This document shows positions 1 to 64,000 of a stretch of DNA of 64,000 bases, piece after piece; the stretch's first letter is position 1, and each line of letters begins with the position of its first letter. The stretch lies in assembly GCA_002457675.1 (NCBI GenBank), contig NTKK01000002.1, forward strand, positions 124,001 to 188,000. The letters run 5' to 3'. The position numbers were made by a program, and so were the translations under genes. The notes beneath the pieces are model-generated. The model made no database searches. It was not told the origin of the DNA and worked only from the letters and a program-made list of their open reading frames with translations. Source of the stretch: Bacteroidetes bacterium MED-G17 (GTDB lineage: Bacteria > Bacteroidota > Bacteroidia > NS11-12g > UBA9320).

Positions 1-160
1 AGATTTGAGACTTACTGATCGGTTTAAGTTCTTGCTTGACTTCCAAGAACTTTCCTATCTGTAAAGCTGCCCTTGAATTTTCAATTTTTTCCTCATAAGA
101 GGCTTGACCATACAACAATCGAGTAAGCAATAAACATAGAAAAAACCAGATTATACGCAC
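1..160 (-). CDS. N-terminal fragment of an exported protein (runs off the left edge)
   Basis: Only 53 codons lie in the window. The GTG at 160 is preceded in frame by a TGA two codons upstream, so it is the likely start. The product begins with a short basic stretch, then a hydrophobic run (WFFLCLLLTRLLYGQA) typical of a Sec signal peptide, with a plausible cleavage after GQA. The part that follows is polar and probably helical (SYEEKIENSRAALQIG), the kind of start seen in TPR-type exported proteins. I do not recognise the family. It lies downstream of the initiator tRNA gene on the same strand. Confidence 0.55.
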   Translation of the reverse strand, partial: MRIIWFFLCLLLTRLLYGQASYEEKIENSRAALQIGKFLEVKQELKPISKSQI

Positions 161-315
161 CCCTCAAATATCACAAATAATTATGATTTTTGATAAGAAA
201 CCAAAATAAAAATTGCTACTTTATTGTCCCTAAAATCACTAATTTTATGAGTAGTGCTGTAAAAGGTTTTATCCTACTGTTTCTTAGGTCCTTGAAACCC
301 TAATCAAACATTATT

Positions 316-390
<75 letters not shown>

Positions 391-393
391 TTG

Positions 394-424
394 CAAAACT
401 AATGCATACTTTTGTGCTGTGCAA
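394..424 (-). promoter_or_regulatory. Bacteroidota-type promoter for the initiator tRNA
   Basis: On the minus strand there is TTG (424-422), a 20-base spacer, then TAGTTTTG (401-394). This is a full match to the Bacteroidota sigma-A consensus TTG-N(17-23)-TAnnTTTG. It ends three bases before the tRNA 5' end at 390, so transcription would start at or just inside the tRNA. The same DNA on the plus strand carries TACTTTTG (407-414) immediately before the GTG of era, so two -7 boxes facing opposite ways overlap within 21 bases. Confidence 0.7.
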
Positions 425-1309
425 TTCCAAGCTGCCTTTATTTCTGTTTTGGGTAAACCCAATGCGGGAAAATCCACCCTTATAAATGCGCTGCTTGGCG
501 ATTCTTTAATGATCACCAACCGCAAAGCACAAACCACACGCTACCGAACCAAAGGGATCTTATCGACAGCACATTATCAATTGATTTTTTCAGACACACC
601 TGGTTTTTTGGAACCCAACAACCTTTTGCAAAAAGGCATGCTCAATGAAATAAATGCTTCTTTTGTTGATGCAGATTTGTTCTATCTGCTGGCGGATTTG
701 AGTGATCCAGAACCGCTAGATTTTTTGGAAAAACAGCAAATTGATGTCCCATGGAAAAAAAGCATCTTGGTGCTGAACAAAATGGATCTTATTGACCAAG
801 AGCTGTTGGAAGAAAAAATTGAGTACCTGCTCACCCAGGTAAAACCAAGAAGTTTTGTGCCAATTTCTGCAAGCCATAAGTTTAATCTAGAAACCTTGCT
901 GAAACAAAGCCTTGAATTGGCACCCGTGCATCCACCCTATTATCCAGAAGAAGAGGTAAGCGACAGGAATGTGCGTTTTTTTATTGAAGAGATTATACGC
1001 AACCATATACTTACGCTCTACCAAGAAGAAATACCCTATGGTGTGCATGTGCAAATAGAGCGCTACTTGACTGGCAAAAAGTTGGACAAAATTTATGTGC
1101 ACATACTCAGCGAAAGAGATAGCCAGAAAAAAATATTGATTGGCAAAGGCGGTGAAAAAATCAAAAAACTGGGCACCAAAAGTCGTGTAGAAATTGAGCA
1201 GTTCATTGAGAAAAGGGTGTTTTTAGACCTCTCAGTAAAAATATTGCCCAAATGGCGAGAGAAAGAAAGCTTTTTAAAGAAACAAGGGTTTAGATTTGAA
1301 AAGAAATGA
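419..1309 (+). CDS. era: GTPase Era
   Basis: Era is an essential GTPase that binds the 3' end of 16S rRNA during 30S assembly. The protein has all G motifs: GKPNAGKS (G1, about residues 12-19), DTPG (G3), NKMD (G4) and SAS (G5). A C-terminal KH domain follows, with the IGKGGEKIKKLG signature. The longest open frame starts at 356, but its first 21 codons are the antisense of the tRNA. The GTG at 419 gives 296 residues, the usual Era length, and puts G1 at the usual distance from the N-terminus. The stop overlaps the der start by four bases (ATGA), so the two are translationally coupled. Confidence 0.95.
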   Translation: MQFQAAFISVLGKPNAGKSTLINALLGDSLMITNRKAQTTRYRTKGILSTAHYQLIFSDTPGFLEPNNLLQKGMLNEINASFVDADLFYLLADLSDPEPLDFLEKQQIDVPWKKSILVLNKMDLIDQELLEEKIEYLLTQVKPRSFVPISASHKFNLETLLKQSLELAPVHPPYYPEEEVSDRNVRFFIEEIIRNHILTLYQEEIPYGVHVQIERYLTGKKLDKIYVHILSERDSQKKILIGKGGEKIKKLGTKSRVEIEQFIEKRVFLDLSVKILPKWREKESFLKKQGFRFEKK

Positions 1310-2613
1310 GTGCGCTGGTGGCTATAGTGGGGCGCCCAAATGTGGGCAAATCAACTTTGTTTAACCGTTTGGTTGGGGAAAGGAAAGCAATAGTAGAAGA
1401 TATTTCTGGGGTAACACGCGATCGAAATTACGGCAGCTCTGAATGGAATGGTATGCCTTTTGACGTGGTAGATACTGGTGGTTTTGTAGAAAGCTCCACG
1501 GATGTTTTTGAAAAGGAAATTAAAAAGCAGGTATTGCTTACCTTAGAAGAAGCCAGCATCATCTTACTGGTGGTGGATGTAACTACAGGCATTACCTCGC
1601 TCGATGACGATATAGTAAAATTGCTAAGAAAATCGAGCAAACCCTGCTTCTTGATTGTCAACAAAGTAGACAATGACGAACGCTTATTTGCCGCCTATGA
1701 GTTTTTGTCCTTGGGTTTTGAAAGAACCTTTAACCTGTCAGCCATAACCGGAAGCGGTAGTGGAGAGCTTCTAGATGAATTGGTGAACTTTTTGCCCAAA
1801 GAAGAAGAAATAGAAAAAGAGGAAGGAATTCCTACGGTTGCCTTAATTGGCAGACCCAATGTAGGGAAATCATCTTTGTTCAACTTATTGCTTGGTGAGG
1901 AACGGTCTATTGTAACCAATATCGCTGGCACCACGAGAGATATGGTGCTTGAACGCTTCAATAAGTTTGGTAAAACCTTTGATTTGGTAGACACAGCAGG
2001 GGTTAGAAAAAAGGCGAAGGTAAAAGAGAATGTAGAGTTTTACTCTGTTATGCGGTCCATCAAATCCATCGATCTTGCGGATATTGTGGTGTTGATGCTA
2101 GACGCCCGCAACCCACTTGAGGCGCAAGATTTGAATTTGCTCCATTTGGCTGAAAGCAAAGGAAAAGGAATCGTCCTTGCAGTCAACAAATGGGATTTAA
2201 TCAACAAAGACAACCAAAGCCACATAGAATTTACCCAGTATATCAAAGAAAAGTTGCGGCCCTTTGATGACGTGCCTATTTTGTTTGTCTCTGTCTTAGA
2301 AAAAGACCGGGTTTTAAAACTATTGGACAGCATAGAGCAGGTATACGAAAATTTACACCGTCGAATAAGCACCTCAAAACTCAATGATTTGCTGCTGCCC
2401 GTTATCTCAGCAAAACCACCACCCTCAAAAAGAGGTAAAAACATCAGCATTAAATATGTATCTCAGATAAAATCAAAACGGGTAAATTTTGCCTTTTTTT
2501 CTAATCATCCAAAAGATATAGACGCAACTTATAAGCGCTTCCTAGAAAATATCTTAAGAAAGGAGTTTGAATTTACCGGTGTGCCGGTAAACATTTATGT
2601 TAGAAAAAAGTAA
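1306..2613 (+). CDS. der: GTPase Der (EngA), double G domain
   Basis: Der is a tandem GTPase acting in 50S subunit maturation. Two complete G domains are visible: GRPNVGKSTLFN near residue 8 with DTGG and NKVD, and GRPNVGKSSLFN near residue 182 with DTAG and NKWD. A C-terminal KH-like domain of about 90 residues follows. At 435 aa it has the normal length. It is coupled to era by a 4-base overlap, an arrangement that makes sense because both work on ribosome assembly. Confidence 0.97.
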   Translation: MSALVAIVGRPNVGKSTLFNRLVGERKAIVEDISGVTRDRNYGSSEWNGMPFDVVDTGGFVESSTDVFEKEIKKQVLLTLEEASIILLVVDVTTGITSLDDDIVKLLRKSSKPCFLIVNKVDNDERLFAAYEFLSLGFERTFNLSAITGSGSGELLDELVNFLPKEEEIEKEEGIPTVALIGRPNVGKSSLFNLLLGEERSIVTNIAGTTRDMVLERFNKFGKTFDLVDTAGVRKKAKVKENVEFYSVMRSIKSIDLADIVVLMLDARNPLEAQDLNLLHLAESKGKGIVLAVNKWDLINKDNQSHIEFTQYIKEKLRPFDDVPILFVSVLEKDRVLKLLDSIEQVYENLHRRISTSKLNDLLLPVISAKPPPSKRGKNISIKYVSQIKSKRVNFAFFSNHPKDIDATYKRFLENILRKEFEFTGVPVNIYVRKK

Positions 2614-2661
2614 AGATTTTGTAATTTATATTAGTTTTTTACTGATAGTTAAGCAATTTTA

Positions 2662-2669
2662 TATATTTG
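2662..2669 (+). promoter_or_regulatory. -7 box (TATATTTG) for the acidic lipoprotein gene
   Basis: TATATTTG fits TAnnTTTG exactly and lies 29 bases before the ATG at 2699. No good TTG lies 17-23 bases upstream, so the -33 element is weak or absent. Confidence 0.45.
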
Positions 2670-2698
2670 CAACATAAACTTTTAACTAGATATCTATA

Positions 2699-2950
2699 AT
2701 GAAAAGACTATTTATTGCATTCACCATGGTAGCTACCGCTACTTTGTTCGCTTGCTCTTCAAACACAGCTACCGAAGAAGGTACTGAAGAAACTACTGAA
2801 TCCATGGAAACTGTAGAAGAAGAAGCTACAGAAGAAGAAGCTGCTCCTGAAGAAGCTGATTCAATGGAAGCTACTGAAGAAGCTGCTACTGAAGAAGCTG
2901 CTACTGAAGAAGCTGCTACTGAAGAGGAAGCAACCGAGGAAGCTGAGTAA
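2699..2950 (+). CDS. small, extremely acidic Glu/Ala/Thr-repeat lipoprotein
   Basis: This is an 83-residue protein. The signal peptide ends in a lipobox TLFAC (Cys19), so it should be a lipoprotein. The rest is almost only E, A and T with a few S and M, built from irregular and then exact AATEE units, and it has no aromatic residues after the signal. It should be disordered and strongly negative. There is an ATG start, its own -7 box upstream and a hairpin terminator after it, so it looks like a single-gene unit. I know no function for it; a surface charge or ion-binding role would be a guess. Such low-complexity frames can be spurious, but signal, lipobox, promoter and terminator together argue for a real gene. 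Confidence 0.75.
   Translation: MKRLFIAFTMVATATLFACSSNTATEEGTEETTESMETVEEEATEEEAAPEEADSMEATEEAATEEAATEEAATEEEATEEAE
2867..2926 (+). repeat. 15-bp tandem repeat coding for AATEE
   Basis: Three copies of GCTGCTACTGAAGAA (2882-2926, the last with GAG for GAA) follow a partial copy (2867-2881) at the 3' part of the acidic lipoprotein gene. The copies are identical in synonymous positions, so they arose by recent duplication rather than selection on the amino acids alone. The number of copies could vary between strains without breaking the frame. Confidence 0.85.
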
Positions 2951-2978
2951 TTTATTAAAAAAAATTAGCGTTAACAGA

Positions 2979-3011
2979 AAAGCATTGTCCGGAATAGGCA
3001 ATGCTTTTTTT
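2979..3011. terminator. hairpin terminator between the acidic lipoprotein gene and pheS
   Basis: A 9-bp perfect stem AAAGCATTG / CAATGCTTT (2979-2987 with 2999-3007) has an 11-base loop, and a run of seven T (3005-3011) begins within its 3' arm. The plus-strand reading serves the lipoprotein gene. On the minus strand the A-run before the stem gives a weaker T-tract, so it may also stop pheS, whose stop codon is at 3010-3012. Confidence 0.75.
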
Positions 3012-4017
3012 ATTCTGCGACAAATTGATTTAGCATTCTTGTGTCGTTATTGAATAAATCTCGAATATCTTTTATATCAAAAAGCGACATAGCAATTCTA
3101 TCTATGCCCATGCCAAAAGCATATCCCGAGTATTTATTTGGATCAATACCGCAGTTTTTCAGCACTTGTTCATCTACCATACCACAACCCAAAATTTCTA
3201 ACCATCCCGTTCCTTTTGTCAACCTTTTGTCTTCCTCAGTTTCTGTTCCGAGAAATATATCCATTTCTGCGCTTGGCTCAGTAAAAGGGAAATAGGACGC
3301 TCTAAACCTTACTTCCAAGTCCCTTCCAAAAAAAGAAGAAACAAAACTGTATAGAGTTTGCTTTAAATCCGCAAACGAAATGCCTTCATCAATATGAAGT
3401 CCCTCAACTTGATGAAAGAAAGAATTGGATCTTGCCGAAACTGCTTCATTTCTATATACACGACCAGGACTAATCGTTTTGATTGGTGGTTTTGTCGTTT
3501 CCATTACTCGAACTTGGACACTGCTTGTATGTGTTCGCAACGCATACCCTTTTTCCAAATAAAACGTGTCTTGCATGTCTCTAGCTGGATGATCAGGAGG
3601 GAAATTTAGTGCTTCAAAGTTGTGCCAATCATCCTCAATTTCTGGACCTTCACTAATGCCAAAACCCATATACCTAAAAATTTGCTCAATTCTATTTTTA
3701 ACAACAGAAATGGGATGTCTAGCGCCAATTTCTATCTTTTGCGGATCCAATAAAAAATTTCTCGAATTTTCTTGACTTTGTCCCTCAAGCATCTCCTTGG
3801 CTGCGTCATATAACTCCTCTGCCTTTCTTTTTAATAAGTTAAGTGGTTTTCCGACCGTTCTCTTATTTTCTGCTGGTAAACTCTTAAAGTCATATAATAA
3901 AAGTGATATTTTCCCTTTTTTGCTAAGAAAATATTTATAAAAAATCGCCAATTCCTCGGATGTTTTTATTTCTGCTTGATTTAGCTCTTCCTCGATATTT
4001 TTTAATTGATCAATCAT
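3010..4017 (-). CDS. pheS: phenylalanyl-tRNA synthetase alpha subunit
   Basis: PheS is the catalytic subunit of the alpha2beta2 PheRS that charges tRNA-Phe. The N-terminal 90 residues form the coiled tRNA-binding arm. The class II core follows (GARHPISVVKNRIEQIF, then the HTSSVQVRVM, YRNEAVSARSNSFFHQVEG and FGMGIDRIAM motifs). Length is 335 aa, as expected. ATG start, with TACTTTAG nine bases further upstream (one mismatch to TAnnTTTG). No pheT lies in the window, so the two subunits are not in one operon here. Confidence 0.96.
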   Translation of the reverse strand: MIDQLKNIEEELNQAEIKTSEELAIFYKYFLSKKGKISLLLYDFKSLPAENKRTVGKPLNLLKRKAEELYDAAKEMLEGQSQENSRNFLLDPQKIEIGARHPISVVKNRIEQIFRYMGFGISEGPEIEDDWHNFEALNFPPDHPARDMQDTFYLEKGYALRTHTSSVQVRVMETTKPPIKTISPGRVYRNEAVSARSNSFFHQVEGLHIDEGISFADLKQTLYSFVSSFFGRDLEVRFRASYFPFTEPSAEMDIFLGTETEEDKRLTKGTGWLEILGCGMVDEQVLKNCGIDPNKYSGYAFGMGIDRIAMSLFDIKDIRDLFNNDTRMLNQFVAE

Positions 4018-4349
4018 TTAACATTGCTAAAGTACAATTCCTTTTTATTTCATGAATTACACATACTGTTATTGTATATAATATTAAATAATGTATATAA
4101 TAATATATAAGCTGTGTGGATTGTGGAATCTTTTTTGTTTAAACATGCGCAGAGTAACGTTTTGCCTATTTCTTCACATTTATATAAAATATAATTAATT
4201 GATATTTAGTTATATAAGTTTTATTATTTAAATTGTTAGTGTGGTTATTAACATAGAGTTGGTCATATCTTAATGTTACCCTAAGATTATTTTTTTGTGT
4301 ATAAAAGGTCTAAATTTTAATGGCGTTTAAGATTTATAATTTTTTCGGT
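4018..4349. other. very AT-rich intergenic region with DnaA-box-like motifs
   Basis: This is 332 bases without a gene, about 22% G+C by direct count. It includes a nearly pure A/T stretch at about 4071-4110. Motifs resembling DnaA boxes are TTCTTCACA (4170-4178, one mismatch to TTATNCACA) and two weaker TGTGG-containing ones near 4115 and 4230. A perfect TTATGCACA sits just outside at 4363-4371, in the end of the lipoprotein gene. The pheS promoter must be at the left end. Apart from that I see no RNA gene or riboswitch fold. Confidence 0.4.
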
Positions 4350-5762
4350 TTACGGTTTGGATTTATGCACATCTAAATCCTCTTCACTAATAGAGATTTT
4401 AATTTCCCAGTTTTCTGGAATTTTTATTGGTTTTTTATAGTAAAAGAAGCCTTCCTGATGTATTTGTTCTTGGTTTTTATAAACGCTGAGTTTTTGGTTA
4501 GCATCGGTATCTTCAACTATTGTTAAAGTATAAGTTCCGCTTTTTATTCTAATTGATTTATTATGTGTTATTTGCTTTATTAAATTTACTTGTTTTATTA
4601 TAGAGTTTTCCATAAAAAATAGTGAAATTGGAAAATTGATGCTTTTGGGTAATACTAAGTCAAGTAGGCTATAGTTGGTATCAATTTTAGGAAGTTTATA
4701 TGTTCTGCTTGGATATAATGTAGAATCATTACCAATTATGGTGTCAAAGGTTATGGTACGCAAATATGGATTGGTGTTAACAATGGCTGTTGTATTGTCT
4801 GTGTAGTTTATATGAATGTCCGGTTGACAAATTAGAAATAGTGAGTCTTTGATTATACTGGCTTCTATTTGCTCAGACCGAAGGTTGGGGTGTACTAGGA
4901 ACAGTGTGTCATTTTTTATAAAATTTAGTATTCTTGAATTACCTCTCTTATTTAAGAGGCTGTCTTTTTTTGTGATGCTTATTCGGTGGTTGGAGTAACC
5001 TAAGGTATCAATGAATTTTGTAATAATTACTGTGTCCTGAATTTTATAGAACCCGAGCTTATCGTTTAAGTAATAATTGGGTAGAAGGTTGGGTGTCTTG
5101 GTAATGTAGGCGTAATTGGTTTGAAGATGTTTTTTATATAAATAGATCTTGTTGCTTAACATGCTGTTGGTGAAAAGCTTATAGCTGGAATCTTTAATGA
5201 TTGAATCAGTCGTATAGGTTGGTAGCTCATTGGTGTTAAGAAACTGAATTGTTCCCTTGGGCAGCATCGATATGTTGAAAATAGAATCGCGTATAGGAAA
5301 TCTGTATAGGTGGTTGTTGATTGTGCATACGAACGAATCGATGGGCTTAAGTAATTGGGTGATTGGGTGGATGATTTGGAAATTCAATGCTATGCTGTCC
5401 TTTGATCTACGACTGATGTGAATATCTAAGGTATCATTTATGTTGTTTTCGGTTATGTCTTTAATGACACCGTTTGCAACTATTTGATAGTTGCCTAGGA
5501 TTGGTTCGGTCCTTATAATTAATGTTTTGGATTTTAATCGGATTTTGTCCGTTTTCGTTGTGGGCAAGAAGAAAAGTTTGCTTTGGTTGGCTAAATCTAT
5601 TTTCTCGTCGAAACGGAGATGATGGAGCCATGTTTGGCTGCTGTCTTTAATTTGGTAGGAAATTAATTTGGGTGCTGCATTATCTTTTGGACCTCCGTTT
5701 GGGGGTTTAACACTTGCGCATGCGGACAGAATTAAAAAGCCAATTGCGTAAATTTTCTTCAT
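4350..5762 (-). CDS. Ig-like domain lipoprotein of Bacteroidota type
   Basis: A 470-residue lipoprotein: lipobox LSAC near residue 14, then the PPNGGPKD segment that begins a widespread Bacteroidota family annotated as Ig-like (SbsA/Big_5-like) domain proteins. An N-terminal Ig-like domain of about 100 residues is followed by a long beta-rich part with no motif I can name. It overlaps mnmG by four bases (ATGA) and is the last gene of that operon. The role is unknown; location should be the outer or inner membrane, facing the periplasm. Confidence 0.75.
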   Translation of the reverse strand: MKKIYAIGFLILSACASVKPPNGGPKDNAAPKLISYQIKDSSQTWLHHLRFDEKIDLANQSKLFFLPTTKTDKIRLKSKTLIIRTEPILGNYQIVANGVIKDITENNINDTLDIHISRRSKDSIALNFQIIHPITQLLKPIDSFVCTINNHLYRFPIRDSIFNISMLPKGTIQFLNTNELPTYTTDSIIKDSSYKLFTNSMLSNKIYLYKKHLQTNYAYITKTPNLLPNYYLNDKLGFYKIQDTVIITKFIDTLGYSNHRISITKKDSLLNKRGNSRILNFIKNDTLFLVHPNLRSEQIEASIIKDSLFLICQPDIHINYTDNTTAIVNTNPYLRTITFDTIIGNDSTLYPSRTYKLPKIDTNYSLLDLVLPKSINFPISLFFMENSIIKQVNLIKQITHNKSIRIKSGTYTLTIVEDTDANQKLSVYKNQEQIHQEGFFYYKKPIKIPENWEIKISISEEDLDVHKSKP

Positions 5763-7621
5763 CTTCCTAGGTAGATCAATAGTGTGCTTAAATCGGACTG
5801 TGATACACCGCTTATTTTTTGTGCCTCACCAAAGGTCTTTGGCTGTATGTCTGAAAGCTTTTGTTTTCCTTCCGTAGAAATTGACATAAAAGACTTATAG
5901 TCAATGTTTTGCGGTATATTTAGTTCCTTAAATTGTATAAATTTGTCGACAGTTTCAGCCTCCCTCCGCAGGTAGCCTTGATACTTTATCTGTGTTTCTA
6001 CTTTTTGTAAAATACTAGCGTCTAGATTTGAGAATGGAAACTCTTCTCGTTCAACATTGAATAAATCTTGGATATGTACTTGAGGTCTTGACAACAACTT
6101 GCTAAAAGAAAGTGCATGTTTGGGTGTAGCAAGTTTGTCGATCGGCTCAATTTTCTGCATTTCTGAAGGTTTTATGTGGTGAGAGGAAAAATATTGTATG
6201 GTCTTGGTGACCGTACTTTGATCGTTTGCCATTTGTTGAAAAGCGCTTTGCGTAATTAAACCAAGGTCATAACCCACGGGCATTAGACGTTCATCAGCAT
6301 TGTCTTGTCGGAGATGTAATCGATATTCTGCTCGAGAGGTAAACATTCGATATGGTTCATCCGTACCCTTAGTAATTAGGTCGTCGATAAGTACACCGAT
6401 GTAGGCCTGGTCTCGTCCTAATATAAGGCTTTCTGATTGTCGGATTTTATGGTGGGCATTTACTCCTGCCATTAGGCCTTGAGCTGCGGCTTCTTCGTAC
6501 CCTGTGGTTCCGTTGATTTGTCCTGCAAAGAAAAGACCTTCAACAAGTTTGGTTTCTAGGTTGTGCTTAAGTTGAGTTGGTGGAAAGTAGTCATATTCGA
6601 TGGCGTAACCTGGGCGTAAAATCTGCGCTTTTCGGAATGCGGGTATTTTAAGTAAAGCTTCTTGCTGAGTTTCTTTAGGTAGACTGCTGCTAAAGCCGTT
6701 TATGTACACTTCGTTGGTGTTCCATCCTTCTGGTTCAATAAACATTTGGTGCCTGTCTTTGTCAGCAAAGCGGTTGACTTTATCTTCTATGGACGGGCAA
6801 TATCTAGGTCCTATACCTTCAATGTTCCCATTAAATATAGCGGATTTTTCGAGATTTTCACGAATAACATTGTGGCTTTCATTGTTGGTATACGTTATGT
6901 AACAAGGTCGCTGAACACTCAATCTTTTTTGTCTTTGAAAGGAGAAGGATTTTGGGTTTTTGTCACCGTGTTGTATATCAGTTTGGGAAAAGTCAATGGT
7001 TGAACTTAAGATCCGTGGAGGTGTTCCTGTTTTCATTCGTGCAGAAGAAAACCCAAGTCGATGCAAGGATTCTGTAATCCCGATGCTCGGCCTTTCGCTC
7101 ATTCTTCCACCACCATACTGGTCCTTGCCAATATGAATGGATCCATTCAAAAAAGTACCGCTGGTAAGTACAACAGAGGATGAATAAAATGTATAGCCCA
7201 TCTGCGTACCTATATGAAATTGTTTCTTTTTTGTAATTGTGGTGGCCATGTCTTGAAAAAAGTGAAGATGTTCGAGCTCTTCTAATCTTTTTCGATAATT
7301 GGCGGAAAACTGGAAACGATCACACTGTGCCCTTGGGCTCCACATAGCTGGCCCCTTTTTTGTATTAAGCATTCTGAACTGTATTGTTGCGCTATCGGTT
7401 ACCTGGCCTGACAAACCACCAAGGGCATCGATTTCTCGAACAATTTGCCCTTTTGCAACACCACCCATAGCAGGATTGCAGCTCATTTTTGCGAGCGTCT
7501 CTAGATTCATGCTTATCAGCAATGTTCTTGAACCTAGTTTTGCCGCGGCTGCGGCCGCTTCACAGCCTGCGTGCCCGCCTCCTATTACGATAATGTCAAA
7601 TTTTGTTTCCACGTGGAACAC
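5759..7621 (-). CDS. mnmG: tRNA uridine-5-carboxymethylaminomethyl synthesis enzyme MnmG (GidA)
   Basis: MnmG uses FAD, methylene-THF and NADH, together with MnmE, to modify U34 in the wobble position of several tRNAs. The FAD Rossmann motif GGGHAGCEAAAAAAKLG is near residue 14, and PAMGGVAKGQIVREIDALGG and EDKVNRFADKDRHQMFIEPEG are classic family blocks. The C-terminal helical domain is complete and the length is 620 aa. The start is GTG at 7621 (MFHVETKFD); a second in-frame GTG at 7612 is possible. The start overlaps the end of ybeY by 37 bases and lies in a parS-like palindrome. mnmE is not in the window. Confidence 0.96.
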   Translation of the reverse strand: MFHVETKFDIIVIGGGHAGCEAAAAAAKLGSRTLLISMNLETLAKMSCNPAMGGVAKGQIVREIDALGGLSGQVTDSATIQFRMLNTKKGPAMWSPRAQCDRFQFSANYRKRLEELEHLHFFQDMATTITKKKQFHIGTQMGYTFYSSSVVLTSGTFLNGSIHIGKDQYGGGRMSERPSIGITESLHRLGFSSARMKTGTPPRILSSTIDFSQTDIQHGDKNPKSFSFQRQKRLSVQRPCYITYTNNESHNVIRENLEKSAIFNGNIEGIGPRYCPSIEDKVNRFADKDRHQMFIEPEGWNTNEVYINGFSSSLPKETQQEALLKIPAFRKAQILRPGYAIEYDYFPPTQLKHNLETKLVEGLFFAGQINGTTGYEEAAAQGLMAGVNAHHKIRQSESLILGRDQAYIGVLIDDLITKGTDEPYRMFTSRAEYRLHLRQDNADERLMPVGYDLGLITQSAFQQMANDQSTVTKTIQYFSSHHIKPSEMQKIEPIDKLATPKHALSFSKLLSRPQVHIQDLFNVEREEFPFSNLDASILQKVETQIKYQGYLRREAETVDKFIQFKELNIPQNIDYKSFMSISTEGKQKLSDIQPKTFGEAQKISGVSQSDLSTLLIYLGR

Positions 7622-7980
7622 GACAATAATTCATTTTCTAATAACCGCATCAAATTTTTTTGAGTAACGCTTCTGTCGTTAAATCCCTGAGTATGTAGTA
7701 GCGCATGAAATAGTATTCGGCGCATCTCAAGGGATTTATCGACACCAAGTTTTTTTGCGTTTTCTTGTACAAGCTCAGGGCATATCAATATGTGAACCTC
7801 CTTTGCGTTAGGCTGATCAAAGAAGCTTGTAATAACATCTGTATAATAATCATGATTCAGTAATTGTTTGTTTTGGAAGAGCATTTCACTTTTTGAAAGC
7901 AATCGAACAGTAACGTAAGTGTCCAAAAAATAGTCAGCTAGGATGCTTGCTAAACCGTGGTGTTCTATTTCATTGATCAT
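7585..7980 (-). CDS. ybeY: endoribonuclease YbeY (rRNA maturation factor)
   Basis: YbeY is a zinc-dependent RNase-like factor needed for 16S rRNA 3'-end maturation and 70S quality control. The metal site is HALLHTQGFND near residues 90-100. The canonical motif is HxxxHxxGxxH, and here the third His is Asp. I recall Asp at this place in other Bacteroidota YbeY proteins (HGVLHLCGYKD type), so the site is probably functional. At 131 aa the protein is short for the family. The ATG overlaps the upstream gene by four bases (7977-7980), and the 3' end runs 37 bases into mnmG. Confidence 0.88.
   Translation of the reverse strand: MINEIEHHGLASILADYFLDTYVTVRLLSKSEMLFQNKQLLNHDYYTDVITSFFDQPNAKEVHILICPELVQENAKKLGVDKSLEMRRILFHALLHTQGFNDRSVTQKNLMRLLENELLSCSTWKQNLTLS
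7604..7620. other. parS-like palindrome over the mnmG start codon
   Basis: The plus strand reads TGTTTCCACGTGGAACA. The core TTCCACGTGGAA is a perfect 12-bp palindrome. Read on the minus strand it is a perfect parS left half (TGTTCCAC) followed by the right half with one extra G. It covers the GTG start of mnmG and the end of ybeY. ParB binding is possible but less certain than for the site at 8360. Confidence 0.45.
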
Positions 7981-9605
7981 TTGATGATGTATAGTGCTTG
8001 GTGTTCGGTTTTTTTCTTGCCTACAGGATTAACTAAAAACAGGTACAAATGGTAAACGCCTGCTGGATATTCATGAGCGTAAAAGTTGGGCTCGCTTAGG
8101 GTAAAGTCACTGATTAGTTGTCCCCACCTGTTGTATACTTTTCCTCTACTTTTTACAAGGTCAATATTTGGACCATAGAAAACCAGTTTGTTGTTTTGGC
8201 TGTGTGCGTTTAAGCTATTTGGATAAAAGACCGTAAAAGGGGCAAGGTTACTTATCCGGTTGGAGTAGCTGGATAGGGTTCCATTGTTTTGTTTTACTCT
8301 GTAAAGTCGCGTGTTTGTTTCTATGAGGTTTTTTGTGTTTTCGTTCAAAACAAGCATATTGTTCCACGTGAAACCTTCTTGAAATTGCAGATAGCTTTGT
8401 TCAATGCTTTGCCACCCAACATAGTCATCCCATTTTAATTGTTGCCCGTCGACGGTAAGTAAAATGTTTTGGTGTATTTTGGAAATACCAGTTAATTCAT
8501 CGCAATTGTTGTAGCTGACCAGTTGAAATAAATTTTTTCTCAAGCCAATATTCTCATCTATAAAATACAAGACAGAATCTGTGTAGATATTTTCTCCAGT
8601 AGCAACTGCTTGACTATTGATGTTGAGTTTCCAATAAGCATCATGTTGAAGTGTTAATTTGCCCAATTCAATAAGTACAGAATCATTGCTTACGGTGCTG
8701 ACGCGCAGTATTAGGGGTTTTTGAGGCTTGCGTAGATTTTTGGTTTCTAACTGTATAATGTTTGAACTTGAGCTTATCAGCGCGGATGGTTTATAAGACC
8801 TTAGGCGTGCACGAATGGTTTTTCCCCTAGGAAAGTTTTCAAGCAATAGCGAGTTTTGCTGACCATCCAAGACTTGGTAAGTATAAAAGATGCCGTTACC
8901 TGTGTCCAAAAGAATGTTTTGCTTGCCAATAGGCCAGCCCTCATACAAACTCCATGACAACTGAATATTTTCTTCGCACCCTTTAACGATGCCATTAAGC
9001 TTGGTCGCTTTATGAGGTGTGCTGATCGGCGCAAAAAGCTTGCAACTGTCATAAGGTGCCAAGCCTATGTAGGCATAAAGATTGCGTTTCAAAAGAGCAA
9101 AGGTGCTTAGTGTATTGAATATAGAGTCATTAATTCCCCCTGTATTCTTATACAGCCGATAACCCCATGCATCAGCATCTTTGCTTTTTTGCCAACCTAC
9201 CATCAACTGGTTCTGAGGGCTAATACTTACTGAATCAATTCCCATTAAAGAAGGCCTTAATAAGTCCATCTTGATGGTGTCAGAATAAAAAGATAGATCC
9301 CCCGAGCAATCAGATGAAGTTTTTATAAAAAATGACCAGCTTGGGTCAAAGTCGGAAATTTTGAAAGTGTAAGCTTCAACGCCAAACAAAAAGATCTCAC
9401 CATAAACAGCATAAGGATTATTGAGCTTTCTGCCGAAAATTTCATGTTTTGTTAAGCTTCCACAATCGTCAGGACTACTTTTCCATGAGAGACTAACTGT
9501 AGAATCAGAGGTGTTCAGGCAAACATTAAGCAGATTAACGGGCTTGTTTACGCCAAACATCTGATAAGCAGAGAATAATAAACTTATAAAAACAAGTTGT
9601 TTCAA
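7977..9605 (-). CDS. exported protein with type IX secretion type B sorting domain
   Basis: A 542-residue protein: N-terminal signal peptide (VFISLLFSAYQMFG), a middle made of beta-sandwich repeats that look fibronectin-type-III-like (a SLSWKSSPD segment early on), and a C-terminal CHU_C/gliding-motility-associated domain. That domain has the typical FTVFYPNSLNAHSQNNK, YNRWGQLI and AGVYHLYLF pattern, so the protein should be exported by the type IX system and attached to the cell surface. Start is TTG at 9605, immediately preceded by an in-frame TAA, so no longer reading is possible. It is the first gene of the operon with ybeY, mnmG and the Ig-like lipoprotein. The ligand or role is unknown. 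Confidence 0.85.
   Translation of the reverse strand: MKQLVFISLLFSAYQMFGVNKPVNLLNVCLNTSDSTVSLSWKSSPDDCGSLTKHEIFGRKLNNPYAVYGEIFLFGVEAYTFKISDFDPSWSFFIKTSSDCSGDLSFYSDTIKMDLLRPSLMGIDSVSISPQNQLMVGWQKSKDADAWGYRLYKNTGGINDSIFNTLSTFALLKRNLYAYIGLAPYDSCKLFAPISTPHKATKLNGIVKGCEENIQLSWSLYEGWPIGKQNILLDTGNGIFYTYQVLDGQQNSLLLENFPRGKTIRARLRSYKPSALISSSSNIIQLETKNLRKPQKPLILRVSTVSNDSVLIELGKLTLQHDAYWKLNINSQAVATGENIYTDSVLYFIDENIGLRKNLFQLVSYNNCDELTGISKIHQNILLTVDGQQLKWDDYVGWQSIEQSYLQFQEGFTWNNMLVLNENTKNLIETNTRLYRVKQNNGTLSSYSNRISNLAPFTVFYPNSLNAHSQNNKLVFYGPNIDLVKSRGKVYNRWGQLISDFTLSEPNFYAHEYPAGVYHLYLFLVNPVGKKKTEHQALYIIK
8360..8375. other. near-perfect parS (ParB-binding) site inside a coding region
   Basis: TGTTCCACGTGAAACC matches the B. 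subtilis parS site TGTTCCACGTGAAACA at 15 of 16 positions, and the general consensus TGTTNCACGTGAAACA at all but the last base. It is embedded in the 7977..9605 gene, where it codes for GFTWNN on the minus strand. The parS-like palindrome at 7604-7620 lies 740 bases away. Chromosomal parS sites usually cluster near the replication origin. Confidence 0.75.
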
Positions 9606-9650
9606 TTAAGAATTTAACGAATTTCGAAGCGTTATTGTTACAAAATAAAA

Positions 9651-10406
9651 TTGAAAAAAAATAACAAGGTCAAGCAAACAAAAACTGAACCTAATTTCAG
9701 ATTAAATCAATTTATTGCAAAAAGCGGTTTGTGTTCGAGAAGAAAGGCGGATGAGCTCATAAAAAGCGGGTCTGTAAAGGTAAATGGCAAAATGGTTGTT
9801 GATATGGGCATTCGAGTTGGACTAAAGGACCGAGTTGAACTTGGTGGGAAAGTGCTTAAACCCGTTCAAGAAAAGGAATACTTTATATTAAACAAGCCAA
9901 AGAACACTATTACTTCTGTAAACGATGATAAAGGAAGAAAAACGGTTATGGAAATATTCTCTAAAGAGATGGATATCAGAGGATTGTACCCTGTGGGTCG
10001 GCTTGACAGGAACACGTCCGGTGTGTTGTTGATTACCAACGATGGTGAAATAACCAATAAACTTATTCATCCGTCTTTTAAGGTAAAGAAAATTTATAAG
10101 GTTACATTAGATAAACCTATTGAAGGGATACATTTTGAACAAGTTACAAAGGGAGTAGATTTAGAAGATGGCGTTTTTTCTTTCGATAAGGCGGCGATAC
10201 TTAATGATACAAAAACGGTGCTCGGTGTTGAGTTACACAGTGGGAAAAATAGAATTGTGCGAAGAACTTTTGAAATGCTTGGATATTCGGTAAAACAATT
10301 GGATCGTGTTTTCTTCGCAGGTTTAGACAAAAAGGGACTAAGGCCGGGTCAATTTAGAAAATTGAGGAAAAAGGAGATATTAGCGCTTAAAACCATTAAA
10401 AAATGA
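9651..10406 (+). CDS. rluB: 23S rRNA pseudouridine synthase, RluB/RsuA family
   Basis: It converts a specific uridine of rRNA (probably in 23S helix 80-93, as RluB does) to pseudouridine. An N-terminal S4 RNA-binding domain (LNQFIAKSGLCSRRKADELI, residues about 18-65) is followed by the synthase domain. Its catalytic Asp lies in GRLDRNTSGVLLITNDG near residue 125. The start is TTG at 9651; there is no ATG in frame before the S4 domain. It diverges from the T9SS gene across only 45 bases, so the two promoters must overlap. The exact target cannot be told from sequence; RsuA or RluE-type specificity is possible. Confidence 0.85.
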   Translation: MKKNNKVKQTKTEPNFRLNQFIAKSGLCSRRKADELIKSGSVKVNGKMVVDMGIRVGLKDRVELGGKVLKPVQEKEYFILNKPKNTITSVNDDKGRKTVMEIFSKEMDIRGLYPVGRLDRNTSGVLLITNDGEITNKLIHPSFKVKKIYKVTLDKPIEGIHFEQVTKGVDLEDGVFSFDKAAILNDTKTVLGVELHSGKNRIVRRTFEMLGYSVKQLDRVFFAGLDKKGLRPGQFRKLRKKEILALKTIKK

Positions 10407-11281
10407 AAAATATTCTAACAATCTGCGCCCTATATTTGGTTGTTTCATCTTGTGATGAAACACCCCCACCCATAGATTATGGCACTGGAGGGGTTCAATT
10501 GGCCGATACAACGTATGTATTAGGAAATACACAAAGATCAGACGCCCAAGAAAAAGGCATTTTAATTGAGGAGTTTTCGGGTGTCAAATGTGTTAATTGT
10601 CCCGCAGCGCATGAAGAGGCAAAAAGAATTATTGATGAAAACCCAGAAGCTAGGGTTTTTGTGGCCACGCTTCACCCGCTATCAATTGCAAACCAAACCT
10701 CGGCTTTTGAGGGAGAGCAACACCTGAGCAATGAGTTTTCTGAGAACATCATGAATTATATTTTGGGTAAACCAGATGGTATACCAGCTGGTTCAGTCGA
10801 TCGATATATTTTTCAAGGACAAACTAAGCGGATTGCCTTGGGTTTTTCGAGTTGGGGAAATTTTGTAAAAGAACGATTGAATTTGACGACTCCAATCAAC
10901 ATCAAATCAGTATACACCATTGACACGACTAACCAAAGTATTGTCGTAAAAAGTGAATTTGAGTGTACAGAAGCAGTAGAAGGAACTTTGTACTATACTG
11001 TTCATCTTTTGGAAAATAAAATTATCCAAAAACAAAAAGACAACAGTCAGACAATCAACGATTATGAGCACAACCACGTTTTGAGAAAGACACTTACCTT
11101 TTACAGCGGTGATAAACTCTATCAAAGCCCCGAAATAGGACGATTTGTGCGAAAAGATTTTTCTTCAAACTATGATGTAATTTGGAACCCAGGGAATTTT
11201 GAAGTATTGGTGCTTGTACACAAGAAGAAGGGCAATGATTGGGAAATACTTCACGTTGTAGAATCTCAGCTTGAACAATAA
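10403..11281 (+). CDS. Omp28-like lipoprotein with thioredoxin-type CxxC
   Basis: A 292-residue lipoprotein with lipobox VSSC near residue 17. After a short linker comes a thioredoxin-like fold with the redox motif KCVNCPAAHEEA (near residue 70), as in the Omp28 family of Bacteroidota outer-membrane-associated proteins. The second half is beta-rich. It overlaps rluB by four bases (ATGA) and xerD by 11, so these form one operon. The redox partner is unknown. Confidence 0.75.
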   Translation: MKNILTICALYLVVSSCDETPPPIDYGTGGVQLADTTYVLGNTQRSDAQEKGILIEEFSGVKCVNCPAAHEEAKRIIDENPEARVFVATLHPLSIANQTSAFEGEQHLSNEFSENIMNYILGKPDGIPAGSVDRYIFQGQTKRIALGFSSWGNFVKERLNLTTPINIKSVYTIDTTNQSIVVKSEFECTEAVEGTLYYTVHLLENKIIQKQKDNSQTINDYEHNHVLRKTLTFYSGDKLYQSPEIGRFVRKDFSSNYDVIWNPGNFEVLVLVHKKKGNDWEILHVVESQLEQ

Positions 11282-12185
11282 AAAAATAGCATATTTTCAG
11301 GCCTACAAGGAACATCTTCATTTTGAGCGAGGGCTCGCATCCAACACAAGTTCTGCATATATAAAAGATGTAGAGAAGTTTCACCAGTATATGGAGCAGC
11401 AGCAATTAAGTATAAGTAAAACGGATCTGCAAGTGGTTCAAAGTTTTATTGTCTATTTGGCTGACTTATATATTGGTGCAAGGTCCATTAATAGAATTGT
11501 ATCAGGTGTTATTGGTTACCTAAACTTTGTTTCAGAGATTTCAGATTTGCCCAATATTTCATTCGATCTCTTGGATCGTCCCAAAATGGGAAAAAGATTG
11601 CCAGAATCATTGAGCAACAAACAAATAAATAAGATTATTTCATGTGTTGACTTAAGTTCCAACTTTGGACATAGGGACAAGGCTATACTAGAAACGCTTT
11701 ACAATACAGGGGTGCGGATATCTGAATTGACTTCTCTGAAGGAAGATGATTTGTTCGAAAAAGAAGGTTTGCTGAAAGTAACAGGCAAGGGCAACAAGCA
11801 ACGCATAGTCCCTATTGGAAGCAATGTGGTGCAGTCTATTGGTTATCAAAGGCATGTTCGAATCGAAAAGAATCAAAAATTCAATAAAAGACTAAACCCC
11901 ATGTTTGCTAACAAATTCGGCAATCCTATCAGCAGAAATTACTTGTTTTCTCGACTGAAAAGCTTGGCAAAAGCTGCGGGAATTGAACAAGCTGTGAGTC
12001 CACATGTCTTTAGACATTCTTTTGCAACCGCTTTACTTGAAGGTGGTGCGGATTTAAGATCAATTCAGAGTATGTTGGGGCACGTATCCATCAGTACAAC
12101 CGAGATGTACTTGCACACAAATACGGAACAACTTAGACTGGTCATGGAAAAATATTTTCCAAAGTCTTTAGCCAATATTGGCTAG
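11271..12185 (+). CDS. xerD: tyrosine recombinase XerC/XerD
   Basis: A site-specific recombinase that resolves chromosome dimers at dif. The N-terminal SAM-like core-binding domain (about 1-95) is followed by the catalytic domain. All catalytic residues are visible: Arg in TGVRISEL, Lys in VTGKGNKQRIVP, HxxR in SPHVFRHSF, His in LGHVSISTTEMY and Tyr in the same block. Its length of 304 aa matches Xer proteins rather than integrases of mobile elements, and no attachment sites flank it. The start is TTG at 11271, inside the end of the previous gene. XerC or XerD cannot be separated by eye. The stop overlaps convergently with psd by 18 bases. Confidence 0.88.
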   Translation: MNNKKIAYFQAYKEHLHFERGLASNTSSAYIKDVEKFHQYMEQQQLSISKTDLQVVQSFIVYLADLYIGARSINRIVSGVIGYLNFVSEISDLPNISFDLLDRPKMGKRLPESLSNKQINKIISCVDLSSNFGHRDKAILETLYNTGVRISELTSLKEDDLFEKEGLLKVTGKGNKQRIVPIGSNVVQSIGYQRHVRIEKNQKFNKRLNPMFANKFGNPISRNYLFSRLKSLAKAAGIEQAVSPHVFRHSFATALLEGGADLRSIQSMLGHVSISTTEMYLHTNTEQLRLVMEKYFPKSLANIG

Positions 12186-12824
12186 TGTGCTAATGCCACC
12201 TTTTACTTTTTGTCCAAGCGAACAATCTACTTTGAAGCTACTTGGCAAAAAGACATCGAGCCGGCTGCCAAAGAGAATAAAACCCATTTCGTCTCCCTGT
12301 TTTAGCTGTTCTCCAACTTTGCAAAAAGTTCTGATTCTTTTCGCTACAGCGCCAGCAATTTGTTTGAAATCAACTCTCGACTCTTCAGTTTGTACACAGA
12401 TTAGACAATGCTCATTAAGCTCGCTACTTTTTGGACGAAAGGCAGGTAAAAATTTTCCCGGCGTATGTTGAACTTTAATGATCTTACCAGAAACAGGCAT
12501 TTTATTTACATGTACATTATAGAGATGCATAAATATAGAAATTTGAATCGCTTGGGCACCTTCACCAAAAGCAGGATAATCAACTTTTTCTATAATTACC
12601 ACCTTGCCGTCGCAAGGACTCAAAACCTTACTTTGATCATTCTTGATTGTCCTATTGGGGACGCGAAAGAAAACCGTGAAAAAACCTATAGAAAGCACAT
12701 ATGTTGCACTTAATAGAATAAAGCTTGTCGAAAATTTCTGAACTGGAAAAATAAGCAGGAGAAAAATAGAATAAAATATTGTACTGAAAACAAAGAATTT
12801 ACGACCCTCTCTATGTATTGACAC
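12168..12824 (-). CDS. psd: phosphatidylserine decarboxylase, short (PSD-A) type
   Basis: It makes phosphatidylethanolamine from phosphatidylserine with a self-generated pyruvoyl group. Two hydrophobic segments at the N-terminus (about 10-55) anchor it. The middle has SPCDGKVV and FMHLYNVHVNKMPVSGK. The self-cleavage site is the FGSR near residue 184, where the Ser becomes pyruvoyl. The length of 218 aa fits the short class. Start is GTG at 12824, one base after the glutamate dehydrogenase stop. Together with cdsA (14169) and pssA (30163) the PE route is complete in this window. Confidence 0.93.
   Translation of the reverse strand: MSIHREGRKFFVFSTIFYSIFLLLIFPVQKFSTSFILLSATYVLSIGFFTVFFRVPNRTIKNDQSKVLSPCDGKVVIIEKVDYPAFGEGAQAIQISIFMHLYNVHVNKMPVSGKIIKVQHTPGKFLPAFRPKSSELNEHCLICVQTEESRVDFKQIAGAVAKRIRTFCKVGEQLKQGDEMGFILFGSRLDVFLPSSFKVDCSLGQKVKGGISTLANIG
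12169..12184. repeat. perfect 16-bp palindrome shared by the ends of xerD and psd
   Basis: TAGCCAATATTGGCTA is its own reverse complement. Extended by one codon frame on each strand it gives the codons L-A-N-I-G-stop both ways, so XerD ends SLANIG and Psd ends TLANIG. The convergent genes overlap by 18 bases here. It could form a short hairpin, but no T-run follows, so a terminator role is not supported. Confidence 0.9.
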
Positions 12825-12825
12825 T

Positions 12826-14103
12826 TTAAAAAATACCTCTTAACTTTTTGGTTTGAGCCACTTTGTCTATGGCAAGTATGTACGCAGCAGTTCTTAAAGA
12901 AACATTGTATCTTTTTGAAACTTGCCAAACTTGCTCAAAAGCTTGTTTCATGATTCTATCTGCACGTCGATTAACGCGTTCCTCTGTCCAGAAATAGCCA
13001 ATTTGGTTTTGAACCCATTCAAAATAACTTACAGTAACACCGCCGGCATTTGCCAATATATCTGGAACTACAACGACATTGTTTTTGGTCAAAATATCGT
13101 CGGCCTTATGAGCTGTTGGTCCGTTGGCACCTTCAACGATCAATTTTGCTCTAATATCATTAGCGTTTTTTTCGGTAATTTGATCTTCCAAGGCAGCTGG
13201 TACCAAAATATCAACGTCTAATGTTAGCAATTCTTCATTACCAATCTTATCGGCTTGTAAACCTTCTAAGGTTCCGTTATTTTTATTGATATATTCAATT
13301 ACTTCTGGAATGTTGAAACCATCTTTTTTATAATAACCGCCACTAATGTCGCTGATAGCAACAATTTTTACGCCTTGTTGACCAATAAGCTTAGCTGAAA
13401 TAGAACCAACATTGCCAAAACCTTGAACGGCACACGTTGAAGAAGTTGGGTTTATTTTTAATTTGCCCATTGCGGTTCTTGTACTGACCATTACACCCCT
13501 TCCGGTTGCTTCAAATCTTCCCTCCGAACCACCCAAAACCTTTGGTTTTCCTGTAACAACCCCGGGAGTAGATTGACCCTTAACTTTAGAATACTCATCC
13601 ATTATCCAAGCCATTACCTGCGCATTGGTGCCCATATCTGGTGCAGGAATGTCTTTATCGGGTCCAAAAACATCTTGCATGGCATTTGTATATGCACGGG
13701 TAAGTCGTTCCAATTCTCCTGAACTCATCTCCCGAGGATCACACTTAATACCACCTTTTGCACCACCATAAGGTATCCCCACTACAGCACATTTCCATGT
13801 CATCCAAGCGGCTAGCGCTTTTACCTCTTGGCTGTTCACCAAATGGGAATAGCGAATTCCGCCTTTAGAAGGACCCAAAAGAGCAGAGTGAATAACTCTG
13901 AAAGCCTGAAAAACCTTAATGCTTCCATCATCCATAGTGATGGTTAGGTTTGCCTCAAATGATTTTTCAGGAAACTTTAATGCGTTGTAAATACCAGAAT
14001 CTAAGCCAAGAATATCGGCTGCTTCATCAAATCTTTCCATCATTGACTCTAAGGGGTTCAGAGCGTCTTTAATGGGAGCTGGTTCTTTATATTTCGAACT
14101 CAT
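12826..14103 (-). CDS. gdhA: glutamate dehydrogenase (Glu/Leu/Phe/Val family)
   Basis: It interconverts glutamate and 2-oxoglutarate plus ammonia. The catalytic block PYGGAKGGIKCDPREMS (near residues 115-130) contains the active Lys. The Rossmann part has VQGFGNVGSISAKL, and AANGPT and NAGGVTVSYFEW mark the C-terminal half. The length of 425 aa and the overall pattern fit the hexameric NAD-type enzymes of the RocG/GudB group, so it may be mainly catabolic. ATG start at 14103. psd follows after one base. A related Leu dehydrogenase function is less likely given length and motifs. Confidence 0.9.
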   Translation of the reverse strand: MSSKYKEPAPIKDALNPLESMMERFDEAADILGLDSGIYNALKFPEKSFEANLTITMDDGSIKVFQAFRVIHSALLGPSKGGIRYSHLVNSQEVKALAAWMTWKCAVVGIPYGGAKGGIKCDPREMSSGELERLTRAYTNAMQDVFGPDKDIPAPDMGTNAQVMAWIMDEYSKVKGQSTPGVVTGKPKVLGGSEGRFEATGRGVMVSTRTAMGKLKINPTSSTCAVQGFGNVGSISAKLIGQQGVKIVAISDISGGYYKKDGFNIPEVIEYINKNNGTLEGLQADKIGNEELLTLDVDILVPAALEDQITEKNANDIRAKLIVEGANGPTAHKADDILTKNNVVVVPDILANAGGVTVSYFEWVQNQIGYFWTEERVNRRADRIMKQAFEQVWQVSKRYNVSLRTAAYILAIDKVAQTKKLRGIF

Positions 14104-14119
14104 AGCAAAAAATTTAGGG

Positions 14120-14127
14120 CAAATGTA
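14120..14127 (-). promoter_or_regulatory. -7 box (TACATTTG) of the glutamate dehydrogenase gene
   Basis: On the minus strand TACATTTG fits TAnnTTTG exactly and ends 16 bases before the ATG. No TTG lies at the expected -33 distance, so recognition would rest mainly on the -7 box. Confidence 0.45.
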
Positions 14128-14168
14128 ATTCTAAATTCAACATGGACTTTTATTGAATTTAATTGTAA

Positions 14169-14921
14169 TCAATATGTATAATATGTGGAAGCATATTTTA
14201 TTAGAAAATAAGCAAGATAGGTTAATGTAAAGGAGTCAAAACGGTCGATAAGTCCCCCATGTCCGGGCATAATTTTTCCGCTGTCTTTTAACCCTACTCG
14301 TCTCTTCAGAAATGATATGAACAGATCTCCAGCGCTACCCAAAACAGCAACAATGAGCGTGCACCAAAATGGTTGCTCAAGTAAATAAGTGCAACCCAGT
14401 AAACATACAAGGCCAATGGCATAACCCTCCAAACTTTTATTTGGAGATAGTGTTGGAAATGGTTTAGTTTCCCCAAAAAACTTACCGCCTAAATAGGAAA
14501 AAACATCAAATCCCCAAATCAGGATGAACAGCATGAAGACTTGCTTTTGCTCGTATAAATCTCTTAATTCCACCATTAGAAGAAAAAAGGGAATTGCGAA
14601 GTACAAGCAAAGCAACCAAGGCCGATTTTTTCGGCCCAACAAATTTCCAAACACTGCTAACAAAAACAACAATAGCATAAAAGACATTGCATTGTCTTTT
14701 GGCGTCCAATAAAAAAATGCCAATACAATGCATATAGAAAAAACAATTGTTGTACTTAGTCGCTCAAACAAACCTACTGCTCTTGAAGAGAAAGAAGCGC
14801 TTTCCCAAAAGGTTATTGCTAGAAAAAACCCAAAAATAAGATAGCTGTACCAATCCGGGTAAAGTAAAGAAGCAAGGCAAAGACCGACAAAAAATAAACC
14901 ACTAATCGCTCTGATAATCAT
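14169..14921 (-). CDS. cdsA: phosphatidate cytidylyltransferase (CDP-diglyceride synthase)
   Basis: It makes CDP-diacylglycerol, the precursor of all phospholipids. The 250-residue protein has about seven hydrophobic segments and carries the complete family signature near its C-terminus: SAGDLFISFLKRR, then KDSG, then MPGHGGLIDRFDS. The ATG start overlaps the end of the CPBP protease gene by 20 bases, so both are co-transcribed. Confidence 0.93.
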   Translation of the reverse strand: MIIRAISGLFFVGLCLASLLYPDWYSYLIFGFFLAITFWESASFSSRAVGLFERLSTTIVFSICIVLAFFYWTPKDNAMSFMLLLFLLAVFGNLLGRKNRPWLLCLYFAIPFFLLMVELRDLYEQKQVFMLFILIWGFDVFSYLGGKFFGETKPFPTLSPNKSLEGYAIGLVCLLGCTYLLEQPFWCTLIVAVLGSAGDLFISFLKRRVGLKDSGKIMPGHGGLIDRFDSFTLTYLAYFLIKYASTYYTY

Positions 14922-15840
14922 GTATATTTTCTGGATAAATTATTTCTTTTTCAGCTTTGTTCATCAGAAAAAGAATGCCAAAAATAGCTAAAAATGAAAC
15001 AGCCGCAAGCAGCGGATTTATATGCACACTTTCTTCGATGTCAGGAATATTAAGCACCTCTTTTTTATTAAAGTAATTTTGTAGAACAGCTAGCGTATTA
15101 TTCATAAAATGAATAGATACTGATGCCCAAATGCTCCTTGAATAATAAGCAACATAACCCAAAATAGCGCCAAGTAACAACATGGGTAAAAATTTTAATG
15201 GTTGAACATGTATAATAGCAAAAAACGCAGCGCTCAACCAAATGCCTAAGTGAAAGTTACCACCAATACCGATAAGTTTTTTCATTGCAAAACCACGAAA
15301 AAAAACTTCTTCAGTTAGCGCAGGAAAAAAAGCCATAAAAACAATGACCAATAAGGTACCAAAACCTTGGTTTTTCTGTAAAACCATCTGATACACACGG
15401 TTGCTTTGCGCTTCTAAACTTTGAACCACTTTACTTAACTCCTCTGGCAATGTTAGCCCTTGGTTTATTTGCAATAAAAAACCTACAGCTCCAGAGCTAA
15501 ACACAAATAAAAGTAAGGAAAGCAATAACTGTTTTTTAATGGGCGCTCTGTTAAGTGTAAGCTCATCCAACCAGGAACGACGAAAAATTTTGGATAGTCC
15601 GAAAGGTGCGAGAACAAACGACAGGGAAGGAATAAAGAGTCCAGACAAAACAAGTGTCCACCATTCTTCTTCCTTTAGTTTGTTTTGGTTACTCAAACTA
15701 GCCAGGGAAACACCTAGGACATTTTCTGAAAAAACCAAGGCCAATTGCGCCAACAGGGCGCTGAGCAAGATCCAAAAGCCGATGCCCATAAGCAATTGTT
15801 GCCAATCGCCAATCCTTTTTGTTTGGTTGTTGTTTGTCAT
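14902..15840 (-). CDS. CPBP-family intramembrane metalloprotease
   Basis: A 312-residue membrane protein of the CAAX/ABI (CPBP) glutamic-type intramembrane protease family. The conserved motifs are EEVFFRGF (two Glu and Arg), FAIIHVQPLKF (His) and HFMNNTLAVLQNYF (His and Asn). About seven to eight transmembrane segments are visible. In bacteria such proteins are linked to immunity against self-made bacteriocins or to membrane-protein turnover; no bacteriocin gene is nearby. ATG at 15840, divergent from dusB with overlapping promoter space. Confidence 0.85.
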   Translation of the reverse strand: MTNNNQTKRIGDWQQLLMGIGFWILLSALLAQLALVFSENVLGVSLASLSNQNKLKEEEWWTLVLSGLFIPSLSFVLAPFGLSKIFRRSWLDELTLNRAPIKKQLLLSLLLFVFSSGAVGFLLQINQGLTLPEELSKVVQSLEAQSNRVYQMVLQKNQGFGTLLVIVFMAFFPALTEEVFFRGFAMKKLIGIGGNFHLGIWLSAAFFAIIHVQPLKFLPMLLLGAILGYVAYYSRSIWASVSIHFMNNTLAVLQNYFNKKEVLNIPDIEESVHINPLLAAVSFLAIFGILFLMNKAEKEIIYPENIHDYQSD

Positions 15841-15850
15841 TGTACTTTTG
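15823..15850 (+). promoter_or_regulatory. Bacteroidota-type promoter of dusB
   Basis: TTG (15823-15825), a 17-base spacer, then TACTTTTG (15843-15850) match TTG-N(17-23)-TAnnTTTG. The dusB ATG follows at 15861, so the leader would be only a few bases long. The -33 part overlaps the first codons of the divergent CPBP gene. Confidence 0.65.
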
Positions 15851-15860
15851 CATCACAAAA

Positions 15861-16847
15861 ATGGTTAAAATAAGGGACATAGACTTAGGTGAAAACCCTT
15901 TGTTATTGGCACCCATGGAAGATGTTAGTGATCCTCCTTTTCGAAAAGTTTGCAAAAACAATGGTGCAGACTTCATGTATACAGAGTTCATTTCTTCCGA
16001 AGGCCTTATTCGTGATGCCCTAAAAAGCACGGAAAAACTAGATATATACGAATACGAAAGGCCAATTGGCATTCAAATATTTGGCTCGGATATAACATCT
16101 ATGAGAGAAGCAACGCACATTGCCACCCAAACAAATCCAAATATCATTGACATCAATTACGGCTGTCCCGTAAAAGCAGTGGCATGCAAGGGGGCTGGCG
16201 CTGCACTTTTGCAAGACATTCCTAAAATGGTAGAAATGACTAAAACCATTGTTGAGTCCACCCATTTACCCGTTACAGTTAAAACAAGATTGGGCTGGGA
16301 TAAGGATTCTATTAAAATAGTTGAAGTTGCTGAACGTTTACAAGATATCGGTATTTATGCCATTTCTATTCATGGACGGACAAGAAAACAGATGTACAAA
16401 GGCGAAGCCGACTGGGAACCAATTGCTGAAGTGAAAAATAACCCACGAATGCACATTCCTGTATTTGGAAATGGTGACATTGACTCACCGGAAAAAGCAC
16501 AAATGGCACTAAATACTTATGGTGTGGATGGGCTTATGATAGGGAGAGCCGCTATTGGAAATCCATGGATTTTTAACCAAATAAAACATTATTTCAAAAC
16601 AGGAAACCATGCAGAAGAACCCAGCATCGAACAAAGAGTGGAGGTATGCAAATTACATTTAAAGGAATCTATAATGTGGAAAGGGGAACGCCGGGGAATT
16701 TTTGAAATGCGTAGACATTACGGCAATTATTTCAAAGGTATCCCAGGGGTTAAGCCTTTTCGCGCAAAGCTTGTTGAAGCAGATAGCGAAGAGCATATAT
16801 TGTTTATTTTAGGAGAACTTCTTTCCTACAGATTGGAAAAGGTGTAA
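15861..16847 (+). CDS. dusB: tRNA-dihydrouridine synthase B
   Basis: An FMN enzyme that reduces uridines in the tRNA D-loop. The TIM-barrel part has APMEDVSDPPFRK near residue 15, the catalytic Cys in NYGCPVKAVACKGAGAALL near residue 87, HGRTRKQMYKG, and the phosphate-binding GNGDI and GLMIGRAAIGNPW blocks. The longest frame begins at 15819, but those extra codons lie inside the promoter. ATG 15861 gives 328 aa, the usual length. Confidence 0.95.
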   Translation: MVKIRDIDLGENPLLLAPMEDVSDPPFRKVCKNNGADFMYTEFISSEGLIRDALKSTEKLDIYEYERPIGIQIFGSDITSMREATHIATQTNPNIIDINYGCPVKAVACKGAGAALLQDIPKMVEMTKTIVESTHLPVTVKTRLGWDKDSIKIVEVAERLQDIGIYAISIHGRTRKQMYKGEADWEPIAEVKNNPRMHIPVFGNGDIDSPEKAQMALNTYGVDGLMIGRAAIGNPWIFNQIKHYFKTGNHAEEPSIEQRVEVCKLHLKESIMWKGERRGIFEMRRHYGNYFKGIPGVKPFRAKLVEADSEEHILFILGELLSYRLEKV

Positions 16848-16890
16848 AGGAAAAATTTTTTTTTATCAAATATTTTACTTAGTTTGAACC

Positions 16891-17793
16891 ATGAGTAAAG
16901 GAGCTATATCGCTCATTTTTATTTTGTTATGCAGCATAAAACTTAGCGCCCAAAGCTATATAGACTTGATCAGCTCAGATTACGCTATTACACCTGCTAT
17001 TTCTTTTGATTCTTCTTCGCAAGAAACAAAACTCCATGAAATAAATGCAGAATTTACAGCACCTATTGTTTTAACAGAAAAAACCACTGTTTTAGCGGGT
17101 TTGATTTATGAAAATATAAAAGCCGATTTTGACCCATCAAGAGGGGAAGAAAGCCTGAGTGGTTTTACGCTGAAACTGGGTCTAAACCATCAACATAGTG
17201 ATAAATGGAGTGGTACCTACCTTATATTGCCCAAAATTTCATCAGATTTAAACAAGCTAGGACCAAAGGATTATCAATTGGGGGCAGTTATTCTAATGAA
17301 ATATGTTAAGAATGAGGCCATGAATTATCGTTTGGGTTTCTATTCGAATACTGAAAGGTTCGGACCTTTTGTTGTACCACTTTTTGGGCTGTATCATCTG
17401 AACCCTAGCAAGAAAATAGAAACAAAATTGCTTTTGCCCTTGTCTGCTGATGTCAACTACAGTTTTCAAAAAAGAATGCGCATAGGACTCAACTTCAAAG
17501 GCCAAGTGAGAAGTTTTAATATGTCATCGAATTTGGGCAATTATGAGTCGCTTTATCTTGAAAAATCTGCGAAGGACCTGTACAGTTATGTCCAATATGC
17601 AATGGGTAATGGAATCAACTTGCAGCTCTGTATAGGTAGGTCTATTGGCAGAACTTATGAGGTATATGACGAAGGGGTAAAGTTTGGTATTCCACTAGTA
17701 TATTTTGGCGACAATCGATCCATCAGAAATTTTGTCTTTCAAGACAGTTGGCTATTTAAGGCAAGATTGTTTTATAGATTAAACCTCAACTAA
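16891..17793 (+). CDS. outer-membrane beta-barrel protein, DUF6268-like
   Basis: A 300-residue exported protein: signal peptide to about residue 20 (SLIFILLCSIKLSAQ), then alternating hydrophobic/polar strands throughout, ending in an aromatic-containing strand (KARLFYRLNLN) as barrels do. The family is most like DUF6268 outer-membrane proteins of Bacteroidota. It follows dusB after 43 bases on the same strand. Function unknown. Confidence 0.6.
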   Translation: MSKGAISLIFILLCSIKLSAQSYIDLISSDYAITPAISFDSSSQETKLHEINAEFTAPIVLTEKTTVLAGLIYENIKADFDPSRGEESLSGFTLKLGLNHQHSDKWSGTYLILPKISSDLNKLGPKDYQLGAVILMKYVKNEAMNYRLGFYSNTERFGPFVVPLFGLYHLNPSKKIETKLLLPLSADVNYSFQKRMRIGLNFKGQVRSFNMSSNLGNYESLYLEKSAKDLYSYVQYAMGNGINLQLCIGRSIGRTYEVYDEGVKFGIPLVYFGDNRSIRNFVFQDSWLFKARLFYRLNLN

Positions 17794-17812
17794 AGGTAGG
17801 TAAAAACACCAT

Positions 17813-18280
17813 TTAAATCTGCAAATAAATTAAGTCCGCCAAAAGCAAAGTTTTTAGAACAAATACAAATATTTCAGCTTTCCATTGGAATCTCCATACC
17901 ATGACTATGACGAAAAGGGCAATCAAAGGAAGAACAAAACCTGAAATAATCCGCAAGGCATAGTAGGATTTTTTTTGGGAACCAGACAATTTGTACCAGT
18001 TCACCTTTTTATATATTTTGGATATGCAGTAGTCTATTTTATCGCCTGCCTTAACTAATTTAGCAAAGCGTTCGTCAATCGAAAATTTATTTTTGCCTGC
18101 AATAGCTTTATACGAATAATGAAAATTTTTTGAGGGGTTGTAGTGTTCTTGTCTCTTTTTTTGTATGACAATGATTTGGTCATGGGTGGTATATCCAGGA
18201 AAAGAAAAATCAATAAGGATTACTAAGGCAAGCAAAGAAAAACCTGAATCAAATAACACGCGTGACTTATATTTGGTCAT
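17813..18280 (-). CDS. hypothetical membrane protein
   Basis: 155 residues with one hydrophobic segment near the N-terminus (about 12-30), a basic, lysine-rich soluble part (about 35-105) and two hydrophobic segments at the C-terminus (about 108-130 and 135-155). This suggests a small inner-membrane protein with a periplasmic or cytoplasmic loop. ATG start. I do not recognise the family; it stands alone between convergent and intergenic sequence. Confidence 0.6.
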   Translation of the reverse strand: MTKYKSRVLFDSGFSLLALVILIDFSFPGYTTHDQIIVIQKKRQEHYNPSKNFHYSYKAIAGKNKFSIDERFAKLVKAGDKIDYCISKIYKKVNWYKLSGSQKKSYYALRIISGFVLPLIALFVIVMVWRFQWKAEIFVFVLKTLLLADLIYLQI

Positions 18281-18390
18281 ATATCCATTTCAAATAAAAC
18301 CAAATGCATACTATTTAGCATAATGGCTTGATAAAGCATATCAACATCGTTTAAGACCGGTTTAGGTTATTTTTCAATCCATATTTCCTT

Positions 18391-18627
18391 TCAATGTGGG
18401 TATTTCTCCAATTTGTTGATATTTTGTGAATTGGATAACTTCTTGACCTGATTTCCTAAAATGATAATTGAAGTAGCTTGTGAAAATTCCGCATCTTTCA
18501 GTTTACTTTCATATGCTGTCTGTAAAAGTTTGTGGAGAATGGTAAGCGTTAAAACTTTTTGTTCTTGACAAGAAGAAGGGACAAATTTACCTGTATAAAC
18601 AGAATAATTAATTGAATTAACTTTCAT
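18391..18627 (-). CDS. possible small hypothetical protein
   Basis: From the ATG at 18627 the product has 78 residues, soluble and probably helical in its middle (LTILHKLLQTAYESKL), with no motif I know. The frame also allows a TTG start at 18639. It fills most of a 390-base gap between two minus-strand genes and is followed by no obvious terminator. A non-coding open frame cannot be excluded. Confidence 0.35.
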   Translation of the reverse strand: MKVNSINYSVYTGKFVPSSCQEQKVLTLTILHKLLQTAYESKLKDAEFSQATSIIILGNQVKKLSNSQNINKLEKYPH

Positions 18628-18673
18628 AAAAAGGTTCAATGAATGTAAAGGAATTTTTTAAAGATGAAAAAAC

Positions 18674-20194
18674 TTACTTAATAAATGCGAGCCAATCATC
18701 CAGCATCTCGCCACGCAAAACCCTTGGAAACTTGTTTTGTGCACCCTCACGACCTTTTTTACGCATAAAATTGATAAACATTTCTTGTGGCAATATTTTC
18801 ATAAACATGCCTTTTAATGCGGCTTGTCTTTCTGTTGCATAATCGGCGTTCAGTTTTTTCAAACGTTGGTCCAATGCTGCTTGTAATGTCTCTTTTTGGT
18901 CAAAAGATCTGTCTAGGCCTACATACCATTGGTGGGCAAAAAATCCTTTGTAAGGTAAGCCAACTACGCAAAATTCAAGAATATTTATACCAAATTCTTC
19001 TGCAATTTCGCTAACGGCTTGGTTCATATTGTCAACAGATAAATGCTCGCCGCATAAACTAATGAAATGTTTGGTGCGTCCAGTAATTTTTATTTCTAGT
19101 TCGGACAAGTCAGTAAATTGTACCACATCTCCAATCAGGTATCTCCAAGCGCCTGCGTTGGTGCTCATTACCAAGGCATAGTCTTTATTTTCTTGCACTT
19201 CACGAATATTAAGTGTTTGAACATTAGAAAGCAATTTGCCTTCTCCATCAAAGTGTTTTTCATCAAAAGGGATAAACTCGAAAAAAATACCGTTTCGAAT
19301 CAATAGCCGCATACCCACCTCAGCACCCATACGTCTTTGAAAACCAATAAATCCTTCAGAAGCCAAATAGGTTTCAAAGTATTTTATCTCTTCCCCAAGA
19401 AGCTCTTGAAATCTTTTTTTGTAAGGCCTAAGCGCTACGCCACCATGAGCATATGCGCGAAAATTTGGCCACATTTGGTGTATATTATCCAATTGATAAT
19501 GAGCCATTATACGTTCAAATAGCAATTGTATCCAAGCCGGTACACCTGCTACCAAACCAACGTCCCAGTTTCGGGCTTCAAGTGTCATTTTATGAATTTT
19601 TTCTTGCCAATCGTCTTCGTAGCGAATGGCAGGTTCTGGCTTGCTGAAACGTTGAAAAAGGATCGGCACTTTGTTGGTGGCAATACCGCTAAGATCGCCA
19701 GCATAAAATACGCCGTTGTATTCTAAATTGGTGCTTCCACCAACCATTAGCCAATGCTTGGCAAAAGTATCGATGCCTACATCATTTCGATTAATGGACA
19801 ACATTTGCCTAAAACTTGCTCTGCGCATGGAGCGTAACATATCTTTGGTAATTGGAATATACTTACTGGCACCATCAGTGGTTCCAGAACTCAAGGCAAA
19901 ATGACTTACTTTTCCAGGCCAAGTGATATTTTGCTCTCCATGTTGTAAGCGTTTCCACCATGGAAGCATGCCACTGTAATCAACAAGCCTTACTTCATTT
20001 TTAAAAGCATCGACCAAAAAATCACTTTTGAGGATAGTTCCAAAACGATGAACTTCTCCAAAAAAGGTATGCTTTGCCTTAAGCATTAACCTTCGTAGTG
20101 TTTTTTCTTGAATGTCGTATGCATTTTCTAGGCTGACTTTCTGAAAAATTTTTACGTTTTTTGAACGCTGAACAAGTCCTTTAATTCGGCTCAT
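18674..20194 (-). CDS. GH3-family (auxin-responsive promoter-like) adenylating protein
   Basis: 506 residues of the GH3 superfamily, whose plant members are acyl-acid-amido synthetases that adenylate a carboxylate and join it to an amino acid. The ATP/AMP-binding motif SSGTTDGASKYIPIT is near residue 100, and the later STNAGAWRYLIGDVVQF and ITGRTKHFISLCGEHLS blocks are conserved. ATG start. Bacterial GH3 proteins are known in Bacteroidota but, as far as I know, without an assigned substrate. The neighbours give no clue, except that it is divergent from a small conserved gene at 20233. Confidence 0.85.
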   Translation of the reverse strand: MSRIKGLVQRSKNVKIFQKVSLENAYDIQEKTLRRLMLKAKHTFFGEVHRFGTILKSDFLVDAFKNEVRLVDYSGMLPWWKRLQHGEQNITWPGKVSHFALSSGTTDGASKYIPITKDMLRSMRRASFRQMLSINRNDVGIDTFAKHWLMVGGSTNLEYNGVFYAGDLSGIATNKVPILFQRFSKPEPAIRYEDDWQEKIHKMTLEARNWDVGLVAGVPAWIQLLFERIMAHYQLDNIHQMWPNFRAYAHGGVALRPYKKRFQELLGEEIKYFETYLASEGFIGFQRRMGAEVGMRLLIRNGIFFEFIPFDEKHFDGEGKLLSNVQTLNIREVQENKDYALVMSTNAGAWRYLIGDVVQFTDLSELEIKITGRTKHFISLCGEHLSVDNMNQAVSEIAEEFGINILEFCVVGLPYKGFFAHQWYVGLDRSFDQKETLQAALDQRLKKLNADYATERQAALKGMFMKILPQEMFINFMRKKGREGAQNKFPRVLRGEMLDDWLAFIK

Positions 20195-20232
20195 TTGAAA
20201 ACAACCGGCACAAAGTAAAGGAATAAAAAGAT

Positions 20233-20574
20233 ATGGAAGAAAATACCAGAGATTGGCAGAAAATAAAAGATCTAATTTTGGATATCACAGGGAAAGAAGC
20301 CAGTGTAGAGGCCATCTTGTTTTTAATTGGTCAAAGAGAATTTGGCGGACTCAAAAGAAACTTTACCAAAGAAGAAAAAGTAACACTAATGGACATAGCT
20401 TTGAAAAGAATAATGAGCATTACTGGTTATTACAAAAAAGTTGGTATTGATAAAAAGGGGTTTCCTGTTTGGGAAAAAATAAAGGATTTTCAAGAAATGA
20501 ATCCATTTGACCAAGAATTACTAATCAGAAATCATATTATCGAATATTTTAAGCAAGAGGGCTTAATTCAATAA
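20233..20574 (+). CDS. small conserved-looking hypothetical protein
   Basis: 113 residues, soluble and alpha-helical by composition, with no cysteine and no signal. It has blocks such as ILFLIGQREFGG and FTKEEKVTLMDIALKR, a regular amphipathic pattern that suggests a real folded protein. ATG start, divergent from GH3 by 38 bases. Its 3' end overlaps the convergent hydrolase gene by 12 bases. Function unknown. Confidence 0.6.
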   Translation: MEENTRDWQKIKDLILDITGKEASVEAILFLIGQREFGGLKRNFTKEEKVTLMDIALKRIMSITGYYKKVGIDKKGFPVWEKIKDFQEMNPFDQELLIRNHIIEYFKQEGLIQ

Positions 20575-21354
20575 GTATTTTTTAAAGAACTCTTTGGTGA
20601 AAAGATTGTGACCTGCTTCCAAGACGTACAAACGAGCATGTGGTACTTTTTTTACAAATTTTTTGGCTTTTCGAGCAGGAACTAACTTGTCATACCTTCC
20701 AAAATAAAGATTTACTGGCGTTTTGTATTGATTAAGCTTTTGGTAAACCAAAGGATATTTTACATACAAAGATTCTACCCTCCGCCAACGTTCAAACAAA
20801 AGCCATCTTTTTTCTTTTGAGTTGATTTGGCTCCGCATAAAATTGGCCATTTTTTTGGAAATCCAAGAAAGTTTTAGGGAAAGAGAAATTAAGCCTAAAA
20901 AAAAACGTGGATTTTTGATGAAACCTTCAAAAAGTGAAATCCCCAAATGATGCATTGTAATGAAATATCTTCCCCTATTTGGCATAAGCCCGTCAGCAGC
21001 AATCAGGCAGCATGATTCTACATTTTTTGGAAATAACTCCAAAGCCTTGAGCGCAAAATTTCCACCCAAACTATACGCCATTAAATCAAAAGCTTTGATT
21101 TTTTTATCTTCAAGAAAATGTAACAAAAAATTTTCGAAAAAATCAATGTCAAATGATTTCTCGTCAATATGTGTTTTCCCATGAAAAGACAAATCAAAAC
21201 TATACATCGTATATGTTTGATTTTCTTCTATGTCAAAATGCTTAAACATGGACCCGTCTAAGCCATAACCATGAAAGCCGAGTACAATCTTTGGACCCTT
21301 CCCAAAACGATAATAGTGTATCGTCGAATTTTTGTAGATAAAATCAAATTCCAC
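20563..21354 (-). CDS. alpha/beta-fold hydrolase
   Basis: 263 residues with the alpha/beta hydrolase pattern: oxyanion segment GFHGYGLDGSMF near residue 28, nucleophile elbow AYSLGG near residue 95, acid GRYDKLVP near residue 215 and His in AGHNLF near residue 245. No signal peptide, so it should be cytoplasmic. Start is GTG at 21354 (MEFDFIY); no ATG lies nearby. Substrate unknown; esterase or lipase-like activity is the safest reading. Its start is 33 bases from that of carB, on the opposite strand. Confidence 0.78.
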   Translation of the reverse strand: MEFDFIYKNSTIHYYRFGKGPKIVLGFHGYGLDGSMFKHFDIEENQTYTMYSFDLSFHGKTHIDEKSFDIDFFENFLLHFLEDKKIKAFDLMAYSLGGNFALKALELFPKNVESCCLIAADGLMPNRGRYFITMHHLGISLFEGFIKNPRFFLGLISLSLKLSWISKKMANFMRSQINSKEKRWLLFERWRRVESLYVKYPLVYQKLNQYKTPVNLYFGRYDKLVPARKAKKFVKKVPHARLYVLEAGHNLFTKEFFKKYLLN

Positions 21355-21370
21355 TCGAGGGCAAATAACA

Positions 21371-21378
21371 TAATTTTG
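21371..21378 (+). promoter_or_regulatory. -7 box (TAATTTTG) of carB
   Basis: TAATTTTG is an exact TAnnTTTG match and ends nine bases before the carB ATG at 21388, which implies a leader of only a few bases. No TTG is found 17-23 bases upstream. It supports the later ATG rather than the upstream start of the open frame at 21271. Confidence 0.5.
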
Positions 21379-21387
21379 CTTGAGTTT

Positions 21388-24204
21388 ATGCCATTGAATC
21401 CCAACTTAAATTCTGTTCTTATTATCGGTAGTGGTCCAATCATTATCGGCCAAGCTTGTGAATTTGATTATTCCGGCTCGCAAGCCGCCCGATCTCTCAA
21501 AGAGGAAGGACTCGAAGTTACCCTAATTAATTCCAATCCCGCCACTGTGATGACAGATCCAATCATGGCGGATTATATTTATTTAAAACCGTTAACCATC
21601 AAGTCTCTTGAAGAAATTTTACATGAGAGAAAAATTGATGCGGTATTGCCAACTATGGGCGGTCAAACAGCACTTAATTTGGCCATGGAAGCAGATGAAG
21701 TAGGACTTTGGAAAAAGTATAATATTGAAGTTATAGGCGTTGGAACAGATGCTATTGAAACAACTGAAAATAGAGAGGCATTTAGAAAATTAATGAACAA
21801 AATAGGCGTTCCAGTGGCACCTGCAAAAATTGCCAATTCCTATTTAGAAGCTAAAGAAGCTGCTCAAGAGTTGGGCTTACCTGTTGTGGTTCGTCCATCG
21901 TATACTTTAGGTGGTTATGGAGGTGGAATTGCATACACTAAAGAAGAATTTGAAACAGTTGCTTCAAGAGGTTTAAACGCTTCCCCAACACACGAAATAT
22001 TGATTGACAAAGCAGTTTTTGGATGGAAGGAATTTGAACTGGAACTTCTTCGAGATCATAAAGATGATATTGCCGTTATCTGTACCATAGAAAATATGGA
22101 TCCAATGGGCATTCACACAGGAGATTCTGTAACTATTGCTCCAGCCATGACATTGAGTGACACAGCATTTCAAAAAATGAGAGATTATGCTTTCAACATG
22201 ATGCGCTCGATTGGTAAGTTTTCTGGGGGCTGCAACGTACAGTTTGCTTTAAATCCAGATAATGAAGACGTAATTGCCATAGAAATAAACCCACGGGTTT
22301 CTCGTTCATCAGCATTGGCCTCTAAGGCAACGGGTTACCCGATAGCTAAAATTGCAAGCAAATTGGCGCTTGGCTATGCCTTAGATGAATTGAAAAACCC
22401 AGTTACAAAAACTACTTCTGCTTTTTTTGAACCTGTAATAGATTATACAGTTATAAAGGTTCCACGTTGGAACTTCGAAAAATTTCCGGGAGCAGATTTG
22501 TCTTTAGGCTTACAAATGAAGTCAGTAGGAGAGGTCATGGCAATTGGAAGAAGCTTTACAGAAGCCATTCAAAAAGCGGCACAATCCATGGAAATTGGTC
22601 GTGCAGGATTGGGCTTAGATTACAAAAGCAACAAAAACCTTGAGGAGGTGTTGGAAAAACTTAAAAACCCCGGAGCTGACCAAATATTTATACTTAGAGA
22701 TGCCATGGCTTTGGGCGTTCCGATTACAAGTATTCAAAACATCACCAAAATAGATAGATGGTTTCTAGAAAAAATTTACAGCATTGTAAAAATGGAAAAA
22801 GAGCTTGCAAAATTTAGTGTTCAAAACATAGATAGAGCGTTGCTTAAAAAAGCCAAACAAATGGGTTTTTCAGATCTACAAATTGCCAATGCTCTAGGAC
22901 AATGCACAGAAGAAGACTTAAGGGCCAAACGAAAAACATTAAACTTGATTAGAGGTTACAAAATTGTTGACACCTGCGCAGCAGAATTCCCATCTGATAC
23001 CAATTATTTTTATTCAACTTATGATGGGGAAAATGAATCAAAACCTTCGGATAAACAGAAAGTTGTTGTAATTGGGTCAGGTCCCAATAGAATTGGACAG
23101 GGAATTGAATTTGATTACTGTTGTGTACATGGTGTATTGGCTTCCAAAGAGTGTGACTTTGAAGCAATAATGGTCAACTGTAATCCAGAAACTGTAAGCA
23201 CAGATTTTGATATTTCCGACAAGTTATATTTTGAACCAATCTTTTGGGAACATCTTTTGGATTTGATTGAATTTGAAAAACCCTTCGGTGTAATTGTACA
23301 ACTTGGTGGCCAAACAGCACTCAAATTATCTCAAAAGTTAAGTGATCACGGAATCAATATTCTCGGCACTTCTTTCGAAGCAATGGATTTAGCAGAAGAT
23401 CGGGGACGTTTTTCTGATTTCCTTAAAGAACTTAATATACCTTATCCAGATTATGGTGTGGCCAATTCTGCAGAAGATGCACTAGAAATTGCCAATCGCG
23501 TTGGGTACCCAGTTTTGGTAAGACCTAGTTATGTGTTGGGCGGTCAGGGCATGAAAATCGTTATCAACGATGATGAATTGCAATCTTGGGTATTAAAACT
23601 TCTTTCAGATATGCCAGACAATCAGATTTTGATAGATCACTTTTTAGATAGGGCGGAAGAAGCAGAGTCAGACAGTATTTGTGATGGAGAGCAAGTATTT
23701 ACAATGGGCGTTATGGAACATATAGAACCAGCTGGCATTCATTCGGGGGATTCATCTGCCGTATTGCCTCCGTTTAGCTTAAGCGAAAATGTTATCAAAC
23801 AAATTGAAACCTATACACAAAAAATTGCCAAAGAAATGAATGTATTGGGCTTGTTAAATATTCAATTTGCTATCAAAGATGAAAAGGTATACGTGATTGA
23901 AGCCAACCCTAGGGCGAGCCGAACCGTTCCATTTATTTGTAAAGCTTATCAAGTACCTTATATCAATTATGCCGCAAAAGTTATGTTGGGTAAAAACAAA
24001 CTTTCAGATTTTGACTTGCGTCCAAAACCGCAAGGATATGCAATAAAAAAGCCAGTTTTTTCATTCAATAAATTCCCCAATGTAAACAAACAATTAGGTC
24101 CTGAAATGAAATCAACTGGAGAGTCCATTCTATTTGTAAATAGCACCAAAGATCCTGAGTTTAGAGAAATCTATAAAGAAAAAAGTATGTATTTGAGTAG
24201 GTAA
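21388..24204 (+). CDS. carB: carbamoyl-phosphate synthase large subunit, without the C-terminal MGS domain
   Basis: It makes carbamoyl phosphate for pyrimidines and arginine, with CarA supplying ammonia. Two homologous ATP-grasp halves are visible. The first begins GSGPIIIGQACEFDYSG and the second GSGPNRIGQGIEFDYCC near residue 570, and each carries the VVRPSY or LVRPSYVLGG nucleotide-binding block. The protein ends about 940 residues in, after KSTGESILFVNS, whereas E. coli CarB has 1073 residues. The missing part is the MGS-like domain that binds UMP and ornithine. The ATG at 21388 is preferred because homologues start just before the NSVLIIGSGP strand and a -7 box precedes it. carA is not in the window. 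Confidence 0.94.
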   Translation: MPLNPNLNSVLIIGSGPIIIGQACEFDYSGSQAARSLKEEGLEVTLINSNPATVMTDPIMADYIYLKPLTIKSLEEILHERKIDAVLPTMGGQTALNLAMEADEVGLWKKYNIEVIGVGTDAIETTENREAFRKLMNKIGVPVAPAKIANSYLEAKEAAQELGLPVVVRPSYTLGGYGGGIAYTKEEFETVASRGLNASPTHEILIDKAVFGWKEFELELLRDHKDDIAVICTIENMDPMGIHTGDSVTIAPAMTLSDTAFQKMRDYAFNMMRSIGKFSGGCNVQFALNPDNEDVIAIEINPRVSRSSALASKATGYPIAKIASKLALGYALDELKNPVTKTTSAFFEPVIDYTVIKVPRWNFEKFPGADLSLGLQMKSVGEVMAIGRSFTEAIQKAAQSMEIGRAGLGLDYKSNKNLEEVLEKLKNPGADQIFILRDAMALGVPITSIQNITKIDRWFLEKIYSIVKMEKELAKFSVQNIDRALLKKAKQMGFSDLQIANALGQCTEEDLRAKRKTLNLIRGYKIVDTCAAEFPSDTNYFYSTYDGENESKPSDKQKVVVIGSGPNRIGQGIEFDYCCVHGVLASKECDFEAIMVNCNPETVSTDFDISDKLYFEPIFWEHLLDLIEFEKPFGVIVQLGGQTALKLSQKLSDHGINILGTSFEAMDLAEDRGRFSDFLKELNIPYPDYGVANSAEDALEIANRVGYPVLVRPSYVLGGQGMKIVINDDELQSWVLKLLSDMPDNQILIDHFLDRAEEAESDSICDGEQVFTMGVMEHIEPAGIHSGDSSAVLPPFSLSENVIKQIETYTQKIAKEMNVLGLLNIQFAIKDEKVYVIEANPRASRTVPFICKAYQVPYINYAAKVMLGKNKLSDFDLRPKPQGYAIKKPVFSFNKFPNVNKQLGPEMKSTGESILFVNSTKDPEFREIYKEKSMYLSR

Positions 24205-24244
24205 GGGTTTTTTTAATTCAAATACTTGAAAATATATAAATTAT

Positions 24245-24282
24245 ATGCTTAGCATTTCCTGAAATAAACCCTAGCATTTTTT
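24245..24282 (+). terminator. probable terminator after carB
   Basis: ATGCTTAG (24245-24252) pairs with CTAGCAT (24271-24277) with a one-base bulge. An inner ATTTC/GAAAT pair lies in the loop, and a run of six T (24277-24282) begins at the end of the 3' arm. It lies 40 bases after the carB stop. The bulge makes it weaker than the nrdJ terminator. Confidence 0.4.
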
Positions 24283-24314
24283 ATTTCAAAAAATAGCTAT
24301 TACTTCGCATCATC

Positions 24315-24688
24315 ATGACTGGTACCCCAAGTACCTACCAACACCTACAGGATGTATTTGGTGTGGTAGACGAAATGAATGCCAATAAATTTGCTTCTTA
24401 TTTTCACCTTCTGCACAATTTATTTTTGGAAACGCTCCTGCCGCAATTGGGCCAGAGAATATTGCGGAAATGGTAGCTCAGTTTTTTGGTGCTATAAAAG
24501 CCATAAATAATGTAAATCTCCAAATGTATGAGTTGGATAATTTCTATCTGGTTCGTGGAGAGGCCAAATACACGCGTCATAATGGAAGTGTTCTGCAGGT
24601 TCCATTCGCAAATACCATTGCATTAAACGATCAAGGCTTAATTACTGGCTACCAAATTTACATAGACAACACAGAACTCTTTCAATAA
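24315..24688 (+). pseudogene. SnoaL/NTF2-like gene broken by a one-base frameshift
   Basis: From the ATG at 24315 the frame reads a typical SnoaL-like start (VDEMNANKFASYFH) and then runs into a stop at 24474-24476. The rest of the fold (AQFIFGNAPAAIGPENIAEM and on to IDNTELFQ) continues in another frame to 24688. The break is at about 24405-24410, where CACCTTCTG would need one more C (CACCCTTCTG) to restore a 124-residue protein. No slippery heptamer is visible, so this is a mutation or an assembly error, not programmed frameshifting. SnoaL-like proteins are small barrels used as enzymes or ligand binders; the substrate is unknown. The open frame from ATG 24470 alone is only the C-terminal part. 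Confidence 0.75.
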
Positions 24689-24736
24689 TAATTTCAACAC
24701 ATCAAACATCTTTGCTGCTTAAAGGTTAAGCAAAAA

Positions 24737-25486
24737 GTGATTGACATAGAGAATGTACTTAAACCAAGAATTGATGCGCTAACGAGCCATTCGATTTACC
24801 AAAAGATGCAAAGCCTAGAAAGCATCAAGAAATTTACCGAATGGCATGTTTTTGCTGTTTGGGATTTTATGAGTTTGGTTAAGTTTTTACAAAATGAACT
24901 TACCTGTGTAAAAGTGCCATGGAGCCCTCCGCAAAATCCTGAAGTAGCAAGATTTATTAACGAAATTGTTTTCGGCGAAGAAACCGATATTGATGGCCAA
25001 GGGTCACCCAAAAGTCATTTTGAAATGTATTTGGAAGCCATGGTTGAACTGGGCGCGTCCAACAAAAAAATCCAGCAATTTTTAGACGCCTTACAATCTG
25101 GAATGTCCGTAGAACAAGCGCTAGAGATTAACCAAGTTCCAAAAGCTGTAAGTGTGTTTGTAAATTTCACTTTTGCTTGTATTGAAAGTCAAAAAGCGCA
25201 TGTGGTCGCAGCAGCATTTGCTTTTGGAAGAGAAGGAATCATTCCAGATGTATTTACAGAAATTTTGGAAACATCTGCTGGTGGGAAGGAGCGTTATTCC
25301 AAATTTATCTATTACATAGAAAGGCACATTGAGGTAGACGGTGATTCACACGGGCCACTTTCGATGAGAATGATTGAGCAACTGTGTGGTCACGATGAAA
25401 CCAAATGGAAAGAAGCACTAGAAACGGCAGAGAAGGCCGTGGAGGCTCGACTCGCCCTGTGGAACGCAATTGCAGACAATTTGTAA
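24737..25486 (+). CDS. DUF3050 protein (heme-oxygenase-like fold)
   Basis: 249 residues matching the DUF3050 family, an all-helical heme-oxygenase-like fold that in several relatives holds a di-iron or heme site. The candidate metal ligands are in TEWHVFAVWDFMSL near residue 35, SHFEMYLEA near residue 93, REGIIPDVFTEI near residue 172 and YIERHIEVDGDSHG near residue 195. Start is GTG at 24737, in the spacer after the SnoaL-like gene; the two may form a unit. Related enzymes oxidise small substrates, but no activity can be assigned here. Confidence 0.75.
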   Translation: MIDIENVLKPRIDALTSHSIYQKMQSLESIKKFTEWHVFAVWDFMSLVKFLQNELTCVKVPWSPPQNPEVARFINEIVFGEETDIDGQGSPKSHFEMYLEAMVELGASNKKIQQFLDALQSGMSVEQALEINQVPKAVSVFVNFTFACIESQKAHVVAAAFAFGREGIIPDVFTEILETSAGGKERYSKFIYYIERHIEVDGDSHGPLSMRMIEQLCGHDETKWKEALETAEKAVEARLALWNAIADNL

Positions 25487-25487
25487 G

Positions 25488-25832
25488 CTAGTTGGCAATG
25501 ACCATTTCATGCGAACTGCATTCATGAATTTCAAATGCATCTCTGTGCCATGTGCGTCTAAAGTGGCTAATGGATTTCTCTTCAAAACGCATATTGTGCA
25601 ATCCTGCTGAGACCGTAAGACATTTTTTATGTCCGTTTTTAACACTCAATTGCCAGTGGTCATCGATGTATACATCAATTTCTGTATGAAAATCGTTCTT
25701 GATGCACAAATCTGCCGTATGCTTCGTTCTGCATTCGTCATTTTCTAAGTTGATGCTTTCTTCCATTTCTCCGTAATGGCAGGATGCTAAAAATAACAGG
25801 GATAGACCAAGAAGGCAGTGCTGTACTTTCAT
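25488..25832 (-). CDS. small cysteine-rich lipoprotein
   Basis: 114 residues from the ATG at 25832, chosen because it puts a signal peptide with the lipobox FLASC at the right place; the frame opens six codons earlier. After the lipid-attachment Cys come four more cysteines (DECRT, DLCIKN, KKCLT, HECSS), which could form disulfides in the periplasm. I do not recognise the family. It is convergent with the DUF3050 gene, with one base between the stop codons. Confidence 0.55.
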   Translation of the reverse strand: MKVQHCLLGLSLLFLASCHYGEMEESINLENDECRTKHTADLCIKNDFHTEIDVYIDDHWQLSVKNGHKKCLTVSAGLHNMRFEEKSISHFRRTWHRDAFEIHECSSHEMVIAN

Positions 25833-25869
25833 ATATAAAAAATAAACCAACGTCTAAATTGTTTTATGC

Positions 25870-26880
25870 CTAACCAAAAAACCACCAATTTTTACCTTCT
25901 ACTCTTTTTTTTTCGTTCAAATAAATTTGTACCTCTTTTTGTTCTTTTGGTGAGGAAATAGCAACAATGACTTGACTACTTTCCCATTTAAATGGTAAAA
26001 CAGGCTTGACAACTGTTCCATAAATGTTGTGGCCAATTTTATTAGGATTGTTTGACAACCATGAAAAAGCAACTTTGTTTTTAATTAAAAGTTGGGCGAT
26101 GGCTTTGCCCTTATTTCCTGCTCCCCATAGAACGAGCTTTTTATCTTTTAGAAATTTTATCTGGTGAAAATATTTCCACTTGATAAGAAAATAGCTTTTA
26201 GGGAAGTATCGCTCATCTTTTCGTGACGTCCTTCCAGGATGATCTCGCCAATGATGCACCACTTTATTACACACTTTGTATTCTAGACGATGAACAATGG
26301 TTCTAAAAAACAAATCGTAATCTTCAGGCAATATATCCGTATAAAATCCACCTATCTCTTGAAAGGTTTTGAGCGTCATCAGCCAAGCTGTTGAAGGTAA
26401 GAGACATTCTTTAAATAGTTCAGCGTCAAAAGTTTTGTTGGACAAGCATTTATTTATCCAATGTTCGTATCGACGAAAACCAGGGCCGACAAGCCAATCG
26501 TCAGAGAAGTAAGCAATTTTTCCTGTTGCCACCACATCGTCCTGGCAGATGGCAACTAGTGTTTCTAATTTGTCCGTTGGCATTAAGTCATCAGCGTCCA
26601 TACGGCAAATAAAATCGCCTTTCACATGGCGTTCTCCGGTTATCAAAGCGTCGACAATTCCTTGGCCATTATTTTGGATAAAAACAAATCGTGAATCTTG
26701 AGTAAAAAAATGTTTAAACACTTCTTCGGAACCATCACTTGATGAATCATTTACACCGATAAGTTCCCAATTTTGATGACTTTGCTTTTGAATACTTTCT
26801 AAACATGGAAAGAAATACTTGCCCGGATTTTTAAAGGGCATGACAATAGAAATCAATTTATTTTTATTGGATAACTCCAC
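25870..26880 (-). CDS. family 2 glycosyltransferase with a C-terminal Rossmann-like module
   Basis: The N-terminal part is a GT-A fold: ISIVMPFKNPGKYF, then NDSSSDGS, the metal-binding RMDADDLM, and GFYTDILPEDYDLFFR as the acceptor/base block. The last 100 residues form a second domain beginning KLVLWGAGNKGKAIAQLL, a nucleotide-binding-type beta-alpha-beta. It probably transfers a sugar in surface polysaccharide synthesis. The start is uncertain: GTG 26913 (50-base overlap with mnmA), GTG 26880 (17-base overlap, used here) or TTG 26856 just after the mnmA stop. All keep the whole GT domain. Confidence 0.82.
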   Translation of the reverse strand: MELSNKNKLISIVMPFKNPGKYFFPCLESIQKQSHQNWELIGVNDSSSDGSEEVFKHFFTQDSRFVFIQNNGQGIVDALITGERHVKGDFICRMDADDLMPTDKLETLVAICQDDVVATGKIAYFSDDWLVGPGFRRYEHWINKCLSNKTFDAELFKECLLPSTAWLMTLKTFQEIGGFYTDILPEDYDLFFRTIVHRLEYKVCNKVVHHWRDHPGRTSRKDERYFPKSYFLIKWKYFHQIKFLKDKKLVLWGAGNKGKAIAQLLIKNKVAFSWLSNNPNKIGHNIYGTVVKPVLPFKWESSQVIVAISSPKEQKEVQIYLNEKKRVEGKNWWFFG

Positions 26881-28015
26881 TTCCAAGTAATTCTTTTCCT
26901 TGATAGAAAACACAAAATTGCCCAGGTGCTACAGCCCTTTGTTTTTCTTGAAAGTGCACCCAATAGCCCTCAAAGATTTTCTCTAAATGGCAAATTTGAT
27001 CCACTTGTCGATAGCGTATTTTTGCCTGTAATGGCTTTTTTTGTTCAACTTCTTTTGCTTCCAACCCTCCTAGCCAATGCATATCTTTTTTGTTAATCCA
27101 TAATTTTTCTTTGAACAAAAAAGGATGTGAAATGCCCCTTCCAACGTACACAATATTATCTTTTGTGTTGGTTTCTAAAACAAAAAGAGGTTCGCCTGTG
27201 CCACCTACTGCAAGTCCTTTTCTTTGCCCAATTGTATAAAAGTGCGCACCATTATGCTCGCCAACTTTTTTTCCGTTTTCAGCAATAAAATCCCACCTAT
27301 TGCTTTCTTTACTTTGGCTTATCCATGTAAAAGTCGATGGTATTTCTACAATATCGCCCTTCTTTAATTTGAGTTGCTGCTGAAGAAATGTTGGAAGTTT
27401 TACTTTACCGATAAAGCACAAACCTTGGGAATCTTTTTTTTGCCAAACAGGAAGTCCAGCTTTTTTGGCGATCTCTCGAACCGCCGATTTTTTTAATTCA
27501 CCTATTGGAAAAAGTGCTTTAGATAATTGAAATTGATTTAATTGGCACAAGAAATAACTTTGGTCTTTATTGTTGTCTCGGCCTTTTAAAAGTTTGAACA
27601 TCTTTTTTTCATTTTGTTCGACTTCCTTTTTTTGACAATAGTGTCCTGTGCCTACAAAATCAGCACCTAAATCCAGCGCTATTTCCAAAAAGAGGTCAAA
27701 TTTTACTTCTCTATTGCACAATACATCTGGATTGGGTGTTCTGCCTTCTTTGTATTCAGAAAACATGTAGTCAACAATTCTTTTTTTGTACGCAACGCTT
27801 AGGTCTATGGTTTGAAAAGGTATATCCAATTTTTCGGCAACCAATAAAGCATCTTTGCTGTCTTCTTCCCAATGACATTCTGCATTAATCAAAACAGATT
27901 CATCGTTCCAATTGCGCATAAATATGCCAATAACCCTATAGCCTTGCTTTTTTAGAAGGTAAGCGCTAACTGCACTATCTACCCCTCCAGACAAACCAAC
28001 TACAACTGTTTTCAT
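26864..28015 (-). CDS. mnmA: tRNA-specific 2-thiouridylase MnmA
   Basis: It puts sulfur on position 2 of U34 in tRNA-Lys, -Glu and -Gln. The PP-loop GLSGGVDSAVSAYLL is at residues 8-22. The two catalytic cysteines are in PNPDVLCNREVKF and in SQGLCFIGK. The FYTIGQRKGLAVGG block and C-terminal beta-barrel are complete. Length 383 aa. ATG at 28015; TACTTTAG on the minus strand (28035-28028) is a near-match to the -7 box. It diverges from purK across 43 bases. It works on the same wobble base as MnmG (5759). Confidence 0.95.
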   Translation of the reverse strand: MKTVVVGLSGGVDSAVSAYLLKKQGYRVIGIFMRNWNDESVLINAECHWEEDSKDALLVAEKLDIPFQTIDLSVAYKKRIVDYMFSEYKEGRTPNPDVLCNREVKFDLFLEIALDLGADFVGTGHYCQKKEVEQNEKKMFKLLKGRDNNKDQSYFLCQLNQFQLSKALFPIGELKKSAVREIAKKAGLPVWQKKDSQGLCFIGKVKLPTFLQQQLKLKKGDIVEIPSTFTWISQSKESNRWDFIAENGKKVGEHNGAHFYTIGQRKGLAVGGTGEPLFVLETNTKDNIVYVGRGISHPFLFKEKLWINKKDMHWLGGLEAKEVEQKKPLQAKIRYRQVDQICHLEKIFEGYWVHFQEKQRAVAPGQFCVFYQGKELLGSGVIQ

Positions 28016-28058
28016 TGAATTGCCGCACTAAAGTACATATTTGCATGAACAAGCTTTT

Positions 28059-29192
28059 ATGAAAACAAATAAAGTTGGTGTTTTAGGAGGTGGGCAACTG
28101 GGGCGAATGCTTATTGAGAGTGGTAAAAAGATGGGACTCACCTATCATGTTTTGGAGAGCCATGTCGATTGTCCAGCTGCAATGGGCGCAGAAAAATTGG
28201 AGTTAGGAAGTTTACAAAGTGCAACTGACATTGAAAAGTTGGCTGAGGAAGCAGACGTTCTTACTATAGAAATTGAAAAAGTAAATGCCAAAGCGCTTCA
28301 AGCGTTGAAGGAAAAAGGGAAGGTTGTCATTCCTGACCCACAAAGTATTTTAATTATCCAAAACAAGGCAAGACAAAGACAATACTTAGCGCAACATAGC
28401 ATAAGCCAGCCAGCATTTTTTGTGCAAAAAGCGCATCAATCCTTCGAAAGCCATCAATTTGTTCAATTTAGCAACAGACAAAAAGTGGTCTTGAAATTTC
28501 TAGAAGGCGGATATGACGGTAAAGGGGTGCAAATTTGGCCTATTCAAGAGTTGGAGGCACAATCTTTTGAACAAGATTTATTGGTAGAAGATTGTATTCA
28601 ACCATTGGAGGAATACGCTATTTTGGTGGCCAAAGGAAAAGAAAAAATGACCAGCTTTCCCATTGTCAAAATGGTGGTTCACGAAAAAGGCAATTTGTTA
28701 GATCATTTGGAAATGCCCGCGCAAACACACCAAGCAGAGGACCTTAAAAAAACAGCCTTGGCAGCCGTAGAAGCTCTTCCAGGATTGGGTCTTTTTGCAG
28801 TGGAGATGTTCGCAGATGGCAGCAATGTATATCTAAACGAAATAGCGCCAAGGCCACACAATTCTGGTCACCAGAGCATCCACAATTGTACTTATAGTCA
28901 ATATGATCAGCTCAACTTTTTGTTGCAGGGTCAAAACCCGAAATTACCCAAAATGCATAGCGCATCAGTGATGATGAATTTGTTGGGTCCGGAAGGATGG
29001 GAAGGTAATTATTTTTACCAAGGGCAGGAGGAAATAAACCAAATGCAGCAAGTCCATTTGTATGATTATGGCAAAAGTATCAGCAAACCACAAAGAAAAT
29101 TGGGGCACCTTACACTTTGGGGCGATGATTTACTTACTTTAAGAAAAACCTTAAAAGAACTAAAACAAAAGGTGAAAGTTTTACCAGCTTAA
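28059..29192 (+). CDS. purK: N5-carboxyaminoimidazole ribonucleotide synthase
   Basis: It carboxylates AIR with bicarbonate and ATP in purine synthesis; PurE then rearranges the product. ATP-grasp protein of 377 aa: GGGQLGRM near residue 10, KFLEGGYDGKGVQI, the QPLEEYAILVAKG block and the metal site LNEIAPRPHNSGH near residue 270. The frame opens at a TTG at 28041, but the ATG at 28059 fits the family start (MKTNKVGVLGGGQLG). purE is 11.3 kb away on the other strand. Confidence 0.95.
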   Translation: MKTNKVGVLGGGQLGRMLIESGKKMGLTYHVLESHVDCPAAMGAEKLELGSLQSATDIEKLAEEADVLTIEIEKVNAKALQALKEKGKVVIPDPQSILIIQNKARQRQYLAQHSISQPAFFVQKAHQSFESHQFVQFSNRQKVVLKFLEGGYDGKGVQIWPIQELEAQSFEQDLLVEDCIQPLEEYAILVAKGKEKMTSFPIVKMVVHEKGNLLDHLEMPAQTHQAEDLKKTALAAVEALPGLGLFAVEMFADGSNVYLNEIAPRPHNSGHQSIHNCTYSQYDQLNFLLQGQNPKLPKMHSASVMMNLLGPEGWEGNYFYQGQEEINQMQQVHLYDYGKSISKPQRKLGHLTLWGDDLLTLRKTLKELKQKVKVLPA

Positions 29193-29200
29193 CTAGCTAT

Positions 29201-29869
29201 TTAGATTATACTTTCCCCGTTTGCATCAGTAGTCAGTACGGAACTCATATAGTCCAAAAAGGGGCGTACAGCTTTCAACGCATCGTCTAATCGTTGCAAA
29301 AAATCTGGGGCAGTGGCTTCAGCTTGGGTATAAGGGATGCTAAAAAGGTGTTGCTTGAAGCGCAAAAGATCAATATTTGGGTGGTCTTTTACATAGCCTT
29401 TTGGAGCAGTTTTTACAGCAGTTCCTTGAAGCGCGCCCCACACATTTTTAAACTTAGGAACATTAATGATATTGCGGTATTCATCTCCGTCCATAGCCAA
29501 CTCCTGACGGATACGCTTTAAATCTGCCGGATTGGGATCCCAAAAGCCACAAGCCAGGAAAATTTCTTTAGGTTTTAGGTGCAGGTAATAACCACCTCGC
29601 AGCCTAGGTTTGGTGCGGTGCCAAGTTAGTCCAAAATGGGTTTTGTATGGCGTTTTATCTTTGGAAAAGCGGACATCACGGTAAATGCGAAAGAGTTTAA
29701 AACGGTCTATATTATCATGTTGGTTGAGTTGCTCTTTTAGGGCTTCTCCAAATTGCTTTACACCGCTTTCTAAGGATTTAAAATCTTGTTTATGTTCCTC
29801 AAACCAGGCACGCTGGTTGTTTTGCTCCAATTTTGTAAAAAAAGTAAAAATATCTGGTGAGAGTTGCAT
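29201..29869 (-). CDS. DUF2461 protein
   Basis: 222 residues matching the DUF2461 family: the start SPDIFTFFTKLEQNNQRAWFEEHKQDF, the block DVRFSKDKTPYKTHFG near residue 65 and GGYYLHLKPKEIFLACGFWDP. Cytoplasmic, no signal. The family has no established function that I know. It is the third gene on the minus strand after pssA and purS, 45 bases downstream of purS. Confidence 0.85.
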   Translation of the reverse strand: MQLSPDIFTFFTKLEQNNQRAWFEEHKQDFKSLESGVKQFGEALKEQLNQHDNIDRFKLFRIYRDVRFSKDKTPYKTHFGLTWHRTKPRLRGGYYLHLKPKEIFLACGFWDPNPADLKRIRQELAMDGDEYRNIINVPKFKNVWGALQGTAVKTAPKGYVKDHPNIDLLRFKQHLFSIPYTQAEATAPDFLQRLDDALKAVRPFLDYMSSVLTTDANGESII

Positions 29870-29914
29870 GGAATTTAGCTACACATTTGAACACAGTCCA
29901 ATATTTTCTCGTAT

Positions 29915-30166
29915 TTATCCTTCCATTAGCTCAAAATGGTAGGATTCCATCACAGGATTATACAAAAGTGTTTTGCAAGCGTCCTCTACCAATTTTTTGG
30001 CTTCGTCTTCATTGGCTGCCTCAAGTGTAAAGGCAATATTTTTTCCGATGCGCACATCAGAAAAACCCTTGAAGCCTTTGCTATGCAAACCGTTTTCAGC
30101 TGTTTTTCCTTGAGGATCCAAAAGTCCGGCTCGCGGTACTACATTCAATTGTACTTTAAAAATCAT
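29915..30166 (-). CDS. purS: phosphoribosylformylglycinamidine synthase subunit PurS
   Basis: PurS bridges PurL and PurQ in the FGAM synthase of the three-part type. The 83-residue product has the family start KVQLNVVPRAGLLDPQGKT and the later GKNIAFTLEA block. The open frame is longer (to 30385), but that upstream part is antisense to the pssA reading and low-complexity. ATG 30166 overlaps the pssA stop by four bases and gives the usual length. No purL or purQ is next to it, which is unusual. Confidence 0.92.
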   Translation of the reverse strand: MIFKVQLNVVPRAGLLDPQGKTAENGLHSKGFKGFSDVRIGKNIAFTLEAANEDEAKKLVEDACKTLLYNPVMESYHFELMEG

Positions 30167-30855
30167 GACTGGATATGTTGCAAAAGCGAAAGTAGAACAT
30201 AAAGGACAATCAACAAGGGAAAGGCCAAAAAACCCAAAAAGGCAACCGCTACAAAAATTACCATCAATACTGCAATGGGTAGTCGGGTAGATTGCCAATT
30301 TAAGGATTCTATTTTCAGAGAACGCAAAGGTAAAGGCGCAATCATTGCAAGGGACAAAAACAAAATACATGAAGTCAAAAGCCAAAAGATAAGCTCATTT
30401 GAAAAATGTATACCCAATCTATTGCTTTCAAAAACTATAGGGAGACAAGCTACAAAAATTCCGTTTAGAGTGCTAGGTAAACCTGTAAAACTATAACTTT
30501 TTGTGCTAATGTTGAATTTTGCCAAACGCCACACTGCCGCAACAACAAGTAAAAGGGGCAGCAGCAAAATAGGTCCAGAAAAGTGAAAATAAATGTAGGA
30601 ATTGTACAACAAAAAAGCAGCGGCTAATCCAAAAGAGGTAAAATCTGCAAAACTGTCTAGCTGCTTGCCAAAATCTGAACTTACCTTCATTAAGCGTGCT
30701 GCAAAGCCATCCAAAAAATCCAAAAATGCACTCAATAACAGAAGATAAGCAGCTTTTACAAGGGCACCTCCAAAACCCAATTTGATGGCATAAACCCCGA
30801 GAAATAAATTCAGTAGGGTAAGCATATTGGGGATATTCCGAATGATTTTTGTCAA
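30163..30855 (-). CDS. pssA: CDP-diacylglycerol-serine O-phosphatidyltransferase
   Basis: It makes phosphatidylserine, the substrate of Psd (12168). The CDP-alcohol phosphotransferase motif is complete: DGFAARLM, then G and two Asp in GKQLDSFADFTSFG near residues 50-75. About six to seven transmembrane segments. 230 aa. The start is TTG at 30855: the IPNMLTLLNLFLG block begins eight residues later, as in relatives, and no ATG lies before it. Divergent from the receptor gene. Confidence 0.93.
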   Translation of the reverse strand: MTKIIRNIPNMLTLLNLFLGVYAIKLGFGGALVKAAYLLLLSAFLDFLDGFAARLMKVSSDFGKQLDSFADFTSFGLAAAFLLYNSYIYFHFSGPILLLPLLLVVAAVWRLAKFNISTKSYSFTGLPSTLNGIFVACLPIVFESNRLGIHFSNELIFWLLTSCILFLSLAMIAPLPLRSLKIESLNWQSTRLPIAVLMVIFVAVAFLGFLAFPLLIVLYVLLSLLQHIQS

Positions 30856-30923
30856 ATAATAATGTGTTTTGGTCTGTTGCCAAACAAAAATATTTGCTTG
30901 ACACTTATGTTCGTAACAAATTT

Positions 30924-33290
30924 ATGAAAAGCAGCTTTACTTTTTTGTCTATGATCATTATCCAAATGATCCACGCACAAGATTTCACCATAAGCGGGCG
31001 AATAACTGATGCAGCTTCTGGAGAAGCCCTAATTGGTGTGGCTATTTATTTGGAAGATGCTTCTGCGGGAGATGTGAGCAATGAATATGGCTTTTATAGT
31101 TTAAGCTTGCCTCAAGGTGAACAGAAAGTTCTCTTTAGCTACTTGGGTTATGAAACTTTAGCCAAGAGCATAAATCTCAAGCAAAACAGCAATATAAACA
31201 TTGAATTAAGTGAAAAATCGGCTCAACTAAAAGAAGCTGTTGTAACTTCCAAAGCACAAGATAGAAAGGTAGAAAACAAAGAAATGAGTGTTGTAAAAAT
31301 GGACATTGAGACCATCAAGGAAATTCCAGTTGTATTTGGAGAAGTAGATGTAATAAAAACAATTGCCCTATTGCCAGGCATACAACAAGCCGAAGGAAGT
31401 TCTGGGCTTAATATCAGGGGTGGAGGACAAGACCAAAACTTGATTTTGCTTGACGAGGCAACCGTGTATAATGCCTCACATTTGTTGGGTTTTTTCTCGA
31501 TATTCAATGGTGACGCAATTAAAGGTATAGAAGTATACAAAGGAGGTATTCCTGCAAAATATGGCGGTAGATTGGCTTCTATTATTGATGTAAGGATGAA
31601 AGATGGAAATAAAAAAAGATTTGCTGGTCAGGGAGGCATAGGGCTTATAAGTTCGCGCCTTACACTAGAAGGACCTATCGTTAAAGACAAATCAAGTTTT
31701 ATGCTTTCTGGCAGAAGGTCGTATGCAGATGTTTTTTTGGCCTTCTCAAAAGACGACGCCATCAAAAACAATACATTATATTTTTATGATGCCAATTTAA
31801 AAGCCAACTATGAGTTGAGTGAGCAAGACAAACTCTTTGTAAGCGGGTATTTTGGAAGAGATGTTTTTGGCTTTACCGACAATTTTAGGGTTGCTTGGGG
31901 AAACGGCACGGGCACAATTCGTTGGAACCACATTTTCAACCAAAAGTTGTTTGCCAATATTTCTGCTATATACAGCAATTTTGATTATTCTTTTGGAATC
32001 AAATTTGCTGAAAATGCCGCCTTTTCAATTGACCAAGGCCAAGAAGATTGGAACCTAAAAATAGACGTTACCAATTATTTTTCATCCAAAAGCAAATTAT
32101 ATTTTGGGGGGCAAAATATTTACCACACCTTCTCCCCCGGTGCTTTTAGAGGCGACAACCAAGCAACAAAAGATAGGTTTAATGATGTAGTTATTCCCAG
32201 GAAATTCGCCCTAGAATCTGCACTTTATCTTGACCACAAATACAAATTTAATAGCCGCTTTGATGTTCGTTATGGGCTGCGCTACAGCCTTTTTAATAAT
32301 CTTGGTAAAGGGAGGGAATTTCGCTACGAATACAGCGACTATGGCGCCCCAATTGCTTCGGATACTTTTCTCTACAAAAAAGGTGAGATGTACAACTATT
32401 TCGGCAACTTAGAACCGCGGGTGGCACTAAACTATAATTTAAACAAAGAACAGGCAGTAAAAGCCAGTTATAATCGAACTGCTCAATACATTCAACAGGC
32501 CTCCAACTCCGCCAATTCTTTGCCTATTTCAAATTGGTTTTCGGCGGGCCCCAACGTAAATCCACAAATTTCTGATCAAGTAGCAGCGGGTTATTTTAGG
32601 AATTTCAAAAATTCTATAGAAAGCTCTGTAGAGGTATATTACAAGTGGATGGATCAACAAGTGGACTTTAGAAACAACGCACAACTTTTTTTTAATGAAT
32701 TGCTCGATGGTGAGTTACTTACCGGCATTGGCAGATCCTATGGCACAGAATTGTATATCAATAAATACGCTGGAAAATTTACAGGATTTTTAAGCTATAC
32801 ACTTAGCAAAACAGAACGAAAGGTAAACGGTATAAACGGCAATCGTTGGTACCGAACAAATTTTGATAGAAGACACAATATTGCTTTGGTATTGACGCGA
32901 GAAGTCACACCGAGCATTAGCCTCACTGGTTCTTTTGTTTACCAAAGTAACAACCCAATTACTGCTCCTACTGCATCTTATCCATATGACGGAAATACTT
33001 ACGGGTCGTATCCTGCAAGAAACAATGTGAACGATAAACAATTGGACTACCATCGTTTAGATCTTAGTATAAATTTAGATCCGAATAAAAACAAAGGCAG
33101 AAATTACAAAAGCACCTGGAACTTTAGTTTTTACAATGTATACGCTCGCGAAAATGCCTGGGTAATTAATTTTACAGCCGAAGAAAAAGAAGATAAAGAC
33201 GGTAATTTGGTGCAAACAGGGAGAAATGTCTCCACCAAAATTGTCTTGTTCAAGCTTATCCCGTCATTTACTTGGAATTTTGAATTTTAA
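30924..33290 (+). CDS. TonB-dependent outer-membrane receptor with carboxypeptidase-regulatory-like N-domain
   Basis: 788 residues. Signal peptide to about residue 20 (LSMIIIQMIHAQ), then a CarboxypepD_reg-like beta-sandwich (GRITDAASGEALIGVAIYL), the plug (LNIRGGGQDQNLILLDEATV and VYKGGIPAKYGGRLASIIDVR) and a 22-strand-type barrel ending in an aromatic residue (SFTWNFEF). ATG 30924 is chosen because it starts the signal peptide; the frame opens 25 codons earlier. It overlaps the DUF4249 gene by one base (TAATG). The ligand is unknown. Such pairs import nutrients or bind surface ligands, without the SusD that marks glycan systems. Confidence 0.9.
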   Translation: MKSSFTFLSMIIIQMIHAQDFTISGRITDAASGEALIGVAIYLEDASAGDVSNEYGFYSLSLPQGEQKVLFSYLGYETLAKSINLKQNSNINIELSEKSAQLKEAVVTSKAQDRKVENKEMSVVKMDIETIKEIPVVFGEVDVIKTIALLPGIQQAEGSSGLNIRGGGQDQNLILLDEATVYNASHLLGFFSIFNGDAIKGIEVYKGGIPAKYGGRLASIIDVRMKDGNKKRFAGQGGIGLISSRLTLEGPIVKDKSSFMLSGRRSYADVFLAFSKDDAIKNNTLYFYDANLKANYELSEQDKLFVSGYFGRDVFGFTDNFRVAWGNGTGTIRWNHIFNQKLFANISAIYSNFDYSFGIKFAENAAFSIDQGQEDWNLKIDVTNYFSSKSKLYFGGQNIYHTFSPGAFRGDNQATKDRFNDVVIPRKFALESALYLDHKYKFNSRFDVRYGLRYSLFNNLGKGREFRYEYSDYGAPIASDTFLYKKGEMYNYFGNLEPRVALNYNLNKEQAVKASYNRTAQYIQQASNSANSLPISNWFSAGPNVNPQISDQVAAGYFRNFKNSIESSVEVYYKWMDQQVDFRNNAQLFFNELLDGELLTGIGRSYGTELYINKYAGKFTGFLSYTLSKTERKVNGINGNRWYRTNFDRRHNIALVLTREVTPSISLTGSFVYQSNNPITAPTASYPYDGNTYGSYPARNNVNDKQLDYHRLDLSINLDPNKNKGRNYKSTWNFSFYNVYARENAWVINFTAEEKEDKDGNLVQTGRNVSTKIVLFKLIPSFTWNFEF

Positions 33291-34168
33291 TGAAACAGAA
33301 AAAAATGCGCTTTAGAAAAACAACAATTATTTTTACCATTTGCTCTTTGTTCATCGCTTGTGAACGCGATATTGACCTGAATCTTCCAACGGAAGAAGTT
33401 GCCTTGGTTTTGGAAGGTGGCTTGACCAATGAAAACGAAGTTTGGCAAATAAAACTATCTGAAAGTGCACCTTATTACAGCAATAGTTACCCACCTATAA
33501 AGGATGCTCTGGTGATGATAACTCATGGAAATGAAATAGATACCTTGTATCAAACGGATCCTGGTATGTATCAAACAATAGACAAAAAACAAGGCTTAGT
33601 AGGAGAATCCTATACTTTAACAATCAAATGGAAAGGCAATAGTTATACCGCAACAGAAATGCTCCATGACCAGCTTCCTCTTGATACCGTGGCAGCTTTT
33701 TATTTAGCTATGGACAATGGTTTTATTGAAGAGGGTTGGTATGCATTTATAGGTGCAGACGAGATTCAAGGAAAAAGAGATAGAGATTATTATGAGTGGA
33801 AAGTATTCATCAATGATACACTTTATGAGGAAAATGGCATTTTAATAGATACAGATGAATTTAGGGATGTCGGATTTTGGAACATACTTATTGACCCAAA
33901 CAATCCACTTGCTCAACAAAAGGAAGGAATTTTACCAAGGCCAATAGTTTCTGACTTTACTGAAGGTGATACTGTTCGGATAGAGCAGTATGCCATATCA
34001 AAAAACTACTACGATTTTCTTTTTGGTCTTCAAAACCTACAAAATTCTGGAGGTCCTTTTTCTTCGCCTGCAAGCAACCCGCCAAGCAACATTGTCTCCA
34101 GCAAAACAGCCTATGGTTATTTTAGGGTTGCCCATAAAGTAGGAGGAATGGTTGTAATTGAAGAATAA
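33290..34168 (+). CDS. DUF4249 lipoprotein paired with the TonB-dependent receptor
   Basis: 292 residues: signal peptide, lipobox LFIAC near residue 24, then the DUF4249 pattern (DLNLPTEEVALVLEGGLTNEN, later DYYEWKVFINDTLYE and FGLQNLQN). DUF4249 lipoproteins are usually encoded next to a receptor of this type and may form its surface partner, as SusD does for SusC. Translation is coupled to the receptor by the TAATG overlap. Confidence 0.85.
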   Translation: MKQKKMRFRKTTIIFTICSLFIACERDIDLNLPTEEVALVLEGGLTNENEVWQIKLSESAPYYSNSYPPIKDALVMITHGNEIDTLYQTDPGMYQTIDKKQGLVGESYTLTIKWKGNSYTATEMLHDQLPLDTVAAFYLAMDNGFIEEGWYAFIGADEIQGKRDRDYYEWKVFINDTLYEENGILIDTDEFRDVGFWNILIDPNNPLAQQKEGILPRPIVSDFTEGDTVRIEQYAISKNYYDFLFGLQNLQNSGGPFSSPASNPPSNIVSSKTAYGYFRVAHKVGGMVVIEE

Positions 34169-34170
34169 TA

Positions 34171-34773
34171 CTACTTTATCCTTCCAACAATCTTTGTCTC
34201 AATATCTACATTGTCGTCAACAATGTATTTGGCCAAATTGGAACTACCCCAGTCCACATTAAACTTTGAACGGTCAAAACGTATGATAGCTTTGGCGATA
34301 ATGGTATTGCCGGTCGTGCTTTCCTCAATTGATGTTTTAAAAGAAATTCTTTTTGTAATACCCTTGATGCTTAGATTAGCAAGTACGTATAAACTTCCAT
34401 CTTCTTGCTCGAAAGAGTTGGTGATTTCTAAGCCTACTTCAGGGTGATTTTTTACATCAAAGAAATCTTTTGAGTGAAGATGCTTGGTAAGCGTAGTTTG
34501 TTTTACACCAGCCAAATCATCTACATCAATACTTGTTGCATCCAAAACAAATTTACCACCTAAAATTTTTCCATTTTCATAAGTTAAAGAACCTTCTTTG
34601 ACTTTTACACCCCCATAATGCTTATAACTTTTCATTAGATGATAACCATTCCATTTTAACGTGCTTTTTTCAGCGTCTACTCGAAACGTTTTTTCTTGAG
34701 CGGATGTACTCTTGGCTGAAAAAATTGATAAACTCAAAAAGGTGAGCAAAGCAAAAAATAATCTTGTTGTCAT
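34171..34773 (-). CDS. YceI-family periplasmic lipid-binding-like protein
   Basis: 200 residues: Sec signal peptide to about residue 25 (ALLTFLSLSIFSAKSTSAQ), then the YceI barrel with typical blocks FRVDAEKSTLKWNGYHLM, GKFVLDATSIDVDDL and VGLEITNSF. YceI proteins bind isoprenoid or polyprenyl lipids in a lipocalin-like barrel. It stands two bases from the convergent DUF4249 stop. The next gene upstream on the same strand also concerns isoprenoid lipids (GGGP-synthase family), 51 bases away; whether that is functional or chance is open. Confidence 0.88.
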   Translation of the reverse strand: MTTRLFFALLTFLSLSIFSAKSTSAQEKTFRVDAEKSTLKWNGYHLMKSYKHYGGVKVKEGSLTYENGKILGGKFVLDATSIDVDDLAGVKQTTLTKHLHSKDFFDVKNHPEVGLEITNSFEQEDGSLYVLANLSIKGITKRISFKTSIEESTTGNTIIAKAIIRFDRSKFNVDWGSSNLAKYIVDDNVDIETKIVGRIK

Positions 34774-34824
34774 GCTTTAATTAGATACAGATATAACTTT
34801 AAATAGTTCTTACGCTTTTTTGAT

Positions 34825-35541
34825 TTAGTGAATAAAATCGTCTATTGCTTCGGGATGTTTTTCAAAGAAATTTCCGATAACAACCATATCCGCACCAGCA
34901 CTATGCAGTTGCTTTATTTCTTTTTTGCTTGTTACTCCGCCGCCTACAATCAATGGAAGATGAACCTCTTTTTTTATTTTGGCAACGATTTCTATATCCG
35001 CATGTCGTTGCGCCCCACTGCCACAATCCAAGTAAATAATTTGAAGACCCAATTGTTGACCAGCCAGCGCAGTAGAAACCGCCAAATCGCTTTTGTCTTG
35101 AGGAATAGGCTTGGTGTTAGATACGTATTCTGCCGTGGTTATTTTACCCCCATCAATCAAAATATATCCGGTTGGTAAAATTTCAAGTCCACTTTGTTTC
35201 AAAAGATGGGCGGATTCAACATGGCGTCCAATTAAAAGGTCAGAATTACGACCTGAAATAAGAGTCAAAAGAAAAATTGCATCCGCTCCGCTGTTTATTT
35301 GATTCGGACTTCCGGGAAAGATAACAATCGGTAAATCAATGAATTGTTTGAGTTTTTTAATACATGTTTCCATGTTCCCTTCGCTTACATGGCTACCACC
35401 TACAAAAACAAAATCACATGCCCTATTCAATTTTTCTAAAAAAGTATCAGAGGGTACTTTATCGGGATCAATTAGAACGGCAAATGATTTTTTATTGTCT
35501 ATCGCCAATTTCTTAAAAATATGTAGTAACTTGTTTTTCAA
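34825..35541 (-). CDS. geranylgeranylglyceryl/heptaprenylglyceryl phosphate synthase family protein
   Basis: 238 residues of the PcrB/GGGPS TIM-barrel family. The phosphate-binding and catalytic blocks are visible: VLIDPDKV near residue 23, VFVGGSHVSEG, IFPGSPNQI, PTGYILIDGG, YLDCGSGA and VGGGVTSKKEI. Archaeal members join sn-glycerol-1-phosphate to geranylgeranyl diphosphate; Bacteroidota are known to carry members that form a similar ether product. Start is TTG at 35541. Divergent from nrdJ. The lipid produced in this organism is unknown. Confidence 0.88.
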   Translation of the reverse strand: MKNKLLHIFKKLAIDNKKSFAVLIDPDKVPSDTFLEKLNRACDFVFVGGSHVSEGNMETCIKKLKQFIDLPIVIFPGSPNQINSGADAIFLLTLISGRNSDLLIGRHVESAHLLKQSGLEILPTGYILIDGGKITTAEYVSNTKPIPQDKSDLAVSTALAGQQLGLQIIYLDCGSGAQRHADIEIVAKIKKEVHLPLIVGGGVTSKKEIKQLHSAGADMVVIGNFFEKHPEAIDDFIH

Positions 35542-35743
35542 TGGCCTACGTTTTGTGGAAAAGCATGTTCAAAAAAAACATTTCTCGTGTTAACATTATG
35601 TTATCAACAGGGCAATTTCACAAATAGATTGTGATACACGTACCCCACTGCAAGTTTATGTGGAAAATTGGAAACTTCCTCAACGAAGATGAACATATAG
35701 TTTTGAGCAAAAACCATTAGAGTTTAATTCGACTATAAATTGT
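35542..35743. promoter_or_regulatory. nrdJ upstream region: DnaA-box-like sites and an inverted repeat
   Basis: Two exact matches to the DnaA consensus TT(A/T)TNCACA on the minus strand (TGTGGAAAA as read on the plus strand) lie at 35554-35562 and 35659-35667. A TTATCAACA variant lies at 35601-35609. A perfect 6-bp inverted repeat TCACAA/TTGTGA with a 5-base spacer is at 35618-35634. In E. coli the nrdAB promoter is controlled by DnaA boxes. No B12 riboswitch fold and no NrdR-spaced palindrome is seen. Confidence 0.45.
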
Positions 35744-38700
35744 ATGAAAAAGAAAAAGGCAACGTATAACGAGAAAGGGCTTAAATTCAAAAGAAAATAT
35801 ACCAAGGAAGGTGTTTCTGCTTTTGACCTTTTTGAATATGATTACAGAACATCTGTAATCAAAAACCCAACGGGAGACACTGTTTTCGAAATGAAAAATG
35901 TTGAAGTTCCCAAAGATTGGTCACAAGTAGCCACGGATATTTTGGCTCAGAAGTATTTCAGAAAAGCCGGCGTTCCACAAGAAGATGGCAGCACTGGTTC
36001 TGAAACTTCAATCAAACAGGTTGCACATAGATTAGCAGATTGCTGGAGAACCTGGGGAGCGCAATATGGATATTTCGCTTCTGAGAAAGACGCGGGTATC
36101 TTTTATGACGAATTGGTATACGCAATAGTGGCGCAAATGGCTGCCCCCAATTCACCCCAATGGTTCAACACGGGTTTGCACAATACTTATGGAATTACAG
36201 GAAAGCCTCAAGGACATTATTATACAGACCCAACAACAGAAAAAGTAAAACGCTCAACATCAGCGTACGAAAGACCGCAGCCGCATGCGTGTTTCATTCT
36301 GTCTGTAGAAGACGATTTAGTAAATGAGGGCGGCATCATGGATTTATGGGTGCGTGAAGCAAGAATCTTCAAATATGGTTCTGGCGTTGGAACCAACTTC
36401 TCTAAAATTAGAGGTGCCAATGAAAAGTTATCTGGCGGAGGATATTCGAGTGGTTTGATGTCTTTTCTGAAAATCGGTGACCGAGCAGCAGGTGCCATCA
36501 AATCAGGTGGTACAACTAGGAGAGCAGCCAAAATGGTTTGCTTAGATTTAGATCACCCAGAAATAGAAAGTTTCATTAATTGGAAAGTAAAAGAAGAACA
36601 AAAAGTAAAAGCGCTTATTGACGGTGGATATGACAACCACTACGAAGGAGAGGCCTACCAAACGGTTAGTGGTCAAAACTCAAACAATTCTGTCCGTATA
36701 CCCAATAAATTTTTTGAAGCACTTGCTACAGATAGCTCATGGGACCTAATCGGCAGAACGGACGGCACCATAACCGAATCTATTCCTGCAGCAAAAATTT
36801 GGGAAGATATTACTTATGCAGCTTGGGCTTGTGCAGACCCAGGCATTCAATACAATACCACCATCAACGAATGGCACACTTGCCCAGAAGGTGGCCCAAT
36901 AAATGCTTCTAACCCATGTTCGGAATATATGTTTTTAGACAACACAGCTTGCAACTTGGCGAGTTTAAATCTAAGAAAATTTTTCGACACCAAAGATTTA
37001 ACTTTTGACGTAGAAGGTATAGCACATATGGCCAGAATTTGGACAACAGTTTTGGAGATTTCTGTCTTGATGGCACAATTCCCATCCAAAGAAGTGGCTA
37101 AATTATCTTTTGACTACAGAACACTTGGTTTGGGATACGCCAACTTGGGATCTGTGTTGATGTTGTCGGGTATTCCTTACGATAGCCCCCAAGCTACAGC
37201 CATAGGAGGTGCCATTACAGCGATTCTTACAGGAACTGCGTACAAAACATCTGCAGAAATGGCTTCATACTTGGGTTCGTTCAAAGAATACGAGAAAAAC
37301 AAAGAGCATATGCTTCGGGTGATGAGAAATCACCGATACGCGGCATACAATGCTGATAGCTATGAAAACCTAAGCCTAAAACCAGTCGGTATTGACCAAC
37401 ATGAGTGCCCAAGCTACTTGCTCAACGCAGCTTGTAATGCATGGGACAAAGCACTTGAATTAGGAGAACAATTCGGATATAGAAACGCACAAACAACGGT
37501 AATTGCACCTACAGGCACCATTGGTCTGGTAATGGACTGCGATACAACTGGTATTGAGCCAGATTTTGCTCTAGTGAAATTCAAGAAACTATCAGGTGGC
37601 GGTTATTTCAAAATTGTCAACCAATCTGTTCCAGAAGCTTTAAACAATTTAGGGTATAACAAATCCCAGATAAAAGACATCGTAAATTATGCAAAAGGTC
37701 ATGCCAGTATTGATGGCGCACCCTTTATCAATCCAGACAGCCTAAAAGCAAAAGGATTTAACGACGAAGATTTACAAAAAGTTGAAGGCGCCATGGCATC
37801 GGCTTTTGAAATAGGTTTTGCCTTTAACCAATGGGTATTGGGTGAAAAAACCATGAAAAAACTAGGATTCGAAACAGCAGATTATGAAAAGCCAGGTTTC
37901 AACATGCTCAAAAAATTGGGTTTCACCAAACAAGAAATCAATGCAGCAAACGACTACGTTTGTGGAACCATGACAGTAGAGGGCGCTCCAAATCTAAAAG
38001 AAGAGCACTTACCCGTATTTGATTGTGCCAACAAATGCGGTAAGATCGGCGAAAGATACATTCACCCTCATGGACATATTCGTATGATGGCTGCCGCGCA
38101 ACCATTTATTTCGGGTGCCATTTCAAAAACCATAAACTTACCCAATGAAGCAACTGTAGAAGACATCAAAAGCTGCTACCACTTAAGTTGGGAGATGGGT
38201 ATAAAAGCTAACGCGCTTTATCGCGATGGATGTAAACTTTCTCAGCCGCTGAGCAACAAGTCAGACGACGAGGAAGAAGAAGAATTAGACAACAAGGTAG
38301 CAGAAAAAGTGGAAGATGTCATCGGGCAAAATGCTGCTCTATCGGTAGAAAATCTAACTGCGGATATGGTATTACAAGCCGCCCGAAGAATCCTAGATGA
38401 ATCTGCCAATACAGAATTTAAGAAAAAATTGGCTCGTGTAGTACAACGCAAAAAATTGCCAAGTAAAAGACGAGGATTTACCCAAAAAGCAACCATTGAC
38501 GGACAAACCATTTTCGTCAGAACAGGTGAGTACAATGATGGCACCTTGGGCGAAATATTTGTGGATATGCACAAAGAGGGAGCGACCTTCCGTTCACTGA
38601 TGAACTGTTTTGCTATTGCCATTTCTTTGGGCTTGCAGTACGGTGTGCCTTTGGAGGAATTTGTCAACAAATTCACCTTTACAAAATTTGAACCAGCAGG

Positions 38701-39115
38701 AATGGTTCAAGGGCATCAAAACATCAAGAGTGCAACCTCGATGATTGACTACATTTTCAAGCTATTGGGTTTTGAATACCTAAACAGAACCGATTTGGTT
38801 CAGGTAAAACCAGAATTCAAAGCAGAAGCACCTGTGCAAGTGGAAGAGGCCCCAGTGCAGAACAACCCTATTGGCTTTAAACAAGTGGCCACGGAACCAG
38901 TTCGCACAAAAGTTGAGCAAAGCCAAGGCGAAAATGAGGGCTCAAACATGCAAAGATCTAACGAAGGACTTACTGTTTCGTCAGCCTCGGTAAACGATGC
39001 ACTAAAATCTATGGATCCAGATTCACCGGCTTGCCCAAGTTGTGGCAATGCCACCATCCGAAATGGTACCTGCTATAAATGCCTTACTTGCGGCACTACT
39101 ACAGGTTGCAGTTAA
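35744..39115 (+). CDS. nrdJ: adenosylcobalamin-dependent (class II) ribonucleoside-diphosphate reductase
   Basis: A single large chain of 1123 aa that makes deoxyribonucleotides using vitamin B12, so needing no oxygen and no NrdB. The catalytic barrel has PNSPQWFNTGL near residue 135, NPCSEYMFLDNTACNLASLNL near residue 390 and the ATTVIAPTGTIG-type block at TVIAPTGTIGLVMDCDTTG near residue 585. A TSCPD-like domain (GTLGEIFVDMHKEG to KFEPAGMVQGHQN) lies near residues 930-990. The C-terminus ends in a Cys cluster (CPSCGNATIRNGTCYKC, CGTTTGCS) that carries the redox cysteines. ATG start; strong terminator behind. No NrdAB is in the window. Confidence 0.95.
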   Translation: MKKKKATYNEKGLKFKRKYTKEGVSAFDLFEYDYRTSVIKNPTGDTVFEMKNVEVPKDWSQVATDILAQKYFRKAGVPQEDGSTGSETSIKQVAHRLADCWRTWGAQYGYFASEKDAGIFYDELVYAIVAQMAAPNSPQWFNTGLHNTYGITGKPQGHYYTDPTTEKVKRSTSAYERPQPHACFILSVEDDLVNEGGIMDLWVREARIFKYGSGVGTNFSKIRGANEKLSGGGYSSGLMSFLKIGDRAAGAIKSGGTTRRAAKMVCLDLDHPEIESFINWKVKEEQKVKALIDGGYDNHYEGEAYQTVSGQNSNNSVRIPNKFFEALATDSSWDLIGRTDGTITESIPAAKIWEDITYAAWACADPGIQYNTTINEWHTCPEGGPINASNPCSEYMFLDNTACNLASLNLRKFFDTKDLTFDVEGIAHMARIWTTVLEISVLMAQFPSKEVAKLSFDYRTLGLGYANLGSVLMLSGIPYDSPQATAIGGAITAILTGTAYKTSAEMASYLGSFKEYEKNKEHMLRVMRNHRYAAYNADSYENLSLKPVGIDQHECPSYLLNAACNAWDKALELGEQFGYRNAQTTVIAPTGTIGLVMDCDTTGIEPDFALVKFKKLSGGGYFKIVNQSVPEALNNLGYNKSQIKDIVNYAKGHASIDGAPFINPDSLKAKGFNDEDLQKVEGAMASAFEIGFAFNQWVLGEKTMKKLGFETADYEKPGFNMLKKLGFTKQEINAANDYVCGTMTVEGAPNLKEEHLPVFDCANKCGKIGERYIHPHGHIRMMAAAQPFISGAISKTINLPNEATVEDIKSCYHLSWEMGIKANALYRDGCKLSQPLSNKSDDEEEEELDNKVAEKVEDVIGQNAALSVENLTADMVLQAARRILDESANTEFKKKLARVVQRKKLPSKRRGFTQKATIDGQTIFVRTGEYNDGTLGEIFVDMHKEGATFRSLMNCFAIAISLGLQYGVPLEEFVNKFTFTKFEPAGMVQGHQNIKSATSMIDYIFKLLGFEYLNRTDLVQVKPEFKAEAPVQVEEAPVQNNPIGFKQVATEPVRTKVEQSQGENEGSNMQRSNEGLTVSSASVNDALKSMDPDSPACPSCGNATIRNGTCYKCLTCGTTTGCS

Positions 39116-39137
39116 AACTATGTAAATAAAAACCAAC

Positions 39138-39168
39138 AAACGCCTACTGAAAAGTGGGCGTTTTTTTT
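39138..39168 (+). terminator. strong intrinsic terminator after nrdJ
   Basis: A 9-bp stem ACGCCTACT / AGTGGGCGT (39140-39148 with 39153-39161, one G-T pair) closed by a GAAA tetraloop is followed by an eight-T run (39161-39168). A-A bases before the stem extend it with the first T bases. Confidence 0.9.
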
Positions 39169-39186
39169 GCTCAATAATTAAACAGA

Positions 39187-39399
39187 TTAGAAACGATACG
39201 TTTCTTCCTCGATATGAATGGCCAAATCAAGCGCCAGAACACGGCATAAGTCAATCAGTAAAGACAACTTAATTGGGGACTTATCATTTTCAATATCTGA
39301 CAAATACTTTTGCGAAATACCCAATTCCTGAGCAATAAAAACTTGCGAATAATCTTTTTCTCTTCTAGCCTTTCTAAGCCTATCGGGTATAGATTTCAT
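39187..39399 (-). CDS. XRE-family (Cro/CI-type) helix-turn-helix regulator
   Basis: A 70-residue protein that is almost only an HTH_3 domain: RLRKARREKDYSQVFIAQEL, then GISQKYLSDIENDKSPI as turn and recognition helix. ATG start. There is no second domain and no partner toxin next to it, so it may regulate itself or a distant gene. A tandem 19-bp repeat lies 40 bases upstream and could be its operator. It is convergent with nrdJ beyond the terminator. Confidence 0.82.
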   Translation of the reverse strand: MKSIPDRLRKARREKDYSQVFIAQELGISQKYLSDIENDKSPIKLSLLIDLCRVLALDLAIHIEEETYRF

Positions 39400-39438
39400 G
39401 AAATTGAAAATAAAGAAAAAGAAATAAAAGAAGCTAGC

Positions 39439-39476
39439 GGTATAATTTAGTATTTGAGGTATAGTTTAGAATTTGA
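39439..39476. repeat. 19-bp direct tandem repeat upstream of the XRE gene
   Basis: GGTATAATTTAGTATTTGA (39439-39457) is followed directly by GGTATAGTTTAGAATTTGA (39458-39476); 17 of 19 bases agree. The pair sits 40-77 bases upstream of the XRE ATG at 39399. Its spacing is close to two helical turns, so two repressor dimers could bind the same face. Confidence 0.6.
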
Positions 39477-39934
39477 AAGGATACTTCAGCAAACCTAAGT
39501 TCGTATTCATGAGAAATTTGATAAGTAGATAGGCAGAAAATTTAATACTACGCAAGGACATAAATTAAAATATGGCCAAGCAAAAACTCCTTGGCCTCGT
39601 CATTTTTTTATGACCTATAACTTTATCTGGACAAGCCAGTCTTGACCGAATTGCCAAGATATGTGATTACGATAAAATAATTCATACCAAGTTTTACAAA
39701 AACTATCTTTTTGTTTTTCAATCCACGCTCAGGATGCCTCTTACAAATCAAAAGATGCGAATCCAGAACAATTGACCAATAGATGATTAAGTATTTTGGA
39801 GATAGGCTCAATAAACCAATGAAAAAAGCAACGACTATTGGTAAGCTTATCTTGTTGGCAGCTTGCCGAGATGATGTCATGGGAGGCAAATCATTCAGCA
39901 GTTATACTATCCAAGGTAAACGATTAAATGGCGC
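39477..39934. other. 458-bp stretch with no recognisable gene
   Basis: No frame here gives a protein I recognise. A GGCCAAG/CTTGGCC hairpin (about 39572-39594) is followed by a run of T, which could be a terminator. A short plus-strand frame from 39782 (about 50 codons, MKKATTIGKLILLAACRDD inside) and an 88-codon minus-strand frame (39623-39889) exist, but neither has a start site with a promoter or a known motif. The disrupted frames look like decayed coding DNA, possibly of a former mobile gene, which I could not identify. Confidence 0.35.
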
Positions 39935-40492
39935 TTAGCTATTTTGAAGAATCTTCTTGGCTTTTTGGTACCAAGCTTTGCCAAAACGCCTTTCTAATGC
40001 GTCTTTAGCAAAGGAGAGCAAAGAAATTTCTTCTTCTTGGCCTTTTTGGCAGGCCGCTTGGCAAATGTCCCACTTGTGGTAATTTAGAGCCGTAAACGCA
40101 CCATACGCTTTTTCTCGAATAGGGTATAAATGGCAACTGATGGGTTTTTGAAAATTTGTATTACCCTTTTGGTATGCCTTTTCGATACCACATTGCAATA
40201 CACCATTTTGGCTAGTGGCAAATACACAGAGACCATCCTCATGGCATTGTGTGCTTTTTTGTCCAAGGGAATAATCTACAAAACCCTCTTTTTCAATCAA
40301 ATTTTGACTTTTTTTATCTAGTTCTTTCAGCACACTTGGCAGTGCTTTTTTTAAGGTTTCAATTTCATGTTCTGCGAGGGGCGCACCCAAGTCGCCTTCT
40401 ATACAACAAGCACCCTTGCAAGCAGCAACGTTGCAAGCAAATTGGCTTTCTATCAAACTATCAGAAACAAGCACATGCTCAACAATTTTCAT
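39935..40492 (-). CDS. DUF3109 cysteine-rich protein
   Basis: 185 residues of the DUF3109 family. The cysteine pattern [20 protein letters not shown] near residue 19, then C in [31 protein letters not shown] and [11 protein letters not shown], resembles iron-sulfur or zinc-binding YkgJ-type proteins. No signal peptide. ATG overlaps the purE stop by four bases, so it is the last gene of the nucleotidyltransferase-purE-DUF3109 operon. The bound metal and role are unknown. Confidence 0.85.
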
Positions 40493-40998
40493 GACTTTAA
40501 ATAGGCTTCACCGCCCAAGTCGGATAATTTGTTGGCTTTGTTCAGTACTTCTGATTCCATAGTATCCATGTAGTCTTGTAATCTTCCATGTAAATTAGGA
40601 TGCTTGGCTGCCAAAATTTTAATGGCAAGTAAAGCTGCATTGGCCGCACCATTGATGGCAACCGAAGCTACAGGAACACCTTTGGGCATTTGAACGATGC
40701 TCAAAAGGGAATCAAGTCCGCTTAAAGCTTTGGATTGAATGGGCACACCGATAACAGGCAAGCTAGTTAGCGAAGCAACCATACCGGGTAAATGTGCTGC
40801 ACCTCCTGCACCTGCAATGATTACATCAAAACCGTTTTTTCGCGCATTTTCGGCAAAATTGTACAATCTCTTTGGGGTTCTGTGGGCACTTACTACTGTA
40901 ATTTCGTAGCCAATGCCAAATTGTTTCAGTACGTTTTCTGCTTGTGCCATAACAGGCAAATCAGAATCCGAACCCATAATGATGGCTATTTCTTTCAT
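40489..40998 (-). CDS. purE: N5-carboxyaminoimidazole ribonucleotide mutase, class I PurE
   Basis: It converts N5-CAIR (made by PurK) to [14 protein letters not shown] is near residue 8, SAHRTPKRL near residue 42 and [25 protein letters not shown] near residue 68; these are the substrate-binding loops of class I enzymes. 169 aa. ATG start. It is two bases downstream of the nucleotidyltransferase gene on the same strand. Confidence 0.96.
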
Positions 40999-41000
40999 AT

Positions 41001-41993
41001 TTATTTTAAAGCTATTTCTGTGCTATCTCCCAAATTCAGCGACAAAGATAAGCCACTTAAAGCGGCATCGTTGCCAACAACAGATTGAGTTAATATGGCC
41101 GAATCTATATGAGAGTTTGGTCCAATGATGGAATCACTTATGATTGCCTTGTCCAAAATGGCGTTTTCTCCAATAGAAACATTGGGGCCAACAATGCAAT
41201 TTTGAATGCTGACGTTTTTGCCCACATGATAAGGTTCTATAAAAATACAGTTTTCACAAGCACCCTCTGGTTTGATTTGCTTTACTGTTTTGAGCAGCTT
41301 TCGGTTGGTTTCCAATAAAATTTCTTTTTTGCCACAGTCAAACCAAGATTTCACATCAAAAGTTTTAATGCGAACATTTTGCTTCACCATCATATCGAGT
41401 GCTTGCGTCAAATGAAATTCCTGATTTTCTTTTTGGGGTTGGTTAAGCATTGTGGCCAAACATTCAAAAAGCAAGTGGCTTTCTTTGATAAAGTAAACCC
41501 CTACCATAGCCATATTGGAAGTAGGTATTTTGGGTTTTTCTACCAATTTTTTCACCAAACCTTCTTTGCTTGTTTCAGCTACGCCGAACATTTCGGGTTT
41601 CTGCACTTTTTGCAAACCGATTTGTGAAATTTTACTCAACAGAATTTCTTGCCAATTGCATTTGGCAATGGTATCTCCAAAAATGATTAGTAAATCTTCA
41701 TTTTCTTTCACCAAATCTTTTGTAAGATATATTGCATGTCCAGTGCCTTTGCTGCTGCTTTGAAGTATAAACTGCGCTTTGATTTTTGGATAATGCCGTT
41801 CAATAAACGCTTCAATTTTATTGCCTAGATGCCCAATGACAAATACAAAATCATCAACCCCATTCTCAATCAAGTCTTCAACAATATGTCCCAAAATGGG
41901 CTTCCCCGCGACAGGAATGAGTGATTTGGGTTGGGTATGCGTATGAGGTCTAAGTCTTGAACCAACACCCGCAACCGGTATGACAGCTTTCAT
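41001..41993 (-). CDS. sugar-1-phosphate nucleotidyltransferase with left-handed beta-helix tail
   Basis: 330 residues. The N-terminal nucleotidyltransferase has [20 protein letters not shown] at residues 8-27, [12 protein letters not shown] and the metal Asp in FGDTIAK near residue 105. The C-terminal 90 residues carry hexapeptide repeats ([19 protein letters not shown] and on) as a beta-helix. It activates a hexose phosphate for surface polysaccharide; the sugar (glucose or mannose type) cannot be fixed. A paralogue lies at 62230. ATG start. Confidence 0.88.
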
Positions 41994-42150
41994 TATGGTC
42001 TACGAAAATAAGACACTCTTGTTAATCCAATTTTAAATAAAAAGGATTATCTATAATGCTTAAAATATTTTGAGAGGCTAAAAATAAATGAAAATATGAC
42101 GTAATTTCACGCACTTAAATACCAGAAAGCAATAGATAATTTAAAACGCT

Positions 42151-43422
42151 ATGGATCAAATTTTTGACTTAATAGAACATGAAAAACTAAGACAATTAGA
42201 AGGCATTGAACTCATTGCTTCAGAAAATTTTGCCTCTCAAGAGGTAATGAATGCAATGGGTAGCGTACTCACCAATAAGTATGCAGAAGGGTTGCCATCC
42301 AAACGATATTATGGCGGTTGTGAAGTAGTAGATAAAGTAGAAAACTTGGCTATTGAACGTCTTAAAGATTTGTATGGAGCTTTTTGGGCAAACGTACAAC
42401 CACATTCTGGTGCACAAGCAAATGCTGCGGTTATGTTGGCTTGCCTAAATCCTGGCGATAAAATTTTAGGTTTTGATTTAAGTCATGGAGGTCACTTGAC
42501 CCACGGTTCTTCCGTAAATTATTCTGGGAAGCTTTATGAAGCCCATTTTTATGGCATCAATGAAGAAACTGGTTTTGTAGACTATGAAGCGTTGGAAAAA
42601 AAGGCCAAAGTAGAAAAACCTAAAATGATCATTTGTGGAGCAAGTGCTTATTCCAGAGATTGGGATTATGCCCGAATTCGGGAGGTAGCTGATGAAATCG
42701 GTGCAATTGTTTTGGCCGATATTTCCCATACATCAGGCCTAATTGCAAGCAAATTGCTAAATGATCCTTTACCTTATTGCCACATCATTACTTCAACGAC
42801 GCACAAAACCCTGCGAGGGCCTAGAGGAGGCATCATCATGATGGGACAAAACATAGACAACCCTTGGGGCAAAAAAACGGCCAAAGGAAAAATCAGAAAA
42901 TTGAGTGCCCTATTAGATTCCGGCGTTTTTCCTGGCACACAAGGAGGACCTTTAGAACATGTTATTGCTGCCAAGGCAGTCGCTTTTGCTGAAGCCCTTC
43001 AACCAAGTTTTGTAGAATACAGCAAGCAAACCATTAAGAATGCGGAAATTTTAAGTACATCTTTGGTGGAGGCAGGATTTAGCATTATTTCTGGTGGAAC
43101 AGACAATCACTTAATGTTGTTGGATTTAAGAACTTTTAATGAAGAATTAACCGGAAAATTAGCAGAAGAAGCTTTAGGAAGAGCGGGAATAACTGTCAAT
43201 AAAAACACCGTACCTTTTGAAACTAGAAGTCCTTTTGTTACTTCAGGCATACGAATTGGAACACCAGCCATCACCACGCGAGGGATGCAAGAAGAAGAAT
43301 GTAGAAAAATTGCTGATTTTATAGTTAGAGCTTTGACAAATCCGGAAGATGAATTATCTTTAGCAGCAATTCAAGGGGAAGTAAAAACATTTACATCAAG
43401 TTTCCCATTGTTCAAAAAATAA
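42151..43422 (+). CDS. glyA: serine hydroxymethyltransferase
   Basis: It converts serine and THF to glycine and methylene-THF, the main source of one-carbon units for purines and thymidylate. The PLP Lys is in [14 protein letters not shown] near residue 224. The start block [29 protein letters not shown] and the C-terminal region are complete; 423 aa. ATG start. It is followed after two bases by the SulP gene, so they share a transcript. Confidence 0.97.
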
Positions 43423-43424
43423 GT

Positions 43425-45647
43425 GTGGTAAAAGATTTTCAGAAATATTGGAAAGAAGACCTCATAGCAGGTTTGAGTGTGGCGTTAGTGGCTCTACCCC
43501 TGGCCTTAAGTATTGCCATTGCTGCAGGAGCGCCACCAATTTCGGGTATTATTTCATCGATAGTGGGCGGAGTGCTCACAACCTTTTTACGGCAGAACAA
43601 TTTGGGCATTAATGGACCTGGAAATGGACTAATTGTTGTGGTTCTTTCTGGCTTGGCCATTTTGGGTGACTTTCAAACATTTTTGGCCGCTTCTTTTGTA
43701 GCAGGTTTGGTGCAAATACTGTTAGGGATACTTCGCTTGGGAAGGTTCAGTGATTTCTTCCCTGCAACAGTTGTTCAGGGCTTGCTAGCTGCCATTGGCG
43801 TAATTATTTTGGCAAAACAAGTTCATGTTGCTCTTGGTGTTCAAACATCAGCTAAAAGCATTATGGACATTATTATAGATATACCCAATTCCATTGTTAT
43901 TCTAAATCCTTTTGTGGTAATAATCTCAATTTTTTCAATTGGAATAATGTATGCGCACCGTTTTATCAAAATCTCTTTTATTAAATTTATTCCAAGTGTG
44001 GTTTGGGTAATATTATTTTCTATTCCTTTTTATTTCTTGTACCAATTGGACAGCGCAAACACCATGAATTTTTTCGGTATGTCTTTTGAAATGGGTCAAA
44101 AAATGCTAATTCAAGGCCTTCCAGAAAGCTTTTCTATCGATTTTGCTTTGCCCAATTTTAGCAGAATTACAGAACCAGGATTTTGGCAAGTGGTTTTCCT
44201 CATCGTTTTTATTGGTTCTATAGAAACACTAATAAGTTCTAAAGCAGTTGAAAAACTAGATCCTGAAAAAAGACAAACAAACAAAAATTTGGACCTTATT
44301 TCTGTCGGTGCAAGTACGGCATTTTCCTCCTTGATAGGTGGCCTTCCAGTAATTACCGTAATTGTGCGAAGTTCGGTAAATATCAACCATGGTGCAAAAT
44401 CTCGTTTCTCCAATTTTTTTCATGGTTCGGTTTTGCTGTTGTTGGTGGTATTTGCTCTTCCATTAATTAAACTTGTTCCAACAGCGGCTTTAGCAGCGAT
44501 ACTTATATTTACGGGTTTCAAGCTTACTTCACCAAGAAAGTTTAAAGATGTGTACCGAAAAGGATGGGAGCAACTTACCATTATGTTGGTTTCCTTCATA
44601 GCAACGCTCACATTAGGACTTATATATGGTGTTTTGGTAGGAATGGTTTTTGCATTATACCTTCATTATACTCGTTCTTTTTTGAGTGTAAAAACATTTT
44701 TACACTATTTACGCAAACCTCATACCCACTTGTATGAAATAAAGGGTGAAAAGTATTTTTTCAAAATCAAAGGAGTTTGCAATTTTTTTAACAACAATGT
44801 ACTAATTACCGAATTAGAAAAAATACCAGATGGACAAAAAATCGTTTTGGATTTCAGCCATGCCCGTTTGGTTGATCACACAGTCATGGAATACCTACAC
44901 GATTTTAAAGAGCATTATGATCAAAAAGGAAGTATTGACTTATTGGGTTTAAGCATACTTAAGAGTTCTTCAGATCATCCAGATGCTTTACACTTTATGT
45001 TACCAAAAGGTGAAATAAAAAGATTAAGTCCACGACAAATCTCACTAACCAATTTTGCCAAGGAGCATGGTTTTGCTTATAATCCCTCGATAAACTGGAA
45101 CGCACAAATGCTCAAAAATTTTGATGTTTTTAAAAATAAAATTGTGTCGTTTAAGAAGAATGAAATAAGCGGTAGGTTTAAAGATGTAGACATTTCTTTT
45201 GATGTTGCAGACGTAACTTATGATGAGGGTGCTTTAATGGCATCAGAAATACATCATTTTACTTTGATGCATATCTCGCTGCCTTTGCGAATTCCTGAAT
45301 TTAAACTAGAGAAAGAGGAGTTTTTTGATCGTTTGCTAGAATTTGCCATTAAAAAAGATATTGCCATTGAGGAAGACAAAAACTTTACCAAAAAATTTGC
45401 ACTTACAGGGCCTAACGAATCAGAAGTAAAGGCTTTTTTTAAAGGTGCCTTATTAGATTTTCTTAATCAGTCAGATCAGTATCATATCGAAAGTTGTGGA
45501 GAAGACTTACTAATTTACAAATATTTACGTTTGGCGGGAACAGGCGAAATTGAAGAGTTGATTGATTATTCTCAGCAATTACTCAAGCGAATAATTATCA
45601 CGGGCGAGCAATGGCAAAATGAAACCCCTAGTTTATCCACGCGATAG
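43425..45647 (+). CDS. SulP-family anion transporter with STAS-like and extra C-terminal domain
   Basis: 740 residues. The first about 420 are hydrophobic with SulP motifs (ALPLALSIAIAAGAPPISGIIS, NGPGNGLIVV, PVITVIVRSSVNINHGAKSRFSNFFHG). A STAS-like domain follows near 440-525 (KIVLDFSHARLVDHTVMEYL). The last about 190 residues are soluble and unlike a standard SulP tail. It probably imports sulfate, bicarbonate or another small anion. Start is GTG at 43425, two bases after glyA. Its end overlaps the convergent gene by 20 bases. Confidence 0.88.
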   Translation: MVKDFQKYWKEDLIAGLSVALVALPLALSIAIAAGAPPISGIISSIVGGVLTTFLRQNNLGINGPGNGLIVVVLSGLAILGDFQTFLAASFVAGLVQILLGILRLGRFSDFFPATVVQGLLAAIGVIILAKQVHVALGVQTSAKSIMDIIIDIPNSIVILNPFVVIISIFSIGIMYAHRFIKISFIKFIPSVVWVILFSIPFYFLYQLDSANTMNFFGMSFEMGQKMLIQGLPESFSIDFALPNFSRITEPGFWQVVFLIVFIGSIETLISSKAVEKLDPEKRQTNKNLDLISVGASTAFSSLIGGLPVITVIVRSSVNINHGAKSRFSNFFHGSVLLLLVVFALPLIKLVPTAALAAILIFTGFKLTSPRKFKDVYRKGWEQLTIMLVSFIATLTLGLIYGVLVGMVFALYLHYTRSFLSVKTFLHYLRKPHTHLYEIKGEKYFFKIKGVCNFFNNNVLITELEKIPDGQKIVLDFSHARLVDHTVMEYLHDFKEHYDQKGSIDLLGLSILKSSSDHPDALHFMLPKGEIKRLSPRQISLTNFAKEHGFAYNPSINWNAQMLKNFDVFKNKIVSFKKNEISGRFKDVDISFDVADVTYDEGALMASEIHHFTLMHISLPLRIPEFKLEKEEFFDRLLEFAIKKDIAIEEDKNFTKKFALTGPNESEVKAFFKGALLDFLNQSDQYHIESCGEDLLIYKYLRLAGTGEIEELIDYSQQLLKRIIITGEQWQNETPSLSTR

Positions 45648-46758
45648 CAAATCCCAAATTACTCGGCATAGACTTGATTAAACCAGATTCTAAACCGTTA
45701 ATTCTGCAAGATATTTGTCCTTTCTGTATACCAAAGATCGTATAAGGACTTAAGGCGTTGGAAAAGCCAAGACCTGTTTGAAGGTGCTTGAACTTTAGAA
45801 TATTTTCTAGATAAATAAAATTAACCAAGGGGTTGCTTTGTGCAAGCAAATCCCAACTTTTTAATTTTTGCATATCCAATTGTTTGTTGAAATGAAAAGA
45901 CAAAGAGAAAGGCAACATGCCGGTATACCTTTTTCTATCATCTGACCAATTAAGAGACTCTGAAATAGAATCTATCCCATTTACCAGTGAAACCAATCTA
46001 CCATTTTTCCATTTAATTTTTTGGCCTTCAAAGGAGCCAGAACCATTAAAACTTAAGTTTCTGATGTTTTTAATTGTACTAAAAAAACCAAAGTCTTTCA
46101 ATGTAAAACCAATGCTTTGTTTGTTGACTAGCTTTTTTTCATAGGAAATACCAGTCGCCAATCCCAAACCCAGTAGCCCTTGGCTATTGTTTTGTAACCT
46201 GGCCTGACCATCTCCATCTACAAAAGTGGCATAGCTTTGATCATTGGTCTGATAACTAATATTACCTCTAGCATGGTTATACCCTAAGACAAATTGAGGT
46301 CCAAAAGAAATTGTAATGTTTTTGTTTTTTTCATGCCAAGATTTATGGTAATTGAGTCCAAAATACCGCCAACGGTTCAAAACAAAATCTCCAACGTTTA
46401 CCTGTTTTTTTGAACTTTGGTTTCCTTTAAACAATAAGTCAAAGGCATTTTTAGAATACACGCTATGACTCAAGAATTGGTAATCTAATGAGATAGATTG
46501 AGCGCTATCAACACGAAGTTTTCCGCGCATAGTAGAACTAGCGAAAAGTTTATTTTTTGTGCCTAGCAAGTTTGAATTATCATCGATTGTTTTGGCAGAA
46601 AGCTCGCCACCAAAAACAAAAACATTAATGAAATTCTGATTCGTGCCATTACCAAAAATTTGATTATCTACCTCAATTTCCCAGCTAGTGTTCTGTGCAA
46701 TCAAGGACACTATAGGGATAAAAAGGAAAAAAGAGCATAGTTTAAATTTTTGATGCAT
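45628..46758 (-). CDS. DUF5723-like outer-membrane protein
   Basis: 376 residues: signal peptide (FFLFIPIVSLIAQ to about residue 21), then barrel-like alternating strands, ending in SNLGFAIAWIN. The pattern resembles DUF5723 outer-membrane proteins of Bacteroidota. It starts 17 bases before the stop of the lipoprotein gene at 46742, so the two are translated together. Function unknown; likely partner of that lipoprotein. Confidence 0.65.
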   Translation of the reverse strand: MHQKFKLCSFFLFIPIVSLIAQNTSWEIEVDNQIFGNGTNQNFINVFVFGGELSAKTIDDNSNLLGTKNKLFASSTMRGKLRVDSAQSISLDYQFLSHSVYSKNAFDLLFKGNQSSKKQVNVGDFVLNRWRYFGLNYHKSWHEKNKNITISFGPQFVLGYNHARGNISYQTNDQSYATFVDGDGQARLQNNSQGLLGLGLATGISYEKKLVNKQSIGFTLKDFGFFSTIKNIRNLSFNGSGSFEGQKIKWKNGRLVSLVNGIDSISESLNWSDDRKRYTGMLPFSLSFHFNKQLDMQKLKSWDLLAQSNPLVNFIYLENILKFKHLQTGLGFSNALSPYTIFGIQKGQISCRINGLESGLIKSMPSNLGFAIAWIN

Positions 46759-48802
46759 AATTGAAATCTCCTTTTAGTTGAAAATCTAACTTACCAGTAT
46801 CATAAACTGGATATTTTTCGAAGTCTTGGTGGTTAAGCTCTAAACGAATTTTCACTTCAGTGGCCTTTTTAAGAAGCAGGATTTGCCATCCTTGCATAGG
46901 GTATAAAACCGTACTAAAACTGCTTTCTTTTACTTTTTTTGTCTGTGTATCTATTTTGCCACTAGCAATATAGGAATTTGTTTCAATGGGCTGCAATGAG
47001 AAGAGGGAATCCCCTATTTCATTATAAAAAACAAAGCGACTTTGTAAGTCAAATGGAAGCGTATTTTCTGCCTCAAGAATAAGTTGGCCACCTTCAATAT
47101 TGTTCATAATGTCATAGTCTAATTTTTCCAAGCTTATTCTCTGCTCAAAACCAAAGTTTTTTGCATTAAAAATCATAGGAATTTCCACCTGAAGGTCTAA
47201 GGTTAGATCACTATCATAAAAAGCAAAGTCAGTATAATCGTTATGACCGTTTGGCGCAGTTAGTGCGCTTGCATCAATGCTAATTTCATTAGGTATATTT
47301 TCTAAAAATGGTTTGATATTTGAGTTGCTTTGGTCCAGCGGAATGCTTAATACATAAGGACGAAGTGGCGGATTACTTGCCCTGTCAATTAATAGGGTTT
47401 TTTCAAGAGCTGGAGCGGAAAGAACAACAGAATTTTTTGTTTGTGAATTATATCCAACAATTTCATTTATCTTTAATTCTGACTGAATACCGTAGCTATT
47501 GGTGATAAGCAAATTTACTCTGGCACTCTCTAGACTTATTTCGCCAAAAAATTTATTATCGGATAGCTGGTTGCTTTGTATTAATCGGTAGTTTTTGGTC
47601 AAAAAATTACCAATGGCCAATTCAGGAACCATATTTACAAAACCAAACGTCACCAAAACACTGTCTTCGAGAGAAATAGAGCGCATTTTTCCAGAATACA
47701 CCATTCGCGAGCTAAAAATATTATAAATGGTATTTGTAGGGACGGGAAACACGTTCTGTTGGCTGTCCTTTAAAGAAACGCCCGTTAGTTTACCTACATC
47801 ATAAGTACTTTGAAAATTGCTAATTCCATTTGGGGGCGCAGGAGGTACATTTTGCTGAATGCTTATGGGTTGCATATTCCGTTTTGTATCTTCTGAATAA
47901 GGAATATCATATGATAACACTATTTCTTCTTCAATCGTACTTACGGCATCAATAAGAATTTTCCCAGAACGTAAGGCCATAAAAGTCAACTCGGGACCGC
48001 CTAAATCGTAATAAATAGATTGAACATCGGTAATTAAATTTTGGGCAGGAAAAACAGCTGTTGCTGAAATAGGGTTTAAGTCTAACACCTCTATTTTTAC
48101 TCGAATGCCTTTATTTACTTCCACAACAACATTGCCAACACTTGCTTTGGTTTTTACATAGCTAACTTCACCATTTAAGATACCTTCTACTTTTTTGTTC
48201 GCCAAATCAAAACTTTTAATTTGATAGGTAGATGGAGCAATATTTTTAAATGTATCTTTAGCGATAACTTCTCCGTTTGAAGCATTTTTTAGCGAAAATT
48301 CAAGCACTTCAATTCCTACGGGTAAGTCATTGAAGATACTAATTTTCATTATTCCTTTTGAGAAAATGGCCTCTTTAAAAAAGGTTTCGGAAACATCAAT
48401 GTTTTGTGTTGTGGCTTGTGTAATTTCTAAACTTGGCAATTGTACGGATTGGCCGTCTAGAAAAATACTTTGAGGATACAGATCTTTTAAAGGAATGGTA
48501 TCATTTAATTCTTTGTCTTCAAGTTTGAGAGATTGAAGGTTGGCCACTCTTTGACTCACCGTATCAGGAACGGTCAAAATGGAACCAAGGCTATCCAATG
48601 AAATTTGCTTGTTGAATTCCAAGACTATAAGTCCCGAGTCGTTTGAGCGAACAGATGAGTCCGCTGATAAGTCTGAAAAGCCTAAGTTGCCTGATGCTAA
48701 AGGCACTTTGTAAATAGAATTCCAAGTGGTCTCTTTACTGCAAGAAAACATGGAAAGCACCAGTAAGACGAATAAGTAAAAATTAACAGGTAAAAACTTC
48801 AT
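46742..48802 (-). CDS. large uncharacterised lipoprotein, partner of the 45628 gene
   Basis: 686 residues from the ATG at 48802, which starts a signal peptide with the lipobox SMFSC (Cys about 21). The frame opens earlier (48886), but that part overlaps the divergent gene and has no signal. The body is beta-rich with many short SxxxLxL strands and no Trp/His cluster. I recognise no domain. Location should be outer-membrane lipoprotein. It overlaps the downstream DUF5723-like gene by 17 bases. Confidence 0.65.
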   Translation of the reverse strand: MKFLPVNFYLFVLLVLSMFSCSKETTWNSIYKVPLASGNLGFSDLSADSSVRSNDSGLIVLEFNKQISLDSLGSILTVPDTVSQRVANLQSLKLEDKELNDTIPLKDLYPQSIFLDGQSVQLPSLEITQATTQNIDVSETFFKEAIFSKGIMKISIFNDLPVGIEVLEFSLKNASNGEVIAKDTFKNIAPSTYQIKSFDLANKKVEGILNGEVSYVKTKASVGNVVVEVNKGIRVKIEVLDLNPISATAVFPAQNLITDVQSIYYDLGGPELTFMALRSGKILIDAVSTIEEEIVLSYDIPYSEDTKRNMQPISIQQNVPPAPPNGISNFQSTYDVGKLTGVSLKDSQQNVFPVPTNTIYNIFSSRMVYSGKMRSISLEDSVLVTFGFVNMVPELAIGNFLTKNYRLIQSNQLSDNKFFGEISLESARVNLLITNSYGIQSELKINEIVGYNSQTKNSVVLSAPALEKTLLIDRASNPPLRPYVLSIPLDQSNSNIKPFLENIPNEISIDASALTAPNGHNDYTDFAFYDSDLTLDLQVEIPMIFNAKNFGFEQRISLEKLDYDIMNNIEGGQLILEAENTLPFDLQSRFVFYNEIGDSLFSLQPIETNSYIASGKIDTQTKKVKESSFSTVLYPMQGWQILLLKKATEVKIRLELNHQDFEKYPVYDTGKLDFQLKGDFNYASKI

Positions 48803-48853
48803 ATTGCTTATCATTTTATCTAATATCGAGCAAATTACAAAAAAAGGAGAACT

Positions 48854-49513
48854 ATGTCTTCTAACCATAGAGTACAAGATTTTCAAGAGCCAGCTTTACT
48901 CATTGCGGATGGGGAAAAATGTTCTCAAAAGTTGGTAGATGAACTGTTGGCTTGGGGACCCTTTGTTTTGATGCTTGATGGTGCGGTTCGATTCTCTTCG
49001 GCATATAAAATTTTTCCTGATGCAGTTTTAGGAGATTTTGATGATCATTTTGATGCGAAAAAATTCGTAAATCCAGAGCATACCAAAATAATTGAAGCAC
49101 CAAATCAAAACAAAACAGACCTTGAAAAAGGTTTAGATTATTTGATTTCATTGGGCATACATTCCGTTAACATTATCTGGGCAAATGGCCAAAGAACAGA
49201 TCATGTATTAAACAACTATTCGTCCTACATAAAGTACAAGAAAGATATTCAGATAGCCATTATTGATGATTATTGTAAAAGCTATTTTTTGCCAAATGAA
49301 TTTAAAAAATATTACCCCAAGGGGAGTAAAATATCGCTGATACCTGCTTGGCAAGCCAAACAGGTTTGTACTTCAGGTCTAAAGTACGATTTAGATGATG
49401 CCCATTTAGAACTCGGGCAAAAAACAAGTTCGAGCAACGAGAGTGCTAAAGATGGCTTTGTACAAATAAGTTTTTCAGAAGGCAACATACTTTTAATAGA
49501 ATGTCAAGATTGA
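48854..49513 (+). CDS. thiamine pyrophosphokinase
   Basis: It transfers diphosphate from ATP to thiamine, forming the cofactor of E1 enzymes such as the one at 57803. 219 residues. The ATP/metal site is DGAVRFSSAYKIFPDAVLGDFDD near residue 38 and NQNKTDLEKGLDYL near residue 78; the C-terminal beta domain is shortened but present. The ATG is preceded by a good Shine-Dalgarno AGGAG (48847-48851), rare in this window. It overlaps the methyltransferase gene by 13 bases. Confidence 0.88.
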   Translation: MSSNHRVQDFQEPALLIADGEKCSQKLVDELLAWGPFVLMLDGAVRFSSAYKIFPDAVLGDFDDHFDAKKFVNPEHTKIIEAPNQNKTDLEKGLDYLISLGIHSVNIIWANGQRTDHVLNNYSSYIKYKKDIQIAIIDDYCKSYFLPNEFKKYYPKGSKISLIPAWQAKQVCTSGLKYDLDDAHLELGQKTSSSNESAKDGFVQISFSEGNILLIECQD

Positions 49514-50424
49514 CTGAAACGCAAAAAAAATTTGTGAAGGTGGTTCATAAACTTCCTTTTGAGCAGTTTAGTAAAAGCCAATATGCACTAGATTATTTTA
49601 AAAGCTATTTGCAAAAAACACATTATGAGGCCTATATATTGGATGCGCTTGTAAATGAGATCGAATGCCCCAATACTTTTGACGTGGTAGACTTTGGCGG
49701 GGGAATTGGTATGCTTAGTTTGATGCTGCATATAAAGGGTTATTCTAATATAGTAATGGTAGATCACAATTCAGAGGCATGCAATTTTGCTAAGAATATG
49801 TTTAAACATTTACATATAGATGTTTTAGTTCTATGTGGTTCACAAAAAGAGATACCAAGCAACTCTAGCATTTTAATAGCTAGAGATGTTGTTGAGCATA
49901 TTTATGATTTCCCCAATTTTTTATACCGTGAAATTGAGCAAGGAAAATTAAAAGAATTTGTTTTTGGGACAAGTGCCAACCCACACAATTTACTCAGGAA
50001 AAGATATTTTAAAAACATTCATAAGAAGGCTGAAGAGGAATATTATGGTATGAGAAAATCTTATTTTGAAAAGAAAGGAATGTCAGATGAAATGGCATTA
50101 ACAAAAGCAAAAATTACAAAGGGCTTACGTTTTTGTGATTTTGAAAATGATTTAAAAATTAATACAACTTATTCAAGCAATACCTGTCATCCAGAAACAG
50201 GCAACTGGGCGGAAAGACTCGAAAAAATTTCATGGTATGCTCAAATTATTGACGACTACAAAACATGGAAATTTTCAGTTGGATTACTAAATTGGAACAA
50301 TCGAGAAAATGCTCTTTGGAAAAAAATTGTATTTTCCATAATAAATTGGATAAATGCGGTTCTTAAAAGTCAAACATTGGCGCCTTACCTAATATTTACT
50401 TATCGAAAAAATGAAAAGTATTAG
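49501..50424 (+). CDS. class I SAM-dependent methyltransferase-like protein
   Basis: 307 residues. Motif I DVVDFGGGIGMLSLMLH near residue 60 and the motif II acidic residue in VMVDHNSEA mark a Rossmann SAM-binding fold, with a later ARDVVEHIYDF. The C-terminal 120 residues are polar and then hydrophobic-aromatic (FSIINWINAVLKS), perhaps an acceptor-binding or membrane-touching part. The start overlaps the pyrophosphokinase by 13 bases and the end overlaps the next gene by 14. The acceptor is unknown; a sugar or lipid is suggested by the neighbour. Confidence 0.75.
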   Translation: MSRLTETQKKFVKVVHKLPFEQFSKSQYALDYFKSYLQKTHYEAYILDALVNEIECPNTFDVVDFGGGIGMLSLMLHIKGYSNIVMVDHNSEACNFAKNMFKHLHIDVLVLCGSQKEIPSNSSILIARDVVEHIYDFPNFLYREIEQGKLKEFVFGTSANPHNLLRKRYFKNIHKKAEEEYYGMRKSYFEKKGMSDEMALTKAKITKGLRFCDFENDLKINTTYSSNTCHPETGNWAERLEKISWYAQIIDDYKTWKFSVGLLNWNNRENALWKKIVFSIINWINAVLKSQTLAPYLIFTYRKNEKY

Positions 50425-51772
50425 CTATTCGAAATTTGGCGCGATTGTTTTATGTCTTATACTTACCCTTTTATCTTTGTATACTAAACCTTGGAAAAAA
50501 CAACGGGCCATTGTCTATGATGTTGCAAGTTATTATGCCTATTTGCCTGCGAAATTCATTTATCAAGATCTAGAATTAAATTTTATTGGAATACTTCCAA
50601 AAGAAGAGCCTTTTGAAGGTGTTTGGGTGAATGATTATAAGGGGAAAAGACTTTTGAAATATACTATGGGTTTAGCATATTTATACTTCCCTGGTTTTGT
50701 GATTGCAGATACTTACACAGTTCTTCAGAGCAAATACAACAGAAATGGCTATAGCCTGCCTTATCAGTTGGCTTTATCAATTAATGCGCTGTTACTGAGC
50801 TTTTTTTCTATTTTCTTACTTCGGTATTTTTTATCCTTCTTTTTTAAAGACAAGATAATTGCCCTGTTATTATTTACAATTGTATTGGCTACCAACTATT
50901 TACATTATGTAATTGCTGAGCCTGGGATGAGTCATACCTATTCCTTTTTTTTGGTTGTTTTGCTAGGTATTTCTGTAGAGAAGTTTAGGCAACAAAGTCA
51001 GGTGAAATGGTTGTTGATTATGGCCTTGGTTTTGGGTCTTTTGGTGCTTATTCGCCCAACCAACATTTTGTTCCTAGTCCTTCCTTTATGGCTAAATACC
51101 AAGCATTTGATGCGCTTTTTGCAAAGCGGAAAGGCCAACTACTTGTATCTAGTTTTTGCCATTTTCCTGGGTATTTTACCCTTTATTCCGCAAATGTATT
51201 ATTGGAAAGAAATTACTGGCCAATGGATTTATTATAGTTATGGTGAGGAGAACTTTTTCTTTAAAAACCCGCATATTTGGAAAGGACTTTTTGGTTTCAG
51301 AAAGGGTCTTTTTATTTATACGCCTATTTTACTTTTTTCAATCCCAGGTATCTATTTTTTGGCAAACCAGAAGGGAAATAAACATTGGGTGCTCCCCATT
51401 TCAATGATTTTAATTTTTGCGTGTTGGGTACTCTTTTCATGGTGGTGTTGGTGGTATGGTGGCGGATTTGGTATGCGTGCCATGATAGAGTTTTATCCAT
51501 TGTTTGCCATCTTGTTAGGTGCAAGTTTTCAAATCCTTTTTAATCTAAAACTAAAAAAGCTTTTGTATACGATCGTTTGCGTATGTATCGGGCTGAATTT
51601 GTTTCAAACTTGGCAATACAGCAAGACACTTATACATTGGGAATCGATGAACCAAAAAGCATATTTTAGAGTTTTTTTAAAGACCAGGTTCCCTGAAAAT
51701 TATGATCAACTTTTAAAGCAGCCCAAGGTTAAATGCGCCTTAAAATATGGTCATGAAAACTGTAAAAACTAG
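50411..51772 (+). CDS. polytopic membrane protein, GT-C glycosyltransferase-like
   Basis: 453 residues with about ten hydrophobic segments. The first extracytoplasmic loop has YDVASYYAYLPAKFIYQDL with Asp and basic residues, the layout of GT-C glycosyltransferases that use polyprenyl-phosphate sugars. There is a charged loop between most segments and a C-terminal basic tail with two Cys. The overlap with the methyltransferase gene suggests one pathway, perhaps lipid or glycan modification. It ends four bases into the convergent guaB gene. Confidence 0.65.
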   Translation: MKSISYSKFGAIVLCLILTLLSLYTKPWKKQRAIVYDVASYYAYLPAKFIYQDLELNFIGILPKEEPFEGVWVNDYKGKRLLKYTMGLAYLYFPGFVIADTYTVLQSKYNRNGYSLPYQLALSINALLLSFFSIFLLRYFLSFFFKDKIIALLLFTIVLATNYLHYVIAEPGMSHTYSFFLVVLLGISVEKFRQQSQVKWLLIMALVLGLLVLIRPTNILFLVLPLWLNTKHLMRFLQSGKANYLYLVFAIFLGILPFIPQMYYWKEITGQWIYYSYGEENFFFKNPHIWKGLFGFRKGLFIYTPILLFSIPGIYFLANQKGNKHWVLPISMILIFACWVLFSWWCWWYGGGFGMRAMIEFYPLFAILLGASFQILFNLKLKKLLYTIVCVCIGLNLFQTWQYSKTLIHWESMNQKAYFRVFLKTRFPENYDQLLKQPKVKCALKYGHENCKN

Positions 51773-53235
51773 CGGGTATAATTTGGAGCCTCTTTGGTGA
51801 TTTTTATATCGTGAGGATGACTTTCTAAGATGCCAGCATTTGAGATTTGTGCAATTTCTGCCTTTTTGAGTTGTTCAATATCTTTAGCTCCACAATAGCC
51901 CATACCTGCTTTTAAACCGCCAATATATTGATACAGAACTTCTGAAATAGAACCCTTAAATGGTACGGAACCTTCTATGCCTTCTGGAACCAATTTATTT
52001 ATTTCATCTTCTGCATCTTGAAAATACCTATCCTTAGAGCCTTTTTTCATTGAAGCCAAGCTTCCCATACCTCTGTAGGTTTTCATTCTTCTTCCATTAA
52101 TAATTGATGTTTCACCTGGAGACTCGGCAGTTCCTGCTAAGATAGATCCCGCCATAATAGTATCTGCACCTGTTGCAATGGCTTTTACAATATCTCCACT
52201 GTAGCGTATTCCACCGTCAGCAATAAGACCAATATCTTCATTCTCTAGAACTTGCGCACAATCCATGATTGCGGTCAATTGTGGAACACCGATTCCAGCA
52301 ATGATACGTGTAGTGCATATCGAACCGGGTCCAACACCAACTTTGATACCATCGCAACCTGTATTTAGTAAATCTTTAGCCGCTTGTTCAGTGGCAATAT
52401 TTCCAACTATTAAATCGATAGAATTGTATTGCTTCTTGATTTTTTTTGCCATTTCTATAACACCTTTGCTGTGGCCATGAGCGGTGTCCAAAGTAATTAC
52501 GTCTACGCCTTCTTTGCTTAAGGCATCAACTCGCTCCAAACTATCCTCGGTAACTCCAATAGCAGCTCCAACTAACAACCTTCCGTATTGATCTTTACAC
52601 GCTTGAGGATAGTTTTTTACTTTTTGAATGTCTTTAAAGGTAATGAGTCCTTTTAGTTGATTTTGATTATTTACAACGGGTAGTTTTTCAATTTTGTGTG
52701 CCTGTAAAATACTTTCTGCATCGGTAAGTTTGGTTCCTTCTGAGGCAGTAATGAGCTTGTCTTTGGTCATGACTTCATATATTTTTCGGCTAAGATTCTT
52801 TTCAAATCTTAAATCTCTATTGGTGATAATGCCAACAAGCTTGTTATTTCCATCCACAATTGGAATCCCACCAATTCGATTTTCTTTCATGATGTGCAAG
52901 GCATCTTCTAACGAAGCTTCACCATGTAAAGTAATTGGATCAATAATCATCCCACTTTCGCTTCTTTTTACTTTTTTTACTTGACTTGCTTGAGCTTCAA
53001 TGCTCATATTTTTATGAATCATTCCTATACCTCCAGAACGTGCCATAGCTACTGCCATTCTCCATTCAGTTACTGTATCCATTGCAGAGGATATCATGGG
53101 TATATTTAAACGAATATTTCGGCTGAGCTTCGTACTGGTTATCGTATCCCTTGGGAGTACTTCAGAATAGGCTGGAACTACCAAAACATCATCGAAAGTG
53201 AGGGTTTGGCGGATGGTATTCGATGGATGGATCAT
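51769..53235 (-). CDS. guaB: IMP dehydrogenase
   Basis: It oxidises IMP to XMP, the first step to GTP. 488 aa, the same length as the E. coli enzyme. Residues about 95-205 are the two CBS domains. The catalytic Cys is in [18 protein letters not shown] near residue 305. The start block [16 protein letters not shown] and the flap [18 protein letters not shown] are present. ATG start, with TATTTTTG upstream on the minus strand. Convergent with the GT-C-like gene. Confidence 0.97.
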
Positions 53236-53267
53236 GGCAAATAAAAAGACGCTTGTTATTTGCTAAA

Positions 53268-53275
53268 CAAAAATA
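53268..53275 (-). promoter_or_regulatory. -7 box (TATTTTTG) of guaB
   Basis: The minus strand reads TATTTTTG, an exact TAnnTTTG match, 32 bases before the guaB ATG. No TTG is found at the -33 distance. Confidence 0.4.
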
Positions 53276-53327
53276 ATATTAAAATAGCGGCTTTAAAGAG
53301 AATATCGTATTTTGCTTATCATTTTCC

Positions 53328-55151
53328 ATGAAAAAGATCAAAGAATTTTTTCTTTTAGCATTCTTTTTTGCCATGTCAAATGTGGCTTTCTGCCAGACCA
53401 TGGATGAAAAGCTAGTAATTCAGATGTATGAGGAGGGCGCTTATGAAGCAGCTTTTCCTGAATTAAAAAAAATGGCGTATAAATATTTGGGTAAGGAAAA
53501 ATTTTATGAATATTTCATTGTTGCTTCTGTAAAGCTAGGAATTTATAATGATGCACAAATTTTGGTCAAGAAATTGATAAAATCATTTCCGCAAAAGTTA
53601 GATTACCAAATAGATTATTTGTGGTTGAAGAAGAAAAAAGAAAAAAAATTCAATGAAGCGAAAAGCATTGAAAATTTATTAAATAATTTGGAGAAAAATG
53701 ATTTGGTGTTTCACAATGCGTACAAAGCTTTTGCACATAGAAAATGGACTTTTGGTGCAGAAAAAACGTTGAAAAATGCTTTGAGATATTTTCCCAACAG
53801 TAGCTTAATTATCGAATCAAACATTCAGTGGTTAAAAATTACAGAGAAAAGTTATGATTTATATGAATTTCTCCTAACAAAATTGCTGAATAAGCAAATG
53901 AATATTGTACAGATAAATGGGGAGTTATCAGAACATATTGAATCACCTAACTTTTTGGAAGAGGTGGTACAAGTGCTAATTAAGTACATGCAGAAAAACC
54001 CAGACAAGCTGATATTAAATGAATTGTTGGTTTGGGTTTTTGTTCAAAAAGAGAGGTATCACGAAGCTTTTAAACAAACAATTGCTTTGGAAAAGAGGGA
54101 GCAAAGGGAAGGAGAGCGAACATTTTTTTTTGCCATTCAGATGATGCGACTAAAAAAATGGGATCATGCTGAACAAGCTTTGCAATACGTATCAAATCTT
54201 GGCAGAGCGACCTTTAGGTATCGGGAAGCAAAAATGTCCTTAATTCAAATAAAAAAATCACGTTTGGAACAAACAGGCTTTCAACAATTGTTAGTGACTG
54301 AATTAAATCAAGAGTTTGAAAGATATTTTGAAGAATTTGGTGTAAATGAAAATGCGATTGATCTTCAATTAGATTATGCGGAATTTCAACTCTTATTTTT
54401 AAATCAATCACAAAAAGCAGCAAAAGAATTGCAAAATATTTTGGCTTATTCAGGACTATCCAAAAAACAAATTGGGAAAACAAAATTGCTCTTAGCAGAT
54501 GCCTATTTGGTGGATGATGAAATATGGGAAGCCCAATTATTGTATGGTCAAGTTGATAAAGCATTTAAAGAAGATATTTTAGGTCAGGAAGCGCGTTTAA
54601 AAAATGCAAGACTAAGTTATTATAAAGGTGATTTTGCTTGGTCAAAAGAACAATTAAACATTCTAAAAAGAGCTACTTCGAGACTTATTGCCAATGATGC
54701 TATGGAGCTTAGTATATTAATTTCAGACAACACGGGTCTTGACAGTACAGAAACTGCTCTACAACGATATGCACAAGCGGAATTATTGCTTTACCAAAAT
54801 CGCTTTCAAGAAAGCTTATCTATTTTAGATGCACTTCCGTTTGCGACAAAAAATGAAACATTAAACGATGAAATTATCTACCTAAAAGCCCGTATCATGG
54901 CCAAGCAAAGAAATTGGCTTGAAGCAATTTTCTTTTATAATTTGGTGGCAAAAGATTTCCCGGAAGATATTTTGGCTGACAATGCCTTGTGGCACATTGC
55001 CAACCTATATGAGAATCAACTAAAAAATAAGACAGAAGCAATTGATACCTATCAAAAGCTGGTTTATAACTATACCAATAGTGTATTTTCCGTAGCGGCA
55101 AGGAGTAAAATAAAGACAATCAAAAATGAGATTGAACGAAACTTGGAATAA
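53328..55151 (+). CDS. exported TPR-repeat protein
   Basis: 607 residues with a signal peptide (FFLLAFFFAMSNVAFCQ) and then helical repeats throughout, TPR-like (for example NDALWHIANLYENQLKNKTEAIDTY-type units near the C-terminus). No enzyme domain is visible. Such exported TPR proteins serve as scaffolds in the periplasm or on the outer membrane. It starts 92 bases from guaB on the opposite strand, and SprT follows after 109 bases. Function unknown. Confidence 0.75.
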   Translation: MKKIKEFFLLAFFFAMSNVAFCQTMDEKLVIQMYEEGAYEAAFPELKKMAYKYLGKEKFYEYFIVASVKLGIYNDAQILVKKLIKSFPQKLDYQIDYLWLKKKKEKKFNEAKSIENLLNNLEKNDLVFHNAYKAFAHRKWTFGAEKTLKNALRYFPNSSLIIESNIQWLKITEKSYDLYEFLLTKLLNKQMNIVQINGELSEHIESPNFLEEVVQVLIKYMQKNPDKLILNELLVWVFVQKERYHEAFKQTIALEKREQREGERTFFFAIQMMRLKKWDHAEQALQYVSNLGRATFRYREAKMSLIQIKKSRLEQTGFQQLLVTELNQEFERYFEEFGVNENAIDLQLDYAEFQLLFLNQSQKAAKELQNILAYSGLSKKQIGKTKLLLADAYLVDDEIWEAQLLYGQVDKAFKEDILGQEARLKNARLSYYKGDFAWSKEQLNILKRATSRLIANDAMELSILISDNTGLDSTETALQRYAQAELLLYQNRFQESLSILDALPFATKNETLNDEIIYLKARIMAKQRNWLEAIFFYNLVAKDFPEDILADNALWHIANLYENQLKNKTEAIDTYQKLVYNYTNSVFSVAARSKIKTIKNEIERNLE

Positions 55152-55260
55152 CAAATACGAATGGATATTTTCCGAGCGGGTTGTGTTACAGAAAAATTCA
55201 CTAAAGATTCCTATAAATATCCCATAGCTTAAGAGAATTTTTATGCCTTTTTTTTGCTAA

Positions 55261-55863
55261 ATGACAGAAAAGCACACCAAGATATTAAGTAAATATTTGC
55301 CTGAAGAATTGGTAGATTTTGCCTTCAAAAATATAAGAATGTACGCCATAGATTTTACCATTAGTAAAAGTAGGCAGAGCAAGCTAGGCGATTATAGACC
55401 TAAAAGTAAACAAAGTCCGCATAGGCTTAGCGTAAATGGAGAATTAAGTAAAAATAGGTTCGCACTTACTTTTTTGCACGAATTGGCACATTTGTTGGCT
55501 ACAGAAAAGTATGGTTGGGGAAAAATTAATGCACATGGCAAAGAATGGAAAGCAGAGTTCAGCGCTTTAATCTTGTATTGGATAAGACTAGGCAAACTGT
55601 CAGAAGGAGATCAGAAGGCACTTGTGCTATTCGCTAATAACCCTTCGGCAACGACGCGAAAAGATCCATTTGTGCTTAAAGAATTGAAGGATAAAGGTGT
55701 CAATATTTTAGCGGATGTTAAAGAGGGCGAAAATTTCATTTTCAGAAAACAACCGCATGTGAAAATTAAAAAAAATCGCACTAGATCTTTATGCAGACGA
55801 GAAAATGATCAAAAACTATTTTTAATTTCTGAACGTGCCGAGATTAGTTTTTCAATATCCTAA
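55261..55863 (+). CDS. SprT-like zinc metalloprotease
   Basis: 200 residues. The zinc site is LHELAHLLATEKYGWGKINA followed by HGKEWKAEF, giving His-Glu-x-x-His and a third His about 20 residues on, as in SprT/Spartan-like proteins. Only one Cys is visible in the C-terminal part (SLCRREND), where longer relatives have a zinc ribbon. Eukaryotic relatives cleave DNA-protein crosslinks; the bacterial role is unproven. ATG start. The end overlaps the convergent esterase by 20 bases. Confidence 0.8.
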   Translation: MTEKHTKILSKYLPEELVDFAFKNIRMYAIDFTISKSRQSKLGDYRPKSKQSPHRLSVNGELSKNRFALTFLHELAHLLATEKYGWGKINAHGKEWKAEFSALILYWIRLGKLSEGDQKALVLFANNPSATTRKDPFVLKELKDKGVNILADVKEGENFIFRKQPHVKIKKNRTRSLCRRENDQKLFLISERAEISFSIS

Positions 55864-56986
55864 ACATTTGACCTTCCATTTTAAGGATATATAAACCCTT
55901 TGGTAGATTTGAAGTTTGGAGAATTGGATTGCTAACCGTTAGATTTCCTTTTTCTATTTCTTCTCCTAAGCTAGAGAAAATTTTGTATTCAATGGTGTTT
56001 TTTAGACCATGAATTTCAATAAAGTTTCTAAAGGGATTTGGATTAACCTGAACGGTTGTATGAGAAGATAAATTTTCGTAGCTATTGGTTTCACAATCTA
56101 TTAGACCATTGATGTCATATTTAGATAAGAATTTCCAAATTTCTTTAGAGCCATTTATGTCTTGATTACCAAAAAAGCTACCTGGCCAAGTATGTCCTCC
56201 ATTAATTATTTTTATATGTTCAATTGATACGCATTGGTCTCCATTTTGCCAAGTAGATTTTTGAGCGGTGCTTCCGTCCATATTTGATATATCTTGAAAG
56301 TCTGTGACAACAGCACTTGTTTCTGTATTGTTATGCTCCGCCCAAAAGTTCATCGTTTCGGATGCTGAGAAATACCACTTAGTCCCTCCAAATTCAATAC
56401 CATTATACGTATCGTCATTTGTACCCATAACAAGCATTACAGGCAAGGGTCGATTTGGATTACAATTTTCATAAGTAACTTTGGTCATAGGTCTTGCAAC
56501 GGGTGCAATAGCTGCAATTTTATCAAATAATCGACAGCCCAACTCAAAGGTGAATTCTCCGCCCAATGAATAGCCTGTGGCATATACCCTTTCTTTATCT
56601 ATGTTGTATTGGCTTGAGACGGTGTCTATAAGGGTTTTTATAAATGGAACATCATCAAAGGTTGTGGGAGCTTTCCGCATCCAATTTGTTGAACCTCCAT
56701 CAGTGGGATCTGCCAATGCCTGAGGGTATACAACCATAAAGTTTGCGGTATCTGCAATGGTATGCATATCGGAAAGATCAACTTGATCTTGAATGGAGCC
56801 ATTTCCCGCATGAAAATTTAGTAATAAAGGAATGCTTGTTTCACCATCATATTGGCTGGGAATAAAAAGGCGATATGCTCGGTTTTCTCCATTATGGCTG
56901 AGTATCCCATTATTAAATGATTGGGCGCAACTTAAATGGAAAGCGAGTAAAAAGAAAGAAGGTATTAAAAATTTAACTCTTTGCAC
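55844..56986 (-). CDS. secreted esterase (PHB-depolymerase/LpqC-like) with type IX type A sorting domain
   Basis: 380 residues: signal peptide (IPSFFLLAFHLSCAQ), then an alpha/beta hydrolase of the Esterase_phd family (RLFIPSQYDGE, LLNFHAGNG, nucleophile in ATGYSLGGEFTFELG near residue 143, His in NGGHTWPGSFFG). The last 75 residues are a Por secretion tail (VNPNPFRNFIEIHGL, LPKGLYILKM). It should be secreted by the type IX system and act on feruloyl-type esters or polyhydroxyalkanoate. Start is GTG at 56986. Confidence 0.85.
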   Translation of the reverse strand: MQRVKFLIPSFFLLAFHLSCAQSFNNGILSHNGENRAYRLFIPSQYDGETSIPLLLNFHAGNGSIQDQVDLSDMHTIADTANFMVVYPQALADPTDGGSTNWMRKAPTTFDDVPFIKTLIDTVSSQYNIDKERVYATGYSLGGEFTFELGCRLFDKIAAIAPVARPMTKVTYENCNPNRPLPVMLVMGTNDDTYNGIEFGGTKWYFSASETMNFWAEHNNTETSAVVTDFQDISNMDGSTAQKSTWQNGDQCVSIEHIKIINGGHTWPGSFFGNQDINGSKEIWKFLSKYDINGLIDCETNSYENLSSHTTVQVNPNPFRNFIEIHGLKNTIEYKIFSSLGEEIEKGNLTVSNPILQTSNLPKGLYILKMEGQMFRILKN

Positions 56987-57111
56987 TTACCAAACATACA
57001 AAAAAATCAAATAGATAGCTAATTAATTGTGGTGTGAATAATTAAAGGTATAACTCATTATTGGGTTGTTTGTCAAAAATTTTTGAGATGTAAAAGAGAC
57101 GAATATTAACC

Positions 57112-57840
57112 CTAAAAATTGTGATGTAAACTAAGTTGAAATTGGTTTTTGGTCCAATTTTGAGTGGATTGTTGCATAATGCCGAATTGGGTTTTTAAAC
57201 CTTCTTTAATTACAAAACCGAGCGCTGCATAAAATCTATTTCGATCAAAGGCTTCTTTTTGTGTATTTAAAAAAAGTTCGTTGTATAGGGCAGCATAAAA
57301 AACATGCTTCGTAAAAGCAGATTGACTTAACGGAATATTTAGGAACAAGTTGTAACGAAATCTCGTTTTGAAATCTTGATTATCAATAAAGCGTTCTTCA
57401 AAACGAAAGCGATGGTTGAAATAAAATCTAGTGCCTAATTTGCTGGGAACCAAAAGCTCTTGATATATTCTGTTTTCTCCAAAAATTGCCGTGCTTTTGC
57501 CAAATTTTCCAGTACTTATGTGGGCGTATCCTTGGGTAAATTTCCATTTTTTTCCAATTGGTGAAAAAGATGCACCACCACGCAGCATCAATTGTTCTAA
57601 ATCTTCTGCAAGCCCCCAATTTCTCAATTGGACATCACCTTGAAAACCAAATCTCTTATGTGCTTGATGATGGTTAAAAAAATACATCCACCAAGAGCCT
57701 ATTTGTTTTTCATTAATTTGGGCAGCACTTGGTTTGGAAGCCACGAATAGCCCAGCAATTAGAATTGCTTGACATATTTTCCTGCCGACTTTCTTCGTGG
57801 GATTAAAAAATATTTGGGTATTTCTGTGGATTGTACTCAT
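57112..57840 (-). CDS. DUF2490 outer-membrane protein
   Basis: 242 residues: long basic N-region, hydrophobic segment (CQAILIAGLFVASKPSAAQ), then the DUF2490 barrel pattern with QIGSWWMYFFNHHQAHKRFG near residue 45 and FGENRIYQEL. The ATG at 57840 overlaps the E1 gene end by 38 bases, so they are on one transcript. No later start is likely because the signal begins here. Confidence 0.78.
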   Translation of the reverse strand: MSTIHRNTQIFFNPTKKVGRKICQAILIAGLFVASKPSAAQINEKQIGSWWMYFFNHHQAHKRFGFQGDVQLRNWGLAEDLEQLMLRGGASFSPIGKKWKFTQGYAHISTGKFGKSTAIFGENRIYQELLVPSKLGTRFYFNHRFRFEERFIDNQDFKTRFRYNLFLNIPLSQSAFTKHVFYAALYNELFLNTQKEAFDRNRFYAALGFVIKEGLKTQFGIMQQSTQNWTKNQFQLSLHHNF

Positions 57841-60169
57841 TCATCATATTGTATAGTTTGTCAAAAATTTCTTCAGCATTCGGTTTTGAAAAATAGTCTC
57901 CATCAGTTCCATAAGCAGGTCTATGGTCTTTGGCGGAAATACAAATTGGTTGGGCATCAAGAAATTGAAATCCGCCTCCATTCACCAAAACTTTTTCCAT
58001 CATAAAAGCAGTTGCACCACCGCTAACATCTTCATCAATAAAGGCTACTTTATTTGTTTTCTTGATGGAGTCAACTACGCTGTTTTGTATATCAAAAGGC
58101 AAAAGTGTTTGAACATCAATGAGCTCAATACCAATTCCTTTTTGTTTTAAAGCAGGTAAGGCCTCTTGAATAATTCTTAGCGTTGAGCCATAAGAAACCA
58201 CAGTAATATCATTACCCGTTTCCAAAATTTCTGGCATACCTAATGGCAAGGAAGCTTGGCCAAGATTGTTTGGCATCTTTTCTTTTAGCCGATAACCGTT
58301 AAGGCATTCTACCACTAGGGCGGGTTCATCTGATTGGAGAAGTGTATTGTACATTCCAACAGCTTGAGTCATGTTTCTTGGGACACAAACATGCATTCCT
58401 CTTAACGCATTAACAACCATTCCCATAGGTGAACCACTATGCCAAATACCCTCCAATCTATGGCCTCTTGTTCTTATAATTAGTGGTGCCTTTTGTCCAC
58501 CTGCAGATCGGTATTGAAGTGTGCTTACATCATCACTCAATGTTTGAATGCCGTAAAGTAGATAGTCAAGATATTGGATTTCTGCAAGTGGCCTAAGTCC
58601 TCTCATAGCTGCGCCAATTGCTTGTCCGACTATTGTCATTTCTCGAATTCCTGTGTCGGTAACACGATGTTCACCATGTTTCTCTTGCAAACCTGCAAAT
58701 CCTTGATTTACATCTCCAATTTTTCCAACGTCTTCACCAAACGCAAAAAATTTGGGGTTGTTTGTTAGTTGATAATCAAAAAATGCTTGAAGGATTTCAA
58801 AACCATTTACTTGCTTGGCATCTTTTTCATAGGTGAACGGAGTAGGAGAAATATGACCTATACTATTTTTAGAATGACTGTATAGATGACTTGAGTATTT
58901 TTCCTGTGTTTTGGAAAGTAATTTATCTCTCAACGCTACAAGAGCAGGGCTGTTTTTTTCTAAAATCGCCTTGTGCAATAGTTTGTGCAAGTCTCTTCTT
59001 AGTGGGTTTAAGGTAGATTTTAATTCCTTATTTAAAATAGAAAAGCCCTCTTTATTAAGTACTTCAGCAATTAAATTGACCTCATTTTTTAGTTCTTTAT
59101 TAAATGCATCCCAAGCCACTTTTTTTGAATTTTTTACGCCCTCTATTTCTTCTTTTTCCAATAATTCAAGTTTGTCTTCTGTTGTTACATTTTTGTCCAA
59201 GATCCATTGTCTCATTTTTTGTATACAGTCAAAATCTTCTTCCCATTTTAGCCGTTCTTTACTCTTGTATCGCTCATGACTTCCTGAGGTGCTATGTCCC
59301 TGAGGTTGAGTCATTTCTGTTACATGTACAACAACAGGTTTGTGTTGACTTCTGCATAATTCAACGGCTTCTTTATACGTCCTCACCAAATTTGGATAAT
59401 CCCAACCAGCAACACGAAATAAATGGATGCCTTCACCCTCTTTATCTGAAACAAATCCTTCAAGGAGTGCACCAATGTCTTCTTTGGTCGTTTGATATTT
59501 AGCGGGTACAGAAATGCCATATCCATCATCCCAGATTGAGAGCAACATAGGAACTTGCAAAACGCCTGCAGCATTAATAGTTTCCCAAAAGTGACCTTCG
59601 GAAGTACTTGCATTTCCAATGGTTCCCCAGGCAATTTCATTTCCGTTGTTGGAGAAAAAATCTTGCTTAATTTTAGGATGTTGTCTATAAATTTTTGAAG
59701 CAAAGGCCAAGCCCAACAATCTTGGCATCTGACCTGCAGTTGGTGAAATATCTGCTGATGAGTTAAATCGATCAAGGGGATTTAGCCAATCACCATTTTC
59801 GTCTAATAATCTTGTAGAGAAGTGACCATTCATTGAACGCCCTCCTGAGGAAGGTTCTTGGTGCACATCAGGGTGCGCATATAGTTGTGCAAAGAATTTT
59901 TGCACATCGCTTATCCCTTTAGCAAACATGAAAGTTTGGTCTCGGTAATATCCAGCGCGATAATCTCCTTTTTCAAAAAATTTAGCCATAGCTACTTGAG
60001 CTATCTCTTTACCATCTCCAAAAATGCCAAACTTTGCTTTTCCAGTTAAAACTTCCTTTCTTCCCAGAAGGGAGGCATGCCGACTACGATAAGCCACGCG
60101 GTAATCTTCCAACAATTCTTGCTTAAACGAATCTTGATTGATTGCTTTGTTATCTTTGGCTTTACCCAT
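57803..60169 (-). CDS. 2-oxoacid dehydrogenase E1, fused alpha and beta chains
   Basis: 788 residues: the first about 370 are the alpha part (FGDGKEIAQVAMAKFFEKGDYRAGYYRDQ, then TPP-binding GNASTSEGHFWETINAAG and IWDDGYGISV), the last about 330 the beta part (FGEDVGKIGDVNQGF, YLDYLLYGIQTLSDD, GHRLEGIWHSGSPMGM). It is the TPP-dependent decarboxylase of a branched-chain or related 2-oxoacid dehydrogenase complex. This fused layout is typical of Bacteroidota. The E2 and E3 genes are not here. ATG start. Confidence 0.93.
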   Translation of the reverse strand: MGKAKDNKAINQDSFKQELLEDYRVAYRSRHASLLGRKEVLTGKAKFGIFGDGKEIAQVAMAKFFEKGDYRAGYYRDQTFMFAKGISDVQKFFAQLYAHPDVHQEPSSGGRSMNGHFSTRLLDENGDWLNPLDRFNSSADISPTAGQMPRLLGLAFASKIYRQHPKIKQDFFSNNGNEIAWGTIGNASTSEGHFWETINAAGVLQVPMLLSIWDDGYGISVPAKYQTTKEDIGALLEGFVSDKEGEGIHLFRVAGWDYPNLVRTYKEAVELCRSQHKPVVVHVTEMTQPQGHSTSGSHERYKSKERLKWEEDFDCIQKMRQWILDKNVTTEDKLELLEKEEIEGVKNSKKVAWDAFNKELKNEVNLIAEVLNKEGFSILNKELKSTLNPLRRDLHKLLHKAILEKNSPALVALRDKLLSKTQEKYSSHLYSHSKNSIGHISPTPFTYEKDAKQVNGFEILQAFFDYQLTNNPKFFAFGEDVGKIGDVNQGFAGLQEKHGEHRVTDTGIREMTIVGQAIGAAMRGLRPLAEIQYLDYLLYGIQTLSDDVSTLQYRSAGGQKAPLIIRTRGHRLEGIWHSGSPMGMVVNALRGMHVCVPRNMTQAVGMYNTLLQSDEPALVVECLNGYRLKEKMPNNLGQASLPLGMPEILETGNDITVVSYGSTLRIIQEALPALKQKGIGIELIDVQTLLPFDIQNSVVDSIKKTNKVAFIDEDVSGGATAFMMEKVLVNGGGFQFLDAQPICISAKDHRPAYGTDGDYFSKPNAEEIFDKLYNMMNEYNPQKYPNIF

Positions 60170-60293
60170 TTTTTGAAAGACAAAAATAAGCGATGTTTTT
60201 TGTGTTCTTATTCAAAAGATATTTCTATGATATCTAATATTTGCATGATTGAAATTGTGAATTGAAGTTATGGATTGATTTAGTGGCCTAAAT

Positions 60294-61802
60294 TTGTTGT
60301 CATTATTTAGCTTGACAGACTTAGGTAAATTAGCAAAACAAACATCAATTTATGGTTTAAGTTCTATTGCAGGGCGTTTTCTAAATGTCTTATTGGTTCC
60401 ATTGTACACAGCTAATTTTACCCCAAGTGAGTATGGAAAAGTGTCCTACCTATACGTGCTCATTGCATTTGTTACAGTTGTTACCACCCAAGGCATGGAA
60501 ACTTCTTTTTTTTATTTTTCTAGAAAAAGAGAAGAGATTAAAGAACACCTCAACACGGCATTAGTGTCCGTATTGTTTTTAGCCATTCCGTTTTCTTTAA
60601 TCTGTTGGTTTTTTCCTGGCTTTTTGTCAAAATTTATTTCCTTAAAGAACACCGAAAAGTTGATCCAATATGGAGGCCTGATCATTTTTTTCGATGCTGT
60701 GTCTGCTATTGCTTTTGCTTATTTGAGATTTGAGCAAAACGCCAAGCGTTTTGCGCGGGTAAGGTTGAGCGGAATAGGTTTAAACATTATTTTAAACATT
60801 CTATTATTGGTATTGATCCCTTATCTAAATATCAAGGGGTGGAATATCCCATTCTTGCCAATTGAACCAAAAATTGAAATGATTTTCGTTTCCAATTTGT
60901 TTTCAAGTGCCTTGGTTTTTGCCCTGTTGAAGGATGTCTGGTGGTCAAATAAATTATTTTGGACAAAAGAAAGATGGAAGAGAATGTGCACTTATGGATG
61001 GCCTATATTACTTATTGGTCTCGCCGGTATGATAAATGAAACCTTAGACAGAGTTTTACTAAGTCAGCGGTTGACTACTGAAAATCCTCTATATGATATT
61101 GGGGTTTACTCAGCTTTTTACAAAATAGCGATAATCCTATCCTTATTTAACCAAGCATTTAGATATGCTGTAGAACCTTTTTTCTTTGAAAACGCAGAAA
61201 AAGGGAGCAAAACAAGCCACCGAGATTTAATGAATGTTTATGTTTTGTTTGGCTCATTTTTTGTTGTCGCAGTATCTTTATTTTCTCCATATTTAGCTAA
61301 ATTGTTGGTTTACGGAGATTCATATTATCAACATGAATATGCCTTTGATATAATCCCAGTCCTGCTTTTTGCAAACTTATTTTTGGGTATGTATTTTATT
61401 GTTTCAATTTGGTATAAGCTAACCAATCAAAACAAATATGGTTTATATATTTCGCTTTTGGGTGCAGGCTTAACAGTGCTATTTAATTATATATTTATTC
61501 CTGTAATAGGTATTTTAGCCTCAGCTTTAACCACCTTTTTAGTTTATTTAACCATGACCATATTGGCTTGGAAATTGGGATCTCGTCATTATCCAATTTC
61601 CTACGCAGTAAAGAAGATTATCTTTAATATTTCATTCTCTATTGTTGTTGTTGTTTTATTTTATCAACTAGTTGATTTAAAAGGAGATGCACTTTGGTTA
61701 TATGCTTTTTTTGTGTTGGCTCTTTACGGACTAATTATTTATTATTTAGAAGGTAAAAACATTTTAATAGTTTTGTCCGAAAAGCGTGGAGGTAGAGGTT
61801 AA
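60294..61802 (+). CDS. oligosaccharide/polysaccharide flippase (MATE/Wzx-like)
   Basis: 502 residues with about 14 hydrophobic segments and the start TSIYGLSSIAGRFLNVLLVPLY typical of Wzx/MurJ-type flippases. It moves lipid-linked sugar units across the inner membrane. Start is TTG at 60294 or 60297; no in-frame ATG lies before the first transmembrane segment. Its end overlaps dut by 17 bases, so it heads an operon with dut and the nucleotidyltransferase at 62230. Confidence 0.85.
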   Translation: MLSLFSLTDLGKLAKQTSIYGLSSIAGRFLNVLLVPLYTANFTPSEYGKVSYLYVLIAFVTVVTTQGMETSFFYFSRKREEIKEHLNTALVSVLFLAIPFSLICWFFPGFLSKFISLKNTEKLIQYGGLIIFFDAVSAIAFAYLRFEQNAKRFARVRLSGIGLNIILNILLLVLIPYLNIKGWNIPFLPIEPKIEMIFVSNLFSSALVFALLKDVWWSNKLFWTKERWKRMCTYGWPILLIGLAGMINETLDRVLLSQRLTTENPLYDIGVYSAFYKIAIILSLFNQAFRYAVEPFFFENAEKGSKTSHRDLMNVYVLFGSFFVVAVSLFSPYLAKLLVYGDSYYQHEYAFDIIPVLLFANLFLGMYFIVSIWYKLTNQNKYGLYISLLGAGLTVLFNYIFIPVIGILASALTTFLVYLTMTILAWKLGSRHYPISYAVKKIIFNISFSIVVVVLFYQLVDLKGDALWLYAFFVLALYGLIIYYLEGKNILIVLSEKRGGRG

Positions 61803-62223
61803 AATAATCCATTTTCAAGGCGTTTCAACACCTGAATACCAGACAGAAGGTTCTTCTGGGGTTGATTTACAAGCCAATATAACAAAATCAGTTTCTTTAA
61901 AACCTTTAGAAAGGGTATTAATACCTACAGGAATAAAGATCGAAATGCCTACTGGTTTGGAGGCCCAAATAAGACCAAGAAGTGGTTTGGCATTAAAAAG
62001 AGGTGTGAGCTGTTTAAATACACCAGGCACTATTGATGCAGATTATAGAGGAGAAATAAAAGTGCTTATGGTAAATCTTTCGAATGAAGAAGTAATTTTG
62101 GCCCCTAGAGAGCGAATTGCGCAGATGGTTTTTGGTAAAATTGAAAAAGTAAATTTTAAATCAGTTCAAAATCTTTCAGACACCAAAAGAGGTCATGGAG
62201 GATATGGACATACAGGTACTTAA
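61786..62223 (+). CDS. dut: dUTP diphosphatase
   Basis: It hydrolyses dUTP to dUMP, keeping uracil out of DNA. All five trimeric dUTPase motifs are seen: SSGVDLQANI, RPRSGLA, GTIDADYRGEIKV, RIAQMVF and RGHGGYGHTG. 145 aa. Start is GTG at 61786. It overlaps the flippase by 17 bases and is six bases from the nucleotidyltransferase. Confidence 0.95.
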   Translation: MEVEVKIIHFQGVSTPEYQTEGSSGVDLQANITKSVSLKPLERVLIPTGIKIEMPTGLEAQIRPRSGLALKRGVSCLNTPGTIDADYRGEIKVLMVNLSNEEVILAPRERIAQMVFGKIEKVNFKSVQNLSDTKRGHGGYGHTGT

Positions 62224-62229
62224 CAAAAA

Positions 62230-63237
62230 ATGAATATAATTGTCCCAATGGCTGGTCGAGGAAAACGAATGCGACCGCAAAGCTTAACTACACCAAAACC
62301 CATGATTCCAGTTGCTGGAAAACCTATAGTGCAATGGTTGGTAGAGAAATTGTGCGCTATGACAGATGATGTTATAGACAATATTGTGTACATAATCAAT
62401 GAAGATTTTGGACAAGAAATTGAAAGTAAACTTCATCAAATTGGGAAAGAATTAGGCGCCAAATCTTCGATTGTCTATCAAAGAGAAGCCTTGGGAACTG
62501 CGCATGCAATATATTGTGCCAAAGATTTCCTAGAAGGGCATACAATTGTAGGTTTTGCAGATACCATTTTTGATGCCGATTTTACTATTTCCCCTGAGGT
62601 AGACGGCATTATTTGGGTAAAACAAGTAGATGATCCTTCTGCCTTTGGTGTTGTTAAAATGGATGAAAAAGGTATCATCAATGACTTTGTAGAAAAACCT
62701 AGCGAATTTGTTTCAGACTTAGCCATTATTGGGGTTTATTATTTTAAAAATGGCTTGGCTTTAAGAAATGAGTTAAAATTTCTTATTGATAACAACATAA
62801 GAGAAAAAGGTGAGTTTCAAATTACCAATGCCTTGGAAAGTTTAAAAAATAAAGGATACAACTTTTTGCCCGGTAAAGTAATGGAATGGTTAGATTGCGG
62901 CAATAAAAACGCAACAGTTGCTTCGAATAAACGGGTGTTGGAGCTGGGTTTGGTTTCAAAGCAAAAGAGAGAAAACTTAACCATAGAAAATACTGAAATT
63001 ATAGAACCTGTTTACATTGGTTCAAATGTGTTTTTAAAAGATTCAAAAGTTGGCCCTTATGTATCAATAGGTGAAGGGTCAAGCCTAAGTAAAACAGAAA
63101 TAGAAAACAGCATTGTCCAGAATTTTTCAAAAATTATTGACACAAAACTGCACAACTCCATGGTAGGCAACTACGTTCACTACAACGGAAGTAAGGACGA
63201 ACTTAATATTGGTGATTATTCTACCAAAGGAAAATAA
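62230..63237 (+). CDS. sugar-1-phosphate nucleotidyltransferase (paralogue of 41001)
   Basis: 335 residues: GRGKRMRPQSLTTPKPMIPV at residues 9-28, GTAHAIYCAKDFL, the metal Asp in FADTIFDADF and the LDCGN block in a Bacteroidota-type glucose/mannose-1-phosphate nucleotidyltransferase, with hexapeptide beta-helix repeats in the last 90 residues. It belongs with the flippase, so it probably supplies activated sugar for surface polysaccharide. ATG start. The following gene begins inside its end. Confidence 0.9.
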   Translation: MNIIVPMAGRGKRMRPQSLTTPKPMIPVAGKPIVQWLVEKLCAMTDDVIDNIVYIINEDFGQEIESKLHQIGKELGAKSSIVYQREALGTAHAIYCAKDFLEGHTIVGFADTIFDADFTISPEVDGIIWVKQVDDPSAFGVVKMDEKGIINDFVEKPSEFVSDLAIIGVYYFKNGLALRNELKFLIDNNIREKGEFQITNALESLKNKGYNFLPGKVMEWLDCGNKNATVASNKRVLELGLVSKQKRENLTIENTEIIEPVYIGSNVFLKDSKVGPYVSIGEGSSLSKTEIENSIVQNFSKIIDTKLHNSMVGNYVHYNGSKDELNIGDYSTKGK

Positions 63238-64000
63238 AATTTGCCGGTCTCTATTTTGGCTAGGTCTGCTCTCTTTATTGTCCTGTTCATCTGGTCGGCA
63301 AGTACAGATCAAAAAAGATTCAGATCAAAATAAGTTTGATAATCAAGCATTTGAATTGGCCTATTATTTAGGAGCAAAAAATAAAATTAAAGGAGACAAA
63401 CTAAAAGCGATGGAATATTTCCAAAATGCCATTGCAATAAACAAAAGGTGTCATGCATGCTATTACCAAATGTCTCTGCTGTCCGAAAGTAAATATGAAG
63501 CACTAGCGCATATACAAAATGCACTTTTAATCAACCCCAATTACAACAAATGGTATATTATTCAACTTGCGGAAGTATATGAAAAAAACGAAAAATGGGA
63601 CAAAGCAACAGCCTGTTATGAACTTCTTGCAAAAATGGAATCTAATGACAATGAAAGCGCTTGCCAATTTAAAGAGGCAGCCGCTAAAAACGCGGTATTA
63701 AACAAGAATATTAAAAAGGCTATACAAATTTATGCAGGTTACCAGCAGGAATGTGGATTGAACAAATCCATTGTAAAAGGTATGTTGTTGTGTTTCGAAT
63801 ATTTAGGTAAAAAGGAAAAAGCCATTCAAACTTTATATTTATGGAAAAAGCAAAACTTAAATCCAGCTAATGAAATGCTTTTGGCCCAGACTTTTTTGAG
63901 TTATGGAATACCAGAAGAAGCAGAAGAGCTTAGTTTAAAAGTTTTGAACATCCAAGAGTATAAAGGGGATGCTGCCCTTTTGTTATTCAACATTAAGCTC
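63212..64000 (+). CDS. TPR-repeat lipoprotein, truncated by the window end
   Basis: The frame is open from GTG 63212 to the end of the window (263 codons). The product has a basic N-region, a hydrophobic run (LFWLGLLSLLS) and the lipobox LLSC at about residue 25, then TPR units (DKLKAMEYFQNAIAINK, YEALAHIQNALLINP, AELSLKVLN-type). The start overlaps the nucleotidyltransferase by 26 bases. The order flippase-dut-nucleotidyltransferase-TPR is one I remember from other Bacteroidota, often followed by a murein-hydrolase regulator. Confidence 0.75.
   Translation, partial: MIILPKENKICRSLFWLGLLSLLSCSSGRQVQIKKDSDQNKFDNQAFELAYYLGAKNKIKGDKLKAMEYFQNAIAINKRCHACYYQMSLLSESKYEALAHIQNALLINPNYNKWYIIQLAEVYEKNEKWDKATACYELLAKMESNDNESACQFKEAAAKNAVLNKNIKKAIQIYAGYQQECGLNKSIVKGMLLCFEYLGKKEKAIQTLYLWKKQNLNPANEMLLAQTFLSYGIPEEAEELSLKVLNIQEYKGDAALLLFNIKL

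Follow-up and report, generated by a model that had tools for sequence, protein, structure and literature searches.

The locus described here raises the question of whether a parS-like palindrome situated in the middle of a protein-coding gene is a genuine chromosomal partition site, a by-product of the encoded protein or a coincidence. The palindrome lies in a stretch of 64 000 nucleotides (the window; G000:C10:124001-188000) from a 1.67 Mb assembly that consists of 17 contigs and is 99% complete. A sequence-only reading had described it as a near-perfect parS site in an operon shared with mnmG and had proposed that, if ParB binds there, the window is close to the chromosome origin and a coding region is doing double duty.

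A parS-like palindrome in the ybeY–mnmG operon

At 8360–8375 the sequence TGTTCCACGTGAAACC (site B) matches the B. subtilis parS site TGTTNCACGTGAAACA at 15 of 16 positions, with only the last base deviating. This confirms the position and degree of match claimed earlier, and it is the palindrome expected of the parS class. In the 542-codon open reading frame at 7977–9605 (minus strand) the site is read as GGT TTC ACG TGG AAC A(AT), corresponding to G-F-T-W-N-N. A second copy, overlooked in the earlier reading, is located 755 bp away at the start of mnmG (site A). It is degenerate, with two mismatches to the palindromic consensus (Table 1), and A and B are the only parS-like sites found in this genome.

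Taken by itself, site B could be a near-parS 16-mer that arose by chance in a 1.67 Mb genome and has no function. A search of the complete assembly returns a single place with at most two mismatches, which is site B, against three matches for the reversed control pattern. Within the window seven matches with at most three mismatches are present, a number that is reached in six of 100 shuffles. The motif count in the own genome is thus at chance level, and the single site is not significant on its own and cannot separate parS from chance.

Table 1. Features of the parS-bearing region (positions in the window).
Feature	Position	Strand	Description
Putative parS site A, degenerate	7605..7620	-	TGTTCCACGTGGAAAC on the mnmG strand, two mismatches to TGTTYCACGTGRAACA; on the mnmG start codon, inside the 3' end of ybeY
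Putative parS site B	8360..8375	+	TGTTCCACGTGAAACC; GGTTTCACGTGGAACA on the strand of the host gene; inside a probable T9SS gene
Host gene of site B, probable type IX-secreted protein	7977..9605	-	542-codon ORF, VYNRWG-type C-terminus; homologues upstream of ybeY in relatives
ybeY (rRNA maturation RNase)	7585..7980	-	PF02130, TIGR00043
mnmG (gidA)	5759..7621	-	PF01134
ORF for a probable lipoprotein, flanked by mnmG and the AT-rich gap	4350..5762	-	N-terminal homologues at the equivalent place in relatives
Candidate oriC: AT-rich gap next to pheS	4018..4349		AT content among the highest in the contig; skew in G013; synteny

The host gene of site B, ybeY, mnmG and the ORF at 4350–5762 overlap or abut on one strand in an operon-like arrangement, in agreement with the operon proposed earlier. 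The label "type IX-secreted" holds up in part. The VYNRWG motif is present at the C-terminus of the host protein, and one relative matches TIGR04131 (T9SS type B sorting domain) with E=4e-4, under the curated cut-off; no Pfam or NCBIfam model matched the host protein of the window itself. The T9SS assignment of this gene is given as probable.

Conservation of both sites in relatives

The parS motif is common among 97 relatives and the control is rare, and many of the first loci examined led to ybeY–mnmG. We therefore rely on a set of 72 ybeY–mnmG loci, 71 of which were located through the MnmG protein alone, with no selection on the motif, the remaining one being the window. Site A (at most two mismatches) is found at the ybeY/mnmG junction in 68 of these 72 loci. 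In 60 of them, covering 17 genera, the gene that precedes ybeY carries site B, about 750–960 bp before mnmG; 12 have no recognisable site B. Genomes in which mnmG was located hold 68 sites with at most one mismatch; 49 of these are no more than 4 kb from the start of mnmG, against an expectation of 0.23.

Clustering of the kind expected for chromosomal parS, as opposed to an even spread of matches, is thus present in relatives around mnmG, while the search of the own genome gave the chance-level result described above. Place, frame and codons are conserved over 17 genera (see below for the latter two), and for the family the conserved position refutes a chance origin. That site B is a functionless coincidence is in our view vanishingly unlikely.

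A few relatives show variant sites. In genus g14 (L073, L079, L080, L083, L094, L102, L103 and L129) CCCGTG or CTCGTG replaces CACGTG at site B, and core variants occur at site A as well in several loci, suggesting a shared shift in the core sequence that is tolerated. Near-parS sites are also seen about 3.3–3.6 kb after the mnmG start in G051, G081 and G064. The sequence TGTTTCAGGTGAAACA, conserved in one genus (g10), was considered as a parS variant and set aside, the CACGTG core being absent. It occurs in about seven genomes, and in L019 and L022 it is located between integrase-like and aldose-epimerase-like genes.

Codons are fixed at site B and the phase varies at site A

Where it is recognised, site B is in the same reading frame at every locus except one (L070) and reads x-(S/F)-(T/P/S)-W-N. 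The second codon is TCC wherever it encodes Ser and TTC wherever it encodes Phe, and the third is ACG for Thr, CCG for Pro and TCG for Ser without exception. The fifth codon is AAC, with AAA in four loci. In the remainder of the same genes ACG accounts for 12% of Thr codons, TCC for 12% of Ser, TTC for 25% of Phe and AAC for 44% of Asn. With one genome per genus, the product of the codon probabilities is about 1e-36, a value that is somewhat inflated because only motif-recognised loci are counted.

These observations bear directly on the possibility that the protein is what is conserved, with the x-S/F-T-W-N peptide of the host gene and the F-H-V-E/K peptide at the start of MnmG being needed for their own sake. 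Trp and mostly Asn are indeed conserved at site B, and in two genomes that have lost site B a GS(T/A)WN peptide is kept in other codons, with a parS near -552 instead. Protein constraint nevertheless explains neither site. The control motifs NRWG and xSN of the site-B genes are written in mixed codons, in contrast to the fixed synonymous codons at the motif, and the amino acids at site B interchange (Ser with Phe; Thr with Pro and Ser) while the DNA remains near parS. Site A falls evenly into all three phases relative to the mnmG frame (26, 21 and 21 of 68 loci). At both sites these patterns point to selection on DNA rather than on protein, and we consider protein constraint highly improbable as the source of either. 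Codon fixation at site B likewise backs the suggestion that a coding region is doing double duty.

Position relative to the replication origin

In G013, a near-complete relative that is nearly one contig, the sampled GC skew flips sign near 2.1 Mb and near 0.95 Mb. The fine skew minimum at 2,107,904 is 3.7 kb from parS (2,104,181) and adjoins the stretch with the highest AT content in the 200 kb analysed. In G056, where mnmG is at 402 kb, the switch in sign falls between the 410–430 kb and 500–520 kb samples. The contig of the window itself shows a weaker, shallow local minimum at window position ~620, within about 8 kb of parS in an assembly of 17 contigs. The skew in G013 and in the window contig therefore supports the claim that this region is near the chromosome origin, as would be expected for a chromosomal parS site. 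The use of mnmG as an origin-near gene is borne out by its own position near the skew origin; in G013 dnaA (1.257 Mb), at a distance of about 0.85 Mb, and parB (0.747 Mb) are both far from the skew minimum.

Most relatives that were examined also have the gap between the ORF at 4350–5762 and pheS, and its equivalent in G013 adjoins the skew minimum. DnaA boxes are not enriched in the gap at 4018–4349 and do not mark it, so its designation as a candidate oriC rests on skew, AT content and synteny.

ParB, Noc and condensins

The genome encodes ParA and ParB from adjacent genes and has a single ParB; in its relatives, too, 38 of 39 genomes have one ParB_N protein each. Aligned to Caulobacter ParB, the protein has R173, Y179, K184 and G201. 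According to Jalal et al. (2020; PMC7383237), ParB orthologues share R173 and G201 and vary at positions 179 and 184, and the corresponding residues of Noc are Q173 and R201. A ParA together with a ParB that carries the parS-reading pair R173 and G201 is what a chromosomal parS site calls for.

Alternatively, the mnmG operon could be regulated through the palindrome, which would then serve as operator for a transcription factor or for a Noc-like paralogue of ParB. The sites do belong to a single operon, one inside a gene and one at a gene start, and ParB scores 240 bits against the Noc model TIGR04285, under the cut-off of 315. Against regulation, the sequence is that of the parS consensus, the sites are at the skew origin, site B is in the middle of its gene and additional copies are found at several positions near mnmG. 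The sole ParB_N protein moreover carries R173/G201 and not the Q173/R201 of Noc. An operator is thus very unlikely. The Noc-binding sites (NBS) of Firmicutes resemble the sites described here in being a related palindrome read by a ParB paralogue; they differ in that the ParB of the window lacks Q173 and R201 and in that our sites are clustered at the origin. Assignment as a Noc-binding site was rejected: the residues are R, Y, K and G where Noc would have Q173, K179, K184 and R201, and no second ParB-like protein was found.

No SMC protein scores above the cut-off in the 39 genomes of the order (the own genome and 38 relatives) and no ScpB does so in 20 of them; both were found in control genomes. 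A role as an SMC-loading parS site, at which ParB recruits Smc–ScpAB, was therefore set aside. The absence of canonical SMC and ScpB in the order fits a report on two gut Bacteroidetes without known condensins, in which the origin is marked by parS clusters and not by dnaA (PMC10197239). We raise tentatively the rather doubtful possibility that ParB–parS acts with ParA alone here or loads an unrecognised condensin. The two sites might then form an operon-embedded centromere without canonical SMC–ScpAB, site B in its fast-evolving host gene being kept at a nearly constant distance from mnmG (about 750–960 bp) since the pair acts as a unit.

Distribution in Bacteroidota and comparison with known systems

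A strict pattern combining the parS core with the mnmG start is present in at least 127 of 396 Bacteroidota genomes, belonging to 41 of 172 genera, and its reversed control in none. This is a lower bound, as sites further from the mnmG start are missed by the pattern. Among named genomes, parS around mnmG is seen in Flavobacterium, Chryseobacterium, Maribacter, Aequorivita, Roseivirga and others. Since these loci were retrieved in part with a peptide pattern (MFHVETKF) overlapping site A, they serve as illustration only, and the counts rest on the MnmG-located loci.

The mnmG-flanking parS of other Bacteroidota resembles that of the window in having site A at the 5' end of mnmG and usually a further parS within about 2 kb. 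In most cases this additional copy directly follows mnmG on its 3' side (about +1880), whereas in the order of the window it is upstream of ybeY and in-gene. A recognisable homologue of the site-B gene was found at none of 80 named-genome loci, and the in-gene copy upstream of ybeY is seen only in the order of the window. Some Flavobacterium loci hold more copies. In L296 (Flavobacterium sp. MC2016-06) a parS-like site with the core CACATG, in most copies TGTTCCACATGGAACA, occurs five times at about -657 to -189 from mnmG, at intervals of 116–118 bp between ybeY and mnmG. In L277 and L285 six or seven parS lie in the ybeY–mnmG gap.

The Spo0J/Soj system of B. subtilis and the ParABS system of Caulobacter share with the window the 16 bp palindrome TGTTNCACGTGAAACA near the origin, and the genome of the window has adjacent ParA and a parS-type ParB. 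In contrast to these systems, parAB is away from the sites, the two sites are in the ybeY–mnmG operon, dnaA is far from the origin in G013 and no canonical SMC–ScpB was found in the order. Novelty is limited, because parS inside coding sequence is already known from B. subtilis. In a limited literature search, which does not by itself prove novelty, we found no description of the association of mnmG with parS in Bacteroidota. The element is of a known kind in a conserved setting that we have not found described.

Proposed function and significance

The identity of site B as a chromosomal parS site, its proximity to the origin and its double duty are all supported by the sequence comparisons, and none of the findings that the earlier reading named as refuting was obtained. 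We infer that, very probably, a ParABS system for chromosome partition has two parS sites close to the origin here, one of them at 8360–8375, and that ParB would bind there, spread and direct segregation. In such a system the single chromosomal ParB would bind site A at the start of mnmG and site B in the probable T9SS gene upstream, both about 3–4 kb from the candidate replication origin, and would spread across the operon. ParA would then separate the duplicated origin regions. With site B sitting in a gene under selection for ParB binding, the synonymous codons of the x-S/F-T/P/S-W-N segment would be frozen while the remaining protein diverges.

For much of Bacteroidota, the parS at mnmG provides a sequence marker by which the replication origin can be located; dnaA can be a misleading guide there, as in G013. 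This bears on growth-rate estimates that are based on the origin and on the orientation of metagenome assemblies. Site B also offers a clean case of a DNA signal that fixes codons within a gene that otherwise diverges, for which naturally occurring losses and relocations serve as controls. Finally, given the apparent absence of canonical SMC–ScpB, the partner of ParB–parS in Bacteroidota becomes a directly testable question.

Follow-up and report, generated by a model that had tools for sequence, protein, structure and literature searches.

Two short open reading frames overlap on one strand of the window, by which we mean the whole stretch of 64,000 nucleotides analysed here, and they raise the question of whether they are the remains of a single gene that is one base short and, if so, whether the base is missing from the organism or only from its sequence record. 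The original prediction had read the locus as a SnoaL-like gene split over two frames that a single added C near position 24407 would rejoin. The window belongs to a 1.67-Mb draft genome in 17 contigs, with a completeness of 99.04, and the gene lies at least 69 kb from either contig end.

The locus and its reading frames

The upstream frame (24315-24476) encodes 53 amino acids and then stops, while the -1 frame is open for 99 codons (24389-24685) before a TAA that ends at 24688; at the given base composition an open stretch of this length, taken singly, has a chance of about 0.0013. Both halves lie on the same strand in different frames, which overlap at 24389-24476. The downstream part has no ATG, GTG or TTG start before 24470, where an ATG in the -1 frame opens an ORF of 72 amino acids. 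The coordinates of the parts are collected in Table 1.

Table 1. Parts of the split SnoaL_2-like gene in the coordinates of the window
Feature	Position	Strand	Remarks
Upstream part of the SnoaL_2-like gene	24315..24404	+	from the start codon as far as the last residue resembling the family; profile positions 4-25
Junction, net one base too few	24402..24412	+	profile positions 25 and 27; four-T run at 24401-24404
Out-of-frame tail of the upstream frame, to its stop	24405..24476	+	codon signal negative
Downstream part of the SnoaL_2-like gene, -1 frame, stop included	24407..24688	+	family profile 27-118

On its 5' side the broken gene is preceded by a gene ending at 24204, which we take from its sequence to be carB, and on its 3' side it is followed by a DUF3050 gene (24737-25486). 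The adjoining DUF3050 gene matches its protein family at E 1.1e-98 and bears a sub-threshold likeness to Haem_oxygenas_2; of 37 other genomes in the taxonomic family, 24 contain a match to it. The presumed carB and three other neighbours in the window were not found within about 1.5 kb of DUF3050 in any of the nine relatives' loci checked, and none of the window neighbours, DUF3050 among them, was found at 13 loci of SnoaL_2-like homologues. Since the neighbours turned up neither near DUF3050 nor near the homologues, gene order gives no hint of function.

Homology across the junction

A profile built from 12 unbroken homologues was run on the 1387 stop-to-stop pieces of at least 25 amino acids found in the six frames of the window. 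The downstream piece ranked first of the 1387 (91.5 bits for its best stretch, E 2.9e-27, profile positions 27-118). Next came the upstream piece, at positions 4-25, with 10.2 bits and E 0.044; this score is under the HMMER inclusion threshold, and the weak match has the strand, the place and the profile position that were expected. Profile position 25 falls on codon 24402-24404 and position 27 on codon 24407-24409, and between the two one residue is expected and two bases are present. Two bases where three are expected amount to a net loss of one base, which the alignment places between 24404 and 24413 while leaving undefined which base it is. The predicted shortfall of one base near 24407 therefore stands, as does the claim that one added base would join the halves, which follow each other in order along the profile; the naming of that base as C was a guess, since the alignment fixes the net change only.

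In each of the 12 homologues that were read, from the phylum but outside the class, one open frame runs uninterrupted across this position. The break is therefore no property of the family, and the homologue naturally carrying such a break that would have told against the prediction did not appear among them. A 13th homologue outside this set (L015, 27% identity), which a separate tblastn search did not recover, is listed as open, with 142 amino acids and no stops. Relative to these 12 intact homologues the frame is disrupted, as in a pseudogene. Judged from the sequence, the break is confirmed, and 24315-24688 contains the two halves of one SnoaL_2/NTF2-like protein in different frames.

The family assignment follows the same pattern. 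Against Pfam SnoaL_2 (PF12680) the downstream half scores 22.1 bits (E 2.4e-4), under the gathering cut-off of 27 bits, the upstream half has no match to this model, and a six-frame scan of the genome itself reaches 24.7 bits, again under the 27-bit cut-off; neither half alone attains it. The three intact homologues scanned all lie above the cut-off (46.1-64.4 bits), and both halves align in order to the one homologue profile, as expected of a SnoaL_2 member, the upstream half weakly (E 0.044). The SnoaL-like fold of the prediction is upheld by the Pfam model, the homologue profile and these intact homologues taken together. By homology the split gene is taken to be the remnant of a SnoaL_2 member, an assignment of descent and not of function; whereas intact homologues in SnoaL_2 occupy one frame, here the gene is split over two. 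A profile of the downstream half and seven homologues also matches solved NTF2-like structures, limonene-1,2-epoxide hydrolase included, at E 1.5e-8 and weaker, and the best structural match spans profile positions 6-114 of 120. The relation of the downstream half to this enzyme and to other NTF2-like chains is distant, and the limonene epoxide hydrolase match would indicate an NTF2-like fold only, with no activity claimed.

Codon signal and residue conservation

The codon signal changes sign at the junction in both frames, being +5.6 bits in the upstream frame to 24404 and -4.6 bits beyond it, and -2.7 bits in the downstream frame before 24407 and +16.7 bits from there on; a hexamer model gives identical signs for both. 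The original prediction had credited the halves with good codon use, and this holds in so far as the signal is positive for each on the family side of the junction; in the upstream half the signal is weak (4.5-5.6 bits across 30 codons). A genome-wide scan for codon signal did not list the locus, so that homology is stronger evidence for the break than codon use.

Compared with the 12 homologues, the downstream part keeps 12 of 14 family-invariant and 7 of 17 nearly invariant residues, the other ten of the latter being changed, and the upstream part keeps both of its invariant residues and none of four nearly invariant ones. The two changed invariant residues of the downstream part are H and T in the family, and their change may reflect decay or divergence. 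With the invariant residues kept and coding signals on either side of the junction, the break should be either young or not real. The recent event that had been proposed agrees with this conservation and with the codon signals, and so does an intact gene in the organism with one base missing from the record through an isolated assembly or consensus error. We rank such an error second among the explanations, possible rather than probable. It is favoured by the downstream part, which is well conserved, as in a living gene, by codon use that is still coding-like, by the draft state of the 17-contig genome and by searches that turned up neither an independent sequence of the species nor a second genome of its genus. 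Against it, the one-base runs near the junction are short (four and five T), and frame breaks proved to be rare in a census of the genome, with a sensitivity of 121 in 150.

Frame breaks elsewhere in the genome

For this census, the 1008 ORFs of at least 100 amino acids (some of them spurious) that a family relative yields in 1,035,299 bases were compared with the genome of the window. At E 1e-10 or better 694 of them were matched, covering 221,614 codons; this number includes 28 that a longer ORF shadows. Two frame-broken pairs were found among the 694, one in a ComF-type gene and one at locus L044. The L044 pair, which no longer ORF shadows, was discounted as non-coding on the sole basis of four in-frame stops in its first piece. 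As a control, one random base was removed from each of 150 matches, taken from the 654 that are free of stops, and the census detected the loss in 121 of them. The small number of breaks and this control together imply that the assembly is not generally ridden with indels. In-frame stops occur in 40 of the 694 best matches; 22 of these are shadowed by a longer ORF, as spurious antisense or overlapping frames, and of the 18 unshadowed ones 11 have stops near the match ends only and seven have interior stops. Given these seven, damaged genes may outnumber the count.

The broken ComF-type phosphoribosyltransferase gene lies on the minus strand of locus L107 (G000:C15:100001-111899, about 5655-5012), in two frames and net one base short; in the family relative G016 it is one intact frame of 231 amino acids. 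Its downstream piece matches comF at E 4.8e-19, under the cut-off of that model, and Pribosyltran above the cut-off, whereas neither of two libraries gives an accepted match for its upstream piece.

The codon-signal scan covered 1,667,979 bases and returned 33 weak candidates, from which the broken SnoaL-like gene is absent; having missed this gene, the scan must be insensitive for short genes. When the first 12 of the 33 were inspected by eye, the ComF-type pair alone was clearly two parts of one protein, and ten appeared, on this inspection only, to be adjacent genes or stray frames. The twelfth, at locus L040 (G000:C13:1-20000, about 11518-12122 on the plus strand), looks like fragments of two genes without evident relation that meet at about 11853-11865. 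The first is a frame of 115 amino acids that ends in a stop, and the second, of 89 amino acids, continues with a coding-like codon signal. Neither fragment has an accepted Pfam match, and the junction may have arisen by deletion or by a misjoin.

Recoding or separate genes as unlikely alternatives

A frame transition within a gene may also be functional, with ribosomes shifting by -1 in the overlap 24389-24476 to produce the full protein. Such a shift has the direction needed for joining the halves, both frames stay open in the overlap and a run of T stands at 24401-24404. No slippery heptamer of the form X XXY YYZ, however, is found in the upstream-frame codons of 24390-24471 (eight half-matches, none with both triplets), and the RNA of 24405-24480 folds like its shuffles (z 0.13, with 108 of 200 shuffles at least as stable, in a test that covers pseudoknot-free structures). 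Nor is the frame transition conserved among the homologues, which are unbroken and all distant (27-47% identity). Slippage at the T-run further downstream (24423-24427) was also considered, but it would skip family residues, which the -1 frame retains from 24407-24413 onwards, and it was rejected for this reason. The absence of a canonical heptamer, the ordinary RNA fold and the fact that the break is not shared make programmed frameshifting unlikely, and we would give recoding in the overlap very little credence. It would be just as surprising if -1 slippage at the T-run of about 24401-24404 still gave a single protein from the gene, the run then serving as a minimal and non-canonical site of recoding peculiar to this lineage.

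A survey of clustered frame transitions in prokaryotes (Antonov et al., 2013; PMC3711429) counts 146 recoding clusters beside 4010 pseudogene clusters, and these figures set a low prior for recoding. Like the cases reported there in large numbers, the transition described here lies inside one protein family. No frameshift position is conserved in the homologues read, so nothing groups it with the recoding clusters of the survey.

Even less credible, by a little, is an arrangement without any break, either as two separate small genes or as a protein of 72 amino acids started at the ATG of 24470. That ATG does open an ORF in the -1 frame, but the likeness to the family extends 5' of it to 24407 and then goes on in the other frame, the product would be without the first part of the fold, and none of the 12 homologues read consists of the downstream part only.

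Distribution of the gene

The gene is present in its own genome at a single locus only, with no further copies. No homologues were found in 57 relatives at E 1e-3 (a set that overlaps those of the order and class), in 107 other genomes of the order at E 1e-5, or in 394 other genomes of the class draw at E 1e-5 (a set that overlaps that of the order), so these searches offer no close relative for the comparison that the original prediction had called for. In a draw of 395 genomes from the phylum, 13 of the 394 others match at E 1e-5 or better, with 27-47% identity, and these homologues lie outside the class. Eight records of a plasmid collection match as well (29.5-35.2% identity), five of them from Vibrio, and seven of the eight are annotated as nuclear transport factor 2 family protein. 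Searches with a single protein as query, which find close relatives only, gave 13 peptide-pattern matches among viral contigs and 49 in a species-level genome collection, none of which was confirmed. The distribution of the SnoaL-like gene is patchy: the other genomes of order and class that were searched gave no match, whereas other parts of the phylum and plasmid records of Vibrio did. This suggests horizontal gain; probably the gene was either acquired from a source outside the class or lost from almost the whole class.

A probable recent loss of a dispensable gene

The reading that we consider most likely, and on balance probable, is that a dispensable, patchily distributed gene has been recently and genuinely inactivated. 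On this view a net deletion of one base at about 24402-24412 would have struck a single-copy SnoaL_2/NTF2-like gene, which would now be a young pseudogene in the sequenced strain or in a population consensus. Translation from 24315 would lose the family sequence after about 30 residues and run to the stop at 24476, and the remaining 93 codons would still carry most of the invariant residues but have no start before 24470, for which reason no complete fold would be made.

The 12 invariant residues kept out of 14 in the downstream part are as expected of a recent loss; counting against a real loss are the remaining two, the ten changed among the 17 nearly invariant residues downstream, and the failure of the codon scan to list the locus. 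The choice between loss and error, which the original prediction had put as a clonal variant or an assembly error, draws further on the census, as the rarity of other breaks speaks against a generally error-ridden assembly, and we lean towards a real loss. Random errors would fall mostly in conserved core genes. Both clear breaks of this genome, in contrast, lie in genes judged dispensable or patchy, the SnoaL-like gene because it was not found in the other genomes of order and class searched, and the ComF-type gene because ComF serves DNA uptake; this argument, a statistical one, favours real loss. The break itself, its position to about ten bases, the unbroken homologues and the small number of other breaks are observed; a real loss, as opposed to an error, and the dispensability of the gene are inferred.

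The feature is an ordinary frame-broken accessory gene of little wider interest. The rarity of frame breaks in the genome supports the quality of the assembly, and for annotation the locus is better described as one disrupted gene than as two small ORFs, one more frame-broken accessory gene in a Bacteroidota draft genome.
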